DNA of 64,000 bases from Tistrella mobilis (GTDB lineage: Bacteria > Pseudomonadota > Alphaproteobacteria > Tistrellales > Tistrellaceae): positions 310,001 through 374,000 of the forward strand of contig NZ_CP121017.1 in assembly GCF_041468085.1 (NCBI RefSeq). The letters are read 5' to 3'. The position numbers and the translations under genes are program-made. Position 1 is the first letter of the stretch. Each line of letters opens with the position of its first letter. Below the pieces are notes generated by a model. The model was given only the letters and a program-made list of their open reading frames with translations, searched no databases and was not told the origin of the DNA. This document shows positions 1 through 64,000 of the stretch, in pieces.

Positions 1-229
1 TGTTCCCGTGCGCCGCCCCCGTCATCGTCTCCGGGAAACCGGATCCGGACACGCCCCGGGGCAGCGGGCGTGCGGTTCCGCCCGGAAGGCGTTATGCTGA
101 TCGTGTTACGCCACCTGCGCGATCATCTCTCCTTCCAGACCATCCAGAACGAGACCCCCCGACGGCATCATCCGCGCAAGGGGGGCGGACAAACCGTCCG
201 GACGTCTCACCGATGGAGGAAACGCGAAG
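1..229. other. Non-coding lead-in upstream of adhP
   Basis: No convincing gene is seen on either strand in this stretch; the open frames on both strands lack a family signature and overlap the adhP start. A GGAGG-containing ribosome binding site lies about 10 bases before the adhP ATG. Any promoter for adhP must lie here, but I could not identify a clear -35/-10 pair. Confidence 0.5.
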
Positions 230-1261
230 ATGTCTCTGCCAAACACGATGAAGGCGGCCGTGGTGCGCGCTTTCGGACAGCCGCTGGTCATCGAGGAAGT
301 CCCCGTGCCGCGCCCCGATCCCGGGCAGGTCCTGATCAGGGTCGTCGCTTCGGGCGTCTGCCACACCGATCTGCATGCCGCCGAGGGCGACTGGCCGGTG
401 AAGCCCGAGCCTCCGTTCATTCCAGGCCATGAAGGCGTCGGCTATGTCGCGGCGGTGGGTGCCGGCGTGCGGTCGGTGAAGGAAGGCGATCGGGTCGGCG
501 TGCCCTGGCTGCACACCGCCTGCGGCCATTGCGAGCACTGCATCACCGGCTGGGAAACGCTCTGCGGCGATCAGAAGAACACCGGCTATTCGGTCGATGG
601 CGGTTTTGCGGATTATGTGATCGCCGATCCGGCCTATGTCGGCCATCTGCCCGAGGCGCTGGGCTTCGAGGCGGCAGCCCCGATCCTCTGTGCCGGCGTG
701 ACGGTCTATAAGGGCATCAAGGAAACCGAGGCCCGACCCGGCCAGTGGCTGGTGGTTTCCGGGGTTGGCGGCCTTGGTCATCTGGCCGTGCAATACGGCA
801 AGGCGATGGGGCTGCATGTGGCCGCCGTCGACATCGGTGACGAGAAACTGGCTCTGGCCCGCCGGCTGGGTGCCGATGTGGCGCTGGATGCCCGCGACCC
901 CGAGGTCGTGCAGAAGATGATCACCGAGACGGAGGGCGGCGCCCATGGCGTGCTGGTCACCGCGGTTTCCGAGAAGGCCTTCGCCCAGGCAGCCGACATG
1001 CTCCGCCGCCGCGGCATCATGGCGCTCTGCGGCCTGCCGCCGGGCACCTTCCCGATCTCGATCTTCAACATGGTGCTGAACCGCCGCACCATCCGCGGTT
1101 CGATCGTCGGCACCCGGGCCGATCTCGCCGAATGCCTCACCTTTGCCGGTGAAGGCAAGGTGGCGGCGACCTATTCGACGGCACGGCTGGAAGACGTCAA
1201 CGACGTGTTCGACCGCATGCGGGCCGGCAAAATCGAAGGCCGGGTCGTGCTGAAGATCTGA
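230..1261 (+). CDS. adhP: Zinc-dependent alcohol dehydrogenase, AdhP type
   Basis: Medium-chain NAD-dependent alcohol dehydrogenase of 343 residues, expected to oxidise ethanol and other primary alcohols (or reduce aldehydes) in the cytoplasm. The catalytic zinc ligands are visible as C44, H67 in the GHE motif, and C154. The structural zinc is held by C98, C101, C104 and C112. The NAD-binding Rossmann motif GVGGLG is at 178-183. Length and the order of motifs match the bacterial AdhP family. The ATG is preceded by GGAGG at good spacing. It is followed by a hairpin and then by a LysR gene in the same direction, which may or may not regulate it. Substrate preference cannot be read from sequence. 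Confidence 0.93.
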   Translation: MSLPNTMKAAVVRAFGQPLVIEEVPVPRPDPGQVLIRVVASGVCHTDLHAAEGDWPVKPEPPFIPGHEGVGYVAAVGAGVRSVKEGDRVGVPWLHTACGHCEHCITGWETLCGDQKNTGYSVDGGFADYVIADPAYVGHLPEALGFEAAAPILCAGVTVYKGIKETEARPGQWLVVSGVGGLGHLAVQYGKAMGLHVAAVDIGDEKLALARRLGADVALDARDPEVVQKMITETEGGAHGVLVTAVSEKAFAQAADMLRRRGIMALCGLPPGTFPISIFNMVLNRRTIRGSIVGTRADLAECLTFAGEGKVAATYSTARLEDVNDVFDRMRAGKIEGRVVLKI

Positions 1262-1277
1262 CAGGCCGTCAGCCCTC

Positions 1278-1308
1278 AAGACCGGTGCCCCGCAAGGGTG
1301 CCGGTCTT
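1278..1308 (+). terminator. Hairpin downstream of adhP
   Basis: A 13-bp stem (1278-1290 with 1296-1308, two G-U wobbles in RNA) around a 5-base loop begins 16 bases after the adhP stop. There is no long T tract, so it is a weak intrinsic terminator or a 3'-end stabilising hairpin. Confidence 0.5.
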
Positions 1309-1451
1309 CACGATTGTGGCCTTCCGCACCCGGGTCCGCGCGAAAGCGTCGCGGGGCATGGTTGCAGGCTTGCGCTTGAGGTGCACTTGCGACTTATTTG
1401 CGGCCTGGAGCGCCGGCTGGCCGGCCGGCGCCGTCCTTCGCCGCGAGACCC

Positions 1452-2390
1452 ATGTCCGACGACGACCTGACCCGGATCGACCTCAACCTTCTGGTCGTGT
1501 TCTCGGCGCTGATCGAGACCGGCAGCGTGACACGTGCCGCCGAGCGTTTGCGATCCAGCCAGCCTGCTGTCAGCCGCTCGCTGGCGCGGCTGCGGGAGCT
1601 GTTCGATGATCCGCTGCTGATCAAATCCGGCAAGGAGATGGTGCCCACGCCCCGGGCGCTGGCGCTGAAGGGGCCGGTCGCGGCGGCGCTGGGCGACATC
1701 CGGCGGCTGTTCAAGCCGGCCGGCTTCGACCCCGTGACCGATCGCCGGCGCTTCCGGGTATCGTCGACCGATTACGGCGTGCTGTCGGTGCTGGCGCCGG
1801 TGATGGGCGAGCTTGCCGCCACCCCCAATATCGAGATCGCCGTCGACCCTTTGACCGACGACGATCATCAAAAACTGGCGTCGGGCGCGCTCGACATGGT
1901 GATCATCGGCCGCACGCCGGAGCGGCCGGAGCTGTACCGGCGCCGGCTGTTCACCGAGCGCCGTGCCTGTCTGGTGCGCCAGGGCCATCCGATCACCAGC
2001 GATCCCGATGTCATGGCCGGCCGGCCGCCCACCATCGATGCCTGCCTTGCCTGGCCGCATGTGGTGATCACGGTGCTGGGCGATCTGACCGGCAGCCATG
2101 TGGCGCGTCAGCTGCGCCGTCTGGACAAGCGGCGGCAGGTGGCGGTGCAGATGCCGTATTTCTCGGTGGCGCCGCTTCTGATCGAGCAGTCGGATGCGCT
2201 GCTGATCCTGCCGGAACGTGCGGCGAAACGCTTCGCCGAGGCTCGCGGTCTGGTCATGTTCGAGGCGCCGGAGGTGTTCGGCACCTTCGACTACTGGCTG
2301 GTCTGGCATGAACGCGCCCGCCGGGACCCGGCGCTCCATTGGCTCATTGAGCGCATAACCGCCACCGTTGGTGATCCGCCATGCGGATAA
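1452..2390 (+). CDS. LysR-family transcriptional regulator
   Basis: Regulator of 312 residues. The N-terminal winged helix-turn-helix lies at about residues 8-66 (DLNLLVVFSALIETGS, then SQPAVSRSLARLRELF). The rest is the periplasmic-binding-protein-like effector domain typical of LysR proteins. The ATG at 1452 is chosen because the conserved start of the HTH follows directly; an upstream ATG at 1398 would add 18 residues of unsupported sequence. It ends about 90 bases before the TonB-receptor start. The target genes and the effector are unknown; adhP upstream is the nearest candidate. Confidence 0.88.
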   Translation: MSDDDLTRIDLNLLVVFSALIETGSVTRAAERLRSSQPAVSRSLARLRELFDDPLLIKSGKEMVPTPRALALKGPVAAALGDIRRLFKPAGFDPVTDRRRFRVSSTDYGVLSVLAPVMGELAATPNIEIAVDPLTDDDHQKLASGALDMVIIGRTPERPELYRRRLFTERRACLVRQGHPITSDPDVMAGRPPTIDACLAWPHVVITVLGDLTGSHVARQLRRLDKRRQVAVQMPYFSVAPLLIEQSDALLILPERAAKRFAEARGLVMFEAPEVFGTFDYWLVWHERARRDPALHWLIERITATVGDPPCG

Positions 2391-2430
2391 CCGATATCCG
2401 ATCCGCGTATTTCCCTTTGTGTTATGCAAG

Positions 2431-2445
2431 TGCGAATTACTCGCA
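2431..2445. promoter_or_regulatory. Candidate Fur/Mur box upstream of the siderophore uptake operon
   Basis: TGCGAATTACTCGCA is a perfect 5-5-5 inverted repeat in an AT-rich patch 30 bases before the receptor RBS. It resembles alphaproteobacterial Fur/Mur sites of the form TGCAAATnnnTTGCA. The genes downstream are iron-uptake genes, which agrees with iron repression. The assignment is an inference from motif and context. Confidence 0.6.
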
Positions 2446-2476
2446 AAGTTTGAGTAAACCCTTGCACGGGAGTGGG

Positions 2477-4477
2477 ATGATGACGGATCGCCGCGGACGG
2501 CGCGCGCGCTGGCGCGCCACCACCACGACGGCCGGTATGGCTATGGCGGGCATGATGGTGTCGATGGCCGCCGAAGCGCAGGAGCGGATGGCGGTGGAGC
2601 TGGACCAGATGGTGGTTTCCGCCACCCGCACCGAGGAAGAGGCGCGTACTGCGCCGGCCTCGGTGACCGTGGTCGACGGCGAGGATCTGAAGGCCTATCC
2701 GGTCTCGGACCTGACCGAGGCGATCCGCGACATTCCGGGCATCAGCCTGACCGCCGGCAGCCAGGGCCGCCGGCAGATCAGTATTCGCGGCATGGATCCC
2801 TCTTTCACCCTGATCCTGGTCGACGGCAAGCGGGTCAACTCGACCGAATCCGTCTTCCGCCACAATGACTTCGACATCGGTGCCATCCCGGTTGCCGCCA
2901 TCGACCGGATCGAGGTGGTGCGCGGCGGCATGTCGGCGCTCTACGGCTCGGAAGCGATGGGCGGCGTGGTGAACATCATCACCAGGCCGGCCGCACGGCA
3001 CTGGACCGGCAGCGTCGATCTGGGTGTCGACATGCCGACGGAGGGCGACCGCGGCACCGAGGCCCGGACCAGCTTCTTCCTGTCGGGGCCGCTGGTCGAA
3101 GAAAAGCTCGCCGTCACCGTGACCGGCACCGTCGACCGCCGTGAGATCTGGAACGGGCTGGATGGCGGTGCGGTGACCGACGGCAACGGCAACCCGGTCA
3201 CCCGCCCGAATGGCACGGTCGTGAACCGGTCCGATCTCGCCACGCTCGAAGGCCGCGAGGACTATCAGGGTCGGGTGAAGTTCACCCTCACGCCCGATGA
3301 CGATCAGAAGATCGAGGCCGAATACGGCCAGTCGCGCCAGACCCGCTTCGGCGAGTACTACATCAGCGGTTGGGGCGACGCCGACGCGGTGGTGAAGCGC
3401 CGCGATATGGGGGTGTCGCATGAGGGCGACTGGGATTGGGGGACCACCTTCGTCCGCGCCTATTCCGAGACATCAGAGACCGCGGAAGACAGCATCCGCC
3501 AGGAGAACCGGGTGATTGAGGGCAATGTCTCGCTGCCCTTCGACCGCCACACCCTGGTGACGGGTGCCGAGGCGCGGTGGATCGAGCTCAAATCGCCGGA
3601 CGAGTTCGACAGCGGCCGGGCCGAAACCGATGCCCAGGCGTTTTATCTTCAGGACGAGTTTCGTCTGACCGACGAGATCAAGCTGCTCGCGGGCGGGCGC
3701 CTGGACGAGGACAAGTATTTCGGCACCCATTTCACGCCCCGCGGCTATGCCGTCTGGACCCCGACGCGCGAGATCACCGTCAAGGGTGGCGTCTCCACGG
3801 GTTTCAAGGCGCCGACCCTGCGTCAGCTGACCGAGGATTCGCGCACCTCGTCCTGCCGGGGCAGCTGCTACATCAAGGGCAATCCGGATCTGAAGCCCGA
3901 AGAGAGCGTGAACTATGAACTCTCTGCCGGCTATGACACCGGCACCTGGGGTGCGACCGTCACCGTGTTCCAGAACGATATCGAGAATCTGATCGAGACT
4001 CCACGCGGCAACGGCGTGACCCCGGTCGGCCAGGAGAACGGCCGCAATGTCTTCGTTCCCGTGAATATCAGTGAAGCGCGCATCCGGGGCATCGAAGCCG
4101 ACGCCTACACAATGCTCTGGGATTTCGGCCGGCTGTCGGCGAACTGGACCTGGCTCGATCCGCGCAACGAGATGACCGGTGCCGTGCTCGACAACCGGCC
4201 CAAGCACACGATCAACGGCAAGCTCGACTGGTTCGTGTCTGACGAGGTGACCGCCTATACCCGTGCCACCTATACCGGCCGCCAGCGGTCGGGAACCCTG
4301 ACCCTCGACCCCTATACCGTCGTCGACCTCGGCGCCGACTGGATGATCAACGAGACCTTCTCGGTGCGCGGCGGCGTGCTGAACCTGGCCGACAGCCGCA
4401 CCGACGACCCGGACGATGCCTATGCCTTCGTCGAACGCGGCCGGACCGTGTTCGTCGGCGCCTCGGCGCGCTTCTGA
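2477..4477 (+). CDS. TonB-dependent siderophore receptor
   Basis: Outer-membrane receptor of 666 residues. It has a signal peptide ending near AEA-Q (residue 35), a TonB-box-like stretch DQMVVSAT near 43-50, a plug domain (about 55-165, with RGMDPSFTLILVDGKRVN and MSALYGSEAMGGVVNIIT) and a long beta-barrel ending in a terminal phenylalanine. The plug resembles the FepA/CirA group of catecholate receptors. It should import ferric siderophore with energy from TonB. Start: ATG at 2477 or the adjacent ATG at 2480, behind GGGAG; the longer frame from 2381 runs into the LysR gene. It opens an operon with DUF2218, binding protein, permease and ATPase genes. The exact ligand is unknown. Confidence 0.9.
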   Translation: MMTDRRGRRARWRATTTTAGMAMAGMMVSMAAEAQERMAVELDQMVVSATRTEEEARTAPASVTVVDGEDLKAYPVSDLTEAIRDIPGISLTAGSQGRRQISIRGMDPSFTLILVDGKRVNSTESVFRHNDFDIGAIPVAAIDRIEVVRGGMSALYGSEAMGGVVNIITRPAARHWTGSVDLGVDMPTEGDRGTEARTSFFLSGPLVEEKLAVTVTGTVDRREIWNGLDGGAVTDGNGNPVTRPNGTVVNRSDLATLEGREDYQGRVKFTLTPDDDQKIEAEYGQSRQTRFGEYYISGWGDADAVVKRRDMGVSHEGDWDWGTTFVRAYSETSETAEDSIRQENRVIEGNVSLPFDRHTLVTGAEARWIELKSPDEFDSGRAETDAQAFYLQDEFRLTDEIKLLAGGRLDEDKYFGTHFTPRGYAVWTPTREITVKGGVSTGFKAPTLRQLTEDSRTSSCRGSCYIKGNPDLKPEESVNYELSAGYDTGTWGATVTVFQNDIENLIETPRGNGVTPVGQENGRNVFVPVNISEARIRGIEADAYTMLWDFGRLSANWTWLDPRNEMTGAVLDNRPKHTINGKLDWFVSDEVTAYTRATYTGRQRSGTLTLDPYTVVDLGADWMINETFSVRGGVLNLADSRTDDPDDAYAFVERGRTVFVGASARF

Positions 4478-4493
4478 TCACCCCTCATCCACG

Positions 4494-4523
4494 GCTCCGG
4501 CCCCCGGACGCGGGGGCCGGAGC
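4494..4523 (+). terminator. Strong intergenic hairpin after the receptor gene
   Basis: A perfect 12-bp GC-rich stem (4494-4505 with 4512-4523) with a 6-base loop sits between the receptor stop and the DUF2218 RBS. There is no T tract. It may be a processing or stability element, or a partial terminator, that sets the ratio of receptor to transporter mRNA. Confidence 0.55.
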
Positions 4524-4543
4524 TGCGGCAAGGAGCAAAGCCC

Positions 4544-4837
4544 ATGACCACGATCTTCGAAGCCTCGGTCACGACGCCGCTGGCGCGGCGTTACATGACC
4601 CAGCTCGCCAGACACTGGAGCCACCGCTTCGCCGTCGAATCTGATGCCGTGTCGGCCCGGATCCCGTTCTCGGGGACCAGCTGCTGCGTGATGCAGGCGT
4701 CGGAAGACCGGCTCGGGATCGTGGTCGAGGCAGAGGATGCCGAGACGTCTGAGCAGTTGACCGGTGTGGTGGCCGATCATCTGAACCGTTTCGCCTTCAA
4801 GGACCCGCTCACCATCACCTGGAGCCGCCGGGCATGA
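4544..4837 (+). CDS. DUF2218 family protein
   Basis: A small cytoplasmic protein of 97 residues that matches the DUF2218 pattern (TPLARRYMTQLARHW near the start, then a hydrophobic/acidic C-terminal half). Members are often next to siderophore uptake genes; the function is not established. Here it lies between the TonB receptor and the periplasmic binding protein, which supports a role in iron-siderophore handling. AGGAG precedes the ATG, and its stop overlaps the next ATG (ATGA). Confidence 0.82.
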   Translation: MTTIFEASVTTPLARRYMTQLARHWSHRFAVESDAVSARIPFSGTSCCVMQASEDRLGIVVEAEDAETSEQLTGVVADHLNRFAFKDPLTITWSRRA

Positions 4838-5961
4838 CCATTCTGCGCCATCTGAAGGCCGCGGCCGCCGCGGTCGCCTTTGTCTTCGCAACCGCCGGGA
4901 TGGCGGTGGCGGATCCGATCACCGTCACCGACGTCGCCGGCCGCGAGGTCACGATCCCGGCGCCCGCGAAGCGGTTGCTGCTGGGTGAGGGGCGCGATCT
5001 GGTGACCCTGTCGGTGGTGCACCCCGATCCGGTGTCGGTCCTGGCCGGCTGGCTGGGTGATCTGCGTCTCCTCGACACCGACACCTACGAGAAGTTCAGG
5101 ACGGCCTATCCGGCGATCGAGCGGGTGCCGCTGGTCGGCAGCACCAATGAGGAAAGCTTCTCGATCGAAAAGGCACTGTCGGTGGCACCCGATCTGGCGG
5201 TGCTGGGTTTCGCCGGCCACGGACCCTCACCGCGGTCCAAGGAGGTCATCGACCGGCTGACCGAGGCGGGCATCCCGATCGTGTTCATCGACTTCCGCGG
5301 CAAGCCGCTGGAGAACACCATCCCGAGCCTGGAGATCCTGGGCAAGGTGCTGGGCCAGGAAGAGCGGGTCGCACGCTATGTCGATTACTACCGCGAGCGG
5401 CTGGAGCTGGTGAAGAGCCGGGTCGCCGCATCGACCGCTCCCCGGCCGAAGGTGCTGGTGGACATGCGCCCGACCATGGATGGCGGCTGCTGCGGTTCTC
5501 CGGGCAAGGGCAATCTGGGTGAGTTCGTGGACCTCGCCGGCGGCCATAACATCGGTGCGGATGTGCTGCCGGCACCTCTGGGCCCCCTCGACCCCGAATA
5601 TGTCCTGACGCAGGATCCGTCGGTCTATATTGCCACCGGCACGGCCGGCGGCGCCGAAACCGGCGGCATCCAGATGGGGGCGGGCATCGACCCGGCGGCC
5701 ACCCGCGAGAGCCTCGGCCGCCTGGCCAACCGCCCGGTGGTGGGGGAACTTTCCGCGGTCCGGGACGGGCGGGTGTACGCGCTCTGGCACAGCTTCTACA
5801 ATTCACCGCTCAACATCGTGGCGGTCGAGGCCATCGCGAAATGGGTCCGCCCCGACCTCTTCGCCGATCTCGATCCCGATGCGGTGCTGGCAGACATCAA
5901 CGGCAAGTTCCTGCCGGTCTCCCTCGATGGTTCCTATGCGGTGGCCCTGAAGCCCGAATGA
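4834..5961 (+). CDS. Periplasmic iron-siderophore binding protein (FecB/FhuD/BtuF type)
   Basis: Substrate-binding protein of 375 residues for an iron-siderophore ABC importer. It has a signal peptide ending in AVA-D near residue 27, then the cluster typical of class III binding proteins: a start such as ITVTDVAGREVTIP, SIEKALSVAPDLAVL, and a second lobe with GEFVDLAGGHNIGAD. The CC pair in the lobe linker (GGCCGSPG) is a notable local feature. Its ATG overlaps the DUF2218 stop, and its own stop overlaps the permease start by four bases. It is expected to deliver ferric siderophore from the receptor to the permease. Haem or cobalamin cannot be excluded. Confidence 0.88.
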   Translation: MTILRHLKAAAAAVAFVFATAGMAVADPITVTDVAGREVTIPAPAKRLLLGEGRDLVTLSVVHPDPVSVLAGWLGDLRLLDTDTYEKFRTAYPAIERVPLVGSTNEESFSIEKALSVAPDLAVLGFAGHGPSPRSKEVIDRLTEAGIPIVFIDFRGKPLENTIPSLEILGKVLGQEERVARYVDYYRERLELVKSRVAASTAPRPKVLVDMRPTMDGGCCGSPGKGNLGEFVDLAGGHNIGADVLPAPLGPLDPEYVLTQDPSVYIATGTAGGAETGGIQMGAGIDPAATRESLGRLANRPVVGELSAVRDGRVYALWHSFYNSPLNIVAVEAIAKWVRPDLFADLDPDAVLADINGKFLPVSLDGSYAVALKPE

Positions 5962-7007
5962 CCACAACGCCTCTTGATGCTCTCGCCGGCCATCGCCGGC
6001 AGATGGCGCGCCGGGTGTCGACCGTGTCGGCACTCGGCTTTCTGCTGTTTCTGGCCGTGATCGCCGACATCGCGACCGGCGCCTCCGGCATGGGGCCGGA
6101 CACCGTGATCCGCGGGCTGATCGACCCCGAGACGCTGACCCGGGTCCAGTCTGTGATCCTGTTCCAGGTCCGGCTGCCCCAGGCGCTGATGGCGGTGCTG
6201 GTCGGCGCCGCGCTTGCGCTCGCCGGCGCCGAGATGCAGACCATCCTCTCCAACCCGCTGGCGAGCCCGTTCACGCTCGGGGTCTCCTCGGCTGCGGCTT
6301 TCGGCGCCTCGATCGCGATCGTGCTCGGCATCAGCCTGCCGGGCATCCCGGCCAACTGGATCATCTCGGCCAATGCCTTCATCTTCGCCTTCCTGTCGGT
6401 GCTGACGCTTCAGGCGCTGGCCCGGCTGCGCGGGGCGGGGATCGAAACCCTGGTATTGTTCGGCATCGCGCTGGTTTTCGCCTTCAACGCGCTGACCGCG
6501 ATGATCCAGTTCGTCGCCACCCAGGAAGCCCTGCAGCAGCTGGTGTTCTGGAGCATGGGCTCGCTGTCGCGCGCCGACTGGAACAAGGTCGGCATCCTGG
6601 CTCTGGTGGTGGCGGTGGTCTTCCCCTGGGCGCTTGCCCAAGCACCTGCCTTGACCGCACTTCGCCTTGGCGAGGAGCGGGCGCTGAGCTTCGGGCTCAA
6701 CGTGGCGCGGTTGCGTTTCGTGGCCTTGCTCCGGGTCAGCCTGCTGGCTGCCACCGCCGTCGCCTTCGTCGGCACGATCGGTTTCGTGGGGCTGGTCGGT
6801 CCCCATCTTGCCCGTCTGCTGCTGGGAGAGGATCACCGCTTCCTGCTGCCGGCCAGCGCCTTTGCCGGCGCGCTGGTGATGTCGCTGGCCAGTCTGGCGG
6901 GCAAGCTGCTGATGCCGGGGGTAACGATCCCGGTCGGCATCGTGACGGCGCTGATCGGCGTGCCGGCCTTTCTGGCGCTGATCATCGGACGCAAGGAGCG
7001 GAGCTGA
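5958..7007 (+). CDS. FecCD-family ABC transporter permease
   Basis: Inner-membrane permease of 349 residues with the family hallmarks: the RLPQALMAVLVGAALALAGAE segment, the GVSSAAAFGAS stretch and the GFVGLVGPHLAR loop that contacts the ATPase. Many hydrophobic helices run throughout. The start is set at the ATG overlapping the binding-protein stop (ATGA); the frame remains open upstream to 5841, but that part only mirrors the preceding gene. It should form a homodimer for iron-siderophore import. Confidence 0.92.
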   Translation: MTTTPLDALAGHRRQMARRVSTVSALGFLLFLAVIADIATGASGMGPDTVIRGLIDPETLTRVQSVILFQVRLPQALMAVLVGAALALAGAEMQTILSNPLASPFTLGVSSAAAFGASIAIVLGISLPGIPANWIISANAFIFAFLSVLTLQALARLRGAGIETLVLFGIALVFAFNALTAMIQFVATQEALQQLVFWSMGSLSRADWNKVGILALVVAVVFPWALAQAPALTALRLGEERALSFGLNVARLRFVALLRVSLLAATAVAFVGTIGFVGLVGPHLARLLLGEDHRFLLPASAFAGALVMSLASLAGKLLMPGVTIPVGIVTALIGVPAFLALIIGRKERS

Positions 7008-7822
7008 TGCGCGATACCGGCTTCCCCGAGGGCGTGGGCGACCCCCTGGCGCTCGACGGCATCTCCGCCGGCTATCGCCGCAGGCCGGTGGTGCATGATG
7101 TCCGGCTGGGCCCCCTGCCGCCTGCCAGCATCACGGCCCTGGTGGGGCCCAACGGCGCCGGCAAGTCCACCCTGCTCAAGGGGCTGGCAGGCGCAATGGC
7201 GGTCCGTGGCCGGGCGATGCTCGGCAACCGCGATCTGATCGCGATGGCCCCGCGGGACCGCGCGCGACTGGTCGCCCATATGCCCCAGGCCCTGCCGGAC
7301 CGGGTGGCCTTGACGGTTCTGGATGCGGTGATCGGTGCCCTGCGTGCCGGCCCTGCCGGTGATCCGCCACCGGGTGCACCAAAGGGCGATGCCGAGCGTG
7401 CCGTGGCCGTGCTGGACCGGCTGGGCATCACCGCCCTGGCGCTGCAGCCGCTCGACACGCTTTCCGGCGGGCAGCGGCAGATGGCGGCGCTTGCCCAGGC
7501 GCTGGTGCGCGATCCGCGGGTGCTGCTGCTGGACGAGCCGACCAGCGCGCTCGATCTGCGCCACCAGTACCGGGTGATGGCCACCGTCAGAGACCTGGCG
7601 CGCGAGCGGGCCTTGCAGGTGATCGTCGTCCTGCACGACCTGGATCTCGCCTGCCGCTGGGCCCATCGCATCGCGGTGCTCGGCCAGGGCCGCCTTCATG
7701 CCTTCGGCACCCCCGCCGAGGCCGTCACCCCCCGCATCCTGCACGAGGTCTGGGGCGTCGCCGCCAGGGTCGATGCCCGGGGTGACGGCCGGGTGAGGGT
7801 GGAGGTAGAGGGGTTGGCGTGA
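7007..7822 (+). CDS. ABC transporter ATPase, iron-siderophore type
   Basis: Cytoplasmic ATPase of 271 residues. The Walker A motif GPNGAGKST, the signature LSGGQRQM and the Walker B LLLDEPTSALD are all intact, followed by the switch histidine in VLHDLDLA. It belongs to the FecE/FhuC/BtuD group. Its ATG overlaps the permease TGA by one base (TGATG), the last step of a five-gene operon. It converges on the acetyltransferase gene with about 24 bases between stops. Confidence 0.93.
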   Translation: MRDTGFPEGVGDPLALDGISAGYRRRPVVHDVRLGPLPPASITALVGPNGAGKSTLLKGLAGAMAVRGRAMLGNRDLIAMAPRDRARLVAHMPQALPDRVALTVLDAVIGALRAGPAGDPPPGAPKGDAERAVAVLDRLGITALALQPLDTLSGGQRQMAALAQALVRDPRVLLLDEPTSALDLRHQYRVMATVRDLARERALQVIVVLHDLDLACRWAHRIAVLGQGRLHAFGTPAEAVTPRILHEVWGVAARVDARGDGRVRVEVEGLA

Positions 7823-7846
7823 CCGGTACCGACGCGGTTCCGGCCG

Positions 7847-8368
7847 TTATCTGAGGTTCAACAGGAACTGCCTGACCTCCACCTCCCGTCCCCGTGCCGG
7901 AAAGTCTGCCCGGGCCCGGCCGGTTTCGGTGAAGCCGAGGCGGGTGAGGACGGCGGCAGAGCGGGTGTTGGGCACCATCACATCTGCCTCGATCCGCGCG
8001 ATCTCCGGATGGTCGCGGGCGAGGACCAGAACCCGGCGGACGGCTTCGCTCATCACGCCGCGCCCCCACCAGGCCCGCCCCAGCACATAGCCGAGGGCGG
8101 CTGCGCCCTTGCCATCGAGACGCAGCGTGACCATGCCGATGAGGCTGCCCGTCTCGGGATCGGGACCATCGATGATGGCGAAGGCGATCTCCTGGCCGGT
8201 CGCGCCGCGACGGGCGAGATCGGCCAGATGTGCCGCCGCACCGTTCGGCGGATAGGGATGCGGGATGGCGGCGGTCGGCAGCGCCACCTCCGGATCCGAG
8301 ACCAGGGCCTGGAGCGCTGCGGCGTCGCGCGGGCGCGGCGGGCGGAGGGAGAGAGGGGGTGGCGTCAT
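7847..8368 (-). CDS. GNAT acetyltransferase, RimJ/RimL-like
   Basis: Acetyltransferase of 173 residues. It opens with the LSLRPPRPRDAAALQALVSD pattern of RimJ/RimL proteins, has the acetyl-CoA motif near GYVLGRAWWGRGVMSEAV, and ends with NTRSAAVLTRLGFTETGR, the usual C-terminal motif. It probably acetylates the alpha-amino group of a ribosomal or other protein, or a small molecule; the substrate is unknown. The ATG at 8368 is chosen because the domain starts there; the frame upstream to 8446 lacks similarity. Confidence 0.85.
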   Translation of the reverse strand: MTPPPLSLRPPRPRDAAALQALVSDPEVALPTAAIPHPYPPNGAAAHLADLARRGATGQEIAFAIIDGPDPETGSLIGMVTLRLDGKGAAALGYVLGRAWWGRGVMSEAVRRVLVLARDHPEIARIEADVMVPNTRSAAVLTRLGFTETGRARADFPARGREVEVRQFLLNLR

Positions 8369-8466
8369 GATCAGGGCTCCGATCCTCGGGGCCTCATCAT
8401 CCCGCCGGCCGGCCCGCGCGTGAAACGAGCAATGCTCACCCACCATCCCCCCAATCCGATTTCGCG

Positions 8467-9492
8467 TCAGCGGTGGGAGAAATCCACCGGTGCCGCCGCC
8501 AGGGCCTTGCAGTGGAAGATCGTCGACCCCTCACCCGCCGTCCAGTCATTGGTCAGGATGTACATGTCGTTGGTGCCGGGCCGTATCACCATGCTGGTTG
8601 AACGAAGATTGTGGGCGGTTTCTCGGCCGGGCAGAAGGATCTGGGCGATCGGCATGCCGTTCGGGTTGAACACCAGCACCCGCCCCTGGCCATACATGGC
8701 GACATAGACATTGCCGTCGGCATCGGTGCGCAGCGAATCCGGCGCCGGGCCGGTGAAGTGATAGGGCACCGTGGTGCCGAAGGGCGCGATGGTGGTGGCA
8801 TCGCTGAGCGACACCCGATGCAGCACTCCCTTGCTGAACTCCGTCACCCACAGCGTCTTGCCGTCGGGCGAGAGGCCGATGCCGTTGGCGACCGAAAGAT
8901 TCGGCAGCACGGCCACCGGTTCGCCGCCCTCGGGGCCCACGTAGTAGACCCCGCCGGTGGGGTCGGTCGATGTGCCCTTGAAGTCGGTGAAATAGAAGCC
9001 GCCCCTGTCGTCGAAGACCAGATCGTCGGGCAGGAAACCCGCCGTGTCGGGCACGACGGCGGTCAGCCCCGACCCGTCGGGGGACATCGCCACCACCGAG
9101 CCCGCATCCTTGAAGTCGCCGAGCCCGGCGATGAAGATCCGCCCGTCCTTGTGAATGGCCAGTCCTGCCGGTGCCAGCGTGTTCTCACCCAGGATCGTTT
9201 CAAGGGTCTTCCCGGGCGTCAGGCGGAAGACCCTGCCGCCGAAGACCTCGGTGAAGATCAGGTTGCCGGCACGGTCGAAGACGGGCCCTTCCAGCTGCAG
9301 TCCCTCGTCCGACACCTTGAACCAGGGCGTGGCGGTGATGGTCTGCAACCCCTGTTCCGCGGGCGGAATCGGGGCCGGGCCACGCATCTCTGGCGTGTAT
9401 TCAAGAGCCGGTGCCGCGGCCGCATGAAGCGCGGCCGGTACGGCAGCCCAGGCGCAGACGGCAAGTGTCAGCGCGATCAATCGTCTCTTCAT
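8467..9492 (-). CDS. Secreted SMP-30/gluconolactonase-like beta-propeller protein
   Basis: Protein of 341 residues with a cleavable signal peptide (MKRRLIALTLAVCAWAAVPA) followed by repeated blades such as EGPVFDRAGNLIFTEV, DDLVFDDRGGFYFTDF and ANGIGLSPDGKTLWVTE. These are the hallmarks of the SMP-30/gluconolactonase/LRE family of metal-dependent lactonases. The likely reaction is hydrolysis of a sugar or other lactone in the periplasm. A GGGAGG sits just upstream of the ATG at 9492; the frame up to 9534 is not needed. It is divergent from the YcaQ-like gene. The real substrate is unknown. Confidence 0.83.
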   Translation of the reverse strand: MKRRLIALTLAVCAWAAVPAALHAAAAPALEYTPEMRGPAPIPPAEQGLQTITATPWFKVSDEGLQLEGPVFDRAGNLIFTEVFGGRVFRLTPGKTLETILGENTLAPAGLAIHKDGRIFIAGLGDFKDAGSVVAMSPDGSGLTAVVPDTAGFLPDDLVFDDRGGFYFTDFKGTSTDPTGGVYYVGPEGGEPVAVLPNLSVANGIGLSPDGKTLWVTEFSKGVLHRVSLSDATTIAPFGTTVPYHFTGPAPDSLRTDADGNVYVAMYGQGRVLVFNPNGMPIAQILLPGRETAHNLRSTSMVIRPGTNDMYILTNDWTAGEGSTIFHCKALAAAPVDFSHR

Positions 9493-9792
9493 GATTTCCT
9501 CCCAGATATTTTTTGGCCGTGGCGTGCCCGTCAATCCTTTTCATGGATAGCGGAACACCGGCATTTTGGGATTGTCCATCAGATGGTGGATTGATGAAGG
9601 GACGATTTGCGTAAATCTCACGGTGACTGTGCCAGCTGGCGCAATGGGACAATCATGAGCATGCGTCAGGAGGATGGCAGGACGGCGCATCCCCGCCCGG
9701 CCCGTCTGCTCGCCTTCCGGATTGGCCAAGCGCTATGATCGATGGCGATCACGTGGCGACGTTCAGGAGACAGAGTTTTGCGCGATGGCAGC
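9493..9792. other. Divergent intergenic region between the SMP-30 gene and the ycaQ-like gene
   Basis: About 300 bases without a supported gene, AT-richer than the flanks near 9500-9630, so it likely holds promoters for both genes. A short dyad CCATCAGATGG lies at 9576-9586. A 27-codon open frame from 9655 has no family signature and is not called. No clear sigma-70 hexamer pair was recognised. Confidence 0.5.
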
Positions 9793-11046
9793 ATGACGAC
9801 GCACGCGACGCTCAGCCTGGCCGACGCCCGGCGGATCGCGATCGCAGCCCAGGGACTGGGCGGTGGGCGGCCGTCCGGCGGCATCGGCATCCGCCGTCTG
9901 GCGGCACAGGTCGAACGGCTGGGGCTGGTGCAGATCGACAGCGTCAACGTGCTGGCGCGGGCGCATTACCTGCCGCTCCATGCCCGGCTGGGTACCTATG
10001 ATCCGGGGCTGCTGGATGCGGCGGCGACCGATGCCCGGCATCTGTTCGAGTATTGGGGGCACGAGGCCTCGCTCATCCCCGTGGCAATGCAGCCACTGTT
10101 CCGCTGGCGTATGGCCCGGGCTGCCCGGGGCATCGGCATCTGGCGCGGCGTCGCGATATTCGGTCGCGAGCGTCGGGATTTCATCCGTGCTGTGCATGAC
10201 CGCATCGCAGCCGAGGGGCCGATGACCGCAGGCGCTTTCGACCAGGGCCGCCGTGGTGCCGGTGGCTGGTGGGGCTGGGGAGACGCCAAACAGGCTTTGG
10301 AGTGGCTGTTCTGGGCGGGGGAAATCACCACCCGCCGTCGGCAGGGGGGCTTCGAACGGCTCTATGATCTGACGGAGCGTGTGCTGCCGCCCGACGTGAT
10401 GGCGGCGCCGACTCCGGAGGCGGCCGATGCCCATCGCGCACTCGCCGACATCGCCGCCCGGGCGTTGGGCATCGCGACCGTCTCGGATATCGCCGACTAT
10501 TTTCGCCTGGCCGTCGCCGAAACCCGGCCGGCGATCGCCGATCTGGTCGAGGCCGGCCGGCTGTTGCCGGTCGAGGTGGAAGGCTGGCGCCAGCCCGCTT
10601 TCCTGCATGCCGAGGCGCCGGCGCCCAAAGGCTGCCGCAGCGATGCGCTGCTCGCCCCCTTCGACCCGCTGGTCTGGGAGCGCGACCGGGCGGAGCGGCT
10701 GTTCGGCTTTCGCTATCGGATCGAGATCTATGTGCCCGCCGACAAGCGTGTTCACGGCTATTACGTGCTGCCCTTTCTGATGGGCGAGCATCTGGCCGCC
10801 CGCGTCGACCTCAAGGCCGATCGCAAGACCAGGACGCTGCTGGTCAGGGCCGCGCATGAAGAGCCGGGCCACCCGTCCGGCAAGGTCGCGGCCCGGCTGG
10901 CGCCCCGGCTTCAGGTCATGGCCGGGTGGCTGGGGCTCGACCGGATCGAGGTCGAGCCCCGCGGCGATCTGGCTCCGGCGCTTTCCAGGGCGCTCTTGGC
11001 CCCGGCCGATGATCAGGCCTATTCCGCCGTCAGCACGCGCGGCTGA
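9793..11046 (+). CDS. HTH_42/YcaQ-family DNA glycosylase (AlkX-like)
   Basis: Protein of 417 residues of the winged-helix YcaQ family, whose characterised members (E. coli YcaQ, now AlkX, and Streptomyces AlkZ) excise interstrand cross-links or bulky alkylated bases. The family's catalytic QxD/Q motif is visible as Q47-I48-D49 in LGLVQIDSVNV, followed by ARAHYLPLHARLG. The C-terminal third has the FDPLVWERDRAERLFGF and YVPADKRVHGYY segments typical of the family. The ATG at 9793 is chosen over the one at 9742 because the conserved LSLADARRIAI starts there. Its 3' end overlaps eutC on the other strand by 28 bases. Confidence 0.87.
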   Translation: MTTHATLSLADARRIAIAAQGLGGGRPSGGIGIRRLAAQVERLGLVQIDSVNVLARAHYLPLHARLGTYDPGLLDAAATDARHLFEYWGHEASLIPVAMQPLFRWRMARAARGIGIWRGVAIFGRERRDFIRAVHDRIAAEGPMTAGAFDQGRRGAGGWWGWGDAKQALEWLFWAGEITTRRRQGGFERLYDLTERVLPPDVMAAPTPEAADAHRALADIAARALGIATVSDIADYFRLAVAETRPAIADLVEAGRLLPVEVEGWRQPAFLHAEAPAPKGCRSDALLAPFDPLVWERDRAERLFGFRYRIEIYVPADKRVHGYYVLPFLMGEHLAARVDLKADRKTRTLLVRAAHEEPGHPSGKVAARLAPRLQVMAGWLGLDRIEVEPRGDLAPALSRALLAPADDQAYSAVSTRG

Positions 11047-11852
11047 CCGGCGGCCGGCACCGCGACGCCCGATGCCTCCTTCAGCCCGACGCCGGTCAGC
11101 TGGCGGCGAAGGGCTTCCGCCGCCAGCCAGGCGATCTTGGCGGCGGCGGTCGCCGGGTCGAGCCCGCCCGGACGAATGTTGGAGATGCAGTTGCGGGCGC
11201 TGTCGAGCGTGCCCGGCCTGGGATCGAAGGTGAGGTAGCAGCCCAGACCATCGGCTGCGCTGAGGCCCGGCCGTTCGCCGATCAGCACGATCGCCAGCCG
11301 GGCGCCGAGGATGGCCCCGACCGGGTCGCCCAGGGCAACCCGCGCCTGGGTCGCCACCACACCGGCCATCACCCCGATCCGGGCGGCGGCCAGCCTGGGC
11401 AGAAGGGCATCGATCAGATCCAGGCCGTTCAGCATCACGGCGGCGGCGGACAGGCCGTCGCCCAGCATCAGCACCACTTCGGCCCCCGGCGCCGGCGGTG
11501 GCAGCGCCCCCAGGGCGGCCGCCCCCTCGGCGGACAGGCGCCGGCCCAGATCCGGGCGTCTCAGATACTCCATGCGGTCACGTGCCATACTGGAAACGTG
11601 ACATGAATTCATGCCTCGCCCGTGAAGCGCGTCGACCAGCGCTCCGGCATCGATGCCCGACCAGACGGCATCACGCGCACGGGCATGATCCAGGCCGAAA
11701 CGCAAATGGGCGGCGGTGGGCAGCCCGGATCCGGCGCGACCGAGGCCGATCCGCGCTTCGGTGAATCGGCGCAGGCGCGTGATCTCGTCGGGGGCCGGCA
11801 GGACGATTTCGTCCGCACGGACGACGGCGGGCAGTTTCACGTCTCCGCTCAT
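11019..11852 (-). CDS. eutC: Ethanolamine ammonia-lyase small subunit
   Basis: EutC subunit of 277 residues, part of the adenosylcobalamin-dependent enzyme that converts ethanolamine to acetaldehyde and ammonia. Family hallmarks include TEARIGLGRAG, a middle with RPDLGRRLSAEG, and the C-terminal ERPGLSAADGLGCYLTF and TRPGTLDSARNCISNIRPGG-like stretch. It starts with an ATG overlapping the eutB stop (ATGA). No eutA reactivase, eutR or microcompartment gene is in the window. Its last 28 bases lie within the convergent ycaQ-like gene. Confidence 0.94.
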   Translation of the reverse strand: MSGDVKLPAVVRADEIVLPAPDEITRLRRFTEARIGLGRAGSGLPTAAHLRFGLDHARARDAVWSGIDAGALVDALHGRGMNSCHVSSMARDRMEYLRRPDLGRRLSAEGAAALGALPPPAPGAEVVLMLGDGLSAAAVMLNGLDLIDALLPRLAAARIGVMAGVVATQARVALGDPVGAILGARLAIVLIGERPGLSAADGLGCYLTFDPRPGTLDSARNCISNIRPGGLDPATAAAKIAWLAAEALRRQLTGVGLKEASGVAVPAAGQPRVLTAE

Positions 11853-13264
11853 GCCGCCCCCCGGATCAGGCCGAGGGCCGGGCGCAGAGCTGCGGCGGCA
11901 CCGTTGGCGGCCAGCCTGCCGGCTTCGTCGATCAGCCCGACTTTGACGAGCCAAGCCTCGAATTCCGGCGCGTGGCGCCGACCGGTCAGCTCACGGATGT
12001 AGAGCGCGTCGTGATAAGACAGGCTCTGATAATTCAGCATCACGTCGTCGGCCCCCGGCACCGTGATCACGAAGGTGACGCCCGCCTGCACCAGCAATGT
12101 GAGCAGGGCATCCATATCGTCCTGGTCGGCATCGGCGTGGTTGGTGTAGCAGACATCCACCCCCATCGGCAGGCCGAGCAGCTTGCCGCAGAAATGGTCT
12201 TCCAGCCCGGCCCGGGTGATCTGCTTGCCGTCATAGAGATATTCGGGGCCGATGAAACCCACGACCGTGTTGACCAGCAGTGGCCTGAAGCGGCGGGCAA
12301 CCGCATAGGCGCGGGCTTCCATGGTCTGCTGGTCGACACCATGATGGGCATCGGCAGAGAGTGCCGAGCCCTGCCCGGTTTCGAAATACATCACGTCATT
12401 GCCGACGGTGCCGCGTCCCAGCGCAAGCGCCGCCTCCTGCGCCTCGGCAAGGATGGCGAGGTCGACGCCGAAGCCGCGATTGGCGGCTTCGGATCCGGCG
12501 ATCGACTGAAAAACCAGATCGACCGGCGCGCCGCGGTTGATTGCCTCGATCGCGGTGGTGACATGGCCCAGGCAGCAATGCTGCATCGGCACGTCGAGTT
12601 TCAGGCGGACCTCCTCCATCAGGCTGCAGATCCGGATGTAGTCGTCGACGCCGTCGGTTGCGGGGTTGACGCCGACCACGGCGTCGCCGGCACCGGTGAT
12701 CAGGCCGTCGAACAGCGAGGCGGCGATGCCGCGGTCGTCATCGGTGGGATGGTTTGGTTGCAGGCGGGTCGAAAGCCGGCCGGGCAGGCCGAGCGTGGTG
12801 CGGAAGGCGGTGGTGACCCGCGCTTTGGCCGCGACCGCGATCAGATCCTGCAACCGCATGATCTTGGAGACCGCCGCAACCATTTCAGGGGTCAGCCCGG
12901 GCCGAAGTGCGGCCAGCGCTTCGGATGTTGCTGCCGGGCCCAGCAGCCATTCGCGGAAGGCGCCGACGGTCAACGAGCGGATCGGCATAAAGGCCGCCGG
13001 GTCGTGATCGTCGATGATTGCCCGTGTAACCTCGCAGCTTTCGTAAGGAACGACAGCCTCGTCCAGGAAGGTCGACAGCGGCAGGTCGGCCAGCACCATC
13101 TGTGCGGCCATGCGCTCGACCGCGGTTCCGGCGGCAATGCCGGCCAGCTGGTCGCCGGAGCGTAGCGGAGTGGCCCGGGCGAGAACGGTTCTGAGGTCGT
13201 CGAAGGCCCAGCGGGTTCCGCCGAGATCGATCGTATAGCGTGCGCGCGGTGAGGTGGCGGACAT
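11849..13264 (-). CDS. eutB: Ethanolamine ammonia-lyase large subunit
   Basis: EutB catalytic subunit of 471 residues, matching the family in length. Visible hallmarks are LQDLIAVAAKARV, the LSTRLQPNHPTDDDRGIAAS segment, GDAVVGVNPATD, the HCCLGHVTTAIEAI stretch and YFETGQGSALSADAHHG. It binds ethanolamine and adenosylcobalamin with EutC. ATG at 13264 follows AGGAGG on the minus strand; the frame continues upstream into the insertion sequence, but that part is out of family. An ISAs1 element sits about 90 bases upstream and may have changed its promoter. Acetaldehyde produced could be handled by dehydrogenases elsewhere; adhP at the window start could reduce it. Confidence 0.95.
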   Translation of the reverse strand: MSATSPRARYTIDLGGTRWAFDDLRTVLARATPLRSGDQLAGIAAGTAVERMAAQMVLADLPLSTFLDEAVVPYESCEVTRAIIDDHDPAAFMPIRSLTVGAFREWLLGPAATSEALAALRPGLTPEMVAAVSKIMRLQDLIAVAAKARVTTAFRTTLGLPGRLSTRLQPNHPTDDDRGIAASLFDGLITGAGDAVVGVNPATDGVDDYIRICSLMEEVRLKLDVPMQHCCLGHVTTAIEAINRGAPVDLVFQSIAGSEAANRGFGVDLAILAEAQEAALALGRGTVGNDVMYFETGQGSALSADAHHGVDQQTMEARAYAVARRFRPLLVNTVVGFIGPEYLYDGKQITRAGLEDHFCGKLLGLPMGVDVCYTNHADADQDDMDALLTLLVQAGVTFVITVPGADDVMLNYQSLSYHDALYIRELTGRRHAPEFEAWLVKVGLIDEAGRLAANGAAAALRPALGLIRGAA

Positions 13265-13343
13265 GGGCGTTCGGCATCCCTCCTGAGCGGGCGCGGGGGC
13301 AGCCCAGTCTGCGATAATCCTGCCTCCGGCGCCAGCGTTCCGC

Positions 13344-13353
13344 TGAATGTGAC
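13344..13353. repeat. Target-site duplication, left copy
   Basis: TGAATGTGAC directly abuts the left end of the insertion sequence and is repeated exactly at 14553-14562. A 10-bp duplication fits the ISAs1 family. Confidence 0.92.
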
Positions 13354-13370
13354 CAGGGCTATCGCATTTG
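13354..13370. repeat. Insertion-sequence terminal inverted repeat, left
   Basis: Seventeen bases pair with 14536-14552 with two adjacent mismatches (CT versus GA at positions 6-7). The mismatch contains part of the transposase TAG stop, which is read on the minus strand at 13359-13361. Confidence 0.92.
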
Positions 13371-14474
13371 CCCGATGACGGATCGGGCGAATGCGTCGGA
13401 CCATCCGGATCGCTTTCGCTTGCGACGGATGGAGATGGTTGGCCTGGCAGTTTTGAGGACGTTGAGGGCGAGTTTTCGGATGATGGCGAGGTTTTCCGGG
13501 CCGTGGTCCTTGCGAGCGCGGGCCTCGTCCTCGCGGAAGGTGGTGTCGAGAACCCAGTGCAGGCCGTTCTCGATGGCCCAGTGGCCGCGGACGGCCTTGG
13601 CGAAGGCGGCGGCGGACAAGCGGGCGGAGGAGAGGTAATAGCGGGTAGATGTGCTTGTCTTTCCGTCCCGCTCGACGGTGGCGACGACCCGGGCGATGGT
13701 GGCGAGCGCCGGCATGGCAGGCCGGTCGGGGTCCCGCTTTTCCGGGAACAGCCAGTCGACGTCATGAACCACCTCGTGCCGACGGATCTCCAGACGGCCG
13801 TGGTCTGCGTCGGTGGTTTGCAGCGTCTCGGCCGGCGCCGTCGCCGGATCGGCGAACCAGGTCTCGACGTCGGCAAGGGTGGCGGGGCGGTTTTTCTTCA
13901 GCGCGAAGAGGTAGTCGCCGCCGCGCTCCAGCACGAGGCGCGCCGTCTCGCCCTGGCAGTGGATCGCGTCAGCGGTGACGAGCATGCCCTTCAGATCGAT
14001 GATGGCGAGGAGGGCGCGGGCGGCGGTGATCTCGTTGCCGCCCTCTGGAACCGCCGCCTGGCCGAGCACCAGCCCGGCCTCGCCGGCAAAGGCGCTCACC
14101 ACGTGCAGCGCGCTCTTACCCGCAGCCCGGTCAAACGAACGCCGGAGCGTTTTGCCATCAATGGCGATTACGCCGGGACCATCGGCTCCGAGATCGTCGA
14201 GGAACTGTGAGAAGCACGCCGACAACGCTGCGGGATCGATCAGGCGGAACAGCCGCGAGAACGTGTCATGGCTTGGCAAGCCGTTGGGAAGGCTGAGAAA
14301 CTCCCGGAAGAGCTCCTCGCGGTCCTCTGCGAAGTCGGCAAAATCGACGCAGCTCTCGCAGCCGCAGATCGAAGCCGTCAGCGCGATCACCAGGAGGTCC
14401 AGAAGCTCATGGCGTCTCGCGTTACCCGTGCGCGGGTCGGGCACCTGGCGCAGGATGGTGATCAGAGATGGCAT
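13359..14474 (-). CDS. ISAs1-family DDE transposase
   Basis: Transposase of 371 residues. The N-terminal part has the ISAs1-associated domain (PDPRTGNARRHELLDLLVIA), followed by an RNase-H-like catalytic core. The first acidic residue is D106 in AIDGKTLRRS, the second D169 in VTADAIHCQ, and the glutamate lies in HWAIENGLHWVLD near the C-terminus. The ATG at 14474 is preceded by AAGGAGG, better than the upstream ATG at 14507. The stop codon falls inside the left terminal repeat, five bases from the end of the element. Confidence 0.95.
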   Translation of the reverse strand: MPSLITILRQVPDPRTGNARRHELLDLLVIALTASICGCESCVDFADFAEDREELFREFLSLPNGLPSHDTFSRLFRLIDPAALSACFSQFLDDLGADGPGVIAIDGKTLRRSFDRAAGKSALHVVSAFAGEAGLVLGQAAVPEGGNEITAARALLAIIDLKGMLVTADAIHCQGETARLVLERGGDYLFALKKNRPATLADVETWFADPATAPAETLQTTDADHGRLEIRRHEVVHDVDWLFPEKRDPDRPAMPALATIARVVATVERDGKTSTSTRYYLSSARLSAAAFAKAVRGHWAIENGLHWVLDTTFREDEARARKDHGPENLAIIRKLALNVLKTARPTISIRRKRKRSGWSDAFARSVIGQMR

Positions 14475-14535
14475 CGGTTCCTCCTTGGAACCGAATAAAG
14501 AATCCATCTCTGACCATTCCGCTACCCGGGATTTT

Positions 14536-14552
14536 CAAATGCGATTCCCCTG
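14536..14552. repeat. Insertion-sequence terminal inverted repeat, right
   Basis: CAAATGCGATTCCCCTG, the complement of the left repeat with two mismatches. The transposase reads away from this end, so its promoter lies between here and 14474. Confidence 0.92.
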
Positions 14553-14562
14553 TGAATGTGAC
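14553..14562. repeat. Target-site duplication, right copy
   Basis: TGAATGTGAC, identical to 13344-13353. Its last two bases are the first two of the hairpin at 14561. Confidence 0.92.
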
Positions 14563-14589
14563 AGGCCCGTCCCTCAGAGACGGGCCTGT
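14561..14589 (-). terminator. Hairpin downstream of the DUF3574 lipoprotein gene
   Basis: A perfect 11-bp stem (14561-14571 with 14579-14589) with a 7-base loop lies about 90 bases after the stop of the minus-strand gene at 14679. There is no T tract in the original flank. The insertion sequence has landed at its foot. Confidence 0.55.
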
Positions 14590-14678
14590 ATCGCCGATGG
14601 CCGGGTGCCGGTAGATTCTGGCGAGTGGTGGCGCGCTTGCCGGCTGGCTGCACCGCGATCCCTGCCGGCAATGATGTC

Positions 14679-15143
14679 TCAGAAGTCCACGCAAGCCCGC
14701 GAGGTGGCAAGGCCGACCGCCTGCTGGTCGAAGGCCCGGATATAGGCTGCCCGGATCCGGTCGAGCCGGTCGCGCAGCGCCCCTGCCGCCGCCGCATCGG
14801 CTGCCGGTGCCAGGATCAGGATGGTCCGCGAAGGTTCGCGGATCGTGGTGCCGGTCTGCGTGTCCCGCCAGCCGCCTTCGGCCTGCTGAATGGTGAAGCC
14901 GTCGGGGAAGGTCGGGCTCACCACCTCGTCCACGAAGCGGTCGAATTCGGCAGGGGTGATCTGCGGTGCCCCGCCGGGCCGGTCAAGGCCGAAGAACAGG
15001 GTGGCCTGGACCATCGCCGCATCACCGCCCGTGCAGGCAGGATTGCCCTGGGGCAGACCATGAGGATGACCGGCGCAGGCAGCCGTGAGCAGCAGCAGGG
15101 CTGCGACGGCCGGCAGCCGGGCGAGGAACGCGACATCTGCCAT
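14679..15143 (-). CDS. DUF3574 lipoprotein
   Basis: Predicted lipoprotein of 154 residues. The N-terminal signal ends in a lipobox LLTAAC (cysteine near residue 23). The mature part shows the DUF3574 pattern: ATLFFGLDRPGG, ITPAEFDRFVDEVVSPTFPDG and a later TRTILIL-type strand (here EPSRTILILAPAA). The function of the family is unknown. ATG at 15143 is chosen because the signal peptide starts there; the frame upstream only mirrors the chemoreceptor. It lies just after the chemoreceptor gene on the same strand with a 28-base gap, so it may be co-transcribed with it. Confidence 0.8.
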   Translation of the reverse strand: MADVAFLARLPAVAALLLLTAACAGHPHGLPQGNPACTGGDAAMVQATLFFGLDRPGGAPQITPAEFDRFVDEVVSPTFPDGFTIQQAEGGWRDTQTGTTIREPSRTILILAPAADAAAAGALRDRLDRIRAAYIRAFDQQAVGLATSRACVDF

Positions 15144-15171
15144 AAGCGAAGACCTTCCGGAGATGCGGGTG

Positions 15172-16860
15172 TCAGGCTGCCTTGATCTCGGCGACATAGC
15201 CCTCGACCAGGTCGCGCAGCCGCTGCGCCTGGTTGGACAGGGATCCGGCGGCGTTGCGGACATCGCTGGCGGCGTGGCCGGTCTCGACTGCGCGTTCGGC
15301 GACACCATGAATGGTGCGCAGTACCTCGCCCGTCCCCGACGAGGCCTGCTGCGTGTTGCGGGCGATTTCAGAGGTGGCGGCGACCTGCTGCTCCACTGCG
15401 GCCGCCACGGCCGAGGTCTGCTCCCCCACATCGCCGATGGTGGTGGAGATGGAGCGGATCGCCTCCACCGCCCGGTCGGTGGCCTTGACGATGGCGTCGA
15501 TCTGGGCCTGGATTTCCTGGGTCGCATTGCCGGTCTGGCCGGCGAGATTCTTCACTTCCGCCGCCACCACGGCGAAGCCCTTGCCGGCTTCGCCCGCGCG
15601 TGCCGCCTCGATCGTGGCATTGAGCGCCAGCAGGTTGGTCTGTTCGGCCACCTGCTGGATCAACAGCACCACGTCGCCGATCTTCTGGGCGGAACTCGCC
15701 AGATCCTGGACCACGGCATTGGTGGTCTCGGCCTGATCGACCGCCCGGCGGGTGACATCGGCGGTGGCGGCGATGCGGCTGCCCACCTCGCGGATCGAGG
15801 CGGCGAGTTCCTCGGCGGCGGTGGCGACCGTCTGGACATTGACCGTCGCCTGCTCGGCCGCGGCTGCGACCGTGGTGGTGCGGCTCTGGCTGTCGTCGGC
15901 GGTGCGGCTCAGCCTTTCGGCATTACCGTGCATCTGGCTGGCGGCGGAGCCCAGATGGGTGACGATGCTGGCGATTTCGTCCAGGAAGCGGGTGGTCGAG
16001 GCATCGCGTTTGGCCCGCTCCGACTCTCGTGCCGCGCGGGCCTGTTCCTGTTCGGCGGTCAGGCGGTCGGCGCGGATCATGCCGTCACGGAAATAGGCCA
16101 CGGCCCCGGCCATTTCGCCGATTTCGTCGCCGCGCCCGGCGCCGGGTATCTCCACCGAGGTATCCTTGTCTGCCAGTCGCCGCATGGCGGCGGTCATCGA
16201 CGAAACCGGGCGTGACACCGACAGGATCAGAAGATAGACAATGCCGGCCGAGATCAGCGGGCCGATGGCCGTCACGATGACCAGCAATGTCCGCGTGAGT
16301 TCGTAATCCGACCGGGCGGCCTGACCTTCCCGGCGGATCCCCTCGACGGTGGTCCGCGTCATGTCCGCCAGAGTGGTCGCGACGTTCTGGCGCAGGCGGC
16401 GGGCGTCACCTTCATAGATCGCCCGGGCTTCTGCCGTCTTGCCGGCACGCGACAGCGCGAGAAGCCGATCGCTGGCGCGCCGGTAATCCGTCCAGCCTGC
16501 GGCCAGCCGTTCCAGTTGCGCACGTTCACCCGCATCCGACACCAGTTGCCGGAAGGCGGCGAGCGCCCGATCCACGCGTGCGGCGTCCTCCGCGGCCGCA
16601 GCTTCCAGCGCCGCCTTGGCCTGGGGCGTGTCGGCAAGCAGATGCCCGGCCACCGAAACCCGGTGTTCCAGCGCTGCCACATCAAGCTCTGCGATCGTCA
16701 CCATGCCTGGCGTCCGGTTGTCGCGCATGTCCGCCGAGGCGGCTTCGAGCTGGTCCAGCCGATCGATCGTAAAGATCGCCACGACCATGCTCGACCCGAT
16801 CAGCAGGACGAAGGCGAGGATCAGCTTGGTGCCGATCCTGAGGGAGTTGAGTGATCGCAT
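15172..16860 (-). CDS. Methyl-accepting chemotaxis protein (copy A)
   Basis: Transmembrane chemoreceptor of 562 residues. TM1 spans about 12-33, followed by a four-helix-bundle-type periplasmic sensor (about 35-190), TM2 near 190-212, a HAMP domain starting with [16 protein letters not shown], and the methyl-accepting signalling domain with the highly conserved hairpin tip in the stretch [19 protein letters not shown]. It should bind CheW and control CheA. The C-terminus ([14 protein letters not shown]) lacks a CheR-tethering pentapeptide. It is a close paralogue of the next receptor upstream; the ligand is unknown. Confidence 0.94.
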
Positions 16861-17020
16861 GCAGCTTCTCCGTTGGGCGTTCGTGACCGGCGTCCGGGGA
16901 CGGGGTGCTGGAGATGTCTTATCCTGGAATGATTACACCCCGCGCCTCAATGGCGAATTGATCTGGCGCAATCCGGGACGGAAAAGCCACATCAGATTGT
17001 ACGATCCGGCAGGTGTTTAC

Positions 17021-17056
17021 AGAAAAAGCCTCCCGCCCCGAAAAGGGGCGGGAGGC
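17021..17056 (-). terminator. Rho-independent terminator of chemoreceptor copy B
   Basis: A perfect 12-bp GC stem (17028-17039 with 17045-17056) with the loop GAAAA, followed on the minus strand by a run of five T residues (17023-17027). It lies about 26 bases after the stop of the gene at 17083 and separates the two receptor genes. Confidence 0.9.
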
Positions 17057-17082
17057 CTGGACGCCAGCCGGAGACGGGGGGG

Positions 17083-18771
17083 TCAGGCGGCCTTGATCTC
17101 TGAGACGTAGCCCTCGACGAGGTCGCGCAGGCGCGTGGCTTCGCCCGAGAGCGAGCCGGCGGCGCTGCGGACGTCTCCGGCGGCCCGGCCGGTCTCGATC
17201 GCGCGTTCGGCAACGCCGTGAATGGTGCGCATCACTTCGTCGGTGCCGCTGGATGCCTGCTGGGTGTTGCGGGCGATCTCGGCGGTGGCGGCGACCTGTT
17301 CCTCGACTGCGGCCGCGACGGCCGAGGTCAGCTCACCCACCTCGCCGATGGTGGTCGAGATGGAGCGGATGGCACCGGCCGTGCGGTCGGTGGCCGTGAC
17401 GATGGCGTCGATCTGGCTCTGGATCTCCTCGGTGGCCTTACCGGTCTGGCTGGCCAGGCTCTTTACCTCGGACGCGACGACCGCGAAGCCCTTGCCGGCC
17501 TCGCCGGCGCGCGCGGCCTCGATGGTGGCGTTGAGTGCCAGCAGATTGGTCTGCGCGGCGATCTGCTGGATCAGCAGCACCACGTCGCCGATCTTCTGTG
17601 CGGTGCGGGTCAGATCCTGAACCACCGCATTGGTGGTCTCGGCCTGGTCGACGGCGCGGCGGGTAACGTCGGCGGTGGTGGTGATGCGGCTGCCGACTTC
17701 GCGGATGGAAGCGGCCAGTTCTTCGGCGGCGGTCGCGACGGTCTGGACGTTGACGGTGGCCTGCTCGGCGGCGGCGGCGACGGTGGTGGTGCGGCTCTGG
17801 CTTTCATCCGCCGCATGGCTCAGCGTTTCGGCATTGCCGTTCATCTGGGTCGCGGCCGAGCTCAGATTGCTGACCACACGCCCGATCTGGTCGAGGAAGC
17901 GGCTGGTGGCCGCATCCCGGCGGGTGCGCTCCGCCTCGCGGGCGGCCCGGCCGGCTTCCTGCTCGGCAGCGAGCTGGTCGGCGCGGATCATGTTGTCGCG
18001 GAAATGCGCGACCGCATTGGCCATGTCGCCGATCTCGTCGCCGCGCCCGGCGCCCGGAATCTGAACCGAGGTATCCTTTTCGGCCAGCCGGCGCATGGCG
18101 GCCGTCATGGCGCTGATCGGGCGGGCGACCGAGCGGACCAGCAGGATCACCGCCGCCACACCGATTGCGAGCCCGACGGCGAGTGCGGTCAGCAGCCCGA
18201 AACGTGCCCCTTCATAGACTTCGACGGCGTGGTTACCGGCGATGGTCACGGCATCGATATTCATCTGGCTGATCTCTTCCAGCGCCTTGCCGACGATCTG
18301 ACGGTTCTCCCGCGCCGCACCTTCATAGAGCGCCATCGCGTCCGCCGTACGGTTCTCGCGCGAGATGGTGATCAGTTCTGCACTGACCTGCAGATAGGCA
18401 TCCCAGGCCGCGACCAGCTGCTCGAACACGGCCCGCTCGGCATCGTCCGAGATCAGCGGGCGATAGTCGCGCAGCGCCTCTGCCATCGCTGCGGCCTGCT
18501 TGTCGATATCCCGTTCGATGCGCGCCATCGATGCGGCATCCTGGGAAATGATGTGCCCGGCGACAGAGATGCGATGCTCCAGGGCTGCGACATCCATCTT
18601 CGTGATCGTGGTCAGGCTGGGCACCCGGTTGTCGCGCATCTCGGCGGCCGTGTCCTCGACCCGGCCGAGGCTGTCGATGGCGAAGATGGAAATGGTGAGG
18701 ATGACCAGGATCAGGGCGGCGAAGGCGACAATGAGCTTGCCGCCGATTTTGAGGGAACGGATGGACGACAT
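17083..18771 (-). CDS. Methyl-accepting chemotaxis protein (copy B)
   Basis: Chemoreceptor of exactly the same length (562 residues) and architecture as copy A: TM1 at about 15-35, a periplasmic helical sensor, TM2 near 190-212, HAMP ([17 protein letters not shown]) and a signalling domain almost identical to copy A. The sensor halves share the motif [16 protein letters not shown] but are otherwise more diverged, as expected if the duplicated receptors respond to different ligands. A strong terminator follows it, so the two are separate transcription units. An AT-rich stretch at 18840-18930 probably carries its promoter. Confidence 0.94.
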
Positions 18772-18930
18772 GGTGACGGGTGCTCCGACATGGCTGCGAG
18801 GCGGTGCCGTTTATGGGCTTGACGCACTCGCAGCCTACGCCGGGGTATTTAAGAAAATACTTATAATGATCAGGGAATTCCCAGAATGAAAACTCACATC
18901 AACTTAATTGAATGATCCGTTTACGTTTTT

Positions 18931-20046
18931 TTAAAAGTTAAACGATACAGAAATGGCGCCGAATTCATCATGCTGATCCTGGCCGTCGAACTCCTTCGAC
19001 CGGATCACATGGGTGTAGGCGATGCGGGCGCCGTTGATGGTGATGGCGAGACCGGCCTGCAGATCGCCGACCAGTGGCTTCTTGTCGACGCTGCGGCTTT
19101 CCTTCCAGGTATTGCCGTCCAGGAAGATGTTGCGGGCGACCGCCCGTCCGTCGACGCCGGCAAACAGGTACCAGCCCCAGCTGTCCGTCGGGCGGAAATA
19201 GGTCGAGCCGGGCAGGCTGGGGCTGATCCGCGGCGGGCCGTAATCGCGCGGCAGATCCTGGCCCAGGCGGAAGGTCACGCCGGTATTGGCATAGGTGAAG
19301 GCATTGCCGAGGGCAAAGCCCGCATGGGGCGTGATGTCGGCGGCAAATCCCCAGGCCGACCCGGCAGCCAGAGCCCGCCAGCTCTTCTGATAGGTCAGCT
19401 GGACGATCGGTTCGTCCTTGAGCTGGGTGTCCCAGCCCTGGGGATCGTCACTCGAAATCAGCTCGTGAACGCCCTTCTGGGTCTGTTTGGCAAGGGAGGA
19501 GGGGCCGACGATCCCCAGCGACAATTCGATCTGATCGAGCACGCCGCCGGTCTCCGCGATCACGCCGACCGAGCCGTAGAGCCAGCCGGCATAGGGGCGG
19601 TCATCGGGATCGGGATTGCGGAGCGAGGTGTCGCGCGGCGTGTACATGCTCTGGCCCAGCGACCAGACCACCCGGATGTCGCCGCCAAATCCGGTGAAAG
19701 GGATGATGCCCACCGCATCGCGCAGCCATTGCGGGTCGTCGCCCGGCGGGGTCATGTATGAAAAGCGGAAACCGTTGGTGTAGTGGCGGTCGGTGTCGGC
19801 GAAATAGTCGTTCTCGAACACCAGCGCGAAGGTGCCGTTCTCGGCATCATGCTCCACCGCCACCGGCTGGTCCGAGGTGCCTTCGGCCGTACCGACCACC
19901 TCCGTCACCGAACCGGTGACGGCGCTGCCATTGCCGGCCTGGGCGGCCGCGGGATCAGGAATCAAGGCAAGCCCAAGCCCCGCGGCCAGCGTACCACCGA
20001 ATGCGGAACCGGTCCGTCTGGTCCCGGTCCGTTTGATCATCTTCAT
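18931..20046 (-). CDS. Lipid A deacylase LpxR family protein (DUF2219)
   Basis: Outer-membrane protein of 371 residues with a signal peptide and the DUF2219/LpxR pattern. The active-site stretch FENDYFADTDRHYTNGFRFS has the conserved Asn-Asp near the mature N-terminus, and the second motif has KGVHEL followed by GWDTQL. Known members remove the 3'-acyloxyacyl group from lipid A. The protein ends in phenylalanine, fitting a beta-barrel. ATG at 20046 (or 20040) is chosen to begin the signal peptide; the frame to 20100 is a poor start. Whether it acts on lipid A here is inferred from family. Confidence 0.8.
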   Translation of the reverse strand: MKMIKRTGTRRTGSAFGGTLAAGLGLALIPDPAAAQAGNGSAVTGSVTEVVGTAEGTSDQPVAVEHDAENGTFALVFENDYFADTDRHYTNGFRFSYMTPPGDDPQWLRDAVGIIPFTGFGGDIRVVWSLGQSMYTPRDTSLRNPDPDDRPYAGWLYGSVGVIAETGGVLDQIELSLGIVGPSSLAKQTQKGVHELISSDDPQGWDTQLKDEPIVQLTYQKSWRALAAGSAWGFAADITPHAGFALGNAFTYANTGVTFRLGQDLPRDYGPPRISPSLPGSTYFRPTDSWGWYLFAGVDGRAVARNIFLDGNTWKESRSVDKKPLVGDLQAGLAITINGARIAYTHVIRSKEFDGQDQHDEFGAISVSFNF

Positions 20047-20124
20047 TCTTGTCGCCCCGATGGAATTTACGTTAACGGCAGTGTTTCCCGCAGGTGACAC
20101 GCGCGTCCAGCGACAAGAATGGGA

Positions 20125-20973
20125 TCAAAAGCGTCCGGTTCCCTGCTTTCCGTCAAAATCCCAAGATCTGGGGGACGGATCATCGGGAGAGAGTGTCAGC
20201 ACCTCCACCCCTGTATCGGTCACGGTCACGGTATGCTCGAACTGTGCCGTGGGTGCCCGGTCCGCGGTCACTGCCGTCCAGCCGTCGGGCAGGATGGCGG
20301 TGCGGTCGCGGCCGGTCGTCAGCATCGGCTCGATGGTGAAGACCATGCCCGGCTCCAGCAGCATGCCCTCGCCGGCCCGCCCCACATGCAGCACCTGGGG
20401 AGCGTCATGGAAGATACGGCCGGTGCCATGGCCGCAGAAGCTGGTCAGCACCGTCAGCCGGTCGGCGGCGGCCCGGGCCTGGATCGCGGCACCGACGTCA
20501 CCCAGACGCGCGCCCGGCCGGACGGCATCGATCCCCGCCCACATCGCTTCGAAGGTCGCGAGCACCAGGCGCTTCAGTTTCAGCGGCAATGGCCCCACGC
20601 CGAAGGTACGGCTGGTATCGCCGTGCCAGCCGTCGACCAGGGGGGTCACGTCGACATTGACGATGTCGCCGGCCTTCAGCCGTTTTGTCTCCGACGGAAT
20701 GCCATGGGCTGCGACGTGATTGATCGAGATGCAGCTGGCATGGGCATAGCCCTTGTAGCCGATGGTGGCGGCCACCGCGCCCCGGGCCCGCATGAAGGCA
20801 TCGGCCGCGTGATCGATCTCGGCCGTGGAGATACCGGGACGGATCAGCGGTGCAATATGATCCAGGGTGAGGGCTGCGATCCGGCCGGCTTCGCGGAGGG
20901 CTGCAATCGCGTCAGGGCCATGGATCGGCGTGTGACGGCCGGTGTCGTCGGCCTCGATCGACAGACGGGTCAT
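20125..20973 (-). CDS. map: Methionine aminopeptidase, type I
   Basis: Metallopeptidase of 282 residues that removes the N-terminal methionine from new proteins. All metal ligands are present: D108, D119, H182 (GHG), E215 (TIEP) and E246 (QFEHT), with the catalytic H90 (AAHGIP). It is somewhat longer than typical type I enzymes. Its ATG overlaps the stop of the TetR gene by four bases, so it is translated from a TetR operon. This unusual context for a housekeeping enzyme suggests a second, perhaps specialised, copy. Confidence 0.92.
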   Translation of the reverse strand: MTRLSIEADDTGRHTPIHGPDAIAALREAGRIAALTLDHIAPLIRPGISTAEIDHAADAFMRARGAVAATIGYKGYAHASCISINHVAAHGIPSETKRLKAGDIVNVDVTPLVDGWHGDTSRTFGVGPLPLKLKRLVLATFEAMWAGIDAVRPGARLGDVGAAIQARAAADRLTVLTSFCGHGTGRIFHDAPQVLHVGRAGEGMLLEPGMVFTIEPMLTTGRDRTAILPDGWTAVTADRAPTAQFEHTVTVTDTGVEVLTLSPDDPSPRSWDFDGKQGTGRF

Positions 20974-21575
20974 GCGGCATCCTCTTCATCAAGGCCGGGC
21001 GCGATCGGCAGCAGGGTGACCAGCTCTTCGATCAGGCGCCGTTCGCTCGGGCCCGGTATCCGGCCCGCCTTGAGTGCCGGGCGCAGCGCGGCCACCGGAG
21101 CGTCGATCACCAGGAAGCGCAGCCGCCCGCGCCCGGCCGCATCACCGGTCGCGAGGCCGATCCGGGTGGCGCAGGCATCGAAGGCGGCCTCGATCCGTGC
21201 CTCGGCGGCGTCGATCGCTGCGGCCGTGTCGCCTTCCGGTGGCGCATCGAGAACGGTGTCGAGATCGGCGAGCAGCAGGGCCCGGGCGGGACGCGGCCGC
21301 GCCGCCGCCCAGTCGACGAGGGCGAGGGCCGCCGCGGCCGGCCGGCCTGCGGCAAGTGGCGGGGTGAGATTGTCGGCAAATTCATCGATCAGCGCCGCCC
21401 ACATCGCGCCCATCACTGCGGCCCGGCTGTCGAAGCGATGATAGAGCGAGCCCGTCGGCGCACCCACGGCGCGCGCGATCGAGGCCATGGTTGCGGCCGA
21501 GGGGCCGCCGTCGGCAACCAGGCCGATTGCGGCCTCCACAAAGTCTTCGGCCGAGAAGCGCGGTGTGCGGACCAT
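20970..21575 (-). CDS. TetR-family transcriptional regulator
   Basis: Regulator of 201 residues with an N-terminal TetR HTH (FSAEDFVEAAIGLVADGG, MASIARAVGAPTGSLYHRF) and a C-terminal ligand-binding domain. ATG at 21575 follows GGAGG. It is the first gene of a two-gene operon with map. A near-palindromic 20-bp site lies just upstream and could be its operator, which would also place map under its control. Ligand unknown. Confidence 0.88.
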   Translation of the reverse strand: MVRTPRFSAEDFVEAAIGLVADGGPSAATMASIARAVGAPTGSLYHRFDSRAAVMGAMWAALIDEFADNLTPPLAAGRPAAAALALVDWAAARPRPARALLLADLDTVLDAPPEGDTAAAIDAAEARIEAAFDACATRIGLATGDAAGRGRLRFLVIDAPVAALRPALKAGRIPGPSERRLIEELVTLLPIAPGLDEEDAA

Positions 21576-21588
21576 CGGGCCTCCGCAA

Positions 21589-21608
21589 ATTAAATGATAC
21601 ATTCTAAT
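21589..21608. promoter_or_regulatory. Candidate TetR operator
   Basis: ATTAAATGATACATTCTAAT forms a dyad with 8 of 10 symmetric pairs matching, in an AT-rich patch between the tetR ATG and the divergent FAD-oxidoreductase gene. A direct repeat TTCTAATTG (21602-21610 and 21616-21624) adjoins it. Autoregulation is inferred from position. Confidence 0.55.
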
Positions 21609-21744
21609 TGATGGGTTCTAATTGTGGCGGACGCCTGCGTCAAGTGCCGTCGCTGGCGCCGCTCCGCGTGCCGGTTTAACGTGGAGCGCGCAGCCGGCCG
21701 GCCGGCCGGGTCGGCCGTCGGCCACGAAGGAGGAGTGCGCAGGG

Positions 21745-22929
21745 ATGTCGTCCGCGGAGACGTTCGACGTCGTGATCATCGGCGGCGGGGCCATGGGCTC
21801 GGCGGTTGCCTGTTTTCTGGGGCTCGATCCGGCCTTCGACGGCCGGGTGGCGGTGGTCGAGCGCGATCCCGGCTATGCCCGCGCGTCCTCGGCGCTGTCC
21901 GCCGGGTCGATCCGCCAGCAATTCTCCACCCCGGCCAATATCCACATGTCCCGCTTCGGCTACGAGCTGTTGCGTGATCCCGCCCTGCTCGCCGTCGACG
22001 GTGCCGCACCCGATCTGGGGCTGGTGCCCAGGGCCTATCTGCTGCTGGCTGGTCCCGCCGGCGGGGCTCATCTGCCGGCGGTCCACGCCGCCCAGGCAGA
22101 GGCGGGCGCCCGGTCGGCGCTGCTCGATCCCGCCGCACTCGCAGCCCGTTTCCCCTGGCTCGCGACCGAAGGGCTGTCGGGTGGTACGCTCGGCCTTGAA
22201 GGCGAGGGCTGGTTCGACGGCTGGGCGCTGCTTCAGGCCTTCAAGCGCAAGGCCCGGGCAACCGGGGCGGTCTATCTCGACGACGAGGTGGTGGGGCTGG
22301 ACCGGGACGGCGACCGGATCATCGGGGTCCGCCTTGCCTCGGGTCGCCGGCTCGGGGCCGCCCAGGTGGTGGATGCCGCAGGTCCCCATGCCGCGACCGT
22401 GGCGGCGATGGCCGGGCTCGATCTGCCGGTGCGGCCGCGCTGCCGGTCGGTCTTCGTGTTCGATTGCGAGCACGGCCCCCATGACGCCCCGCTGACCGTC
22501 GACCCGGCCGGGGTCTATTTCCGGCCGGAAGGCAACCGCTTCATCTGCGGCTGGTCGCCGGGAGAGGGCGATGCCGACCCGGATCAGCCCGAGCTGATCG
22601 TGGACCATGCCCAGTTCGAGGAGCGGATCTGGCCGGTTCTGGCGGCGCGCGTGCCGGCCTTCGAAAGGCTGCGGCCGGGCGCCTCCTGGGCGGGGCATTA
22701 CGAGATGAACATCTTCGACGCCAATGCCCTGATCGGGCCGATGCCCGACCTCGCCAATTTCCAGGTCATCGCGGGGTTCAGCGGCCATGGGCTGCAACAG
22801 GCTGCCGCTGCCGGCCGGGGACTGGCCGAGCTGATCGTCCATGGCCGCTTCATCACGCTCGATCTCGGTCAGTTCAGCCCGGCGCGGGTTGCCGAGGGGC
22901 GGCCGCTGGTGGAACTGGCGGTCATCTAG
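21745..22929 (+). CDS. FAD-dependent oxidoreductase (DAO family, FOXRED1-like)
   Basis: Flavoprotein of 394 residues. The dinucleotide-binding motif GGGAMGS is at 13-19, and the SAGSIRQQFSTPANIHMS stretch is typical of FOXRED1-like D-amino-acid-oxidase-family enzymes. The C-terminal GFSGHGLQQAAAAGRGLAELI binds FAD. It may oxidise an amine or amino acid; the substrate is unknown. AAGGAGGAG precedes the ATG at 21745; the frame to 21622 upstream is unsupported. Its stop shares the CTAG palindrome with the stop of the convergent ABC ATPase, so the two genes overlap by four bases. Confidence 0.85.
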   Translation: MSSAETFDVVIIGGGAMGSAVACFLGLDPAFDGRVAVVERDPGYARASSALSAGSIRQQFSTPANIHMSRFGYELLRDPALLAVDGAAPDLGLVPRAYLLLAGPAGGAHLPAVHAAQAEAGARSALLDPAALAARFPWLATEGLSGGTLGLEGEGWFDGWALLQAFKRKARATGAVYLDDEVVGLDRDGDRIIGVRLASGRRLGAAQVVDAAGPHAATVAAMAGLDLPVRPRCRSVFVFDCEHGPHDAPLTVDPAGVYFRPEGNRFICGWSPGEGDADPDQPELIVDHAQFEERIWPVLAARVPAFERLRPGASWAGHYEMNIFDANALIGPMPDLANFQVIAGFSGHGLQQAAAAGRGLAELIVHGRFITLDLGQFSPARVAEGRPLVELAVI

Positions 22930-24041
22930 CTGCGGGCCGGCAGGACCCAGCCGTCACGCACCACCACCCCCAGCACGTCACCCGGGCGTGGCGCCTCGCG
23001 CCCGGTGCGGAGCGGTACCGGCTCGGAAGACCAGGGAGCGGACAGCCAGAGCAGGCGGCCCGCTCCTTCGAACACCCGCCGGTCGACGATTGCGGGCAGG
23101 CTGCCGGTGGTGCCGCGCGGCACCGGCACCAGATGCTCCGGCCGGAACACCGCCAGGGCCGGGCCGGTGCCGGTGCCGGGCGGCACCCGAAGGACCGCTT
23201 CGACCAGATCGGACCCGGTACCGATGCGGACGCGGGCGCGGCCCTCTGCCCCGACCCGCAGGATCGTGACCGGCAGCACGGCGCCCTGGCCGACGAAACC
23301 CGCCGTCCAGGCATCGGCCGGCCGGTCATAGACGGCTTCCGGCGTATCGATCTGAGTGATGCGGCCGTGCTTCAGCACGGCGATCCGGTCGGCCATCGCC
23401 ATCGCCTCGGCCTGGTCATGGGTGACGTAGAGCGTGGCGGCACCGGTGGCGTCGTGCAGCCTGCGGATCTCTTCACCGATGCCGCGGCGCAGATGCGGGT
23501 CCAGATTGGCCAGCGGCTCGTCCATCAGGACGACGGCGGGGCGTGCCGCAAGGACCCGCGCCAGGGCCACGCGCTGGCGCTGTCCGCCGGAAAGCGCATC
23601 GGGCAAGGCGCCGGCGCGGTCTGCCAGGCCTACCGCCGCAAGTGCCTCGGCCACCAGGGCGGCGGTTTCGGCCGGGGCCCGGCGGGCGCGTTCCAGCGCA
23701 TAGGCGACGTTGCGCGCGACCGTCATCTGTGGCCAGAGGGCATAACTCTGGAAAACCATGCCGACACCGCGCGCTTCGGCCGGCACCAGCACCCGGCCGT
23801 CACGATCAACCGGCCGGCCGGCCAGGCTGATCCGGCCCTCGTCGGCCCCGTCGAGGCCGGCAACCAGGCGCAGCAGCGTGGTCTTGCCGCAGCCGGACGG
23901 GCCGAGCAGGGCGACGAATTCGCCCGGCATCACCTGAAGGTCGACCCGGTCGAGGGCAGGCTTGCGACCATGGCGGCGGGTCACCGCTTCCAGCCGGACG
24001 GCGTCTGCCGCCGGTGACGCCGTGTCGGGGGATGGGGTCAT
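22926..24041 (-). CDS. ABC importer ATPase (FbpC/PotA type)
   Basis: ATPase of 371 residues with Walker A GPSGCGKTT, signature LSGGQRQR, Walker B VVLMDEPLANLD and the switch YVTHDQAEAM. The C-terminal third is a TOBE-type regulatory domain, as in ferric, spermidine and phosphonate importers. It is the third gene of a minus-strand operon with permease and binding-protein genes, each overlapping its neighbour by four bases. Confidence 0.92.
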   Translation of the reverse strand: MTPSPDTASPAADAVRLEAVTRRHGRKPALDRVDLQVMPGEFVALLGPSGCGKTTLLRLVAGLDGADEGRISLAGRPVDRDGRVLVPAEARGVGMVFQSYALWPQMTVARNVAYALERARRAPAETAALVAEALAAVGLADRAGALPDALSGGQRQRVALARVLAARPAVVLMDEPLANLDPHLRRGIGEEIRRLHDATGAATLYVTHDQAEAMAMADRIAVLKHGRITQIDTPEAVYDRPADAWTAGFVGQGAVLPVTILRVGAEGRARVRIGTGSDLVEAVLRVPPGTGTGPALAVFRPEHLVPVPRGTTGSLPAIVDRRVFEGAGRLLWLSAPWSSEPVPLRTGREAPRPGDVLGVVVRDGWVLPARS

Positions 24042-25804
24042 GGCCGGTCTCCGAAAGCGCTCTCAAGCCCCGGCAGGCGGGCGATCATCCGGAAGGCGAG
24101 GCCGGCAAGCCCGAGTGCTGCGGCAAGGGCGATCACGGACAGGGCCGCAGCGCCCGCGCTGTCGCCTTCGGCCTGGCGGGCATAGATCGCGACGCCCACC
24201 GTCTCTGCCCCCCGCGACCAGAGCAGGGCCGAGAGGGTCAGCTCGTTGAAGGCCGTGAGCAGCACCAGCAGCCCGCCACCGGCCGCAGGGCCGGCCAGGG
24301 CCGGCCAGGCACCGACGCGGATCCGGGCCAGGAAACCGGCGCCGGCCAGGCGGGCTGCCTGTTCCGGCGCCGGATCAAGCCGTTCCGCGGCGGCCCGCAC
24401 GGGGGCCAGCACCAGCCCCGGGAAGCGGCCGAGATAGGCCGCAAGCAGGATGGCGGGCGTGCCGTAGAGGGTAAGCCCGATGCCCGGCAGCGGCGGCAGG
24501 AAGGCCAGGATCACGCCGATCGCGAACACCGTGCCCGGCAGGGCGAGGGCCAGATCGAAGCCGCCGGCTGCCAGCCGGGCGCCGGGTGCGCCGCGCGCGG
24601 CAAGCAGCCCCAGCGGCAGCGCCACCGCCATTGCGATCAGCGCCGTGACCAGGGCGAGCCAGGCAGAGGTGAGCAAGGCACCCCCGGCGCCGTGCCGGAG
24701 GTCCAGCGCTGCGCGATAGCCGTCGAGGCTGGCGGTGGCGGGGGTCAGCGGCACGCCGGGCGCGGGTACCAGCGAGGCTGCGATCAGGGCCGTCAGCGGC
24801 AGCAGCGACAGAGCGATCATCAGCATCCAGGCCGGGATCGCCAGTTGCCGCCGGCGTGCGCCCAGCGGCAGGCGCGGCACCAGTCGGCCGCCGTCGGCGA
24901 CGCGGGCGGCGCGCCCGGCCATCAGGGATTGCAGGCGCAGCAGGCCGAGCGTGCCAAGGCCCAGCAGGCCGGCCAGGGCCGCGGCCTCGCCGAGCGCCGC
25001 CGGCCCGAAGCCCGAGAGCCGCTGATAGATCAGCGTCGCCAGTACGGGATAATCGCCGGGAATGCCGAGCAGGGCGGGCACCCCGAAATTGCCGGCGGCG
25101 GAGACGAGCGACAAGGCAGTCGCCGCGGCCAGCGCCGGGGCGACCAGCGGGCGGGCTGCGACGGCCAGGGCGGCGGAGGGGCCGGCGCCTGCGACCCGCG
25201 CCGCCTCGGCCGGTTCGGCCGGAATGCGGGTGACGGCGCCGATCACCGCCAGGAAGGCGATCGGCATATGCTCCACCCCCATCACCAGCCACACGCCCCA
25301 GGCGCTTTCCAACGGGTTGGGGCCGAAACCGCCGAGCCCCGATGCGCGGGCCAGTGGCCCGGCGGGATCGAAGGCGCGCCCCCAGGCGAGTGCGGCGATC
25401 TGGCTGGGGATCAGCATCGGCAACAGGGCGAGGGCCGCGAAAGCGCGTCGGCCCGGCAGATCGGTCAACCCGGCCAGCAGGGCGGCACCACCGCCCAGCG
25501 CCAGGGCGATGGCTGTGGAGGCGATGGCCGTCACCAGCGTGTTGAGACCGGCCTGCAGCACCCGCCCGTCACCGAGCAGGCCGAGGCCGAGCCCGCCCGC
25601 CACCGCCTCGACCGCGAGGAAGCCAAGCGGCAGGCCGGCCAGCAGCAGGGCGGCCGCCACTGCCGGCAACCCCGCCCGGCCGGCGCGGGGATCGCCCGGC
25701 GGACCACCTGCCTCGGCCAGTGCCATGCGTGGACGCAGAAGGGGGGCCAGACGCAGAAGCTGCCCGAGACGCGGAAAGGGTCGGGAGCGAGAAGCCGGGA
25801 TCAC
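24038..25804 (-). CDS. ABC importer permease, two fused transmembrane domains (FbpB-like)
   Basis: Integral membrane protein of 588 residues with two permease halves. Each has an EAA-type coupling motif: EPAEAARVAGAGPSAAL in the first and DPAPEQAARLAGAGFLARI in the second. The size fits FbpB-like permeases of the ferric or 2-aminoethylphosphonate group. It begins with GTG overlapping the binding-protein stop (GTGA). It should form the membrane channel for the substrate bound by the next protein. Confidence 0.88.
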   Translation of the reverse strand: MIPASRSRPFPRLGQLLRLAPLLRPRMALAEAGGPPGDPRAGRAGLPAVAAALLLAGLPLGFLAVEAVAGGLGLGLLGDGRVLQAGLNTLVTAIASTAIALALGGGAALLAGLTDLPGRRAFAALALLPMLIPSQIAALAWGRAFDPAGPLARASGLGGFGPNPLESAWGVWLVMGVEHMPIAFLAVIGAVTRIPAEPAEAARVAGAGPSAALAVAARPLVAPALAAATALSLVSAAGNFGVPALLGIPGDYPVLATLIYQRLSGFGPAALGEAAALAGLLGLGTLGLLRLQSLMAGRAARVADGGRLVPRLPLGARRRQLAIPAWMLMIALSLLPLTALIAASLVPAPGVPLTPATASLDGYRAALDLRHGAGGALLTSAWLALVTALIAMAVALPLGLLAARGAPGARLAAGGFDLALALPGTVFAIGVILAFLPPLPGIGLTLYGTPAILLAAYLGRFPGLVLAPVRAAAERLDPAPEQAARLAGAGFLARIRVGAWPALAGPAAGGGLLVLLTAFNELTLSALLWSRGAETVGVAIYARQAEGDSAGAAALSVIALAAALGLAGLAFRMIARLPGLESAFGDRP

Positions 25805-26784
25805 CCGCCGAACAACTCCGCGAAGCGGCGACGGGTCTCCTCGCTGGTGGCGGCGAGGGTGTCGGGCGCAACGTCCAGCAGCTTGACGGTTGCCGGCCGG
25901 CCTGGCGGCGCGCCGGCCTCGGGACGAAGCGGCACGTAACCCTGGGCGACGGCGAAGCGCTGACCGTCTTCCGAGAGAAGCCAGGCGATGAAGGCGCGTG
26001 CGGCCTCCACATTGCGGGCGGTCTTCAGGATCGCGACCGGCTCGGTGACGGCCGTGGCGCCCTCGGCGGGATAGACGAAGCCGACGGGTGAGCCCTTGGC
26101 GGCAGCGTTGAAGGCCATGAAATCCACCAGCACGCCATAGGCGGCGCGGCCGGTCGCAACCGCATCCAGCACCGCGCCATTGCCCTGCAGGGCCGTCGCC
26201 CCATTGGCCTTCAGTGCCTCCATATAGGACCAGCCGAGGCCCTCGGTGGCTGTGACGGTGCCGACATGGATGGTGGCTGCGCCGGAATAGAGCGGGCTCG
26301 GCATCACCACGCGGTCCTTGGCGGCGGGGGCGGCGAGATCGGCCCAGCCGGTGGGGGCGGGCAGGCCCGCCGCCGTGTTCCAGGCGATGCCGGTCGCGAT
26401 GATCTTGGTGCCGAACCAGGTGAGATCCCGATCATGGGACGAGGCCGGCAGCCCCTGGACCGGCGCGTCCGGCCAGGCCGCCAGGCGATCGCGGGCCTTC
26501 AGCCCCTCCATCGCCACGCTGTCGGCGATCAGCAGCAGGTCGGGTTCGGGGCTGCCGGCGGAGAATTCGGCGTCCAGCTTGGCCAGCACTTCGGTGGTGC
26601 CCGAGCGGAAGAAGTCGACCGAAACGTCGGGTTCCGCCTTGTTGAAGGCGGCGATCAGATCGGTCATCGCCTTGTTGGGGGTTGAGGTATAGACGACCAG
26701 ACGGCCCGACGCGGCATCTGCGGCGGCGGGCATCAGGGTGGCCGCGGCAAGGGCCGTGGCCAGCAGCAGGGCGGGCGTCTTCAT
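25801..26784 (-). CDS. Extracellular solute-binding protein (class 1, ferric/phosphonate-type)
   Basis: Periplasmic binding protein of 327 residues with a signal peptide (MKTPALLLATALAAATLMPA, cut near DAASG). The mature part begins LVVYTSTPNKAMTDLIAAFN, as in FbpA/AfuA and 2-aminoethylphosphonate-binding proteins. The double tyrosine of many ferric-binding proteins was not seen, so ferric iron is not certain. The three-gene operon has ATG/GTG overlaps. Phosphonate, iron or a polyamine-like cation remain possible. Confidence 0.82.
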   Translation of the reverse strand: MKTPALLLATALAAATLMPAAADAASGRLVVYTSTPNKAMTDLIAAFNKAEPDVSVDFFRSGTTEVLAKLDAEFSAGSPEPDLLLIADSVAMEGLKARDRLAAWPDAPVQGLPASSHDRDLTWFGTKIIATGIAWNTAAGLPAPTGWADLAAPAAKDRVVMPSPLYSGAATIHVGTVTATEGLGWSYMEALKANGATALQGNGAVLDAVATGRAAYGVLVDFMAFNAAAKGSPVGFVYPAEGATAVTEPVAILKTARNVEAARAFIAWLLSEDGQRFAVAQGYVPLRPEAGAPPGRPATVKLLDVAPDTLAATSEETRRRFAELFGG

Positions 26785-26877
26785 GGGGCGTGATCTCCAC
26801 GGGCGAACCGATCTGCCCGCATACCACGCCCGTGTTGCAGGCAGATGTCGGTCCGCCCTGTGAACAGGGCCCGCGCG

Positions 26878-27672
26878 TCAGCCGCCGGTGCGGGTGAGTG
26901 CGCCGATCAGCACCACCGGTCCCGTCGGCGCGCCTGACGGCGAGCCGCCGACAGGCTCGATCGAGACCGCGAGGCCGAGCCCGTCGCCGAGACGTGGGCC
27001 GAAGGTCACCGGCAGGTCGACCCGCGTTTCGCGCGCCGGATCGACCAGGCCCAGCGAGACCGGCGCCGCACCCTCGCCGGGGAGGGCCCAGAGTTCGAAA
27101 TCATGGGCGGCCGGCGTGTCTCCGGCCGAGGGCACGCCCAACGTGCGGACCAGCAGCCGCTCACGGCCTCCTCCTTCGCCCGGCTCTGCCGAGACCACCC
27201 AGGTCGGGGCTTCGGCGGCCTCAATCGGGCGCAGAACCGCCACCAGCCGGGTTGCGGCGGGATCGGGCAGCGGCTGGCGGATCAGCAGGAAGGCGGCCAT
27301 GGCTGCGGCTGCGACCGCGGCGAGGCCGGCCGCACCCGCAGTCCAGCGCCAGAGCGTCAGGCCGCGGCGCAGCTCGATGATTTCGCCGGCCCCCGAGAGA
27401 CGGGTATCGCCCGCGAGGCTCGCATCGATGCGCTCCTTGAGACGGGCCGGCGGCGTCACGGGGTCCAGCGCCAGCGCCATCGGGGCCAGCCGGCGCTCCC
27501 AGTCGGCGACGGCTGCACGCAGTGCCGGATCCTGCGCGATCTGCGCGCGCAGCGCCGTGCGCGCGGGCTCTTCCAGCGTGCCCAGCACATATTCGGCAAT
27601 GTCGACGTCGCGCGGATCGTCGACGTCGCGCGGATCGGGAACGTCCCGCGGATCGGTCGGGCCGGCGGTCAT
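26878..27672 (-). CDS. Anti-sigma factor, RskA/ChrR-like
   Basis: Membrane anti-sigma factor of 264 residues. The N-terminal cytoplasmic part carries a short DPRDV-type tandem repeat (residues about 6-25) and an anti-sigma domain (about 26-115). One hydrophobic TM segment follows (WTAGAAGLAAVAAAAMAAFLLI region), and the C-terminal RskA domain is periplasmic (FELWALPGEGAAPVSLG). It should hold the adjacent ECF sigma factor inactive until a signal releases it. Its ATG overlaps the sigma stop by four bases. Confidence 0.88.
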   Translation of the reverse strand: MTAGPTDPRDVPDPRDVDDPRDVDIAEYVLGTLEEPARTALRAQIAQDPALRAAVADWERRLAPMALALDPVTPPARLKERIDASLAGDTRLSGAGEIIELRRGLTLWRWTAGAAGLAAVAAAAMAAFLLIRQPLPDPAATRLVAVLRPIEAAEAPTWVVSAEPGEGGGRERLLVRTLGVPSAGDTPAAHDFELWALPGEGAAPVSLGLVDPARETRVDLPVTFGPRLGDGLGLAVSIEPVGGSPSGAPTGPVVLIGALTRTGG

Positions 27673-28244
27673 CGCTCCAGGCACTCCTTCAGCGCGGCCA
27701 GGCCGCGGCGGATCCAGCTCTTGACGGTGCCGAGCGGCTGGCCGGTGCGGCCGGCGATCTCGCCATGGCTCAACCCGTCGACATAGGCAAGGCGGATACT
27801 GCCGCGCGCCCCGTCCGAAAGCTCGGCAAGGCACGAATCCAGCCGGCCGAGCCGGCCGGGCAGCTCCGGTGTCGTGACGGCGGCAGGACTGTCGGGATCG
27901 GCGGCGGCGGCCTGATCGGCCAGATCGGCAACGATCACCGGATCGGCCACGGTCTCGCGACCGCGGCGGCGCAGCAGATCGAGCGCCCGGTAACGCAGGA
28001 TGCCCACGGCCCAGGCGGTCACTTCGCCGCGGGAACGGTCGTAGCGCCCGGCATTGCGCCAGATCTGCACGAAGGCGTCATGCACCGCATCTTCGGCCAG
28101 ATCGGCATCTCTGAGCATCCGCAGCGCAACGGCATGAAGCCGGCTCGACAGCCTTGAATAGAGCGTGTCGAAGGCGCGTCGGTCGCCGGCGCCGGCGGCC
28201 GTGAGCAGTTCGTGCAGACCGTCCGTTTCCGGCCCGTGGTCCAT
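27669..28244 (-). CDS. ECF-family RNA polymerase sigma factor (SigK-like context)
   Basis: Sigma factor of 191 residues with region 2 (FDTLYSRLSSRLHAVALRMLRD, then AEDAVHDAFVQIWRN) and region 4 (LSHGEIAGRTGQPLGTVKSWIRRGL). ATG at 28244 lies behind a GA/GG-rich RBS; the frame upstream to 28304 is not supported. It is followed by the anti-sigma gene in overlap, and a fasciclin lipoprotein gene lies upstream on the same strand. This arrangement matches the sigK-rskA-MPT70/83 type cluster of mycobacteria. Confidence 0.9.
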   Translation of the reverse strand: MDHGPETDGLHELLTAAGAGDRRAFDTLYSRLSSRLHAVALRMLRDADLAEDAVHDAFVQIWRNAGRYDRSRGEVTAWAVGILRYRALDLLRRRGRETVADPVIVADLADQAAAADPDSPAAVTTPELPGRLGRLDSCLAELSDGARGSIRLAYVDGLSHGEIAGRTGQPLGTVKSWIRRGLAALKECLER

Positions 28245-28358
28245 GGACCCGCCCCGTCCCTCGCAATGAATGACGGGCAACCCTATCACGTCCACCGCGA
28301 TCATGCATCCGGGGGGTGGGGCGGAGGGATGGGGCGGGGTATGGCTGTGGCGCCCGCC

Positions 28359-28985
28359 TCAGCCCTGCGGGATCAGCACATGGTCGATGACCTGGATCAC
28401 GCCGTTGGACTGGAGAACGTCATAGGTCGAAATGTCGGCGGTGCGTCCGCCCGCATCGGCGATCACGATATTGTCGGGCCCGTTCATCCTCGCGGTAAGC
28501 ATGCCGCCCACAAGCGTGGTCAGGGTTGCCTTGCCGCCGCCGGCCCGGATGCGGGCCATCAGCTCGGAACGGGTCAACCGGCCCGGCACGACATGGTAGG
28601 TCAGCACCCCGGCAAGTTGCGCGCGGGCCGATGGTGCCATCAGCCCCTCGACGGTGCCGGCGGGCAGGGCGTCGAAGGCGGCATTGGTGGGGGCAAAGAC
28701 GGTGAACGGGCCGGGGCCCGAAAGGGCATCCACCAGCCCCGCCTGCTTCACCGCGGCGACCAGGGTGGTGTGATCGGCCGAATTGACCGCGTTCTCGACG
28801 ATGGTCTTGCTGGCATACATGGGCGCACCGCCGACCTGGACCGGGCCGGCTGCGTCAGAGGCCATATGCGTGCTGCCACGCATGCCATCGCCTGCACAGC
28901 CGGCGAGACCCGCCCCCAGGATGAGAGCGAGGGCGAGGGTTGCGGCGCGGGCGCGGGCCCGGCCGGGGATCATGACACTGGTCAT
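28359..28985 (-). CDS. Fasciclin-domain lipoprotein
   Basis: Lipoprotein of 208 residues with a lipobox LAGC near residue 30 and one fasciclin (FAS1) domain: FTVFAPTNAAFDALPAGT, LTYHVVPGRLTR, then GVIQVIDHVLIPQG. FAS1 domains mediate adhesion at the cell surface. It precedes the sigma factor and may be a target of it. ATG at 28985 has AGGGAG upstream. Confidence 0.88.
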   Translation of the reverse strand: MTSVMIPGRARARAATLALALILGAGLAGCAGDGMRGSTHMASDAAGPVQVGGAPMYASKTIVENAVNSADHTTLVAAVKQAGLVDALSGPGPFTVFAPTNAAFDALPAGTVEGLMAPSARAQLAGVLTYHVVPGRLTRSELMARIRAGGGKATLTTLVGGMLTARMNGPDNIVIADAGGRTADISTYDVLQSNGVIQVIDHVLIPQG

Positions 28986-29426
28986 CCGACATCTCCCTGG
29001 TTCGCGGGGCAGGGCGGGCCGATGCGGCTCCGGCCCTGCTCCATGCAGACCTTACGGAGGGGGGCCGCGCCGTGGATGCAGCCATTTCCCGAAAAAGTCG
29101 CGGCGCCGGGGGCCGGCCGTCTTTCGGTCACAACTCTGGCTCTTGGATGTCCGGTATCGCTCACGTGCATGAGGACGCGATCCGGGCGACAGTCGGGATG
29201 TGGCCGCGACGGGCACCAGCACACCTCCCGCCCGTCCCGACCGCGCCGGTCCACCGATCCCGTCCCATGTCCCGGCCCCGTCCCGCCGTTCATGGGAGCC
29301 CCTCCCTCTCCCGAGGGGTGCCTCCCTTCCCGTAGGAGGCATCGGACCGGCGGTGCGGCGCCCGCCGCGGCCCACCTGCCCTCTTTTCCGAGGGCAGCCG
29401 AGACATCATCAGGAGCAACATCTCAC
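28986..29426. other. Intergenic region between the fasciclin and Pro/Ala-rich lipoprotein genes
   Basis: About 440 bases without a supported gene; open frames here lack family features. It contains a possible ECF promoter on the minus strand (see separate entry) and, at 29299-29318, a short CCCCTC/GAGGGG stem. Promoters for the two divergent lipoprotein genes must lie here. Confidence 0.5.
29051..29080 (-). promoter_or_regulatory. Possible ECF-sigma promoter for the fasciclin gene
   Basis: On the minus strand a TGCATCC element (29074-29080) is followed after 17 bases by CGTAAG (29051-29056). The spacing suits an ECF -35/-10 pair about 65 bases upstream of the fasciclin ATG. The sequence recognised by this sigma factor is unknown, so this is a guess from position and pattern. 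Confidence 0.3.
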
Positions 29427-29825
29427 ATGGGCATCGCTTTCCCCCGCGTCGCAACCCGTCTCGCCTTCGCCGCAGCCGCGGTTCTGGCAGTCGCGGCCTG
29501 CGACGACGCCGACGCCCCGAGCACTCCGCCGGCCGAGCAGTCGGCGCCTGCGCCCGCGCCGTCGGCGCCCGCACCTGCCAGCCCGTCGGCACCGGCAGAC
29601 CAGAGTGGCGCCCCGACCGCGCCGAACACGCCGGCTCCGACTTCCCCCACCAGTCCGACCACGCCGGCTCAGCCGGCCCCCGACGCGCCGGGTGATGCGG
29701 GCAGCGGAGCCACCAGCCCGGGTGCCGGTGATACCGGCTCGGCCGGCAATTCCGGCTCGGGCAGCAGCAATCTTGAGCCGCAGAGCGGGACGCCGTCAGG
29801 CAACCCCGCCGGCGGCGGCACCTGA
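29427..29825 (+). CDS. Pro/Ala/Ser-rich low-complexity lipoprotein
   Basis: Putative lipoprotein of 132 residues. A signal peptide (ATRLAFAAAAVLAVAAC) ends in a lipobox cysteine near residue 24, and the mature chain is almost entirely proline, alanine, serine, threonine and glycine, probably an extended linker or surface stalk. AGGAG precedes the ATG. It is divergent from the fasciclin/sigma group. No family is recognised, and low complexity limits certainty that it is a real gene; the signal peptide, RBS and downstream terminator support it. Confidence 0.6.
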   Translation: MGIAFPRVATRLAFAAAAVLAVAACDDADAPSTPPAEQSAPAPAPSAPAPASPSAPADQSGAPTAPNTPAPTSPTSPTTPAQPAPDAPGDAGSGATSPGAGDTGSAGNSGSGSSNLEPQSGTPSGNPAGGGT

Positions 29826-29976
29826 TCGGTCCGACCGTGAAGCAGGTCGCCGGAAGGGTGCGCCGGCGATCGGGTTCCCCTCAAGGACCGACAGGACGGG
29901 TCGGGTGTGCCACATGGCGCATCCGGCCCGTTCCCTTTTGCGCACGCGACTGCCATGCGGCGTCATGCCGCCCCGG

Positions 29977-30003
29977 AACCCGCCCTGTGGGCGGGTTTTC
30001 TGA
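29977..30003 (+). terminator. Rho-independent terminator
   Basis: Perfect 9-bp stem AACCCGCCC/GGGCGGGTT (29977-29985 with 29989-29997), loop TGT, followed by TTCT. It lies about 150 bases after the lipoprotein stop. Confidence 0.8.
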
Positions 30004-30054
30004 TTCTGTGACCCCTGTCACCGACCTGCATTGTCTGCAGACGACCCCTCCCGA

Positions 30055-30080
30055 ATTTCTGGACCCGATCATCCAGAAAT
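30055..30080. promoter_or_regulatory. Inverted repeat, candidate operator of the efflux operon
   Basis: ATTTCTGGA and TCCAGAAAT are perfect 9-base arms separated by 8 bases, 101 bases before the HlyD ATG. The TetR gene at the operon end is the natural candidate to bind it. Confidence 0.55.
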
Positions 30081-30180
30081 GTCTTGAAGCCCGCGCCGGA
30101 TCGGCCATCTTGTGCGGGAACCAATTCGTGGTCGCCCTGGTCCAGTAATTTGGGCGGTCCGGTCATTCGGCGGAGGCGGT

Positions 30181-31278
30181 ATGAAGAAGATCATCCTCGG
30201 CGTGGTGGTCGTTGCGGCACTGGCCGGCGGGGGCTGGTACGGTGCGGAGTGGTGGCGCCATGGTCGCTTCGTCGAAAGCACCGACGACGCCTATGTCCAC
30301 GGCGACATCGCCAATATCGCACCGCGTGTGGCCGGCCAGGTCACCGAGGTGGCGGTCAAGGACAACACCGCGATCGATGCCGGCGCCCTGCTGTTCCGGA
30401 TCGACGATGCCGACTACAGGGCCAAGGTCGCCGAAGCCGAGGCGGCGCTGGCGCGCGCCAGGGCATCGGTGGGCGTGATCGACCGTCAGCTTGAACTCCA
30501 GAAGACCGAGATCGCGCGCGCCGAGGCGGGCGTCGCCTCGGCCGAGGCCGAACGCGCCCGCGCCACCGGTGATCTCAAGCGCTATGCCGAACTGAACCGT
30601 ACCGCGGCCGCCAGTGCCCAGCGCTACGACACCGCCCGTGCCGATGCCCGCAAGGCCGAGGCGTCGCTGGCCGAGGCCAGGGCGGCCGTGGCGGCTGCCG
30701 AAGGTCAGGTGCCGGTGCTGGAGGCGAACCGGGTGGAGGCCGAGGCGGAGATCGCCTCTGCCGAAGCGACGCTTCAGGCGGCCCGGCTCGATCTTGCCCA
30801 TACCGTGGTGCGTGCGCCGCAGTCGGGGATCGTCGCCAACCGGTCGGTCGAACCCGGTGAGTATGTCAAGGCGGGCCAGACCGCGCTCGCGATCGTGCCG
30901 CTGCCCGAGACCTATGTGGTCGCGAACTTCAAGGAAACCCAGCTTGCGGCGATGCGTCCCGGTCAGCCGGTGACCATCGCGGTCGATGCCCTTGGCGGGC
31001 GGGAACTCCATGGCCGGGTCGAGAGCCTGTCGCCGGCCAGCGGTGCCCGCTTCAGCCTGCTGCCGCCCGAGAACGCCACCGGCAACTTCACCAAGATCGT
31101 CCAGCGCGTGCCCGTCCGCATCGCGGTCGACGCGGCCGACCCGGCGGCGAAGCTGCTGGTGCCGGGACTGTCGGTGGTGGTGGCCGTCGATACCGCTGCC
31201 GAGCCCGCGGCCGAAGCGGTTCAGCCGCAGTACGGCCTGGGTGCCGAGCCCACGGCCCCGCGCCTGGCGCAGCGCTGA
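30181..31278 (+). CDS. HlyD-family membrane fusion protein (EmrA-like)
   Basis: Periplasmic adaptor of 365 residues with one N-terminal membrane anchor (KKIILGVVVVAALAGGGWYG), a biotinyl-lipoyl domain (TDDAYVHGDIANIAPRVAGQ, the EmrA hallmark), a long coiled coil (about 85-210) and a beta-barrel domain (TVVRAPQSGIVANRSVEPGEYV). It should link the DHA2 efflux pump encoded next to an outer-membrane channel encoded elsewhere. The start is the ATG at 30181 with GGAGG close by. Confidence 0.92.
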   Translation: MKKIILGVVVVAALAGGGWYGAEWWRHGRFVESTDDAYVHGDIANIAPRVAGQVTEVAVKDNTAIDAGALLFRIDDADYRAKVAEAEAALARARASVGVIDRQLELQKTEIARAEAGVASAEAERARATGDLKRYAELNRTAAASAQRYDTARADARKAEASLAEARAAVAAAEGQVPVLEANRVEAEAEIASAEATLQAARLDLAHTVVRAPQSGIVANRSVEPGEYVKAGQTALAIVPLPETYVVANFKETQLAAMRPGQPVTIAVDALGGRELHGRVESLSPASGARFSLLPPENATGNFTKIVQRVPVRIAVDAADPAAKLLVPGLSVVVAVDTAAEPAAEAVQPQYGLGAEPTAPRLAQR

Positions 31279-31293
31279 GCGGAGGCGGGTCCG

Positions 31294-32895
31294 ATGACCG
31301 AGGCCACGTCTGCAGCGGGCAGTATTGCGGCGGCACCTGCCGCCGCGGCGCCCAAGGGGCCCACGGTGGGGCAGATCGCCGGCTTCATCGCCATGATCTT
31401 CGGCATGTTCATGGCGATTCTGGACATCCAGATCGTGTCGTCCTCGCTGTCGGAACTTCAGGCGGGCCTCGCCGCCAGCCCCGACGAGGTCTCGTGGATC
31501 CAGACCAGCTATCTGATCGCCGAAGTGGTGATGATCCCGCTCTCGGGCTATCTGTCCCGGGCGCTGTCGACCCGCGGCCTGTTCCTGATCTCGGCCGCGG
31601 GCTTCACGGTGATGAGCGCGCTCTGCGCCACGGCCACCACACTCGACGAGATGATCCTCTGGCGGGCATTGCAGGGCTTCGTCGGCGGCGCGATGATCCC
31701 GACCGTGTTCGCGGCGGCCTTCCAGCTCTTCCCCGGCAACCGGCGTGCCGGTGTGTCGGTGGTGATCGGTCTGGTCGCGACGCTGGCGCCCACCATCGGC
31801 CCGACCCTCGGCGGCTGGCTGACCGAAATCTTCTCGTGGCACTGGCTGTTCCTGGTCAACGTCGTGCCCGGTATCCTGGTCACGCTGATGGTCTGGCGCG
31901 CGCCCGCTTTCGACACGGGTGATCGCAGCCTGCTGCGTCGTCTCGACCTGCTGGGGCTGGTGCTGATGGCGCTGTTCCTGGGCTCGATGGAATATGTGGT
32001 CGAAGAGGGGCCGCGGGATGACTGGTTCGACGACCGCATCATCACCTTCCTGTTCGTGGTGATGGTGGCAGCCGGCATCGGCTTCTTCTGGCGGGTGCTC
32101 AGCCACCACAACCCGATCGTCGATCTCAAGGCCTTCCGCGATCGCAACTTCGCCACCGGCTGCGTGTTCAGCTTCGTGATCGGTGTCGGCCTCTACGGCC
32201 TGGTCTATGTGTTGCCGCTCTATCTGGCGCGGATCCGCGATCTCAACGCCATGCAGATCGGCGAGGTGCTGTTCGTCACCGGCCTTGCCCAGTTCTGTTC
32301 GGCCCCCATCGCCGGCATGCTGTCGCGCAAGATGGATGTGCGGGTGATGCTGGCGATCGGCTTCACCATGCTTGCCGGTTCCACCTGGTGGATGTCGCAT
32401 ATCACGGCCGACTGGCAGTTCGACCAGTTGCTGTGGCCGCAGATCATGCGCGGCATGTCGCTGATGCTGTGCATGCTGCCGGTCAACCAGATCGCGCTCG
32501 GCACGCTGCCGATGGAGATGCTGAAGAATGCGAGCGGGCTCTATAATCTGATGCGCAATCTGGGGGGAGCGGTCGGTCTTGCCGGCATCAACACCCTGAT
32601 GATCGACCGCAACGCCCTGCATCTGGAGCGCATCGCCGATGCCGCCAACCCGAACCGTCCCGAGGTCCAGGCCGCACTCGACGCATTGGGGCAGCGTTTC
32701 GACGGCGCGATTGCGGGGGACAGCTCCCTCGCGGCCCTCAAGACGCTGATGAACATGATCCAGGCTCAGGCGCAGGTGATGACCTTCGGCGACGTGTTTC
32801 TGGTGCTGGCGGGGATCTTCGTCGCCGCGGCGGTGATCACCGCCACCGTGCGCCGGCCGCAGATGGCGGGAGCCGGCGGGGGAGGCGGGCATTGA
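31294..32895 (+). CDS. DHA2-family MFS drug efflux transporter (EmrB-like)
   Basis: Transporter of 533 residues with the 14-helix pattern of the DHA2 family: first helix GFIAMIFGMFMAILDIQIV, motif SYLIAEVVMIPLSGYLSRALSTR, the motif C region TIGPTLGGWLTE. It exports toxic compounds with the EmrA-like partner by the proton gradient. The TetR gene overlaps its stop. Confidence 0.92.
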   Translation: MTEATSAAGSIAAAPAAAAPKGPTVGQIAGFIAMIFGMFMAILDIQIVSSSLSELQAGLAASPDEVSWIQTSYLIAEVVMIPLSGYLSRALSTRGLFLISAAGFTVMSALCATATTLDEMILWRALQGFVGGAMIPTVFAAAFQLFPGNRRAGVSVVIGLVATLAPTIGPTLGGWLTEIFSWHWLFLVNVVPGILVTLMVWRAPAFDTGDRSLLRRLDLLGLVLMALFLGSMEYVVEEGPRDDWFDDRIITFLFVVMVAAGIGFFWRVLSHHNPIVDLKAFRDRNFATGCVFSFVIGVGLYGLVYVLPLYLARIRDLNAMQIGEVLFVTGLAQFCSAPIAGMLSRKMDVRVMLAIGFTMLAGSTWWMSHITADWQFDQLLWPQIMRGMSLMLCMLPVNQIALGTLPMEMLKNASGLYNLMRNLGGAVGLAGINTLMIDRNALHLERIADAANPNRPEVQAALDALGQRFDGAIAGDSSLAALKTLMNMIQAQAQVMTFGDVFLVLAGIFVAAAVITATVRRPQMAGAGGGGGH

Positions 32896-33611
32896 GCGAG
32901 GCGAGCCGGGAAGACATCCGTCGGGTACGGGCTGCCGTCGCCGCCGCCCGCGAAGCGGCGGCGGAGGCCTGTGGCGCGGGCTGCCCGCCTGCCCGGCAGG
33001 GGCCCGGCCGGCCGCCGGACACGGAAAAGCGCCGGGCGATCCTGGAGGCTGCCCGCCGGCTGTTCACCCGTGACGGCTTCATGGCCGGCATGGGCGAGAT
33101 TGCGGCCGAAGCCGGGGTCTCGAAGCAGACGATCTACAATGCCTTCCGGAACAAGGACGAATTGTTCCTGGCGGCAATTTCCGAGGTGGCCGACCAGATC
33201 ACCGCCCATCTGGAAACGCCGGATCCGGAAGCCTCGCCCCACGAGATCCTGACCCGCATCGCCTGGCATTTCATGGATGTGGTGATCTCGGGCAAGATGG
33301 TCTCGGTCATGCGCATGCTGACCGGGTCGGGACCGGGCGGCATGGCGCCCGATCTCGCCGCCGCCTTCTACGAGATCGGCCCGGCCCGCAACGGCCGCCG
33401 GCTGGCCGACTGGCTGGCGGAACAGGATCGTGCCGGCCGGCTGTCGGTCGATGATCCCGATCTCGCGTCGGAACACTTCTTCGGTATGCTGAACGGCAAA
33501 TTGCAGCTCCGCCAGCTGTTCCACGCCGCGCCGCCGCCCGACGACGCCGAGGCCGAACGGCGGGTGGAAGCCGCGGTCAGGCGCTTCCTGAAGGCCTATG
33601 CCCCCGACTGA
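32892..33611 (+). CDS. TetR-family regulator of the efflux operon
   Basis: Regulator of 239 residues. About 35 residues of charged/Ala-rich N-terminal extension precede the TetR HTH (RRAILEAARRLFTRDGF, GVSKQTIYNAF). It starts with TTG overlapping the EmrB stop (ATTGA). Probable repressor of the operon and of itself; the inducer is unknown. Confidence 0.85.
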   Translation: MSEASREDIRRVRAAVAAAREAAAEACGAGCPPARQGPGRPPDTEKRRAILEAARRLFTRDGFMAGMGEIAAEAGVSKQTIYNAFRNKDELFLAAISEVADQITAHLETPDPEASPHEILTRIAWHFMDVVISGKMVSVMRMLTGSGPGGMAPDLAAAFYEIGPARNGRRLADWLAEQDRAGRLSVDDPDLASEHFFGMLNGKLQLRQLFHAAPPPDDAEAERRVEAAVRRFLKAYAPD

Positions 33612-33666
33612 ACCGGCGGGTGTCTGCCCGGGAGGCCCGGGAACCGGATGCCGGGAAGGAACACGC

Positions 33667-34674
33667 ATGCTGCGCTGGGAAGGCACGGCCCTGGGTCGTG
33701 TTGAAGATTTCGCCCCTGTCGAACGACCGCTGCCGGAGCCGGGGCCGGGGCAGATGCGGCTGCGCATCGAGGCCGCCGCCCTGGGCTATGTCGACGGGCT
33801 GATCGTCCATGGCCGCTATCAGATCCGTCCCGACCTGCCCTATGTGCCGGGCGGCGAGATCGCCGGCATCGTCGAAGCTACAGGGCCCGGGGTCACCCGG
33901 TATGTGCCGGGCGATCGGGTGGTGACCTGGCAGATGGGCGGGGGCCTGGCCACCCATATCGTCGTGGCGGGGGATGAGGCAGATCCGGTGCCGGACGGCC
34001 TGTCGGGCGTCCATGCGGCGGCCATGCTGGTCGACTATCAGACGGCGACCTATGGCCTGTTTCCGCGCGGCGGGCTGAAGCCCGGAGAGCGGGTGCTGGT
34101 GACCGGGGCGTCGGGCGGGGTCGGCTCGGCGGCCGTCCAGCTCGCGGCAAGGGCCGGCGCCCATGTCGTGGCACTTGCCAGCACCGAAGAGGGGCGGGCG
34201 CGGGCGATCGCGTCGGGCGCCGCGGCGGCCATCCCGTCGCTCGACCCCGACATCCGGGCCCGGATCCGCGAAACCCTGCCGGGCGGCGCGATCGACATCG
34301 TCTTCGATCCGGTCGCCGGTCCCGGTTTCGAGCCCCTGTTCCGCTCGCTCGACAAAGAGGGGCGGCATCTGATCCTGGGTTTCGTCGGCGGGCCGATCCC
34401 GGCCCTGCCGGTCAATCTGCCCCTGCTCAAGAGTGCAGCGCTGATCGGGGTGGAGATCCGCCACTATCTGACCGCCCATGCCGACGAGGCCCGCGCCGTG
34501 CGGCTGGCGCTGATGGCGCGGGTGGCGGCTGGGGAGCTGATGCCGCCGAAGGTGGTCGCGATGCCGCTCGATCAGGCGCGCGAGGCGTTGGCGGCGACAC
34601 TCTCACGGTCCAAGGGCGGCAAGATCGTGGTCGTGCCGGGCGTGGTCGGATCGGACGTGATCGGGCCGGGCTGA
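33667..34674 (+). CDS. NADPH:quinone-oxidoreductase-like MDR protein
   Basis: Medium-chain reductase of 335 residues in the QOR group. The Rossmann motif ASGGVGSAAVQLA is visible, and zinc-binding cysteines are absent. Likely NADPH-dependent reduction of a quinone or enone. The start at 33667 follows GGAAGGA; an upstream ATG at 33598 in the regulator gene is less likely. Confidence 0.85.
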   Translation: MLRWEGTALGRVEDFAPVERPLPEPGPGQMRLRIEAAALGYVDGLIVHGRYQIRPDLPYVPGGEIAGIVEATGPGVTRYVPGDRVVTWQMGGGLATHIVVAGDEADPVPDGLSGVHAAAMLVDYQTATYGLFPRGGLKPGERVLVTGASGGVGSAAVQLAARAGAHVVALASTEEGRARAIASGAAAAIPSLDPDIRARIRETLPGGAIDIVFDPVAGPGFEPLFRSLDKEGRHLILGFVGGPIPALPVNLPLLKSAALIGVEIRHYLTAHADEARAVRLALMARVAAGELMPPKVVAMPLDQAREALAATLSRSKGGKIVVVPGVVGSDVIGPG

Positions 34675-34677
34675 GCG

Positions 34678-35271
34678 TCAGAGCGACAGGAAGAAGCCCA
34701 CGAAAACCGGCGTCGCGAGGCTGACGGCAAAGCCGCTGGCCAGGGCCACCAGCCCGGCCTCCCGGCCGCCATGGATGGTGATGATGCCGAGCGACACATC
34801 CATGGCGGTGGCGCCGGCTGAGGCGACCGGCGCCATGGGCCCGAAGGCACGCACCATCAGCCCGGCGAAGACCAGGGTGATGACCTCGCGTGAGATGTTG
34901 GCCATCAGGGCCAGCGCCCCCATCACCTCGCCCCGCGCCTCGGCGATCATCACGGCAGAGAGGCTGTACCAGCCGAAACCCGAGGCCACCGCCAGCACGT
35001 CGGGCAGCGTCATGCCCGGCAGCAGCGGTGCCACCAGAGCCGCGCCGCCGAGCGTGCCCAGAATCACCGCCACCGGCAGGGCGATCGCGCGGGGACCGGC
35101 GCTGCGCAGCCGCGCCCAGGCGGAGGGATCCAGCGCCGTGCCGATGCCGACCAGGAAGACCAGAAGCATCAGGGCGGGTTCGGTCGCATCGGATGTCCGT
35201 GCTGCAAGACCGGGGGCGAGGGCACCGAGGGCGATGCCCGCGACATAGGCGCCGAGGATGATCAGGGTCAT
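34678..35271 (-). CDS. LysO-like lysine exporter, C-terminal part (Lys_export)
   Basis: Membrane protein of 197 residues corresponding to the larger C-terminal portion of LysO/YbjE, with the helical repeat GVGTALD-like LVFLVGIGTALDPSAW and the SGFGWYSLSAVMIAEARGE stretch. The N-terminal domain is encoded by the preceding ORF. An in-frame GTG at 35277 overlaps the stop of that ORF (GTGA), so the true start is 35277 or 35271. Together the two make about 293 residues, close to the 299 of E. coli LysO. Expected role: export of lysine or related compounds. Confidence 0.82.
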   Translation of the reverse strand: MTLIILGAYVAGIALGALAPGLAARTSDATEPALMLLVFLVGIGTALDPSAWARLRSAGPRAIALPVAVILGTLGGAALVAPLLPGMTLPDVLAVASGFGWYSLSAVMIAEARGEVMGALALMANISREVITLVFAGLMVRAFGPMAPVASAGATAMDVSLGIITIHGGREAGLVALASGFAVSLATPVFVGFFLSL

Positions 35272-35273
35272 GA

Positions 35274-35564
35274 TCACGGCAGCGGCCTCCGCCGGGTGCG
35301 GCCGATCAGCCCCAGCAGCGTCAGCGTCACGAGGATGGAGCCCGCCACCGCAGCTGCCGAGATGGCCACCGCTTTCACGCCCGACGCCGCGAGGGTTGCG
35401 GCGAGATCGGGCATGGCGCCCGTGCCGATACCCATCAGCACCAGCAGCACGACGATCGACACGGTCGTCAGCCGGTCGATCGGCCGGGCGATCCGCGTCC
35501 GATGGCCGCGGAGCAGACGGCCGAGCACGAGGCCGGCCAGAAAGGCGAGGGCAAGGGCGAGCAT
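35274..35564 (-). CDS. LysO-like lysine exporter, N-terminal part
   Basis: Membrane protein of 96 residues with about three hydrophobic helices, matching the N-terminal domain of LysO (FLAGLVLGRLL, then TVSIVVLLVLMGIGTGA). It ends in a stop that overlaps the start of the C-terminal part. This may be a natural two-gene form of the exporter, as known in other lineages. Confidence 0.78.
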   Translation of the reverse strand: MLALALAFLAGLVLGRLLRGHRTRIARPIDRLTTVSIVVLLVLMGIGTGAMPDLAATLAASGVKAVAISAAAVAGSILVTLTLLGLIGRTRRRPLP

Positions 35565-35754
35565 GGGGCGGGGGCCTTGTGCGCAGGGGTGGAGCGGCGA
35601 TCAGCCAGAGCTTTACGGCGACCGGTGGCGGCTGTCCATCCCATGTCCACCGCCTGAGTGGTGGCGGTGCCGGGCGGATGTCGCTAGCATGCATAAAAAC
35701 AAACGTATGAATGCGGACCGGCACGGCCCGGCCGCGCCAGGGAGGATGACCCGC

Positions 35755-36651
35755 ATGGTCGAAATCACCCATCGCCGCGTTCCGGTCGGCGAGGTCACGC
35801 TGCATGTCGCCGAAGCCGGCAGCCCCGACGCCCCTGTCATGCTGTTCCTGCACGGCTTTCCGGAATTCTGGTACGCCTGGAAGGGCATGATGGCCCGGTT
35901 CGCGGGCGCGTATCGCTGCGTGGCCCCCGATCTGCGGGGCTTCGGCGAGAGCGACGCCCCGGCCGAGGTGGAGGCCTATCGGACAAAGCGGGTGGTGGGC
36001 GACATCCTGGGGCTGATCGATGCGCTGGGTGTGGAGAAGGTGATCCTCATCGCCCATGACTGGGGCGGGGCGGCGGCCTGGTCTTTCGCCATGGCTCATC
36101 CGGGCCGCATCCATCGGCTGATCATTCTGAACTCGCCCCATCCCGCGACCTTCCAGCGCGAGCTGATGCGCAATCCCGAGCAGATCCGGGCCAGCCAGTA
36201 TTTCCGCCTGTTCCGCACGCCCGAAGCCGAAGAAAAGCTGTCGGCCAACAATTTCGACTGGCTCTGGCGGTTCTCGATGCGCCCGGTCTACGACAAGGGG
36301 CTGATGACCGACGAAGACCGCGCCGCCTATCTGGAGGCCTGGGGCCGGCCCGGCCGGCTGACCGGGGGGCTGAACTGGTACCGGGCCTCGCCCATCGACG
36401 TGGTGCCGGCGGGCACGACGCCGCCCGAGCAGCCGCTGCTCGATCCCGCGGTCTATTCGGTCAAGGTGCCGACCCTGGTGATCTGGGGGCTGGGCGATAC
36501 GGCACTTGTGCCCGGGCTGATCGACGGGCTGGAAGCCTGGGTGCCTGACCTCAGAATTGAGCGCGTGCAGCATGCCACCCACTGGATCGCCCATGAAGCG
36601 CCGGACGAGGTGGAGGCCCATATCCGCGATTTCCTCAGCAAGCGCGGATAG
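35755..36651 (+). CDS. Alpha/beta hydrolase, epoxide hydrolase-like
   Basis: Hydrolase of 298 residues. The HGFPEFWYAW oxyanion segment is at 33-42, the nucleophile is D102 (AHDWGG), the acid is near D248 (WGLGDTAL) and the histidine is H276 (ATHWIAHE). Family members open epoxides or dehalogenate small acids. The GGGAGG abuts the ATG at 35746, so the ATG at 35755 is the better start. Confidence 0.85.
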   Translation: MVEITHRRVPVGEVTLHVAEAGSPDAPVMLFLHGFPEFWYAWKGMMARFAGAYRCVAPDLRGFGESDAPAEVEAYRTKRVVGDILGLIDALGVEKVILIAHDWGGAAAWSFAMAHPGRIHRLIILNSPHPATFQRELMRNPEQIRASQYFRLFRTPEAEEKLSANNFDWLWRFSMRPVYDKGLMTDEDRAAYLEAWGRPGRLTGGLNWYRASPIDVVPAGTTPPEQPLLDPAVYSVKVPTLVIWGLGDTALVPGLIDGLEAWVPDLRIERVQHATHWIAHEAPDEVEAHIRDFLSKRG

Positions 36652-36941
36652 GTTTGTACGGATATTTCCGTCAAGCACGATTTAGGGACATCATGATACA
36701 CTGGATGGGTATTCGACGGTTGTATCCGTATCGAGTGCCCATTTCTGCCTGCCATGTGCCACTTGCTCCACTTGCCGGCCCGGTTTATAGTGCACCGCAC
36801 ATAAAAACAAGGGACCGGGGCCGGCACCGCCCTGCCACCGGACGAGAATGCAGTCGCCCGCGGCCCGCCCCGCGGGCTCGTGGAGAGCATGACGGGTCCG
36901 GCCGTGCGCGACCGGGCGCAGTATCGAAAGGTCTGGTTGCC
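36652..36941 (+). other. Intergenic region before the MaoC gene
   Basis: About 290 bases without a supported gene. It contains a sigma-70-like promoter and a short dyad (see next entries). Confidence 0.55.
36763..36791 (+). promoter_or_regulatory. Candidate sigma-70 promoter for the MaoC gene
   Basis: TTGCTC and TATAGT are separated by 17 bases; the -10 matches the consensus at five of six positions. A GTGC-ACC-GCAC dyad (36790-36800) overlaps the -10. The ATAAAAAC stretch that follows is also upstream of the epoxide hydrolase gene. Confidence 0.5.
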
Positions 36942-37391
36942 ATGACCGCGATCAGCGGCCTGAGCCTCGAAGACATGACCGTCGGCATGGAGTCGACGAT
37001 CACCCATACCGTGACCGACGCCGATGTCCGGGCCTTTGCCGACATTTCGGGCGATCACAACCCGGTTCATCTGGACGAGGACTTCGCACAGACGACGCCG
37101 TTCAAGGGCCGGATCGCCCATGGTGCCTTCACCACGAGCTTGATTTCCGCTGTCCTCGGAACCAGACTGCCCGGGCCCGGCGCCATCCTGGTCGACCAGA
37201 GCTTCCGGTACCGCGCGCCCGTGCGCATCGGCGACACGGTGACGGCGCTGGTCCGGGTGAACGAGATCGATCCGGCGCGCCGGCGCGTGACGCTCGCCAC
37301 CGAATGCCTGGTGGGCGACACGGTCGTCGTCGACGGCATCACCAAGGTCATGGTGCCGGCCCGCGCGGCCGCACTCGCTGCCGCCGGCTGA
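36942..37391 (+). CDS. MaoC-like enoyl-CoA hydratase
   Basis: Hot-dog-fold protein of 149 residues with the hydratase motif ADISGDHNPVHLDEDFA (D38 and H43 catalytic, spacing as in PhaJ) and FKGRIAHG. It probably hydrates enoyl-CoA to (R)-3-hydroxyacyl-CoA, either for polyhydroxyalkanoate or fatty acid metabolism. No pha genes are adjacent. Length matches the PhaJ subgroup. Confidence 0.87.
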   Translation: MTAISGLSLEDMTVGMESTITHTVTDADVRAFADISGDHNPVHLDEDFAQTTPFKGRIAHGAFTTSLISAVLGTRLPGPGAILVDQSFRYRAPVRIGDTVTALVRVNEIDPARRRVTLATECLVGDTVVVDGITKVMVPARAAALAAAG

Positions 37392-37471
37392 TCAGCCGGC
37401 CCGGGCGGGGCGGCGGGTGGTCCGCGCGACCCATCGCCCCGCCTGCCCGGGGCCGGACACATGGACGGGGA

Positions 37472-38449
37472 ATGCGGCTCTACAGACATTTCGAAGGATT
37501 GGGCCCCGAGGCACGCGGCCTTGCCGTGGCTCTCGGCAATTTCGACGGCGTGCATCGCGGCCATCAGGCGGTGATCGGCGCTGCGGAATCCGCCGCGCGC
37601 CGCCTGAACACCCGTCCGGCGGTGCTCACCTTCGAGCCCCATCCGCGCAGCGTGCTGCAGCCCGACCGGGCTCCGGGGCGGCTGCAGACCCCTGCCGATA
37701 AACTGCGTGTGCTCGACGAGATCGGCATCGCCGCCGTGTTCATGCTCCGCTTCGACCGCCTGCTTGCCGCCATGCCGGCCGAGGATTTCGTCGAACGGGT
37801 GCTATGGCGCGGCCTGCGCGTGGCCCATGTCTCGATCGGCCATGACTTCGTCTTCGGCAAGGGCCGGGGCGGCAATGCCAAGATGCTGGAAGCCGCAGCC
37901 CAGGCGCATGGCTTCAGCCTGTCTGTGGTGGAGCCGCGCGCCGATGGCGACACGATCTTCTCCTCCACCGCCATCCGCGCCGCGATCGCCGGGGGCGACA
38001 TGATCCGCGCCGCCCGTCTGCTCGGCCGGCCCTGGTCGGTGTCGGGCCGGGTGCGTGGCGGCGACCGGCGCGGCCGGACCATCGGCTTCCCGACGGCCAA
38101 TGTCGCCATCGGCCGCTATGCCGAGCCGGCGACCGGGGTGTATGCCATCCGGGTGAACCTTCTCCCAGGCCGCGGCCCGGGGGGCGTGCCCCTGCCTGGC
38201 GGCCATTACGGCGGTGTCGCCAATTTCGGCCGCCGCCCCACATTCGACAAGCGCGACCTGCTGCTCGAAGCGCATCTCTTCGACTTTACCGGCGACCTCT
38301 ATGGCCGGCGGGTGGAGATCGCCTTCATCGAGCGCATTCGCCCCGAGCGCCGCTTCGACGGGATCGAGGCCCTGAAGGCCCAGATCGCCGCCGATGCCGA
38401 ACAGGCGCGATCGCTTCTCGCCAGGGCAGCCGACCGGCGCTATCCATGA
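37472..38449 (+). CDS. ribF: Bifunctional riboflavin kinase/FAD synthetase
   Basis: RibF of 325 residues. The N-terminal FMN adenylyltransferase has GNFDGVHRGHQAV and the IFSSTAIRAAI motif. The C-terminal riboflavin kinase has GFPTANV and EAHLFDFTGDLYGRRV. Converts riboflavin to FMN and FAD. The ATG at 37472 is preceded by GGGG. Confidence 0.95.
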   Translation: MRLYRHFEGLGPEARGLAVALGNFDGVHRGHQAVIGAAESAARRLNTRPAVLTFEPHPRSVLQPDRAPGRLQTPADKLRVLDEIGIAAVFMLRFDRLLAAMPAEDFVERVLWRGLRVAHVSIGHDFVFGKGRGGNAKMLEAAAQAHGFSLSVVEPRADGDTIFSSTAIRAAIAGGDMIRAARLLGRPWSVSGRVRGGDRRGRTIGFPTANVAIGRYAEPATGVYAIRVNLLPGRGPGGVPLPGGHYGGVANFGRRPTFDKRDLLLEAHLFDFTGDLYGRRVEIAFIERIRPERRFDGIEALKAQIAADAEQARSLLARAADRRYP

Positions 38450-38459
38450 GCCTCGCCCC

Positions 38460-38509
38460 ATGGCATGATGCGGCCCGCCCGGGTTCGGGCGCGCCTGCCC
38501 TTATGCCAT
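38460..38509 (+). ncRNA. Structured leader between ribF and ileS
   Basis: ATGGCAT (38460-38466) can pair with ATGCCAT (38503-38509) and encloses a GC hairpin (CGCCCG/CGGGCG). It could be the ribF terminator hairpin or a leader of ileS. No known class was recognised. Confidence 0.3.
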
Positions 38510-38576
38510 CGGCCGTGCATTCCGCCGGCCGGTGTCTCCCCGTCACCAACCTGAAGCCCGGAAGGGCCGGACCTCG

Positions 38577-41393
38577 ATGAGCGTGGACTACAAAGCCTCG
38601 GTTTTCCTGCCCCAGACCCGTTTCCCCATGCGCGGCAACCTGCCGGCCAACGAACCCGGTCTGCTCGACCGCTGGTCCGGCCAGGACCTTTATGCACGCC
38701 TGCGCGAAGACGGCCGGGACCGCGAGCGCTTCGTGCTCCATGACGGGCCGCCCTATGCGAACGGCCATCTCCATATCGGCCATGCGCTGAACAAGATCCT
38801 CAAGGACGTGATCAGCCGCTGCCAGCAGGTGCTCGGCCGCGATGCCCCTTACGTGCCGGGTTGGGACTGCCACGGTCTGCCGATCGAATGGGAGATCGAG
38901 AAGCGTTATCGCGAGAAGGGCCGGAACAAGGACGAGGTGCCGCTGGTCGAGTTCCGCCGCGAATGCCGTGAGTTCGCGAGCCACTGGATCGACGTGCAGC
39001 GCGCCGAGTTCAAGCGCCTCGGCGTCCTTGGCGACTGGGACCACCCCTACCTCACGATGACCTACAGCGCCGAAGCGCAGATCGTGCGGGAGCTGGGCAA
39101 GTTCCTCACCTCCGGCCAGCTCTATCGCGGGCCCCAGGCCGTGATGTGGTCGCCGGTCGAAAAGACCGCGCTGGCCGAGGCCGAAATCGAATATCACGAC
39201 AAGACCTCGACCACGATCACGGTGCGCTTCCCGGTGGTGAAGTCCACCCATCCGGCGCTGGACGGGGCCGCGGTCCTGATCTGGACCACCACCCCCTGGA
39301 CCATCCCCGGCAACCGCGCGGTCGCCTATGGGCCGGATCTGGATTATGTCGCGGTCCGCGTGACCGGCACGGCCGACGGCTCCCTCGCCCGCATGGGCGA
39401 GGTGCTGGTCCTGGCCGAGGCGCTGGCCGCCCAGGTGCTGGCCGAGGCCGGCATCACCGGCCACGAGGTGGTCGCGACCTTCAAGGGCAGCGCCTTCGAA
39501 GGCGCCATCTGCGCCCATCCTTTCCATGGCCGCGGCTATGATTTCGAGGTGCCGCTGCTGCCGGGCGACCATGTCACCACCGAGCAGGGCACCGGCCTTG
39601 TGCACACCGCCCCCGGCCATGGTGAGGAAGACTTCCTCCTGGGCCGTGCCTTCGGGCTGGAGGTGCCGGACACGGTGGCCGAGGACGGCACCTATACCGA
39701 TCAGGTTCCGATCTTCGCGGGCGACCATGTCTTCAAGGTCGACGACCGGATGTGCAGCGAGCTGACCGGGGCGGGGGCGCTCCTTGCCCGCGGCAAGCTG
39801 CGCCACAGCTATCCGCATTCCTGGCGGTCCAAGGCGCCGGTGATCTTCCGCGCCACCCGCCAGTGGTTCATCTCCATGGAACAGTCCCGGCTGCGCGAGA
39901 AGGCGCTGGCCGCAATCGACAAGGTGCGCTGGGTGCCCGAGACCGGGCGCAACCGCATCCGTTCGATGGTCGAGAGCCGTCCCGACTGGCTGGTCTCTCG
40001 TCAGCGCGCCTGGGGTGTGCCGATCACTGTCTTCGTGGACAAAAAGACCGGTGAGCCGTTGCGCGACCCCGAGGTGATCGACCGCGTCGCGGTCGCCGTG
40101 GCCGAAGAGGGCGCCGAGGCCTGGTACACCCGCGATCCGGCCGAGTTCCTCGGCAAGGGCCGCAACCCCGAGGATTACGAGCAGGTCACCGACATTCTGG
40201 ATGTCTGGTTCGACAGCGGATCGACCCATTCCTTCACTCTGGAAGGCCGCAACGATCTGAAGTGGCCGGCCTCGCTCTATCTCGAAGGCTCGGATCAGCA
40301 TCGCGGCTGGTTCCAGTCGTCGCTGCTTGAGGCCTGCGGGACCCGCGGCACGGCGCCTTACGAGGCGGTGCTGACCCATGGTTTCGTGCTCGACGGCGAA
40401 GGCCGCAAGATGTCGAAATCGGTCGGCAACGTCATCGCCCCCCAGGAGGTGATCGAACAGTACGGCGCCGACATCCTCAGGCTCTGGGTGGTCTCGGCCG
40501 ACTATTCGCAGGATGTGCGCATCTCCAAGGACATCCTGTCCTCGCAGGCCGATGCCTATCGCCGGCTGCGCAACACCTTCCGCTATCTGCTGGGCGCGCT
40601 CGACGGCTTCACCGGGGCCGAGCGCCTGCCCCTGGCCGAGATGCCGGAGCTGGAGCGCTTCATCCTGCACCGGCTGTGGGAGCTGGACGGCCAGATCCGC
40701 AAGGCCATCGCGGCCTATGACTTCCACACCATGGCGACGCTGCTGCACAATTTCTGCGCCGTCGATCTGTCGGCCTTCTATTTCGACGTCCGCAAGGACG
40801 TGCTCTATTGCGATGCGGCCGACAGCATCCGCCGGCGGGCGACCCGCACGGTGATGGATCTGCTCTTCGACCGGCTGACCGTCTGGTCGGCGCCGATCCT
40901 GGTCTTCACGGCCGAGGAAGCCTGGCTTGCCCGCTTCCCCGAGGGGGAGGTGCCCGAGGGCGAAAGCGTGCATCGCCGGGTTTTCCCGGATACCGATGAT
41001 GCCTGGCGCAACGATGCGCTGGCCGATCGCTGGCGCCGCGTCCGGCAGATCCGCCGGGTGATCACCGGCGCGATCGAGGTGGAGCGCCGCGAGAAGCGTA
41101 TCCGGGCAAGCCTGGAGGCGCACCCGACCGTCTGGCTGGCGCCGGAGCATGCCCATGTCTTCGACGGGCTGGATCCGGCAGAACTGTCGATCACTTCCGA
41201 TGCCACGCTCACCGGCGGCGATGCCCCGGCCGAGGCCTTCCGGTTGGAAGATGTGCCGGGTGTGGCGGTGATGGTCGGCCGGGCGGATGGCGAAAAATGC
41301 GCCCGATGCTGGAAGGTCCTGCCCGAGGTCGGTGCCCATGCCGATCATCCGGAGCTGTGCGACCGTTGTGCGGATGCCGTCGCTCATGTCTGA
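38577..41393 (+). CDS. ileS: Isoleucyl-tRNA synthetase
   Basis: Class I synthetase of 938 residues. The HIGH motif is HLHIGH at 64-69 and the KMSKS motif is at 611-615. The C-terminal zinc-binding domain (CARCWKVLPEVG ... CDRCADAV) is present. It is expected to charge isoleucine tRNA and edit valine. ATG at 38577 begins the typical N-terminus (SVDYKASVFLPQT). It overlaps lspA by eight bases. Confidence 0.97.
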   Translation: MSVDYKASVFLPQTRFPMRGNLPANEPGLLDRWSGQDLYARLREDGRDRERFVLHDGPPYANGHLHIGHALNKILKDVISRCQQVLGRDAPYVPGWDCHGLPIEWEIEKRYREKGRNKDEVPLVEFRRECREFASHWIDVQRAEFKRLGVLGDWDHPYLTMTYSAEAQIVRELGKFLTSGQLYRGPQAVMWSPVEKTALAEAEIEYHDKTSTTITVRFPVVKSTHPALDGAAVLIWTTTPWTIPGNRAVAYGPDLDYVAVRVTGTADGSLARMGEVLVLAEALAAQVLAEAGITGHEVVATFKGSAFEGAICAHPFHGRGYDFEVPLLPGDHVTTEQGTGLVHTAPGHGEEDFLLGRAFGLEVPDTVAEDGTYTDQVPIFAGDHVFKVDDRMCSELTGAGALLARGKLRHSYPHSWRSKAPVIFRATRQWFISMEQSRLREKALAAIDKVRWVPETGRNRIRSMVESRPDWLVSRQRAWGVPITVFVDKKTGEPLRDPEVIDRVAVAVAEEGAEAWYTRDPAEFLGKGRNPEDYEQVTDILDVWFDSGSTHSFTLEGRNDLKWPASLYLEGSDQHRGWFQSSLLEACGTRGTAPYEAVLTHGFVLDGEGRKMSKSVGNVIAPQEVIEQYGADILRLWVVSADYSQDVRISKDILSSQADAYRRLRNTFRYLLGALDGFTGAERLPLAEMPELERFILHRLWELDGQIRKAIAAYDFHTMATLLHNFCAVDLSAFYFDVRKDVLYCDAADSIRRRATRTVMDLLFDRLTVWSAPILVFTAEEAWLARFPEGEVPEGESVHRRVFPDTDDAWRNDALADRWRRVRQIRRVITGAIEVERREKRIRASLEAHPTVWLAPEHAHVFDGLDPAELSITSDATLTGGDAPAEAFRLEDVPGVAVMVGRADGEKCARCWKVLPEVGAHADHPELCDRCADAVAHV

Positions 41394-41922
41394 CCGGAAG
41401 GCGGTGACCGAAGCGGCCTGGCATCAGGCGGCGAGGGCCCGCAGCCGGCGCCTGCTGGTCGTGGGCTTTCTGCTGGTGTTCCTTGTCGACCAGATCACCA
41501 AGCAGCTCGCCCTGGCGGCCTTCGACATGCCGGGTGACGGTGTCGTCGTCACCTTCTTCTTCAACCTGACACTCGTGTTCAATCGCGGGGTCAGTTTCGG
41601 TATGTTGGCTGAGCATGGCGAGCTTGCCCGCTGGGGGCTGGCGGCGATGGCCACGGTCGTGGCCGTACTGCTGGGCCGCTGGGCCTGGAAGGGTGAGCGT
41701 CCGCTGACGGCGCTGGGGTTGGGCCTGGTGGCCGGTGGCGCCATCGGCAATGCGCTCGACCGGGTCCGGATCGGCGCAGTGGTGGATTTCCTGGATCTCC
41801 ACTATGCCGGCTGGCACTGGCCCGCCTTCAACATTGCCGATGCCGGCATTACGCTGGGCGTGATCCTGCTGCTGGTGGACGGCCTGTTCGGCCGCGACCC
41901 GGACGGCCCGGAAAAGACCTGA
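41386..41922 (+). CDS. lspA: Lipoprotein signal peptidase
   Basis: Inner-membrane aspartyl protease of 178 residues with four hydrophobic segments. The conserved acidic residues are D125 (GNALDR), D134 (VVDF) and D152 (NIADAGI). It cleaves prolipoprotein signal peptides after lipidation. The ATG lies inside the end of ileS, giving translational coupling. Confidence 0.95.
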   Translation: MSDRKAVTEAAWHQAARARSRRLLVVGFLLVFLVDQITKQLALAAFDMPGDGVVVTFFFNLTLVFNRGVSFGMLAEHGELARWGLAAMATVVAVLLGRWAWKGERPLTALGLGLVAGGAIGNALDRVRIGAVVDFLDLHYAGWHWPAFNIADAGITLGVILLLVDGLFGRDPDGPEKT

Positions 41923-42011
41923 CCAGGGGGGCGAAGACCCGCCTCCTGTCGCCTATCATGGACGCTGTCCCCGGGCCTCGGGCCCTTGGACGGGATGAGG
42001 GAGCAGACCGC

Positions 42012-42566
42012 ATGAGCCGCCTGACCGCGTTGTCGGTGATCGCCATTCTGAGCGTCGGCCTCGCCGCCTGTGATTCGGCGCGCGAGACCCTGGGCCTCAA
42101 CAAGCGGGCGCCCGACGAATTTGCCGTCGTGCCGCGCGCACCGCTCGTTCTGCCGCCGAATTACGACCTGCGCCCGCCGGAGCCCGGTGCGCCGCGCCCG
42201 CAGGAGGCGACTCCCGCCCAGGCTGCGCGCCAGGCACTGACCGGCACGGCGCCGTCTGCGGCACCGGTTGCGAACGGCATCGACCCGCTGGACCAGGCGG
42301 TGCTGGCCCGGACCGGTGGTGACCGGGCCGATCCGTCGATCCGCGCGACCATCGCGCAGGAGAACACCCAGCTGGCCGAGGCGAGCGAGAGCTTCGTCGA
42401 CGATCTCCTGTTCTGGCAGGAACGCGAGGAGCCGGGCACCGTGATCGATGCCGGCGCCGAGCAGCGCCGGCTGCAGACCAATCAGGCCGTCGGCCGGCCG
42501 ATCGATACCGGCGAGACGCCGATCATCGAGCGCAAGCGCCGTGGCCTGCTCGAAGGCATCTTCTGA
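42012..42566 (+). CDS. DUF3035 lipoprotein, BamF-like
   Basis: Lipoprotein of 184 residues with a lipobox LAAC near residue 20. The mature part APDEFAVVPRAPLVLPPNYDLRPP is typical of DUF3035, which in Caulobacter is BamF of the outer-membrane assembly machine. ATG at 42012 is chosen over the one at 41958. Confidence 0.8.
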   Translation: MSRLTALSVIAILSVGLAACDSARETLGLNKRAPDEFAVVPRAPLVLPPNYDLRPPEPGAPRPQEATPAQAARQALTGTAPSAAPVANGIDPLDQAVLARTGGDRADPSIRATIAQENTQLAEASESFVDDLLFWQEREEPGTVIDAGAEQRRLQTNQAVGRPIDTGETPIIERKRRGLLEGIF

Positions 42567-42681
42567 GCGACACATCCACTATCGTTATCCGGGCGGGGTT
42601 GCACCGGCCGCCGTCGAGGCCCATCCTGTGATGCGGCCGCATGCGCCCCGCGCGGCCGGTCAACCGAAGAGGAGACGACGC

Positions 42682-44190
42682 TTGTCTGCGTCCTCATCAC
42701 CCGTCCGGCGCAGACCGCGCCCCGGGCGGCTGGTCGCCTCGCTGCTGGTCACATCGGCCCTGCTGGCCGGTACTCCGGCCCTTGCCGAAACGCCGCCGTC
42801 GATCGCCGCGGCGACCGCAACCGCCGCTGCCGAAGCAGCGACGCCTCTGCTCGGCGCGAAGAGCCGGGTGCTGGAGAACGGTCTCACCGTCGTGGTGGTC
42901 GAAGATCATCGGATGCCGGTGGTCTCGCACATGGTCTGGTACCGGGTGGGTGCGGCGGACGAGCCGGCCCGTCGGTCGGGCATCGCTCATTTCCTGGAAC
43001 ACCTGATGTTCAAGGGGACCGAGCAGACCTCCGGCGACGAGTTTTCCCGCCTGATCGCCGAGAATGGCGGGCGCGACAATGCCTTCACGTCTTACGACTA
43101 CACGGCCTATTACCAGAACATCGCGGCCGACCGGCTTGATCTGGTGATGCGGCTGGAAGCCGACCGGATGACCGGGCTCAGGCTGCGCCCCGAGGACGCC
43201 ACGACCGAGTTGCAGGTGGTGATCGAGGAGCGCCGCAGCCGCACCGACAACGATCCTCAAACCCGGTTCGGCGAAGCCTACCGGGCCATGGTCTATGCGG
43301 GGCACCCCTATGGCCGGCCGGTGATCGGCTGGCCGGACGAGTTGAAGACGCTGGACCGCGATGACGCGGTGGCCTTCTACAAGGCGCATTACCACCCCTC
43401 TGCCGCCATCGTCGTGGTCGCAGGTGATGTCAAGGCCGAGGACGTCTTCCGTCTGGCTGCTGGGACCTATGGCCGTATTCCCGACACCGCCGGCTTTGAC
43501 GAGGCGAAGCGTGTGCGTCCGGCACCGGCGCCGCTGGCCGGCGATCGCCGTCTGGTACAGGATGCCGCCGGTGTGGCGTCGCCCTCCTGGCGCCGGTCAT
43601 GGCTGGTGCCGCGGGCCGAAGTGTTCGGTCGGGACCGGGAAGAGGCGCTGGACCTGATGACCTTCGCCATGGGCGGCAGCTCGACCTCGCCGCTCTATCG
43701 CCGGCTGGTGGTGGATGAAGGCATCGCCGTCCAGGCCGGCGCGTATTACGCCGGGGCCCGGGATGAAGGTCAGCTGATGGTTTACGCCGCCCCGGCGCCG
43801 GGTGTCTCGATCACCAGACTAGAAGCGGCGGTCGAGCGGGCGTTGGCCGACATCCTGAAGCAGGGTGTCGCCCCCGACGTACTGGAACGCGCCCGCACCC
43901 GGATGCTGGCCGATGCCGTCTATGCCCGCGACAGCGTGTCGTCCACCGCCAATATGGTGGGGGCGGCCCTTGCCACCGGAGAGACGCTGGAGCGGATCGA
44001 AACCTGGCCGCAGCGCATGGCGGCGATCACCGGCGATCAGGGCATGGAAGCCCTGCGGGCGGTGATGGGGCCGGATCAGGGCATGGCGACCGGCGTGCTG
44101 CTGCCCGAAGGCCTCAGTGTCGACGATCCGGCACCTGCCGTTGCGGCCACCGCCGTGACCCCGCCCTCCAGCGAGGGGACCGTCCATTGA
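42682..44190 (+). CDS. M16 zinc peptidase (active subunit)
   Basis: Secreted metallopeptidase of 502 residues (pitrilysin family). Signal peptide with LVTSALLAGTPALA, then HFLEH (inverted zinc motif HxxEH) in SGIAHFLEHLMFKGTE, and a later ELQVVIEER carrying the third ligand. The start is a TTG at 42682 with GAAGAGGAG upstream; an upstream ATG at 42631 is possible. It pairs with the following M16 protein. Confidence 0.9.
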   Translation: MSASSSPVRRRPRPGRLVASLLVTSALLAGTPALAETPPSIAAATATAAAEAATPLLGAKSRVLENGLTVVVVEDHRMPVVSHMVWYRVGAADEPARRSGIAHFLEHLMFKGTEQTSGDEFSRLIAENGGRDNAFTSYDYTAYYQNIAADRLDLVMRLEADRMTGLRLRPEDATTELQVVIEERRSRTDNDPQTRFGEAYRAMVYAGHPYGRPVIGWPDELKTLDRDDAVAFYKAHYHPSAAIVVVAGDVKAEDVFRLAAGTYGRIPDTAGFDEAKRVRPAPAPLAGDRRLVQDAAGVASPSWRRSWLVPRAEVFGRDREEALDLMTFAMGGSSTSPLYRRLVVDEGIAVQAGAYYAGARDEGQLMVYAAPAPGVSITRLEAAVERALADILKQGVAPDVLERARTRMLADAVYARDSVSSTANMVGAALATGETLERIETWPQRMAAITGDQGMEALRAVMGPDQGMATGVLLPEGLSVDDPAPAVAATAVTPPSSEGTVH

Positions 44191-45644
44191 TCACCGCCCT
44201 GTCGTCTTTCCGTCGTCACATGTCGCCGATTGGTCACGAGGTGCGGCACCGCAGCCTGCGTATGATCGGAACCGTCCTGGCCGCGCTGGTGCTGCTGGTG
44301 GTGATCGGGCCGGTGCCGGCGGCACGTGCGCTCGAAATCCGTACGCTCACCAGCCCGCAGGGCATCCCCTTCTGGCTGGTACAGGTGTCGGAGCTGCCGG
44401 TGGTCACCGTCGATTTCGCCTTCGCGGGTGGCACCCGGATCGAAGCCGCGGCCAAGGCCGGTGCTGCGACGCTCGCCTCGGGCCTTCTGGTCGAAGGGGC
44501 GGGCGATATGGATGGTCCGGCCTTCCAGGACGCGCTCGCCGCGCGGGCGGTCGAATTCTCGACCGGTGTCGATCGCGATGCCTTCTCGGGCAGCTTCCGC
44601 AGCCTTGCGACCGAAGCGGAGGAGGCCGCGAAGCTGGTCGGGCTGGCTCTTACCGCGCCGCGCTTCGATGCCGACGATATCGAGCGCGACCGGCAACAGC
44701 TGCTGGTCTCGCTGGCGCGGTCGGCCGAAAACCCGCAGGCAATCGCTTCGCGCAGTCTGCTGGCCGGGTTGTTCCCGACCGATTCCTACGGCCGGGATAC
44801 CGACGGCGCTCGAGAGACCGTGGCTGCCCTCTCCCGCGAGGATCTGGTGGCCTATGTCTCCCGTCAGTTCACCCGCAACCGGCTGACCCTGGGGATCGTG
44901 GGCGACATCACGCCTGAGGCTGCCGGGCGAGTGGTGGATCTGGCCTTCGCCCGCCTGCCGGCGGGGGAGGCCCGGCCGAAGGCCGAGCCGGTCTCCCCCA
45001 GCTTCTTCGGCGAGACGGTGGTCGACCGACCGATCCCGCAGACCATCATCACCTTCGCCCTGCCGGGGATCCTGCGCAGCGATCCCGACTGGTTCCCGGC
45101 CTTCGTGATGAACCACATCCTGGGCGGCGGCACCTTCACGGCCCGGCTGTTCCGGGAGGTCCGCGAGAAGCGCGGGCTCGCCTATAGTGTCGGCACCACA
45201 CTCTACCCGCTCGACCGGGTAGGACTGCTCTATGGCTATGCCGCCACCCGCAACGACCGGGCGCGGGAGACGGTTCAGGTCATCCGCGACGAGATCGCCC
45301 GCTTCGCCGATGAGGGGCCGACAGAGGCCGAACTCGCCGGCGCCAAGAAGTACCTTACAGGATCCTTCCCGCTGTCGCTCGACGGCAGCGGTGCCGTGGC
45401 CGGCCTGCTGGTCACGATGCAGATCCACCATCTGCCCCCCGGCTATCTCGACGACCGGAGCAGCCTGATCGAGGCGGTGACGGCCGACGACGTCAAACGG
45501 GTGGCGAAGCGGCTGCTCGATACCGACAAGCTGTCGGTGGTGATGGTCGGGCAGCCGGCAGACGGAGCCGGACCCGCTGCTCCCGCAGCCGCCCGGATTT
45601 CAGAAGACGGTGCGCGAAGCACCTCGCACAGCAGCATCCAGTGA
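44187..45644 (+). CDS. M16 peptidase-like protein (inactive partner)
   Basis: M16-family protein of 485 residues without the HxxEH motif. N-terminal signal anchor (MIGTVLAALVLLVVIGPVPA). In such pairs one subunit is catalytic and the other structural. It starts with TTG overlapping the stop of the active subunit (ATTGA). Confidence 0.87.
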   Translation: MITALSSFRRHMSPIGHEVRHRSLRMIGTVLAALVLLVVIGPVPAARALEIRTLTSPQGIPFWLVQVSELPVVTVDFAFAGGTRIEAAAKAGAATLASGLLVEGAGDMDGPAFQDALAARAVEFSTGVDRDAFSGSFRSLATEAEEAAKLVGLALTAPRFDADDIERDRQQLLVSLARSAENPQAIASRSLLAGLFPTDSYGRDTDGARETVAALSREDLVAYVSRQFTRNRLTLGIVGDITPEAAGRVVDLAFARLPAGEARPKAEPVSPSFFGETVVDRPIPQTIITFALPGILRSDPDWFPAFVMNHILGGGTFTARLFREVREKRGLAYSVGTTLYPLDRVGLLYGYAATRNDRARETVQVIRDEIARFADEGPTEAELAGAKKYLTGSFPLSLDGSGAVAGLLVTMQIHHLPPGYLDDRSSLIEAVTADDVKRVAKRLLDTDKLSVVMVGQPADGAGPAAPAAARISEDGARSTSHSSIQ

Positions 45645-45673
45645 CGTCCCAACAAGGACAAAGCATCAGTATC

Positions 45674-46957
45674 ATGGCCAAGACTCTGCCGTTCTCGATC
45701 GATTTCACCGGGTGCCTCGCCGATACCGGGGCGGAATGCGGGGCGCTGCTCGACCAGACCCGGTCCGCGCTTGCGCGTCTGCGCGGCTGGCAGGCCGACG
45801 GGACCCTGCCTCTGCTGCGCCTGCCGGCCGCCCGCGATGATCTGGCGGCGCTGGAGCCGCTGGTGCTGCGCTGGCGTAACGAGGCCTCGGATGTTCTGGT
45901 GCTCGGCATCGGCGGTTCCAGCCTGGGCGCACAGGCGCTGCTGGAGCTGCGCGATCCCGATGACCGCGGTCCGCGCATCCACACCCCCGACAATGTTGAT
46001 CCGGTGAGCTTCCGCCGGCTGGTGGATGGCCTGGACTGGGCCGGGACGCGGGTGCTGGCCGTGTCCAAATCCGGCGGAACGGTCGAGACGGTGGCGCAGC
46101 TGCTGCTGGTGCTGGACCGTATGGAGGCGTCGCTCGGCCGTGATGCGACCGCGGCACGGCTGGTCGTGGTGGCGGAGCCCGGCAACTCGCCGCTGCGCCG
46201 GATCGCCAACGACTATGGTGTCGAGACCTTCGATCACGACCCGAATGTCGGCGGCCGGTTTTCGGTGCTGTCGCTCGTCGGCCTTCTGCCGGCCATGCTG
46301 GGTGGCGTGGATGCTGTGGCTATCCGCGAGGGGGCGGCGGCCGTGCTCGATCAGGCCTTTGCCGATGGCGACCCGACAGAGATCCCGGCGGCGATGGGGG
46401 CGGCCGCGACCGCGGCGCTGATGCAGCACAAGGGCATCTCGCAGGCGGTGCAGTTCGGCTATGTAGACAGGCTGGCCCGCTTCGGCGAATGGTGGCGGCA
46501 GCTGGTGGGGGAAAGCCTCGGCAAGCAGGGCATCGGCCTGGCGCCGGTCTTTGCCCGTGGTGCGACCGACCAGCACAGCCAGCTGCAGCTCTATCTCGAC
46601 GGACCGCGCGACAAGCTCGTGACCGTGATCGAGCCGCCGGCGGAGCAGCAGCCGGCCTGGCGGATCACGGCCGAAGCGGCAGCACGTTACGGTGTCCCCT
46701 ATCTTGCCGGTCGCAGCCTGGGAGATCTGATCGCGGCCGAGGCACGGGCGACCGCCGAGAGTCTGATCGCCGAAGGTCGTCCGACGATCCGGATGAAGCT
46801 GGATGCCGTCGATGGCCGGACGATCGGCGCTTTGATGATGACGGCGATGATCGAGACCATCCTTCTTGCCGATCTGCTGGCGGTGGATCCCTTCGATCAG
46901 CCTGCGGTTGAGAAGGGCAAGGTCCTGACCCGCGAATATCTGGCCGCTGCCGGCTGA
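45674..46957 (+). CDS. pgi: Glucose-6-phosphate isomerase
   Basis: Isomerase of 427 residues with [14 protein letters not shown] and [14 protein letters not shown], the phosphosugar-binding signatures. Interconverts glucose-6-phosphate and fructose-6-phosphate. It is shorter than E. coli Pgi but fits the shorter bacterial form. ATG at 45674 is chosen; a GTG at 45641 overlapping the preceding stop is an alternative. Confidence 0.92.
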
Positions 46958-46971
46958 GGCATCGTCGCCAG

Positions 46972-48894
46972 ATGTCCCGGATCCGCCGCCTGCCCGAAAC
47001 CCTGGTCAACCGTATCGCCGCCGGCGAGGTGGTGGAGCGGCCGGCGGCGGCGGTGAAGGAACTGGTCGAGAATGCGATCGACGCCGGCGCCCGTCAGATC
47101 GATGTGGTGTTGGGGGCCGGCGGGCGCAGCCTGATTGCGGTCACCGATGACGGCATCGGCATGGATGCCGACGATCTGGAACTCGCTATCGAGCGGCATG
47201 CGACGTCGAAACTCGCCGACGATGATCTGGTCGAGATCGACACGCTGGGATTCCGCGGTGAGGCCCTGCCGTCGATCGGGGCCGTGGCGCGGCTTCGTAT
47301 CACCAGCCGTCGGCGTGGTGAGGACAGCGCGCTCGAAATATCGGTCGAGGGCGGCGCGAAAACGGCCGTGAAGCCTGCGGCCGGACCGGTCGGCACCCGG
47401 GTCGAGGTGCGCGACCTGTTCTACGCCACACCGGCCCGGCTCAAATTCCTGAAGGCGGAGCGAACCGAAACTCAGGCGGTGGCCGATGCGCTCAGGCGTC
47501 TGGCCATGGCCTATCCCGAGATCGGTTTTTCGCTGGCCGACGGGGAGCGTCGGCTCTTTTCCTTCCGTCCGGAGACGGGAACCGGTGCCGAGGCGCGGCT
47601 GGACCGGCTTGGCCGGATCATGGGGCGGGATTTCGCCGCCAATGCGCTGGCGATCGAGGCTGAACGCGATCTGCTGCGCCTGGAAGGCCATGCCGGCCTT
47701 CCGACCCTCAATCGCGGCACCGCACAGCACCAGTATCTGTTCGTCAACGGCCGGCCGGTGCGCGACCGGCTGATGCAGGGGGTGGTGCGTGCCGCCTATC
47801 AGGATTTCCTGGCCCGTGACCGGCACCCGATGGTCGCCCTGTTCCTCACCGTGCCGGCCCGGCTGGTGGATGTGAACGTTCATCCCGCCAAGGCCGAGGT
47901 GCGGTTCCGCGACCCGCAGCTTGTCCGTGGCCTGATCATCGGCGCCCTGCGTCATGCCCTGGCCGAGGCCGGCCATCGGGCGGCGACGGCTTTGGGCGGT
48001 GCGGGGCCGCTCGGCACCGCCAATCAGGCGTTTCTGCCGGCGACGGCTCCCCGGCCACCGGGATCTGTCGGAACGGGGCAGGCCAGGGCGGGGCAGGACT
48101 CGCTCTGGTCGGCGGCGCGCGCGGCAGCGGCCGGCGTACTGGCAGACCGTCCCGATCCCCGGGCTGCCGACCGCGCAACCGCATTCTGGGCACCTCCGGC
48201 CGGAGAGGCGGCGCAGCCGCATGAGCTTGCCGATCAGGGCGTAGCATCCCCTGCGCCACCGGCTGCCCGGGGAGCCGCGCCGGCAGATCATGTCGCCGAC
48301 GAGGCGACCCGCGCCCATCCCCTGGGAGCGGCGCTGGCACAGTTGCACGACACCTATATCCTGGCCGAAACCCGCGACGGCCTGGTCGTGGTCGACCAGC
48401 ATGCCGCCCATGAACGCCTGGTTTACGAGCGGATGAAGCGGCATATGGCCGAGGCCGGCGTGCCCTCGCAGGGGCTGCTGCTGCCCGAAGTGGTGGAGCT
48501 GGACGAGGCGGTGGCCGACGGCCTGCTCCGGCGGGCGGCCGAGCTGGGGCGGCTGGGGCTGGAGATCGAGGCCTTCGGGCCCGGGGCGGTGCTGGTTCGT
48601 GGCGTGCCGGCCCTGCTGGGCCGGGTGGATGCGCAGGGGCTGGTCCGCGATCTCGGCGACGAGATCGCCGAATATGACGAGGCCCTGGCGCTGGCGGACC
48701 GGCTGGAGGCGGTGTGTTCGACCATGGCCTGCCATGGCAGCGTGCGCGCTGGTCGCCGGCTCACCGTGCCCGAGATGAATGCGCTGCTGCGCGAGATGGA
48801 GATCACGCCGCATTCCGGGCAGTGTAATCACGGCCGGCCGACCTGGGTGTCGCTGGATCGGGCTGCGATCGAGCGGCTGTTCGGGCGGCGGTGA
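46972..48894 (+). CDS. mutL: DNA mismatch repair protein MutL with endonuclease motif
   Basis: MutL of 640 residues. The GHKL ATPase motifs are E30/N34 ([11 protein letters not shown]), DDGIG at 59-63 and GFRGEAL at 93-99. The C-terminal domain contains [12 protein letters not shown] (D475), which fits the DQHA(X)2E(X)4E nicking endonuclease motif, and CNHGRPT. This type is found in bacteria lacking MutH. Confidence 0.95.
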
Positions 48895-50078
48895 TGGCAG
48901 GGCGTGCGCGACCGCTGTCCAGTCTGTCGATCGCATTGCTGGCGCTGCCATTTCTCGCCGGCTGTGCAATCCCTGCTGCGGCTGACCCGGCGGCGGCGGG
49001 CGGCGTGGAGGTGCTCGATCAACGCGTGCTCCGGCGGGAGGATGGGACGCGTGGGATTCCTGTCGGTGGCCTCTCGGAGATCGCAGTCCTGGCCCCGGTT
49101 GATGATACCGGTCTCGGCCGTTTCCTTGCCATCAGTGACGATCGTGGCGAGTGGGGCCCGCCGCGTGCGCTGCGCCTCGACATCCACTTCGACCTGCAAA
49201 CGCATCGGTTCCGGATTCTCGATCGTGACTGGCAGTGGCTCACGGCGACGGCCGCCGATGGGGTTGCGAGACCTGATGTCATCGATGGCGAGGCTCTGCG
49301 CTACGATCCGTCTACAGGGCATATGATCTGGTCTTCAGAAGGCTGGCCGCAATTGCAGGTCCCACCCGGCCTTTATGAGAGCACGCTCGGTGGAGAACTT
49401 GCCCGGCAGCTGCCGCTGCCCGCCCATTTCATGCCTGATGCCGCAAAACCTCAGGCGCGCGGTATTCGGCCGAACAAGGGCATCGAAGCGCTGGATCTGT
49501 CGCCCGGCGGAAGGCACATCACCTTCCTGAGCGAATTTGCACTTGCGCAGGACCAGTATCCGGGGCGCACCGCCCATCGGCCGATCCTGAGGGTCGTCAC
49601 ATATGACCGCCGCGCTGGCCGTCCGGTTGCGGAACATGGTTATCGCCTTGAATTACAACCAGATCCTCAGGCTCCGGGAGGCGCGGGGGGAACCGAGATC
49701 AACGGCGCCGTCTCCATTCTGCTGCTTGGCGATGGACGATATCTGGTTCTGGAACGCGGCTTCTGGTTCGGCTATCGGCTGCGTGTGCGTCTGTATCTGG
49801 CGGACCCGACGGGTGCGGAAGACCTGCTTGTCCGGGAGGCTCCGTTTGAGGCCGGTGTTGTAACCGCACGAAAATGGCTTGTTTCCGACCTGATCGGTGC
49901 AGGTCTTGCCGCGGATAACTGGGAGGGCATGGCTTTCGGACCCGACCTGCCGGATGGCCGGAAGACCCTGATTCTGGTCACGGATGACAATTTCAATCAG
50001 CTGTTTCAATCCACCATCATTGCCTGGATTGCCCTGCCGCCCCTTGGCGCCGTCGCGGCGCGCGGGCCTGCGCAATGA
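48894..50078 (+). CDS. Phytase-like esterase lipoprotein
   Basis: Lipoprotein of 394 residues with lipobox LAGC near residue 24. The mature chain has the pattern of the esterase-like activity of phytase family (GGLSEIAVLA, RFLAISDDRGEWGPPR, DGEALRYDPSTG, NKGIEALDLSPGG, NWEGMAFGPDL). Its activity is unknown. It starts at ATG 48894 immediately after mutL (GTG at 48891 overlaps). Base composition is lower in GC than neighbours in parts. Confidence 0.78.
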   Translation: MAGRARPLSSLSIALLALPFLAGCAIPAAADPAAAGGVEVLDQRVLRREDGTRGIPVGGLSEIAVLAPVDDTGLGRFLAISDDRGEWGPPRALRLDIHFDLQTHRFRILDRDWQWLTATAADGVARPDVIDGEALRYDPSTGHMIWSSEGWPQLQVPPGLYESTLGGELARQLPLPAHFMPDAAKPQARGIRPNKGIEALDLSPGGRHITFLSEFALAQDQYPGRTAHRPILRVVTYDRRAGRPVAEHGYRLELQPDPQAPGGAGGTEINGAVSILLLGDGRYLVLERGFWFGYRLRVRLYLADPTGAEDLLVREAPFEAGVVTARKWLVSDLIGAGLAADNWEGMAFGPDLPDGRKTLILVTDDNFNQLFQSTIIAWIALPPLGAVAARGPAQ

Positions 50079-50361
50079 GACGTCATATTACTTTTGGTTG
50101 ATATATGAGAAAAATAAACGCCGGGCCGGATTGCAACCAGGGCGTTTTGTAATGGCAAACGTCTTGACCGATGCGCGGGCCTTGCTAGATCCTTTGTCCA
50201 TAGGTTGCATGTCTTCGCATTGGCTCTACCCATTGTGATCTCCGGACCGCTCCGGGCCGGGGGAGGGGGAATGCAGGTTGCAGGATGCGGAAAAATCCGT
50301 GGCTGCGATCCTGTGCCGGTGTGCGGGCAGCGCCGCCGTCCACCGAACCGGGACATGGACC
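50079..50361 (+). other. Leader region of the radical SAM operon
   Basis: About 280 bases. The first 90 are AT-rich. A TTGACC (50164-50169) and TAGATC (50186-50191) with a 16-base spacer may be the promoter. A strong GGGAGGGGGA precedes an ATG at 50271, which opens a 49-codon frame with five cysteines overlapping the radical SAM start. Confidence 0.45.
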
Positions 50362-51963
50362 ATGACACTCAGGGCCGTTGCCGTCTCCGCCCCCGACTGG
50401 GTGGCGGGTGCGAAGGATGATCGTGCGCTGAACAGCCGCGACGCGGCGAGCCTGTACAATGCCTGCAGGGTCGCCGCGGCCGAAGCTGCGGCCGGCCGTG
50501 GCGCCTGGGGCGCCTCCAATTGGGCAGCGGCCGATTCCCGTGCCGCCCGCGCTGCCGCCCGGGCCTCGACCCTGTTGATGTATTCCATGGACGAGATGCC
50601 GGCCTTCCGGGCATTGATCGAGCGGCAGCGCCCGAACCTGCTGCTGATCGGCGCCATGTCGCTCTGCCTGCCCGGCGCGGTCGCCTGCGCGCGGGAGGCG
50701 CGCGAGATCCTGGGGGATCAGGTGGCGATCGTCCTCGGCGGGCGTCACGCAAGCGAAACCGTGTGGCTTGCAGACCGGAGCGACCGGCGACCGGCCGCGC
50801 TCCGGCACCATGTCGGGGCGCCGCTGGAGCTGATCCATGCCGGACGACTGCCGGCTGTGTTCGACGCCGTTGCCATGGGTGATGGCGAACACCTCATCGC
50901 GGCCCTGGGCCGTGCCGTGGAGGCGGCCGTGCTTCGGGGCCTGCATCCGACCGCGCTGTTCCACGAGATCGACCCGGCGACGCCCGGTGACTGGATTCTC
51001 GGTCTCGATGATCGCGGCCGCCCCGGCTATCTGGTGTCACGGGGGGTGGCGATGAACCAGATGGCCCTGCCCAGCCCTGCCGAGACCTTCGGTGTTTCGG
51101 CGAGTTTCGGCGTGTTCGGCGGGCGCATGACGGCGCATGTCTTCAGCGATATCGGCCGTGGCTGTGTCTATGACTGCAACTTCTGTTCGGAGCGGGTCTC
51201 GGCCACCGGTGGGGTGCGCGACCTTGCCAACAGCGCCGACCGGCTGCACGGCCAGCTTGCCGCCGCCTGCCGGACCATTGCCGAAGACTGGCCGGGCCGT
51301 CGGGCCAGCGCCTTCTGCGAAGATTCGGTACTGCTGGGCGGCGCCACCCGATTGATCGACCGGTTCTGCGACCTGATGGACCGCAAGCCGCTCGACATCC
51401 GTTTCGGCGGCCAGCTGACCATCGACCAGATCCTGACCCGGCCCGCCGAGGTGGCGCGCCTGGCCCGTGCCGGCCTATCCTATGTGTTCATCGGGGTCGA
51501 GACCCTGTCGCCAGAGGAGATCGGGGGCATGAGCAAGGATGTCGGCCGCAAGCGTGCCTCGTGGACCGATCGTATGCACCGCGCCTTCGACGTGCTGGGA
51601 GAGGCCGGTATCGATTGCGGCTGTGCGGTTCTGTTCGGCCTGGGTGAACGCCATGAGAGCCGCCTCGCCCTGCTCGACACCCTCGATCGGTTCCGCCGCA
51701 GCCACGGCGCCCCGGACCCGATCAGTCTGAACTGGGCGGTCCAGCACCCCCTCTGCGGCGAGGATGGCGGCGCCGGTTATGACTATGTCGACTGGGGCAC
51801 GCCGGAAGGTCCTTATCTGGACCTGTTCCACAATTTCGGCGAGGCGTCGCTGCGCTACCCGCTGCCGCAGGTGGGCGCGCCGCGGCTGGCCGAGGTGGCG
51901 GAAGTTGTCGCCATGGCCGATGCGGTGCGTGGTCGGCCCCTCGGCGGCAGGCTTGCCTCGTGA
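50362..51963 (+). CDS. Radical SAM enzyme with B12-binding-like N-terminal domain
   Basis: Enzyme of 533 residues. The N-terminal third looks like a cobalamin-binding Rossmann fold (LLLIGAMSLCLPGA, then VAIVLGGRHASE). The radical SAM domain has the 4Fe-4S motif C268-x3-C272-x2-C275 (GCVYDCNFC). The core continues with RFGGQLTIDQI and FIGVETLSPEE. No family-specific function is recognised. The start is ATG 50362; a TTG at 50278 is an alternative. It overlaps the PLP enzyme gene by four bases (GTGA), so they work together. Confidence 0.8.
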   Translation: MTLRAVAVSAPDWVAGAKDDRALNSRDAASLYNACRVAAAEAAAGRGAWGASNWAAADSRAARAAARASTLLMYSMDEMPAFRALIERQRPNLLLIGAMSLCLPGAVACAREAREILGDQVAIVLGGRHASETVWLADRSDRRPAALRHHVGAPLELIHAGRLPAVFDAVAMGDGEHLIAALGRAVEAAVLRGLHPTALFHEIDPATPGDWILGLDDRGRPGYLVSRGVAMNQMALPSPAETFGVSASFGVFGGRMTAHVFSDIGRGCVYDCNFCSERVSATGGVRDLANSADRLHGQLAAACRTIAEDWPGRRASAFCEDSVLLGGATRLIDRFCDLMDRKPLDIRFGGQLTIDQILTRPAEVARLARAGLSYVFIGVETLSPEEIGGMSKDVGRKRASWTDRMHRAFDVLGEAGIDCGCAVLFGLGERHESRLALLDTLDRFRRSHGAPDPISLNWAVQHPLCGEDGGAGYDYVDWGTPEGPYLDLFHNFGEASLRYPLPQVGAPRLAEVAEVVAMADAVRGRPLGGRLAS

Positions 51964-53210
51964 GCGGGGGGCGGCCGACCCGCCCGGCGGATGACGGCGC
52001 AGTCGCGAGGGCGCGGCCGGCGACGGTCCTGGCCCAGGGCGCACGCTTCCCGCTGGGGCCGGTGGAAACGCCGGTGCCGCCGGTCACTGAGGCGACGACG
52101 GTGCTGTTCAGAGATCTGGATGCGATGGCGCCGGTCGATCGGGACAGCCTCGCCCGTCAGGGCCATGACCCCTTTGCCGGTTTCTATTACGGCGCGGTCG
52201 GCACACCATCCTCAGGGGCGCTGGCGCGGATGGTGGCGGCGGCCAATGGTCTGGCTCATGCGGTGATCGCGCCAGCCGGGCTTTCGGCCTTCATCGCAGC
52301 CCTCTGGGCTTCGGTGAAACCGGGGGAGCGGGTGGCGGTCACGGATGCCGTCACCTATTCGCTGCGCTGGCATCTGGATCGGCGGGCGGCTGCGGCAGGT
52401 ATCGGCATCGACTATTTTCCGCCGGGGATCGGCGCGGGCATCCGTGATGTGCTCCGCCCTGAAACCCGGCTGGTCTGCGTCGAGACGCCGGGGGCCTTCA
52501 CCTTCGAGGTCGAGGATCTGACGGCGGTTGCCGGCGCCACTCATGCGGCCGGTGCCCGTCTGCTGGTCGATGACACCTGGAGCGCCGGCCTTCATTACCG
52601 CCCGGCCGATCACGGTGCCGATCTCGTGCTGCAATCGCTGGCCAAGCTGCATGCCGGGGTGGCGGGCGTGTCGCTCGGCGCGATCTCCACCGGCGATCGG
52701 GCGCTCTACGAGGACGTGCTGGAGGAGACCGCGCTGCAGGGCATGGCCGTTTCGGCCGATGCGACCCAGAAGGCGGCGGTGGCGATGCAGACGCTGGCCG
52801 TCCGCCTGGCCGCCCAGGACCGAACCATCCGGCGCCTGCTGGCGGCGGTGGCGGCGTTGGGGGTGGCCGGCCTGCGCCTGCTGCATCCGGCCATGCCCGG
52901 CCATCCGGGCCATGAGATCTGGGCCCGTGACTTCACCGGCGCCGGCAGCTTGTTTTCGCTGGTGGTGGAGGGCGGCAGCCCGGCCGACGCCGCCGCCATC
53001 GGCCGTGGTCTGTCGCTGTTCCGGCCGGGCTATGGCTGGGGCGGCGCGGTCTCGCTCGTCTCTCCCTTCCTGGCCGGCGACGGGCGGACGGTGTCGCGGC
53101 CGCCGGTCGAAGGGGCGGGCCTCAGATTCTATGCGGGGCTGGAGGATGCGGAAGATCTGGTGGAGGATCTCTGTGATGCGATCTGCCGTGCAGGCCGTGC
53201 AGGCGCGTGA
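51960..53210 (+). CDS. MetC-like PLP-dependent enzyme, divergent
   Basis: Cys/Met-metabolism PLP enzyme of 416 residues. It aligns with cystathionine beta-lyase through EATTVLF, FYYGAVGTPSSGAL, CVETPGAFTFEVEDL, LLVDDTW (D204 for the pyridine nitrogen) and K229 in QSLAKLHAG as the likely PLP lysine. The usual Y-x-R phosphate site is Y-G-A, and the usual T-K-Y is A-K-L, so the active site is altered. The C-terminal Arg segment LRFYAGLEDAEDLV is kept. The product is unknown. Confidence 0.8.
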   Translation: MSGGRPTRPADDGAVARARPATVLAQGARFPLGPVETPVPPVTEATTVLFRDLDAMAPVDRDSLARQGHDPFAGFYYGAVGTPSSGALARMVAAANGLAHAVIAPAGLSAFIAALWASVKPGERVAVTDAVTYSLRWHLDRRAAAAGIGIDYFPPGIGAGIRDVLRPETRLVCVETPGAFTFEVEDLTAVAGATHAAGARLLVDDTWSAGLHYRPADHGADLVLQSLAKLHAGVAGVSLGAISTGDRALYEDVLEETALQGMAVSADATQKAAVAMQTLAVRLAAQDRTIRRLLAAVAALGVAGLRLLHPAMPGHPGHEIWARDFTGAGSLFSLVVEGGSPADAAAIGRGLSLFRPGYGWGGAVSLVSPFLAGDGRTVSRPPVEGAGLRFYAGLEDAEDLVEDLCDAICRAGRAGA

Positions 53211-53222
53211 TCCATGGCTCCG

Positions 53223-54080
53223 TCACCCCTTCCGGCGACGGCGGATATAGCGGACGGCAAAGGTCAGCAGCAGAACCAGCGGGATCAGGGCGGGCAGCAT
53301 GCCGATGATCCAGACCAGCACCTCCAGCGCATCGCGAAGCGTGTAGACCAGCGTGAAGAGCAGCTCTTCGCCCAGATTGCCGAAAGGGGCGAGAAGGCCC
53401 GGCTCCGTCACCGGCGCCCGCAGCTGTGCGCGATAGATGTCGCGATCGATCCGGCTTTCCAGGCGGCCGAACTCGCCCTGGGCCCGCTCAAGCCGGGTCT
53501 GCGTGTCGGCGAGTTCGCGACTGATGGTGATCAGGTCTTCCAGCCGGGCATCGCTGCGCTGATAGAGCGCCTGCAGCCGGTCGCGATGGGTGGTGAGCAG
53601 GGCGATGCGCTGCTTCACGTCGACCACCTGGTCCGACAGGTCTTCGGCACTGGTCTGGCGGTCGATTTCGCCGTTTTCGGCGATGCCGGAGAGATAGTCG
53701 TCGAACCGGCCGACGCCCGGCTTGGGCAGGCGCGCCTCGAAATAGCCGGAGCTGGTGCCGTCGACCCGCACCGTCAGCACGGTGCAGCTGGTCATGTCCC
53801 GGCAGAGCTGTTCCAGCGCCGCGACCTGCGCATCGGGGGCATCGGTCACCAGGCTGCGGTCGTGGGTATAGGCCAGGAAGCCGGCGGCGTCCGGTTGCAG
53901 GTTTCCGGCCGTGTCAGCCGGCGCAGCGCCCGCGGGGGGCGGCTCGGTCGCCATCGGTGCCGTGGCGGCCATGCGGGCCATGCCGGCGGGGGCGCTGCCG
54001 CCGCTGCCGCTGCCGCCATCCTCGTTACAGGCGGCGAGAGGCAATGCAAGCAGGAGGGCAACGGCAAGGGCTCGGATCAT
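53223..54080 (-). CDS. DUF4349 lipoprotein
   Basis: Lipoprotein of 285 residues with lipobox LAAC near residue 18, a flexible Gly/Ala/Pro segment, the DUF4349 core (GYFEARLPKPGVGRFDDYL, SAEDLSDQVVDVKQRIA with a coiled coil), and a C-terminal membrane helix (VLVWIIGMLPALIPLVLLLTF). Function unknown. It is convergent with the PLP gene. Confidence 0.82.
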   Translation of the reverse strand: MIRALAVALLLALPLAACNEDGGSGSGGSAPAGMARMAATAPMATEPPPAGAAPADTAGNLQPDAAGFLAYTHDRSLVTDAPDAQVAALEQLCRDMTSCTVLTVRVDGTSSGYFEARLPKPGVGRFDDYLSGIAENGEIDRQTSAEDLSDQVVDVKQRIALLTTHRDRLQALYQRSDARLEDLITISRELADTQTRLERAQGEFGRLESRIDRDIYRAQLRAPVTEPGLLAPFGNLGEELLFTLVYTLRDALEVLVWIIGMLPALIPLVLLLTFAVRYIRRRRKG

Positions 54081-54177
54081 GGGCGGCATCCCGAAAGGGG
54101 CGGGGGGCTGCCGGTTGTGCCGGCCCATCCACTCTCCAGGATGCTGCACCGTCAGGCGAGAGGCTTTTCTGGGGCGA

Positions 54178-54804
54178 TCAATCCGCGGTGTCCGGGCCTT
54201 CATCCCCGCCCGGGACCTCGTGACCGAAGATCAGAAGGTCGGCCTTGCCATAGCGGCGGCGGTCGAGAAGGCGGAGCGCATCGGGCACCACGATGTCGGT
54301 GCCGCGGGCCAGTTCCACGGTGACCAGCGCCGGGCTGGCGAGCCGGCCTGAACGGAGGAGCCCGGCAAGAATGGCCTCGGCCACTGCGGGGGCGTCGTAG
54401 GGTGGGTCGAGCAGAACCAGGTCGAAGAGGCGGTCGTTGCGCAGCGCCGCAGTCACCGTCTCGGGACGACTGAGATCAGCCGACGCGAACCGGCAATTGC
54501 GGGCTTCGCCGAGCTTTTCGGCATTGGCCCTGGCGATCGCGAGCGACCCCCGATCCCGGTCGATGAAGACGGCCGAAGCGGCACCGCGCGACAGGGCCTC
54601 AAGCCCCAGCGCGCCGATGCCGCAGCAGAGATCGGCGACATGGCGGTCACGGACCGCCGCCTCGCCGTCTCCCCTCAGATCGCGATGGCCGAGGATGTCG
54701 AACAGAGCCTCACGCGCACGTTCCGAGGTCGGGCGGATAACCGCCCGACCCTCGGGAGCCTGAAGCGCACGGCCGCGATGGCGGCCGCCGACGATCCGCG
54801 GCAT
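54178..54804 (-). CDS. rsmD: 16S rRNA (guanine966-N2)-methyltransferase
   Basis: Methyltransferase of 208 residues. It has the N-terminal MPRIVGGRHRGRALQAPEG, IRPTSERAREALFDIL, the SAM motif DLCCGIGALGLEALSRGA and DPPY at 133-136. Methylates G966 of 16S rRNA. It lies directly downstream of the RluB-like gene on the same strand. Confidence 0.93.
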   Translation of the reverse strand: MPRIVGGRHRGRALQAPEGRAVIRPTSERAREALFDILGHRDLRGDGEAAVRDRHVADLCCGIGALGLEALSRGAASAVFIDRDRGSLAIARANAEKLGEARNCRFASADLSRPETVTAALRNDRLFDLVLLDPPYDAPAVAEAILAGLLRSGRLASPALVTVELARGTDIVVPDALRLLDRRRYGKADLLIFGHEVPGGDEGPDTAD

Positions 54805-54810
54805 GGCCGA

Positions 54811-57678
54811 TCAGTCCTCGCTGCCGCTTTCGCCTTCGGGACGACGCGCACGGGGGGCACCGAAGGGGCGATCGCCGCCGGTGCTGCGTCCGCCACGGTC
54901 GTCACGATTGCCGCCGAAACGACGCTCGCCACCGCCGAAGCCGCCACGCTCGCCGCCGCGGTTGTCACCGCCGCGATCGCCGCCACGGTCGTCACGATTG
55001 CCGCCGAAGCGACGCTCGCCGCCGCCGAAGCCGCCACGATCGCCGCCGCGGTTGTCACCGCCGCGGAACCCGCCGCGATCACCGCCCCGGTCGTCGCGAT
55101 TGCCGCCGAAACGACGCTCGCCACCGCCGAAGCCGCCACGCTCGCCGCCGCGGTTGTCACCGCCGCGGAACCCGCCGCGATCGCCGCCACGGTCGTCGCG
55201 ATTGCCGCCGAAACGACGCTCGCCGCCGCCGAAGCCGCCACGCTCGCCGCCGCGGTTGTCGCCGCCGCGGAACCCGCCGCGATCACCGCCGCGGTCGTCG
55301 CGGTTGCCGCCGAAACGACGCTCGCCACCGCCGAAGCCGCCACGCTCGCCGCCGCGGTTGTCGCCGCGGTTGTCGCCGCCGCGGAACCCGCCGCGGTCGT
55401 CGCGATTGCCGCCGAAACGACGCTCGCCGCCGCCGAAGCCGCCACGCTCGCCGCCGCGGTTGTCACCGCCGCGGAACCCGCCGCGATTGCCGCCCCGGTC
55501 GTCGCGATTGCCGCCGAAACGACGCTCGCCGCCACCGAAGCCGCCACGCTCGCCGCCGCGGTTGTCGCCGCCACGGAACCCGCCGCGATCACCGCCGCGG
55601 TCGTCGCGATTGCCGCCGAAACGACGCTCGCCGCCGCCGAAGCCGCCGCGATCGCCGCCGCGGTCGTCGCGATTGCCGCCGAAACGACGCTCGCCGCCGC
55701 CGAAGCCGCCGCGATCGCCGCCGCGGTCGTCGCGATTGCCGCCGAAACGACGCTCGCCGCCGCCGAAGCCGCCGCGATCGCCGCCACGGTCATCACGATT
55801 GCCGCCGAAACGACGCTCGCCGCCGCCGAAGCCGCCGCGATCGCCGCCACGGTCATCACGATTGCCGCCGAAACGACGCTCGCCGCCGCCGAAGCCGCCG
55901 CGATCGCCGCCACGGTCATCACGATTGCCGCCGAAACGACGCTCGCCGCCGCCGAAGCCGCCGCGATCGCCGCCACGGTCGTCGCGATTGCCGCCGAAAC
56001 GACGCTCGCCGCCGCCGAAGCCACCGCGATCGCCGCCACGGTCATCACGATTGCCGCCGAAACGACGTTCGCCGCCACCGAAGCCGCCGCGATCACCGCC
56101 GCGATCGTCACGGCCACGGAAGCCGCCGCGATCACCACCGCGGTCGTCGCGGTCGCCGAACTCGCGCCGGCCGCCGCCGAAGCCGCGGCGGTCGCCACGG
56201 CCGGCCTCGCGGGCCCGCTGCTCGGCAATCGCGGCGTCGACTTCTTCGTCCTTCTCGTCCTTCAGCGGGCTCCAGCCTTCGCGACGATCATCCCGGCGGT
56301 CGTCCCGACGATCGTCCCGGCGATCACCGGCCACGTGCAGGCCGCGGGTCGGGCGGTCGGTGTTGTGGAACTCGCGCTGGCGGCGCTTGTCCTGGATGGC
56401 ACGCGACGACGGGGCCTGGGGCGCATCGACCGGGTGCGCGAGCGTCAGCAGCTCGTCATCATCCTCGTCGTCGCCGAGGTCTTCGTCCTCGTCTCCATCG
56501 TCATCTTCATCTTCATCGTCGCCGTCGAAATCGGCGTCGTCCTCGAAGTCCTCGGCCTCGTCATCGCCTTCGGTCAGCTCTTCGGCCCGGGCGATCAGGG
56601 CTTCGAGATCCTCAAGGGTCTCGACCTCGATCTCGTCGAGTTCCTCTTCGAACTCGTCGTCCTCGAACTCTTCCTCACCGTCGAAGTCATCCTCGCCCTC
56701 GATGTCATCGTCCTCGATGAAGCGGGCATCCGGGATCTCGTCGGCCGCGGGGCGCTTGGCCTGGGCGGCGGCAGGGGCGGCGGCGGCGGTCTCGTCCGCG
56801 GCAGGCCCGGTCTTCTCGACCTTCTTGGTCTCGTCGGTCATCTTGTCGATCATTTCTGGTGCAGGCGCGCCGGTCCTGGCGGCCTGGCGCCGGAGCGGGG
56901 CGTCACGCCCGGTCTCGGGCAGATGAAGGCCTTCAGCGAGTGAGCCCAGCTGGTCCTTCAGCATGCGGGCGGTCACCTCGCGCACCTCTCCAGGGTGCAT
57001 GCGGCCGATCTGGAATGGTCCATAGGCGACACGGATCAGCCGGCTGACCGGGTGTCCGAGGCTTTCGAGGACCCGTCTGATTTCGCGATTCTTGCCTTCG
57101 GTCAGCACCACCGAAAGCCACGCATTCGTGCCCTCGTGCTCGATCTCCACTTCGATCGGGCCGTAACGGACACCTTCGACGGTCATACCCTGGGCCAGCC
57201 GTCCGATCGCATCGGCGTCGGGCGTGCCATAGACACGCACCCGATAACGGCGGCGCCAGGCGGTTTCGGGGCTCTCTAGACGACGGGCGAGTTCGCCGTC
57301 GTTGGTGAGGAGCAGGAGCCCTTCAGAGTTGTAGTCGAGGCGCCCCACGCTCACCACGCGGGGAAGATCTGCCGGCAGGCGGTCGAAGACGGTTTCCCGC
57401 CCTTCAGGATCATGGTTGGTCGTGATCAGCCCGCGTGGCTTGTGATAGAGGAACAGCCGCACCGGTTCGCGGGCCGGCAGAGGCCGGCCGTCCACAGTCA
57501 CCCGATCGGCGGGCGTCACGTCGAGCGCGGGGCTGTCGATGCGGCGGCCGTTGACCGCCACCCGGCCGTCGAGGATCAGACGCTCGGCGTCGCGGCGGGA
57601 ACACAGGCCCGCACGGGCGATGGCCCGGGCGACGCGCTCACGCGCGCGGTCCGGCTCGGTCTGAAGGCTGCGGGTCAT
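54811..57678 (-). CDS. RluB-like rRNA pseudouridine synthase with acidic and RGG-repeat tail
   Basis: A 955-residue protein. An S4 domain (about 13-60) and a pseudouridine synthase domain (75-235) contain GRLDYNSEGLLLLTNDG with catalytic D115, as in RluB/RsuA. Then comes an acidic segment (321-410, almost all D/E), a DDRR mini-repeat (453-466), and a disordered RGG-rich tail (494-930) built of 15 copies of GGERRFGGNRDD. The tail is far longer than the short extension of E. coli RluB. Expected target: a helix of 23S rRNA. Its ATG overlaps the preceding gene by four bases. Confidence 0.9.
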   Translation of the reverse strand: MTRSLQTEPDRARERVARAIARAGLCSRRDAERLILDGRVAVNGRRIDSPALDVTPADRVTVDGRPLPAREPVRLFLYHKPRGLITTNHDPEGRETVFDRLPADLPRVVSVGRLDYNSEGLLLLTNDGELARRLESPETAWRRRYRVRVYGTPDADAIGRLAQGMTVEGVRYGPIEVEIEHEGTNAWLSVVLTEGKNREIRRVLESLGHPVSRLIRVAYGPFQIGRMHPGEVREVTARMLKDQLGSLAEGLHLPETGRDAPLRRQAARTGAPAPEMIDKMTDETKKVEKTGPAADETAAAAPAAAQAKRPAADEIPDARFIEDDDIEGEDDFDGEEEFEDDEFEEELDEIEVETLEDLEALIARAEELTEGDDEAEDFEDDADFDGDDEDEDDDGDEDEDLGDDEDDDELLTLAHPVDAPQAPSSRAIQDKRRQREFHNTDRPTRGLHVAGDRRDDRRDDRRDDRREGWSPLKDEKDEEVDAAIAEQRAREAGRGDRRGFGGGRREFGDRDDRGGDRGGFRGRDDRGGDRGGFGGGERRFGGNRDDRGGDRGGFGGGERRFGGNRDDRGGDRGGFGGGERRFGGNRDDRGGDRGGFGGGERRFGGNRDDRGGDRGGFGGGERRFGGNRDDRGGDRGGFGGGERRFGGNRDDRGGDRGGFGGGERRFGGNRDDRGGDRGGFGGGERRFGGNRDDRGGDRGGFRGGDNRGGERGGFGGGERRFGGNRDDRGGNRGGFRGGDNRGGERGGFGGGERRFGGNRDDRGGFRGGDNRGDNRGGERGGFGGGERRFGGNRDDRGGDRGGFRGGDNRGGERGGFGGGERRFGGNRDDRGGDRGGFRGGDNRGGERGGFGGGERRFGGNRDDRGGDRGGFRGGDNRGGDRGGFGGGERRFGGNRDDRGGDRGGDNRGGERGGFGGGERRFGGNRDDRGGRSTGGDRPFGAPRARRPEGESGSED
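54895..55600. repeat. Irregular repeats of the RluB tail, long-unit array
   Basis: Seven copies of the ERRFGGNRDD-encoding sequence are separated by variable RGGDNRGGERGGFG-type insertions, with a predominant unit near 102 bases and several variants. In-frame with the tail. Confidence 0.85.
55600..56110. repeat. 63-bp minisatellite array in the RluB tail gene
   Basis: Eight in-register copies of a 63-base unit encoding 21 residues, near-identical, with synonymous changes among them. Unit length is a multiple of three, so copy number changes keep the frame. Confidence 0.88.
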
Positions 57679-58412
57679 CTGGTCTCCAGGGCGGCGGCGA
57701 CAAGGCCATCAAAAATCAGGCGATCGCCGGCATCGATCAGGAATTCGGGGTGCCACTGCACACCCAGACAGAAGCGGAAGCCGGGATGTTCCAGCCCCTC
57801 GATCACCCCGTCGGGGGCCGTGGCATTGCGCACCGCGCCGGGCGCAATCCGGTCCACCGCCTGATGATGGGCGCTGTTGACCTTCATCCGGGCCGTGCCC
57901 ACCAGACGCCAGAGCAGGGTGTTCCGGTCGATCAGGACCTCGTGCCCAGGCTCGTTGCGCGGGTTCGGCTGCTCGTGGGCCAGCGCCTCGGGGAAGGCGT
58001 CGGGGATGTGCTGTACCAGGGTACCGCCAAGCGCGACGTTGAGCAATTGTTCGCCCCCGCAGATGCCCAGCACCGGCATGTCCCGATCCAGCGCGGCGCG
58101 AACCACGCCCAGCTCGAAAGCCGTGCGCCGGTCCTTGGTCGTGACCGTGGCATGCCGCATGCCGGCGCCGAACAGCGCCGGATCCACGTCGAACGCACCG
58201 CCGGTCACCACCAGCGCGTCCAGCCGGCCGACCATTTCGGCCGCCAGCTCCGGTTCATGGGGCAATGCCACCGGCAGGCCGCCCGCGGTGACGATCGCAT
58301 CCATGTAATTCACACGGAGCGCGTACCACGGGAACCTCGAATAGCCGCCGGGCTGTTCGACGTCGAGGGTGACGCCGACGAGCGGGCGGTATGCGGAAGC
58401 GGATGTACCCAT
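57675..58412 (-). CDS. Peptidase C26 / gamma-glutamyl-GABA hydrolase-like protein
   Basis: Class I glutamine amidotransferase-like hydrolase of 245 residues. Catalytic C118 in GICGGEQ, H221 and E223 in QWHPE. Known relatives (PuuD) split gamma-glutamyl-GABA in putrescine breakdown, but no puu genes are adjacent. It overlaps the RluB-like gene by four bases and is divergent from tadA. Confidence 0.85.
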   Translation of the reverse strand: MGTSASAYRPLVGVTLDVEQPGGYSRFPWYALRVNYMDAIVTAGGLPVALPHEPELAAEMVGRLDALVVTGGAFDVDPALFGAGMRHATVTTKDRRTAFELGVVRAALDRDMPVLGICGGEQLLNVALGGTLVQHIPDAFPEALAHEQPNPRNEPGHEVLIDRNTLLWRLVGTARMKVNSAHHQAVDRIAPGAVRNATAPDGVIEGLEHPGFRFCLGVQWHPEFLIDAGDRLIFDGLVAAALETR

Positions 58413-58493
58413 GGGCGCAATTCATGGGGCTTCCCGCGTCAGGATGCAAGGGCCGCTTGACGTGAAACCCCATGCAGGCTTCGCTTGGCTGCC

Positions 58494-58982
58494 ATGTCGA
58501 ACACCCCGACGACGCCCCTCCCTGCCCGCTTTCAGCCGCTGCGCCCGATGGAGGCGGCGCTTGAGGAGGCGCGCGCGGCGGCCGCCCGGGGGGAAGTACC
58601 GGTTGGCGCGGTGGTGGTCGATCCGGTCCGGCGGGTGATCCTGGCCGCCGCCGGCAACCGGACCGAAGCTGATCACGATCCCACTGCCCATGCCGAAATC
58701 CTGGCGATCCGCAAGGCGGCGGCCCTGATCGGCAGCCCGCGCCTTGCCGGCCTCGATCTCTGGGTGACGCTGGAGCCCTGTGCCATGTGCGCGCAGGCGA
58801 TCTCCTTCGCCCGGATCCGCCGCCTGTATTACGGGGCGGCGGATCCCAAGGGCGGCGGTGTGGAGCACGGTGCCCGCGTCTTTGCCCATCCCACCTGCCA
58901 TCACCGGCCCGAAATCTTCGCCGGCATCGGTGAAACCGCGGCCGCCGCCTTGCTTAAGGTTTTCTTCAAAAGCCTGAGATAA
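58494..58982 (+). CDS. tadA: tRNA-specific adenosine deaminase
   Basis: Deaminase of 162 residues that makes inosine 34 in arginine tRNA. Zinc ligands are H66 (HAE with E68 as proton shuttle), C96 and C99 in PCAMC. The ATG at 58494 is preferred; a TTG lies nine bases upstream. Confidence 0.94.
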   Translation: MSNTPTTPLPARFQPLRPMEAALEEARAAAARGEVPVGAVVVDPVRRVILAAAGNRTEADHDPTAHAEILAIRKAAALIGSPRLAGLDLWVTLEPCAMCAQAISFARIRRLYYGAADPKGGGVEHGARVFAHPTCHHRPEIFAGIGETAAAALLKVFFKSLR

Positions 58983-59030
58983 TCTCTGTCCGGACAGAGC
59001 CTACCGCGTTGCAGCAGGAGCCTTCGCCCC

Positions 59031-59891
59031 ATGGGTCCGATTATCGGCATCATTCTCACCTTCTCGCTGGTCTTCGGCGGTTTCATCATCGCCGGCGGCC
59101 ATATCGAGGTGATTCTGGAGGCCCTGCCGATCGAGGGCATGATCATCGGTGGTATCGCGCTCGGTGCCTTCGTCACCGGCAACAGCGGCGAGGTGATCAA
59201 GCACACGCTGGGCGGTCTCGGTAAGGCCTTCAAGGGCGCGAAGTGGAAGAAGCAGGATTACATCGACCTGATCGGTCTGATGTATATGGCCCTCTACAAG
59301 CGTCAGCGCGAGGGTACGAAGTTCAACGACTTCGAGGATCCGAAGAACAGCGCTCTGTTCAAGAAATACCCGAAAATCCTGAACGACCATCTTGCGATCA
59401 ACATGATCTGCGACACGCTCCGCAACATGAGCATGCGCCATGAGGATCCGCACCAGGTTGAAGCGTATCTCGAAAACCTGCTCGAAAAGGTCGAAGAGGA
59501 ACATATGGAGCCCTCTCACGCGCTGCAGGGCATTGCCGACGGTCTGCCGGCTTACGGCATCGTGGCGGCGGTGTTGGGCGTGGTGAAGACCATGTCGTCG
59601 ATCGACAAGCCCCCGGCGGTGCTGGGCGGGCTGATCGCCGCCGCCCTTGTGGGCACCTTCCTCGGCATCTTTCTGGGCTATGGCGTGATCGGCCCGCTGG
59701 CCGGACGCATCAAGCAGATCAACGAGGCCGATGCCCGGTTCTACAAGCTGATCCGCGACGTCTTCGTCTCGACGCTGTCGAAGAATGCGCTGCAGGTGGC
59801 GATCGAGGTCGGCCGCGCCAATATCCCGTCCAGCATGCAGCCGACCTTCGCCGAGGCGGAAGCTGCGATCAACAAGGCCAAGGGAAGCTGA
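59031..59891 (+). CDS. motA: Flagellar motor stator protein MotA
   Basis: Stator subunit of 286 residues with four membrane helices: IIGIILTFSLVFGGFIIAG, MIIGGIALGAFV, then after a large cytoplasmic loop GIVAAVLGVVKTM and LVGTFLGIFLGYGV. It forms the proton channel with MotB. It is followed three bases later by motB in the same operon. Confidence 0.96.
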   Translation: MGPIIGIILTFSLVFGGFIIAGGHIEVILEALPIEGMIIGGIALGAFVTGNSGEVIKHTLGGLGKAFKGAKWKKQDYIDLIGLMYMALYKRQREGTKFNDFEDPKNSALFKKYPKILNDHLAINMICDTLRNMSMRHEDPHQVEAYLENLLEKVEEEHMEPSHALQGIADGLPAYGIVAAVLGVVKTMSSIDKPPAVLGGLIAAALVGTFLGIFLGYGVIGPLAGRIKQINEADARFYKLIRDVFVSTLSKNALQVAIEVGRANIPSSMQPTFAEAEAAINKAKGS

Positions 59892-59894
59892 TCG

Positions 59895-60944
59895 ATGGCG
59901 GAGGAAGGCGGCCACGCAACGATCATCAAGAAGGTCAAGAAGGGCAAGGGCGGCGGCCATCACGGCGGCGCCTGGAAGGTGGCCTATGCCGATTTCGTGA
60001 CCGCGATGATGGCCTTCTTCCTGCTGCTCTGGCTGCTGAACGCGCTGGACGAAAAGAAGCTCAAGGGCATCGCCGACTATTTCACACCGACCTGGACCGT
60101 GTTCCGTGATGCCGGGGCCTCGCACACCATGCCGATGATGGCGGGCACGCCCGACATCAATGTCGGACAGGGCGGTGTCAGCATGCCGTCTTTCGAGCGG
60201 TCCGACCTGACCCCGCCGCCCTCGCCGATGGATCTGCAGCCCGACATGGCCAAGCGCCCGGCCGCCAATCCGGCCGACGAGGCGCCGCCCGAGGAACTGC
60301 CGGTGAACGACCCGGCCGAGGCGATGCGTCGGGTGCTGTCGGGCGAGCGGCTGGAGCCGCCTAAGACCATGCAGACCTTCGAACAGGCGGTGCAGGATGC
60401 CGCCCAGCGCATGGTGGAGGCGCGGGACCGGGCCAAGGAGCGCGACATCGCGGCCCGCGGAGCGGCGGAGCGCCGCTCGTTCGAAGATACCGCCGACCGG
60501 CTGCTCAAGGCGATTTCCTCTGACCCCTCCACCCGCGAACTCTCAGGCAACCTGACCCTGCGGGTGACCGAGGAGGGGCTTGAAATCAATATCATGGACC
60601 GCGAGGACGAGCCGATCTTCCCCTCCGACGGAGCCGAGCCTTATCCGGGGGCGCGGCGCCTGCTGGCGCTGGCGGCGACCACCGTCCGCGCCTCGCCCAA
60701 CCAGATCGCCGTTCGCGCCTATCTGGGCGGTGAGCCCGGCACCCGGCCCGATGCCTGGGCGCTGACCGCCGAGCGGGCGATCGCGGCGCAGAAGGTGCTG
60801 ACCGATGCCGGTGTGCCGGTGGCACGCGTGGAAGAGGTTTCGGGACGTGGTCAGTCGACCATGCTGGTGCCCGATCAGCGGGCAGACCCGCGCAACAACC
60901 GGATCACCGTGGTGCTGCGGCGGGCCGTGCCGGCTTCTTCATAG
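59895..60944 (+). CDS. motB: Flagellar motor stator protein MotB
   Basis: Stator subunit of 349 residues. One N-terminal helix with the critical D33 in YADFVTAMMAFFLLLWLL carries protons. The C-terminal OmpA-like peptidoglycan-binding domain is at about 215-345. A long linker rich in Pro lies between. Start ATG at 59895. Confidence 0.96.
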   Translation: MAEEGGHATIIKKVKKGKGGGHHGGAWKVAYADFVTAMMAFFLLLWLLNALDEKKLKGIADYFTPTWTVFRDAGASHTMPMMAGTPDINVGQGGVSMPSFERSDLTPPPSPMDLQPDMAKRPAANPADEAPPEELPVNDPAEAMRRVLSGERLEPPKTMQTFEQAVQDAAQRMVEARDRAKERDIAARGAAERRSFEDTADRLLKAISSDPSTRELSGNLTLRVTEEGLEINIMDREDEPIFPSDGAEPYPGARRLLALAATTVRASPNQIAVRAYLGGEPGTRPDAWALTAERAIAAQKVLTDAGVPVARVEEVSGRGQSTMLVPDQRADPRNNRITVVLRRAVPASS

Positions 60945-60980
60945 TCGTCCTGTTCTTTGTCGTCGTGCGGGGGGATCGGT

Positions 60981-62252
60981 TCAGCCGACCGCCCGCCAGC
61001 CGATATCGCGGCGGCAGAAGCCGCCCGGCCAGTCGATCGCATCGACGGCGGCATAGGCCCGGGCCTGGGCATCTGCCGGGCTGTCGCCCAGGGCCGTGAC
61101 CGCGAGCACCCGCCCGCCGTTGGAGAGCAGCCGGCCCTCGTCGTCGGTCGTCGTGCCGGCGTGGAAAACGATCACGTCGGGGGCCGCCGCCCGCGCGGCG
61201 TCGAGGCCGCGGATTTCCTCGCCCTTGGCATAGTCGCCCGGATAGCCCTTCGCGGCCAGAACCACCGTCAGCGCCGTGCGGGGGTCGAGCTCGATCATCG
61301 ACGGGTCGAGCCGGCCGTCGCGGGCCGCCAGCAGGATCTGGGCGAGATCGCCCCAGAGCCGCGGCAGCAGCACCTGGGTTTCGGGATCGCCGAAGCGGAC
61401 ATTGTATTCGACCAGCTTCGGCCCGTCCTTCGTCAGCATCAGCCCGGCATAGAGCACGCCCACGAAGGGCGTGCCTTCGGCCGCCATGGCATCGACCGTG
61501 CGCTGGACGATCTCGTTCATCGCGCGGTCGGTGATCTCGGGCGTCATGCAGGGGGCGGGGGAATAGGCGCCCATGCCGCCGGTATTGGGGCCGGTGTCGC
61601 CGTCGCCCACGCGCTTGTGATCCTGGGCGGTGCCGAGCAGGATGGCGGTGGTGCCGTCGGACAGCGCGAACAGGCTTGCCTCTTCGCCCTCCATGAACTC
61701 CTCGATCACCAGCGACGCGCCGGCGCTGCCGAAGCGGCCACCCAGCATCTCGTCCACGGCTTCCAGCGCCTCGGCCTCGGTCATCGCCACGACCACGCCC
61801 TTGCCGGCCGCCAGCCCGTCGGCCTTGACCACGATCGGCGCGCCCTGCGCGCGGATATAGGCCCTGGCCGCCCCGGCATCGGTGAAGCGGGCATAGGCGG
61901 CGGTGGGAATGCCGTAGCGGGCGCAGATATCCTTGGTGAAGCCCTTGGAGCCTTCCAGCCGGGCAGCGGCGGCCGAGGGGCCGAAGGCCGGCACGCCGGC
62001 CGCCTCCAGCACATCGGCCAGGCCGGCGACCAGCGGAGCCTCGGGGCCGATCACCACCAGGCCGATGCCTTCAGCCTTGGCGAAAGCGGCGATGCCGTCC
62101 ATGTCGGCCGGATCGAGGTCCAGAATCTCGGCATGCTCGGCAATACCGGCATTACCGGGTGCGGCACACAGATAAGACACGGAGGCACTGGCTTCGAGCG
62201 CACGCGCCAGTGCATGCTCCCGACCGCCCGATCCGATCAGCAGAACCTTCAT
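60981..62252 (-). CDS. purD: Phosphoribosylamine-glycine ligase
   Basis: ATP-grasp ligase of 423 residues for the second step of purine synthesis. It starts [16 protein letters not shown], with [31 protein letters not shown] and [12 protein letters not shown]. Start ATG at 62252 behind GGGAG. Convergent with motB. Confidence 0.96.
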
Positions 62253-62407
62253 CGCACGCTCCCGTCGGCCTGATTCAGTGGAGTCCGCTTTCCCGGCGCG
62301 GTCATACCGCCGGCGGTGCGCAACCGCCCCGGGTTGCCCGTCTTCGGGCACCATGCTTCTATCATGGCACCCGTCCGGGAGAAACCCCACCCGCGACCGC
62401 GCCTGAC

Positions 62408-64000
62408 ATGCCTCGTCCCGCCCTCCGATCCGGAGCCGATGCCTTGAGCCGCCTGCCCTTCGATACCGACCGTCCCTCCCGCCAGCGCGACCCGGGCGCC
62501 GAGGCGGCCGCAGACGGCCACAACCTGCCGGTCTATACCGTCAGCGAGATTTCGGGCGAGCTGAAGCGCACGGTCGAAAGCCGCTTCGCCGCCGTCCGGG
62601 TCCGCGGCGAGATCAGCGGCTTCAAGCGTGCCGCTTCGGGCCACTGCTATCTGGCGCTCAAGGACGAGGATGCGCTGATCGATGCGGTGGTCTGGCGCGG
62701 CGCCGCCATGCGGCTCGGCTTCAAGCCCGAGGACGGGCTGGAAGTGGTGGCGACCGGCCGGCTGACCACCTATCCGGGCCGGTCCAAATACCAGCTGGTG
62801 GTGGAGCAGATGGAGCCGGCCGGCGCCGGCGCGCTGATGGCGCTGATCGAAGAGCGCCGCCGCAGGCTTGCCGCCGAAGGCCTGTTCGATGCCGCACGCA
62901 AGCAGCCGCTGCCCTTCCTGCCCGAGGTGATCGGCGTGATCACCTCGCCCACCGGCGCCGTGATCCGCGACATCCTCCACCGCCTCGCCGATCGTTTTCC
63001 GCGCCGGGTGATCCTGTGGCCGGTGATGGTCCAGGGGCCGGGGGCGGCCGAGCAGGTGGCCGCGGCCATCCGCGGTTTCGATGCTCTGGGGCCAGGCGAC
63101 CGGGTGCCGCGCCCCGATCTGCTGATCGTCGCCCGCGGTGGCGGCAGCATCGAGGATCTGATGGCCTTCAACGAAGAGAGCGTGGTCCGCGCAGTGGCCG
63201 GGTGCTCGATTCCGTTGATCTCGGCCGTCGGTCATGAGACCGACACCACGCTGATCGATTTCGTGGCCGATCTGCGGGCGCCCACGCCGACCGCCGCTGC
63301 CGAGAAGGCGGTGCCTGTGCTGGGCGAACTGCTGCTGGAACTGGGGGATCTGGGCGCCCGCCTGCCGGCGGCCGCCTTCCGGCTGATCGAGCGCGGCCGG
63401 GAACGCACCGCCGGCCTTGCCCGCGGTCTGCCGCGGCCGCAAAGCCTGATCGATGCCGCCACCCAACGCCTGGATGATCGGGCCGAGCGGCTGGATGCCG
63501 GCATCGACCGGGTTCTGGAGCGCCGGGCGGCCCGTGTGCGCGAACTGGCCGCCCGGCTGAAGAGTCCCGGCCAGCGTTTCGCCGAGGCCGCCGGCCGGCT
63601 GGACCTGACCGGGCAGCGGCTGGAAGCGGTGATGGGCCGGGTTCAGGACCGTGCCGCGGCCCGGCTCGACCGGGTGGCGGCGGGGCTTTCGCCCGCAGCG
63701 GCGATCCGGGCCGGTCGGCTTGGTCGCGAACGGCTGGACGGGCTGGGCGTTCGTCTCGACGCCGGCGCCGGGTTGAAGCTGCAGCGGCTGGGGGAGCGGC
63801 TGGAGGCGCAGGCTGCGTTGCTGGAAAGCTATTCCTACCGCCGGGCGCTTGCCCGTGGTTTTGCACTGGTCGAGACGGTGGACGCGGCCGGCGGCATCGG
63901 CCAGCCGGTCACCCGGGCTGCGGTGGTCAGCCCCGGTCAGGCCCTGGCCCTGGTCTTTGCCGACGGGCGGGTCGACGTGCAGGTCTCGGGCGAGGCCGGG
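62408..64000 (+). CDS. xseA: Exodeoxyribonuclease VII large subunit (3' truncated by window)
   Basis: At least 531 codons of XseA, still open at the window end. The N-terminal OB-fold ([41 protein letters not shown]) and catalytic core ([53 protein letters not shown]) are visible, followed by a coiled coil. ATG at 62408 is used; a TTG at 62444 is an alternative start. It degrades single-stranded DNA with XseB. Confidence 0.94.

What the first reader, a model, noticed from the sequence alone, without database searches (positions are those of the whole stretch)
50362..53210. Two-gene operon of radical SAM enzyme and divergent MetC-like PLP enzyme
A radical SAM protein with a B12-binding-like N-terminus (C-x3-C-x2-C at 268-275) is translationally coupled (GTGA) to a MetC-fold enzyme whose phosphate site and lysine motif differ from known lyases (YGA in place of Y-x-R; AKL in place of TKY). 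No known family in my memory pairs these. It could be a small pathway for an unusual sulfur or amino acid compound, perhaps radical methylation followed by C-S chemistry. The function is inference; the coupling and motif changes are seen.
Basis: partly seen in the sequence, partly recalled or inferred. Interest (0 to 1): 0.62.

Follow-up and report, generated by a model that had tools for sequence, protein, structure and literature searches.

The report
Radical-SAM and PLP amino-acid pathway pair
Two overlapping genes, inherited together in scattered bacteria, encode a radical enzyme and a reshaped methionine-type enzyme that probably make an unusual small amino acid by a route for which no published account was found.

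Summary
In Tistrella, 50362-51963 encodes a radical SAM protein of NCBIfam TIGR04434 (984 bits, cut-off 550), a function-unknown family. The next gene, 51960-53210, overlaps it by GTGA and encodes a Cys/Met-metabolism PLP enzyme below every equivalog cut-off shown. The pair recurs: 3 Tistrella genomes, Brucella pecoris, Pandoraea, 3 Pseudomonas and 2 Burkholderiaceae loci. The linked PLP enzymes form one clade (100/99) against 18 family members and share changed active-site positions: S339 to G, the PLP-stacking Tyr shifted by one, no R58. Elsewhere the same radical SAM gene sits with an AdoMet decarboxylase (Rhizobium symbiotic plasmids) or a B3/4-domain gene (one Pseudomonas). Some pair-containing clusters add EamA-type exporters, GntR regulators, spare D-Ala-D-Ala ligases or an alanine racemase; two carry a tRNA-Ala-like gene without an alanine anticodon. 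Best reading: the radical SAM enzyme alters SAM (or another methionine-type substrate), probably by C-methylation, and the PLP enzyme turns the product into a small alanine-like amino acid. This parallels the known Orf29/Orf30 route to 2-methyl-ACC, but with another PLP family. Pairing, coupling and co-inheritance are shown; the chemistry is inferred.

The parts
50362..51963 (+). radical SAM protein, 533 aa, NCBIfam TIGR04434 (rSAM_Pput_1520)
   Evidence: 983.9 bits vs curated cut-off 550; PF04055 35.1 vs 29.5
51163..51186 (+). C-x3-C-x2-C motif, C268-C272-C275, expected [4Fe-4S]/SAM site
   Evidence: read from the sequence; the three Cys are present in all 14 aligned rows
51960..53210 (+). 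PLP enzyme, 416 aa, Cys/Met metabolism family (PF01053), divergent subfamily that accompanies TIGR04434
   Evidence: PF01053 161 bits vs 27; one clade with 8 other linked enzymes, support 100/99
51960..51963 (+). GTGA overlap of PLP start and rSAM stop
   Evidence: the PLP start also lies in or at the end of the rSAM frame in the other PLP-linked junctions printed
52188..52196 (+). Y77-G78-A79: position of E. coli MetC Y56-G57-R58; Arg58 lost
   Evidence: alignment
52356..52358 (+). Y133, aligned one place after E. coli MetC Tyr111 in 9 of 9 linked enzymes
   Evidence: two alignments (with 7 linked enzymes, 96 with 9)
52644..52646 (+). K229, aligned with the PLP-binding Lys210 of E. coli MetC, in the context A-K-L-H
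53034..53036 (+). G359, at the position of MetC Ser339; Gly in 9 of 9 linked enzymes, Ser (15) or Asn (3) in the 18 others
53124..53126 (+). R389, aligned with MetC Arg372 (substrate carboxylate binding, recalled); conserved

Best explanation
The two genes form a minimal biosynthetic module for a non-protein amino acid. Step 1: the radical SAM enzyme, probably cobalamin-dependent, alters SAM itself or another methionine-type amino acid, most likely by C-methylation. Step 2: the MetC-fold PLP enzyme forms the external aldimine through Lys229, removes the alpha-proton, and expels the sulfonium (or other gamma) leaving group. This gives a small alanine-like amino acid of the 1-aminocyclopropane-carboxylate or vinylglycine type. 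In some relatives the product would be exported by an EamA-type transporter, and spare alanine racemase or D-Ala-D-Ala ligase genes would protect the producer or build the product further. Shown: both enzyme families, overlap, co-inheritance, the PLP subfamily and its changed active-site residues, and the gene neighbourhoods. Inferred: substrate, methylation, cobalamin use, ring closure or elimination, product, export and biological role.
For: Conserved pair with overlapping genes in 10 loci of several genera. The linked PLP clade (9 of the 10) has 100/99 support against 18 others, with 11 diagnostic columns. Where the PLP gene is absent, a speD gene follows the rSAM in the 4 Rhizobium plasmids read (annotated as adenosylmethionine decarboxylase) and in G304. 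The two SpeD proteins scanned (R. acidisoli, G304) pass the TIGR03330 cut-off, 91.8 and 92.8 bits vs 75.65; this points to SAM as the shared substrate. Loss of Arg58, which in E. coli CBL binds the distal carboxylate of cystathionine (passages of PMC5025676), argues against cystathionine. Precedent: Orf29 (B12 rSAM) C-methylates SAM and Orf30 (PLP) converts it to 2-methyl-ACC (abstract, parts 1, 3 and 4 of 5, and passages of PMC7277169). Alanine theme in some pair-containing clusters: two D-Ala-D-Ala ligases in Pseudomonas S31, an alanine racemase in G1209 (328 bits vs 168), EamA/EmrE transporters.
Against: No substrate or product is known. PF02310 does not match the Tistrella rSAM, and its AlphaFold model is unusable (pLDDT 44). 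Published MeACC synthases are classed as PLP-dependent aminotransferases, not MetC-like, and whether Orf29 is a TIGR04434 member could not be tested. The residue aligned with CBL Pro113 is Ser or Thr in 9 of 9 linked enzymes, substitutions that raise alanine racemisation in CBL, which favours the racemase rival. Tistrella has none of the accessory genes beside the pair: no LPD16-like gene and one D-Ala-D-Ala ligase-level match per genome plus weak partial ones. The SpeD partner could instead supply a cosubstrate. One locus (G849) has neither a PLP nor a speD neighbour. Three genes lie between the G1209 alanine racemase and the pair, so it may be unrelated.
Confidence: 0.36

Rival explanations
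1. The PLP enzyme is an amino-acid racemase: it inverts the rSAM-modified amino acid (or alanine) to a D-amino acid, which in the larger clusters is joined by D-Ala-D-Ala ligase-like enzymes.
For: Ddl-type ligases in the larger clusters: two in Pseudomonas S31 (HMM), two by reading in Brucella pecoris and G767, one in the Pandoraea stretch and one in the cut G728 contig. E. coli CBL is a promiscuous alanine racemase improved by P113S, A, T or Q; the aligned residue is Ser or Thr in 9 of 9 linked enzymes, though Ser also occurs there in some non-linked members. The archaeal Ala/Glu racemase model hits the family (104 bits in Tistrella).
Against: Racemase model far below its cut-off (104 vs 629). 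The Tyr111 needed as catalytic acid in CBL racemisation is displaced by one position. Arg58, which affects that Tyr's pKa, is lost. G1209 has a dedicated fold-III-type alanine racemase nearby.
Confidence: 0.23
2. The PLP enzyme is a C-S lyase on an rSAM-built thioether or Cys conjugate, delivering a thiol.
For: Nearest named families are cystathionine beta-lyases (271 bits) and the best Foldseek match is E. coli CBL. The larger clusters hold a cysteine-desulfurase homologue.
Against: Below every curated cut-off in the 25 of 45 rows shown. Arg58, Tyr111 position and Ser339 are changed. The Rhizobium branch has a speD gene in place of the lyase.
Confidence: 0.17
3. rSAM and its SpeD or PLP partner do not share SAM as substrate: the rSAM makes a modified amino acid of another kind, and SpeD is an anomalous ornithine/arginine-type decarboxylase.
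For: Some SpeD homologues decarboxylate ornithine or arginine (PMC10407285: start of the abstract in a listing, and passages).
Against: Both SpeD proteins scanned pass the SAM_DCase_Bsu cut-off. That paper's main text has no occurrence of Rhizobium or of 'radical SAM'.
Confidence: 0.12
4. Chance neighbours: an ordinary MetC paralogue next to an unrelated radical SAM gene.
For: MetC-family paralogues are common in these genomes.
Against: Pairing with overlapping genes in 10 loci, one PLP clade, shared diagnostic residues.
Confidence: 0.02

Closest known systems
NCBIfam TIGR04434 (rSAM_Pput_1520), hypothetical equivalog
   Same: The Tistrella rSAM is a full-length member (983.9 bits, cut-off 550).
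   Different: The model names no reaction; a text search for three literal identifiers gave no paper. Its pairing with a MetC-like enzyme or SpeD was not found described in our searches.
Orf29/Orf30 (and Swb7/Swb6) of 2-methyl-ACC (norcoronamic acid) biosynthesis, PMC7277169
   Same: Adjacent B12-type radical SAM and PLP genes; SAM is C-methylated, then a PLP enzyme completes a non-protein amino acid.
   Different: Orf30/GnmY are classed as PLP-dependent aminotransferases, and the Orf29/Orf30 genes sit in an NRPS cluster of Streptomyces. Here the PLP enzyme is of the Cys/Met-metabolism family and I saw no NRPS gene in the stretches read. Sequence relation of the rSAMs not testable here.
Cystathionine beta-lyase MetC (E. 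coli, PDB 1CL1)
   Same: Same family (PF01053), same fold, PLP Lys, Asp185 and Arg372 equivalents kept.
   Different: Arg58, Tyr111 position, Ser339 and Leu212 (His in the linked clade) changed; below TIGR01324 and PRK07050 cut-offs.
Bifunctional L-alanine/L-glutamate racemase (NF041088; PDB 9iz5)
   Same: MetC-like fold put to racemisation (9iz5 among the VIA matches).
   Different: 104 bits vs 629 cut-off; no direct racemase evidence for the linked clade.

Membership tests
TIGR04434 rSAM_Pput_1520 | score over curated cut-off, full length | tested here: met
   983.9 bits vs 550, positions 1-515 of 515
TIGR04434 rSAM_Pput_1520 | C-x3-C-x2-C radical SAM motif | tested here: met
   C268, C272, C275; PF04055 35.1 bits vs 29.5
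TIGR04434 rSAM_Pput_1520 | N-terminal B12-binding domain | tested here: inconclusive
   PF02310 absent at E <= 1 in Tistrella; below its cut-off (18.2 vs 32.1 bits) in G849
Cys/Met metabolism PLP enzymes (PF01053) | gathering score | tested here: met
   161 bits vs 27
Cystathionine beta-lyase (TIGR01324, PRK07050) | equivalog cut-off | tested here: not met
   235.3 vs 365.9; 271.4 vs 500
Cystathionine beta-lyase (TIGR01324, PRK07050) | Arg58, Tyr111 and Ser339 of the E. coli active site | tested here: not met
   A79; Tyr one position later (Y133); G359
L-alanine/L-glutamate racemase NF041088 | equivalog cut-off | tested here: not met
   104.2 vs 629
Class B (cobalamin) radical SAM methyltransferases, as a functional group | cobalamin- and SAM-dependent C-methylation | not testable with these tools
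   needs enzymology; the next NCBIfam model, HpnR, scores 24.7 vs 650
Orf29/Orf30-type 2-methyl-ACC pair | adjacent radical SAM and PLP genes | tested here: met
   architecture only
Orf29/Orf30-type 2-methyl-ACC pair | PLP enzyme homologous to GnmY/Swb6 | not tested
   no GnmY/Orf30 sequence was held; the paper classes GnmY as an aminotransferase

The most novel reading that the evidence does not exclude
TIGR04434 enzymes C-methylate SAM itself and feed a hub compound that different lineages process in different ways. A MetC-fold enzyme acts as a new, independently evolved ACC-type synthase (Tistrella and the other pair-bearing genomes). An AdoMet decarboxylase takes over in bean-nodule Rhizobium. 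In Brucella pecoris and Pandoraea the alanine-like product enters a pathway that uses D-Ala-D-Ala ligase-like enzymes and a dedicated, non-decoding tRNA-Ala to make a cell-wall-directed antimetabolite.
Probability: 0.14. Interest if true: 0.85.

Novelty: new variant of a known kind. Interest (0 to 1): 0.57.

Why it matters
The pair gives a first functional handle on a function-unknown radical SAM family, including copies near nif genes on Rhizobium symbiotic plasmids. If the PLP step makes a cyclopropyl or vinyl amino acid, it would be a new enzyme family for that chemistry. The linked clusters, with spare Ddl or alanine racemase genes, would then be candidate sources of inhibitors of D-alanine metabolism. 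The tRNA-Ala-like genes in two clusters suggest a tRNA-dependent step that can be tested directly.

Tried and rejected
AlphaFold of the rSAM from 4 sequences reached pLDDT 44; it was not used for fold searches. AlphaFold of the PLP enzyme from 5 sequences (pLDDT 61) only supports the MetC/MGL fold: Foldseek best 1cl1 (E 5.2e-22, TM 0.55), VIA best 5m3z (Z 24.8, rmsd 6.2, 328 aligned). The 50 VIA rows differ by 1.1 Z at most, so this says nothing on specificity.

A PDB sequence search found nothing for the rSAM or for the LPD16-like cluster protein. No Rfam family matches near the pair, ARAGORN finds no tRNA in the window, and no promoter- or terminator-like site was found around the pair by a simple consensus scan.

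Chance adjacency was rejected. A horizontal-island reading of the Tistrella pair on composition was not supported: GC of the pair is 0.704 vs 0.689 for the window and GC3 resembles mutL, and gene order from mutL to rsmD is shared by the three Tistrella genomes. Racemase and plain C-S lyase readings are kept as rivals.

Changed on re-checking: I had written only that the CBL Pro113 position is 'not Pro'. It is Ser or Thr in 9 of 9 linked enzymes, so I raised the racemase rival from 0.20 to 0.23 and lowered the best explanation from 0.38 to 0.36.

The rSAM tree does not settle whether PLP-partnered rSAMs are one clade (support 41/19) and warns of long branches; I do not rely on it. The PLP tree holds 9 of the 10 linked PLP enzymes: the G001 (L048) copy was left out. 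Its 18 other rows come from Tistrella, Brucella, Pandoraea, Pseudomonas S31 and E. coli only, two of them near-identical Tistrella copies; three linked rows, the window's among them, have an unusual letter make-up, and the root is a midpoint. In one search the L048 PLP frame began upstream of the true start, so I quote only the window-versus-L013 dN/dS.

Ten paper searches were made: family identifiers; rSAM with MetC- or PLP-type enzymes; SpeD; Ddl/tRNA clusters; norcoronamic acid; CBL residues; rSAM with racemase/self-resistance. I saw listings only, except for three papers opened: PMC7277169 (abstract, parts 1, 3 and 4 of 5, passages), PMC10407285 (passages) and PMC5025676 (passages). None of the listings described this pairing. 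They cover open PMC papers only; subscription papers may describe it.
Full report
WHAT IS THERE. The window lies in a Tistrella genome (the T. mobilis KA081020-065 locus L013 is 97% identical over the rSAM). ORF 50362-51963 encodes a 533-aa radical SAM protein with C268-x3-C272-x2-C275. It is followed, with a GTGA overlap, by ORF 51960-53210, a 416-aa PLP enzyme. The rSAM is a full-length TIGR04434 member (983.9 bits, cut-off 550); that model is a hypothetical equivalog that names no reaction. The PLP enzyme belongs to PF01053 (161 bits vs 27). It is below every curated cut-off in the 25 of 45 NCBIfam rows shown (best PRK07050, 271 vs 500). Its closest solved sequences and best Foldseek match are cystathionine beta-lyases.

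THE TISTRELLA LOCUS. The pair sits between a phytase-like gene downstream of mutL and a convergent DUF4349-type gene followed by rsmD (these names are my reading of the sequences), in the same order in three Tistrella genomes: the window's, G001 (L048) and T. mobilis (L013 and L049, one genome). The rSAM is 96.8% identical between them and the window while MutL is 93.5-93.7%. dN/dS against L013 is 0.042 (rSAM) and 0.090 (PLP). The pair does not differ in composition from its surroundings. No Rfam family matches near the pair and ARAGORN finds no tRNA in the window.

HOW COMMON. TIGR04434 is rare. Over the cut-off it was found in 3 of 59 relatives, all of the genus Tistrella including the window's genome (11 of 59 at the loose E <= 0.001). 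At E <= 1e-30 it was found in 2 of 398 genomes of the phylum (the window's own and G304), 4 of 398 of the genus of Pseudomonas S31 (S31 itself and three more; 3 of the 4 over the cut-off), 1 of 297 of the family of G304 (G304 itself), 3 of 398 of the family of Pandoraea terrae (itself and two more) and 1 of 369 of the class of S31 (S31 itself). A genome-contig scan gave 10 loci, of which 4 are near full-length relatives (L013-L016) and 6 distant. In plasmids there were 10 records, 9 of them Rhizobium and 1 a distant Streptomyces match.

THE PAIRING IS CONSERVED. A MetC-like gene directly follows the rSAM in the three Tistrella genomes, in Brucella pecoris (L014), Pandoraea terrae (L015), Pseudomonas S31 (L016), G728 (L044), G767 (L045) and two genomes of the Pandoraea family, G1209 (L098) and G1329 (L097): ten loci. 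In each of the nine junctions printed (all but L048) the PLP start lies in or at the end of the rSAM frame (in Pandoraea I placed the start by homology); in L048 the match coordinates overlap by a base. In all six genomes searched (two of them the same T. mobilis genome) the best match to the Tistrella PLP enzyme is this neighbour, though in S31 it beats the next paralogue only 205.0 to 203.1 bits. Loci read that lack the PLP neighbour: G849, G304, the 4 Rhizobium plasmids read out of 9, and the distant Streptomyces match.

ONE PLP SUBFAMILY. Nine of the ten linked PLP enzymes and 18 other family members (17 paralogues from Tistrella, Brucella, Pandoraea and S31 genomes, plus E. coli MetC) were aligned and treed. 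The linked enzymes are one side of a branch with support 100/99, in 100% of 200 bootstrap trees (an earlier tree of 7 and 18 gave 100/100). Eleven columns have one residue in 9 of 9 linked enzymes and in at most 1 of 18 others. They include Ser339 to Gly (G359; Ser in 15 and Asn in 3 of the others), a Tyr one position after the usual Tyr111 (Y133), W137, H231 two residues after the PLP lysine, G236, and a two-residue insertion S63-L64. K229, D204, R389 and W360 keep the catalytic frame. Arg58 is lost in all nine, but also in 5 of 18 others, so it is weak evidence alone. In E. coli CBL, Arg58 contacts the PLP phosphate, Tyr111 and the distal carboxylate of cystathionine, and Tyr111 is the acid for promiscuous alanine racemisation (passages of PMC5025676). 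The linked enzymes are therefore unlikely to be cystathionine lyases; this step is inference. Against my main reading, the residue aligned with CBL Pro113, whose change to Ser, Ala, Thr or Gln raises racemisation in CBL, is Ser or Thr in 9 of 9 linked enzymes. Ser also stands there in some non-linked members, so it is not diagnostic.

OTHER PARTNERS POINT TO SAM. On four Rhizobium symbiotic plasmids the rSAM lies near nif genes and is followed by speD, overlapping it in R. acidisoli and Rhizobium C104 and separated from it in CIAT894 and CFN 42. In G304 rSAM and speD are separated by a transposase-like ORF. The two SpeD proteins scanned (R. acidisoli, G304) pass the SAM decarboxylase cut-off: 91.8 and 92.8 bits vs 75.65. 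The R. acidisoli and G304 rSAMs score 546 and 543 bits, just under the TIGR04434 cut-off. SpeD homologues can be ornithine or arginine decarboxylases (PMC10407285, listing and passages), so this is support, not proof.

ACCESSORY GENES. The larger clusters are those of S31, G767, G728 (cut by its contig end), Brucella pecoris and Pandoraea. Ddl-type ligases: two in S31 (HMM), two by reading in Brucella and G767, one in the Pandoraea stretch and one in the cut G728 contig. A GntR regulator is seen in S31, Brucella and G728, not in the Pandoraea and G767 stretches. An LPD16-like protein (PF18830 39.7 bits in S31 and 27.3 in Brucella vs 27) is in all five, truncated in G728. A cysteine-desulfurase homologue is in four, G728 being cut before it. 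An EamA transporter is in Brucella and Pandoraea. The two genomes of the Pandoraea family add GntR and an EamA- or EmrE-type transporter; G1209 also has an amidase-like gene and an alanine racemase (328 bits vs 168) in the same strand run. G849 has an EamA transporter before, and a B3/4-domain protein (49.3 bits vs 29.3) and a weakly matching methyltransferase-like protein after, the rSAM. Tistrella has no LPD16-like gene and one Ddl-level match per genome plus weak partial ones.

MECHANISM. The closest experimental precedent I know is the Orf29/Orf30 pair: Orf29, with iron-sulfur and cobalamin domains, C-methylates the methionine part of SAM, and Orf30, a PLP enzyme, converts the methylated SAM to 2-methyl-ACC (PMC7277169, abstract, parts 1, 3 and 4 of 5, and passages). 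By analogy I propose that the Tistrella rSAM modifies SAM and that the PLP enzyme expels the sulfonium group to give a small alanine-like amino acid. Cys/Met-family enzymes commonly pass through vinylglycine-type intermediates after gamma-elimination (recalled knowledge), so ring closure or elimination are both open. The alanine theme of neighbouring genes would fit an antimetabolite of D-alanine metabolism. I put about 0.85 on a conserved two-enzyme amino-acid module and 0.36 on the specific mechanism.

LIMITS. Cobalamin use is not shown; the rSAM structure could not be modelled. Orf29 and GnmY sequences were not held. The listings of ten open-access text searches showed no account of the pairing; subscription papers are not covered.

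Noticed in passing
L014:14370-14445 and L015:5172-5248: tRNA-like genes just upstream of the LPD16-like gene in the Brucella pecoris and Pandoraea clusters. Their best complete matches elsewhere in these genomes are tRNA-Ala genes (75-77%), and they keep the G3:U70 pair (alanine identity element, recalled). The anticodon arm is abnormal: in L014 ARAGORN calls only two bases (aa) and the fold gives a 4-base loop; in L015 it calls ACC and I see no U33. Position 73 is T, not A. Possibly non-decoding alanine tRNAs for biosynthesis. ARAGORN found none in L016, L044, L045, L097 or L098.
   Followed up: partly
L046:8330-12320: Pseudomonas G849: EamA transporter, rSAM (422 bits), a stand-alone B3/4-domain protein (domain of PheRS editing, recalled) and a methyltransferase-like protein in a row.
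   Followed up: partly
L035:12001-13475 and L036:12055-14086: TIGR04434 rSAM near nif genes on Rhizobium symbiotic plasmids, followed by speD; the copy in R. etli CFN 42 is broken by a frame change, the three other copies read (L036, L042, L043) are open.
   Followed up: partly
L016:9929-11551: The Pseudomonas S31 rSAM has one in-frame stop (codon 379); pseudogene or sequencing error.
   Followed up: no
L098:3618-10774 (minus strand): Run of closely spaced genes: weak haem-oxygenase-like match (20.1 bits vs 28.9), a protein without Pfam match, PGA_cap protein, alanine racemase, amidase-like, EamA, GntR, beside the rSAM-PLP pair; looks like a larger biosynthetic operon.
   Followed up: partly
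window 54811-57678 (minus strand): Long ORF with an RluB-like start (my reading) and many tandem glycine- and arginine-rich repeats in its second half; GC reaches 0.765 in 55000-55999.
   Followed up: no
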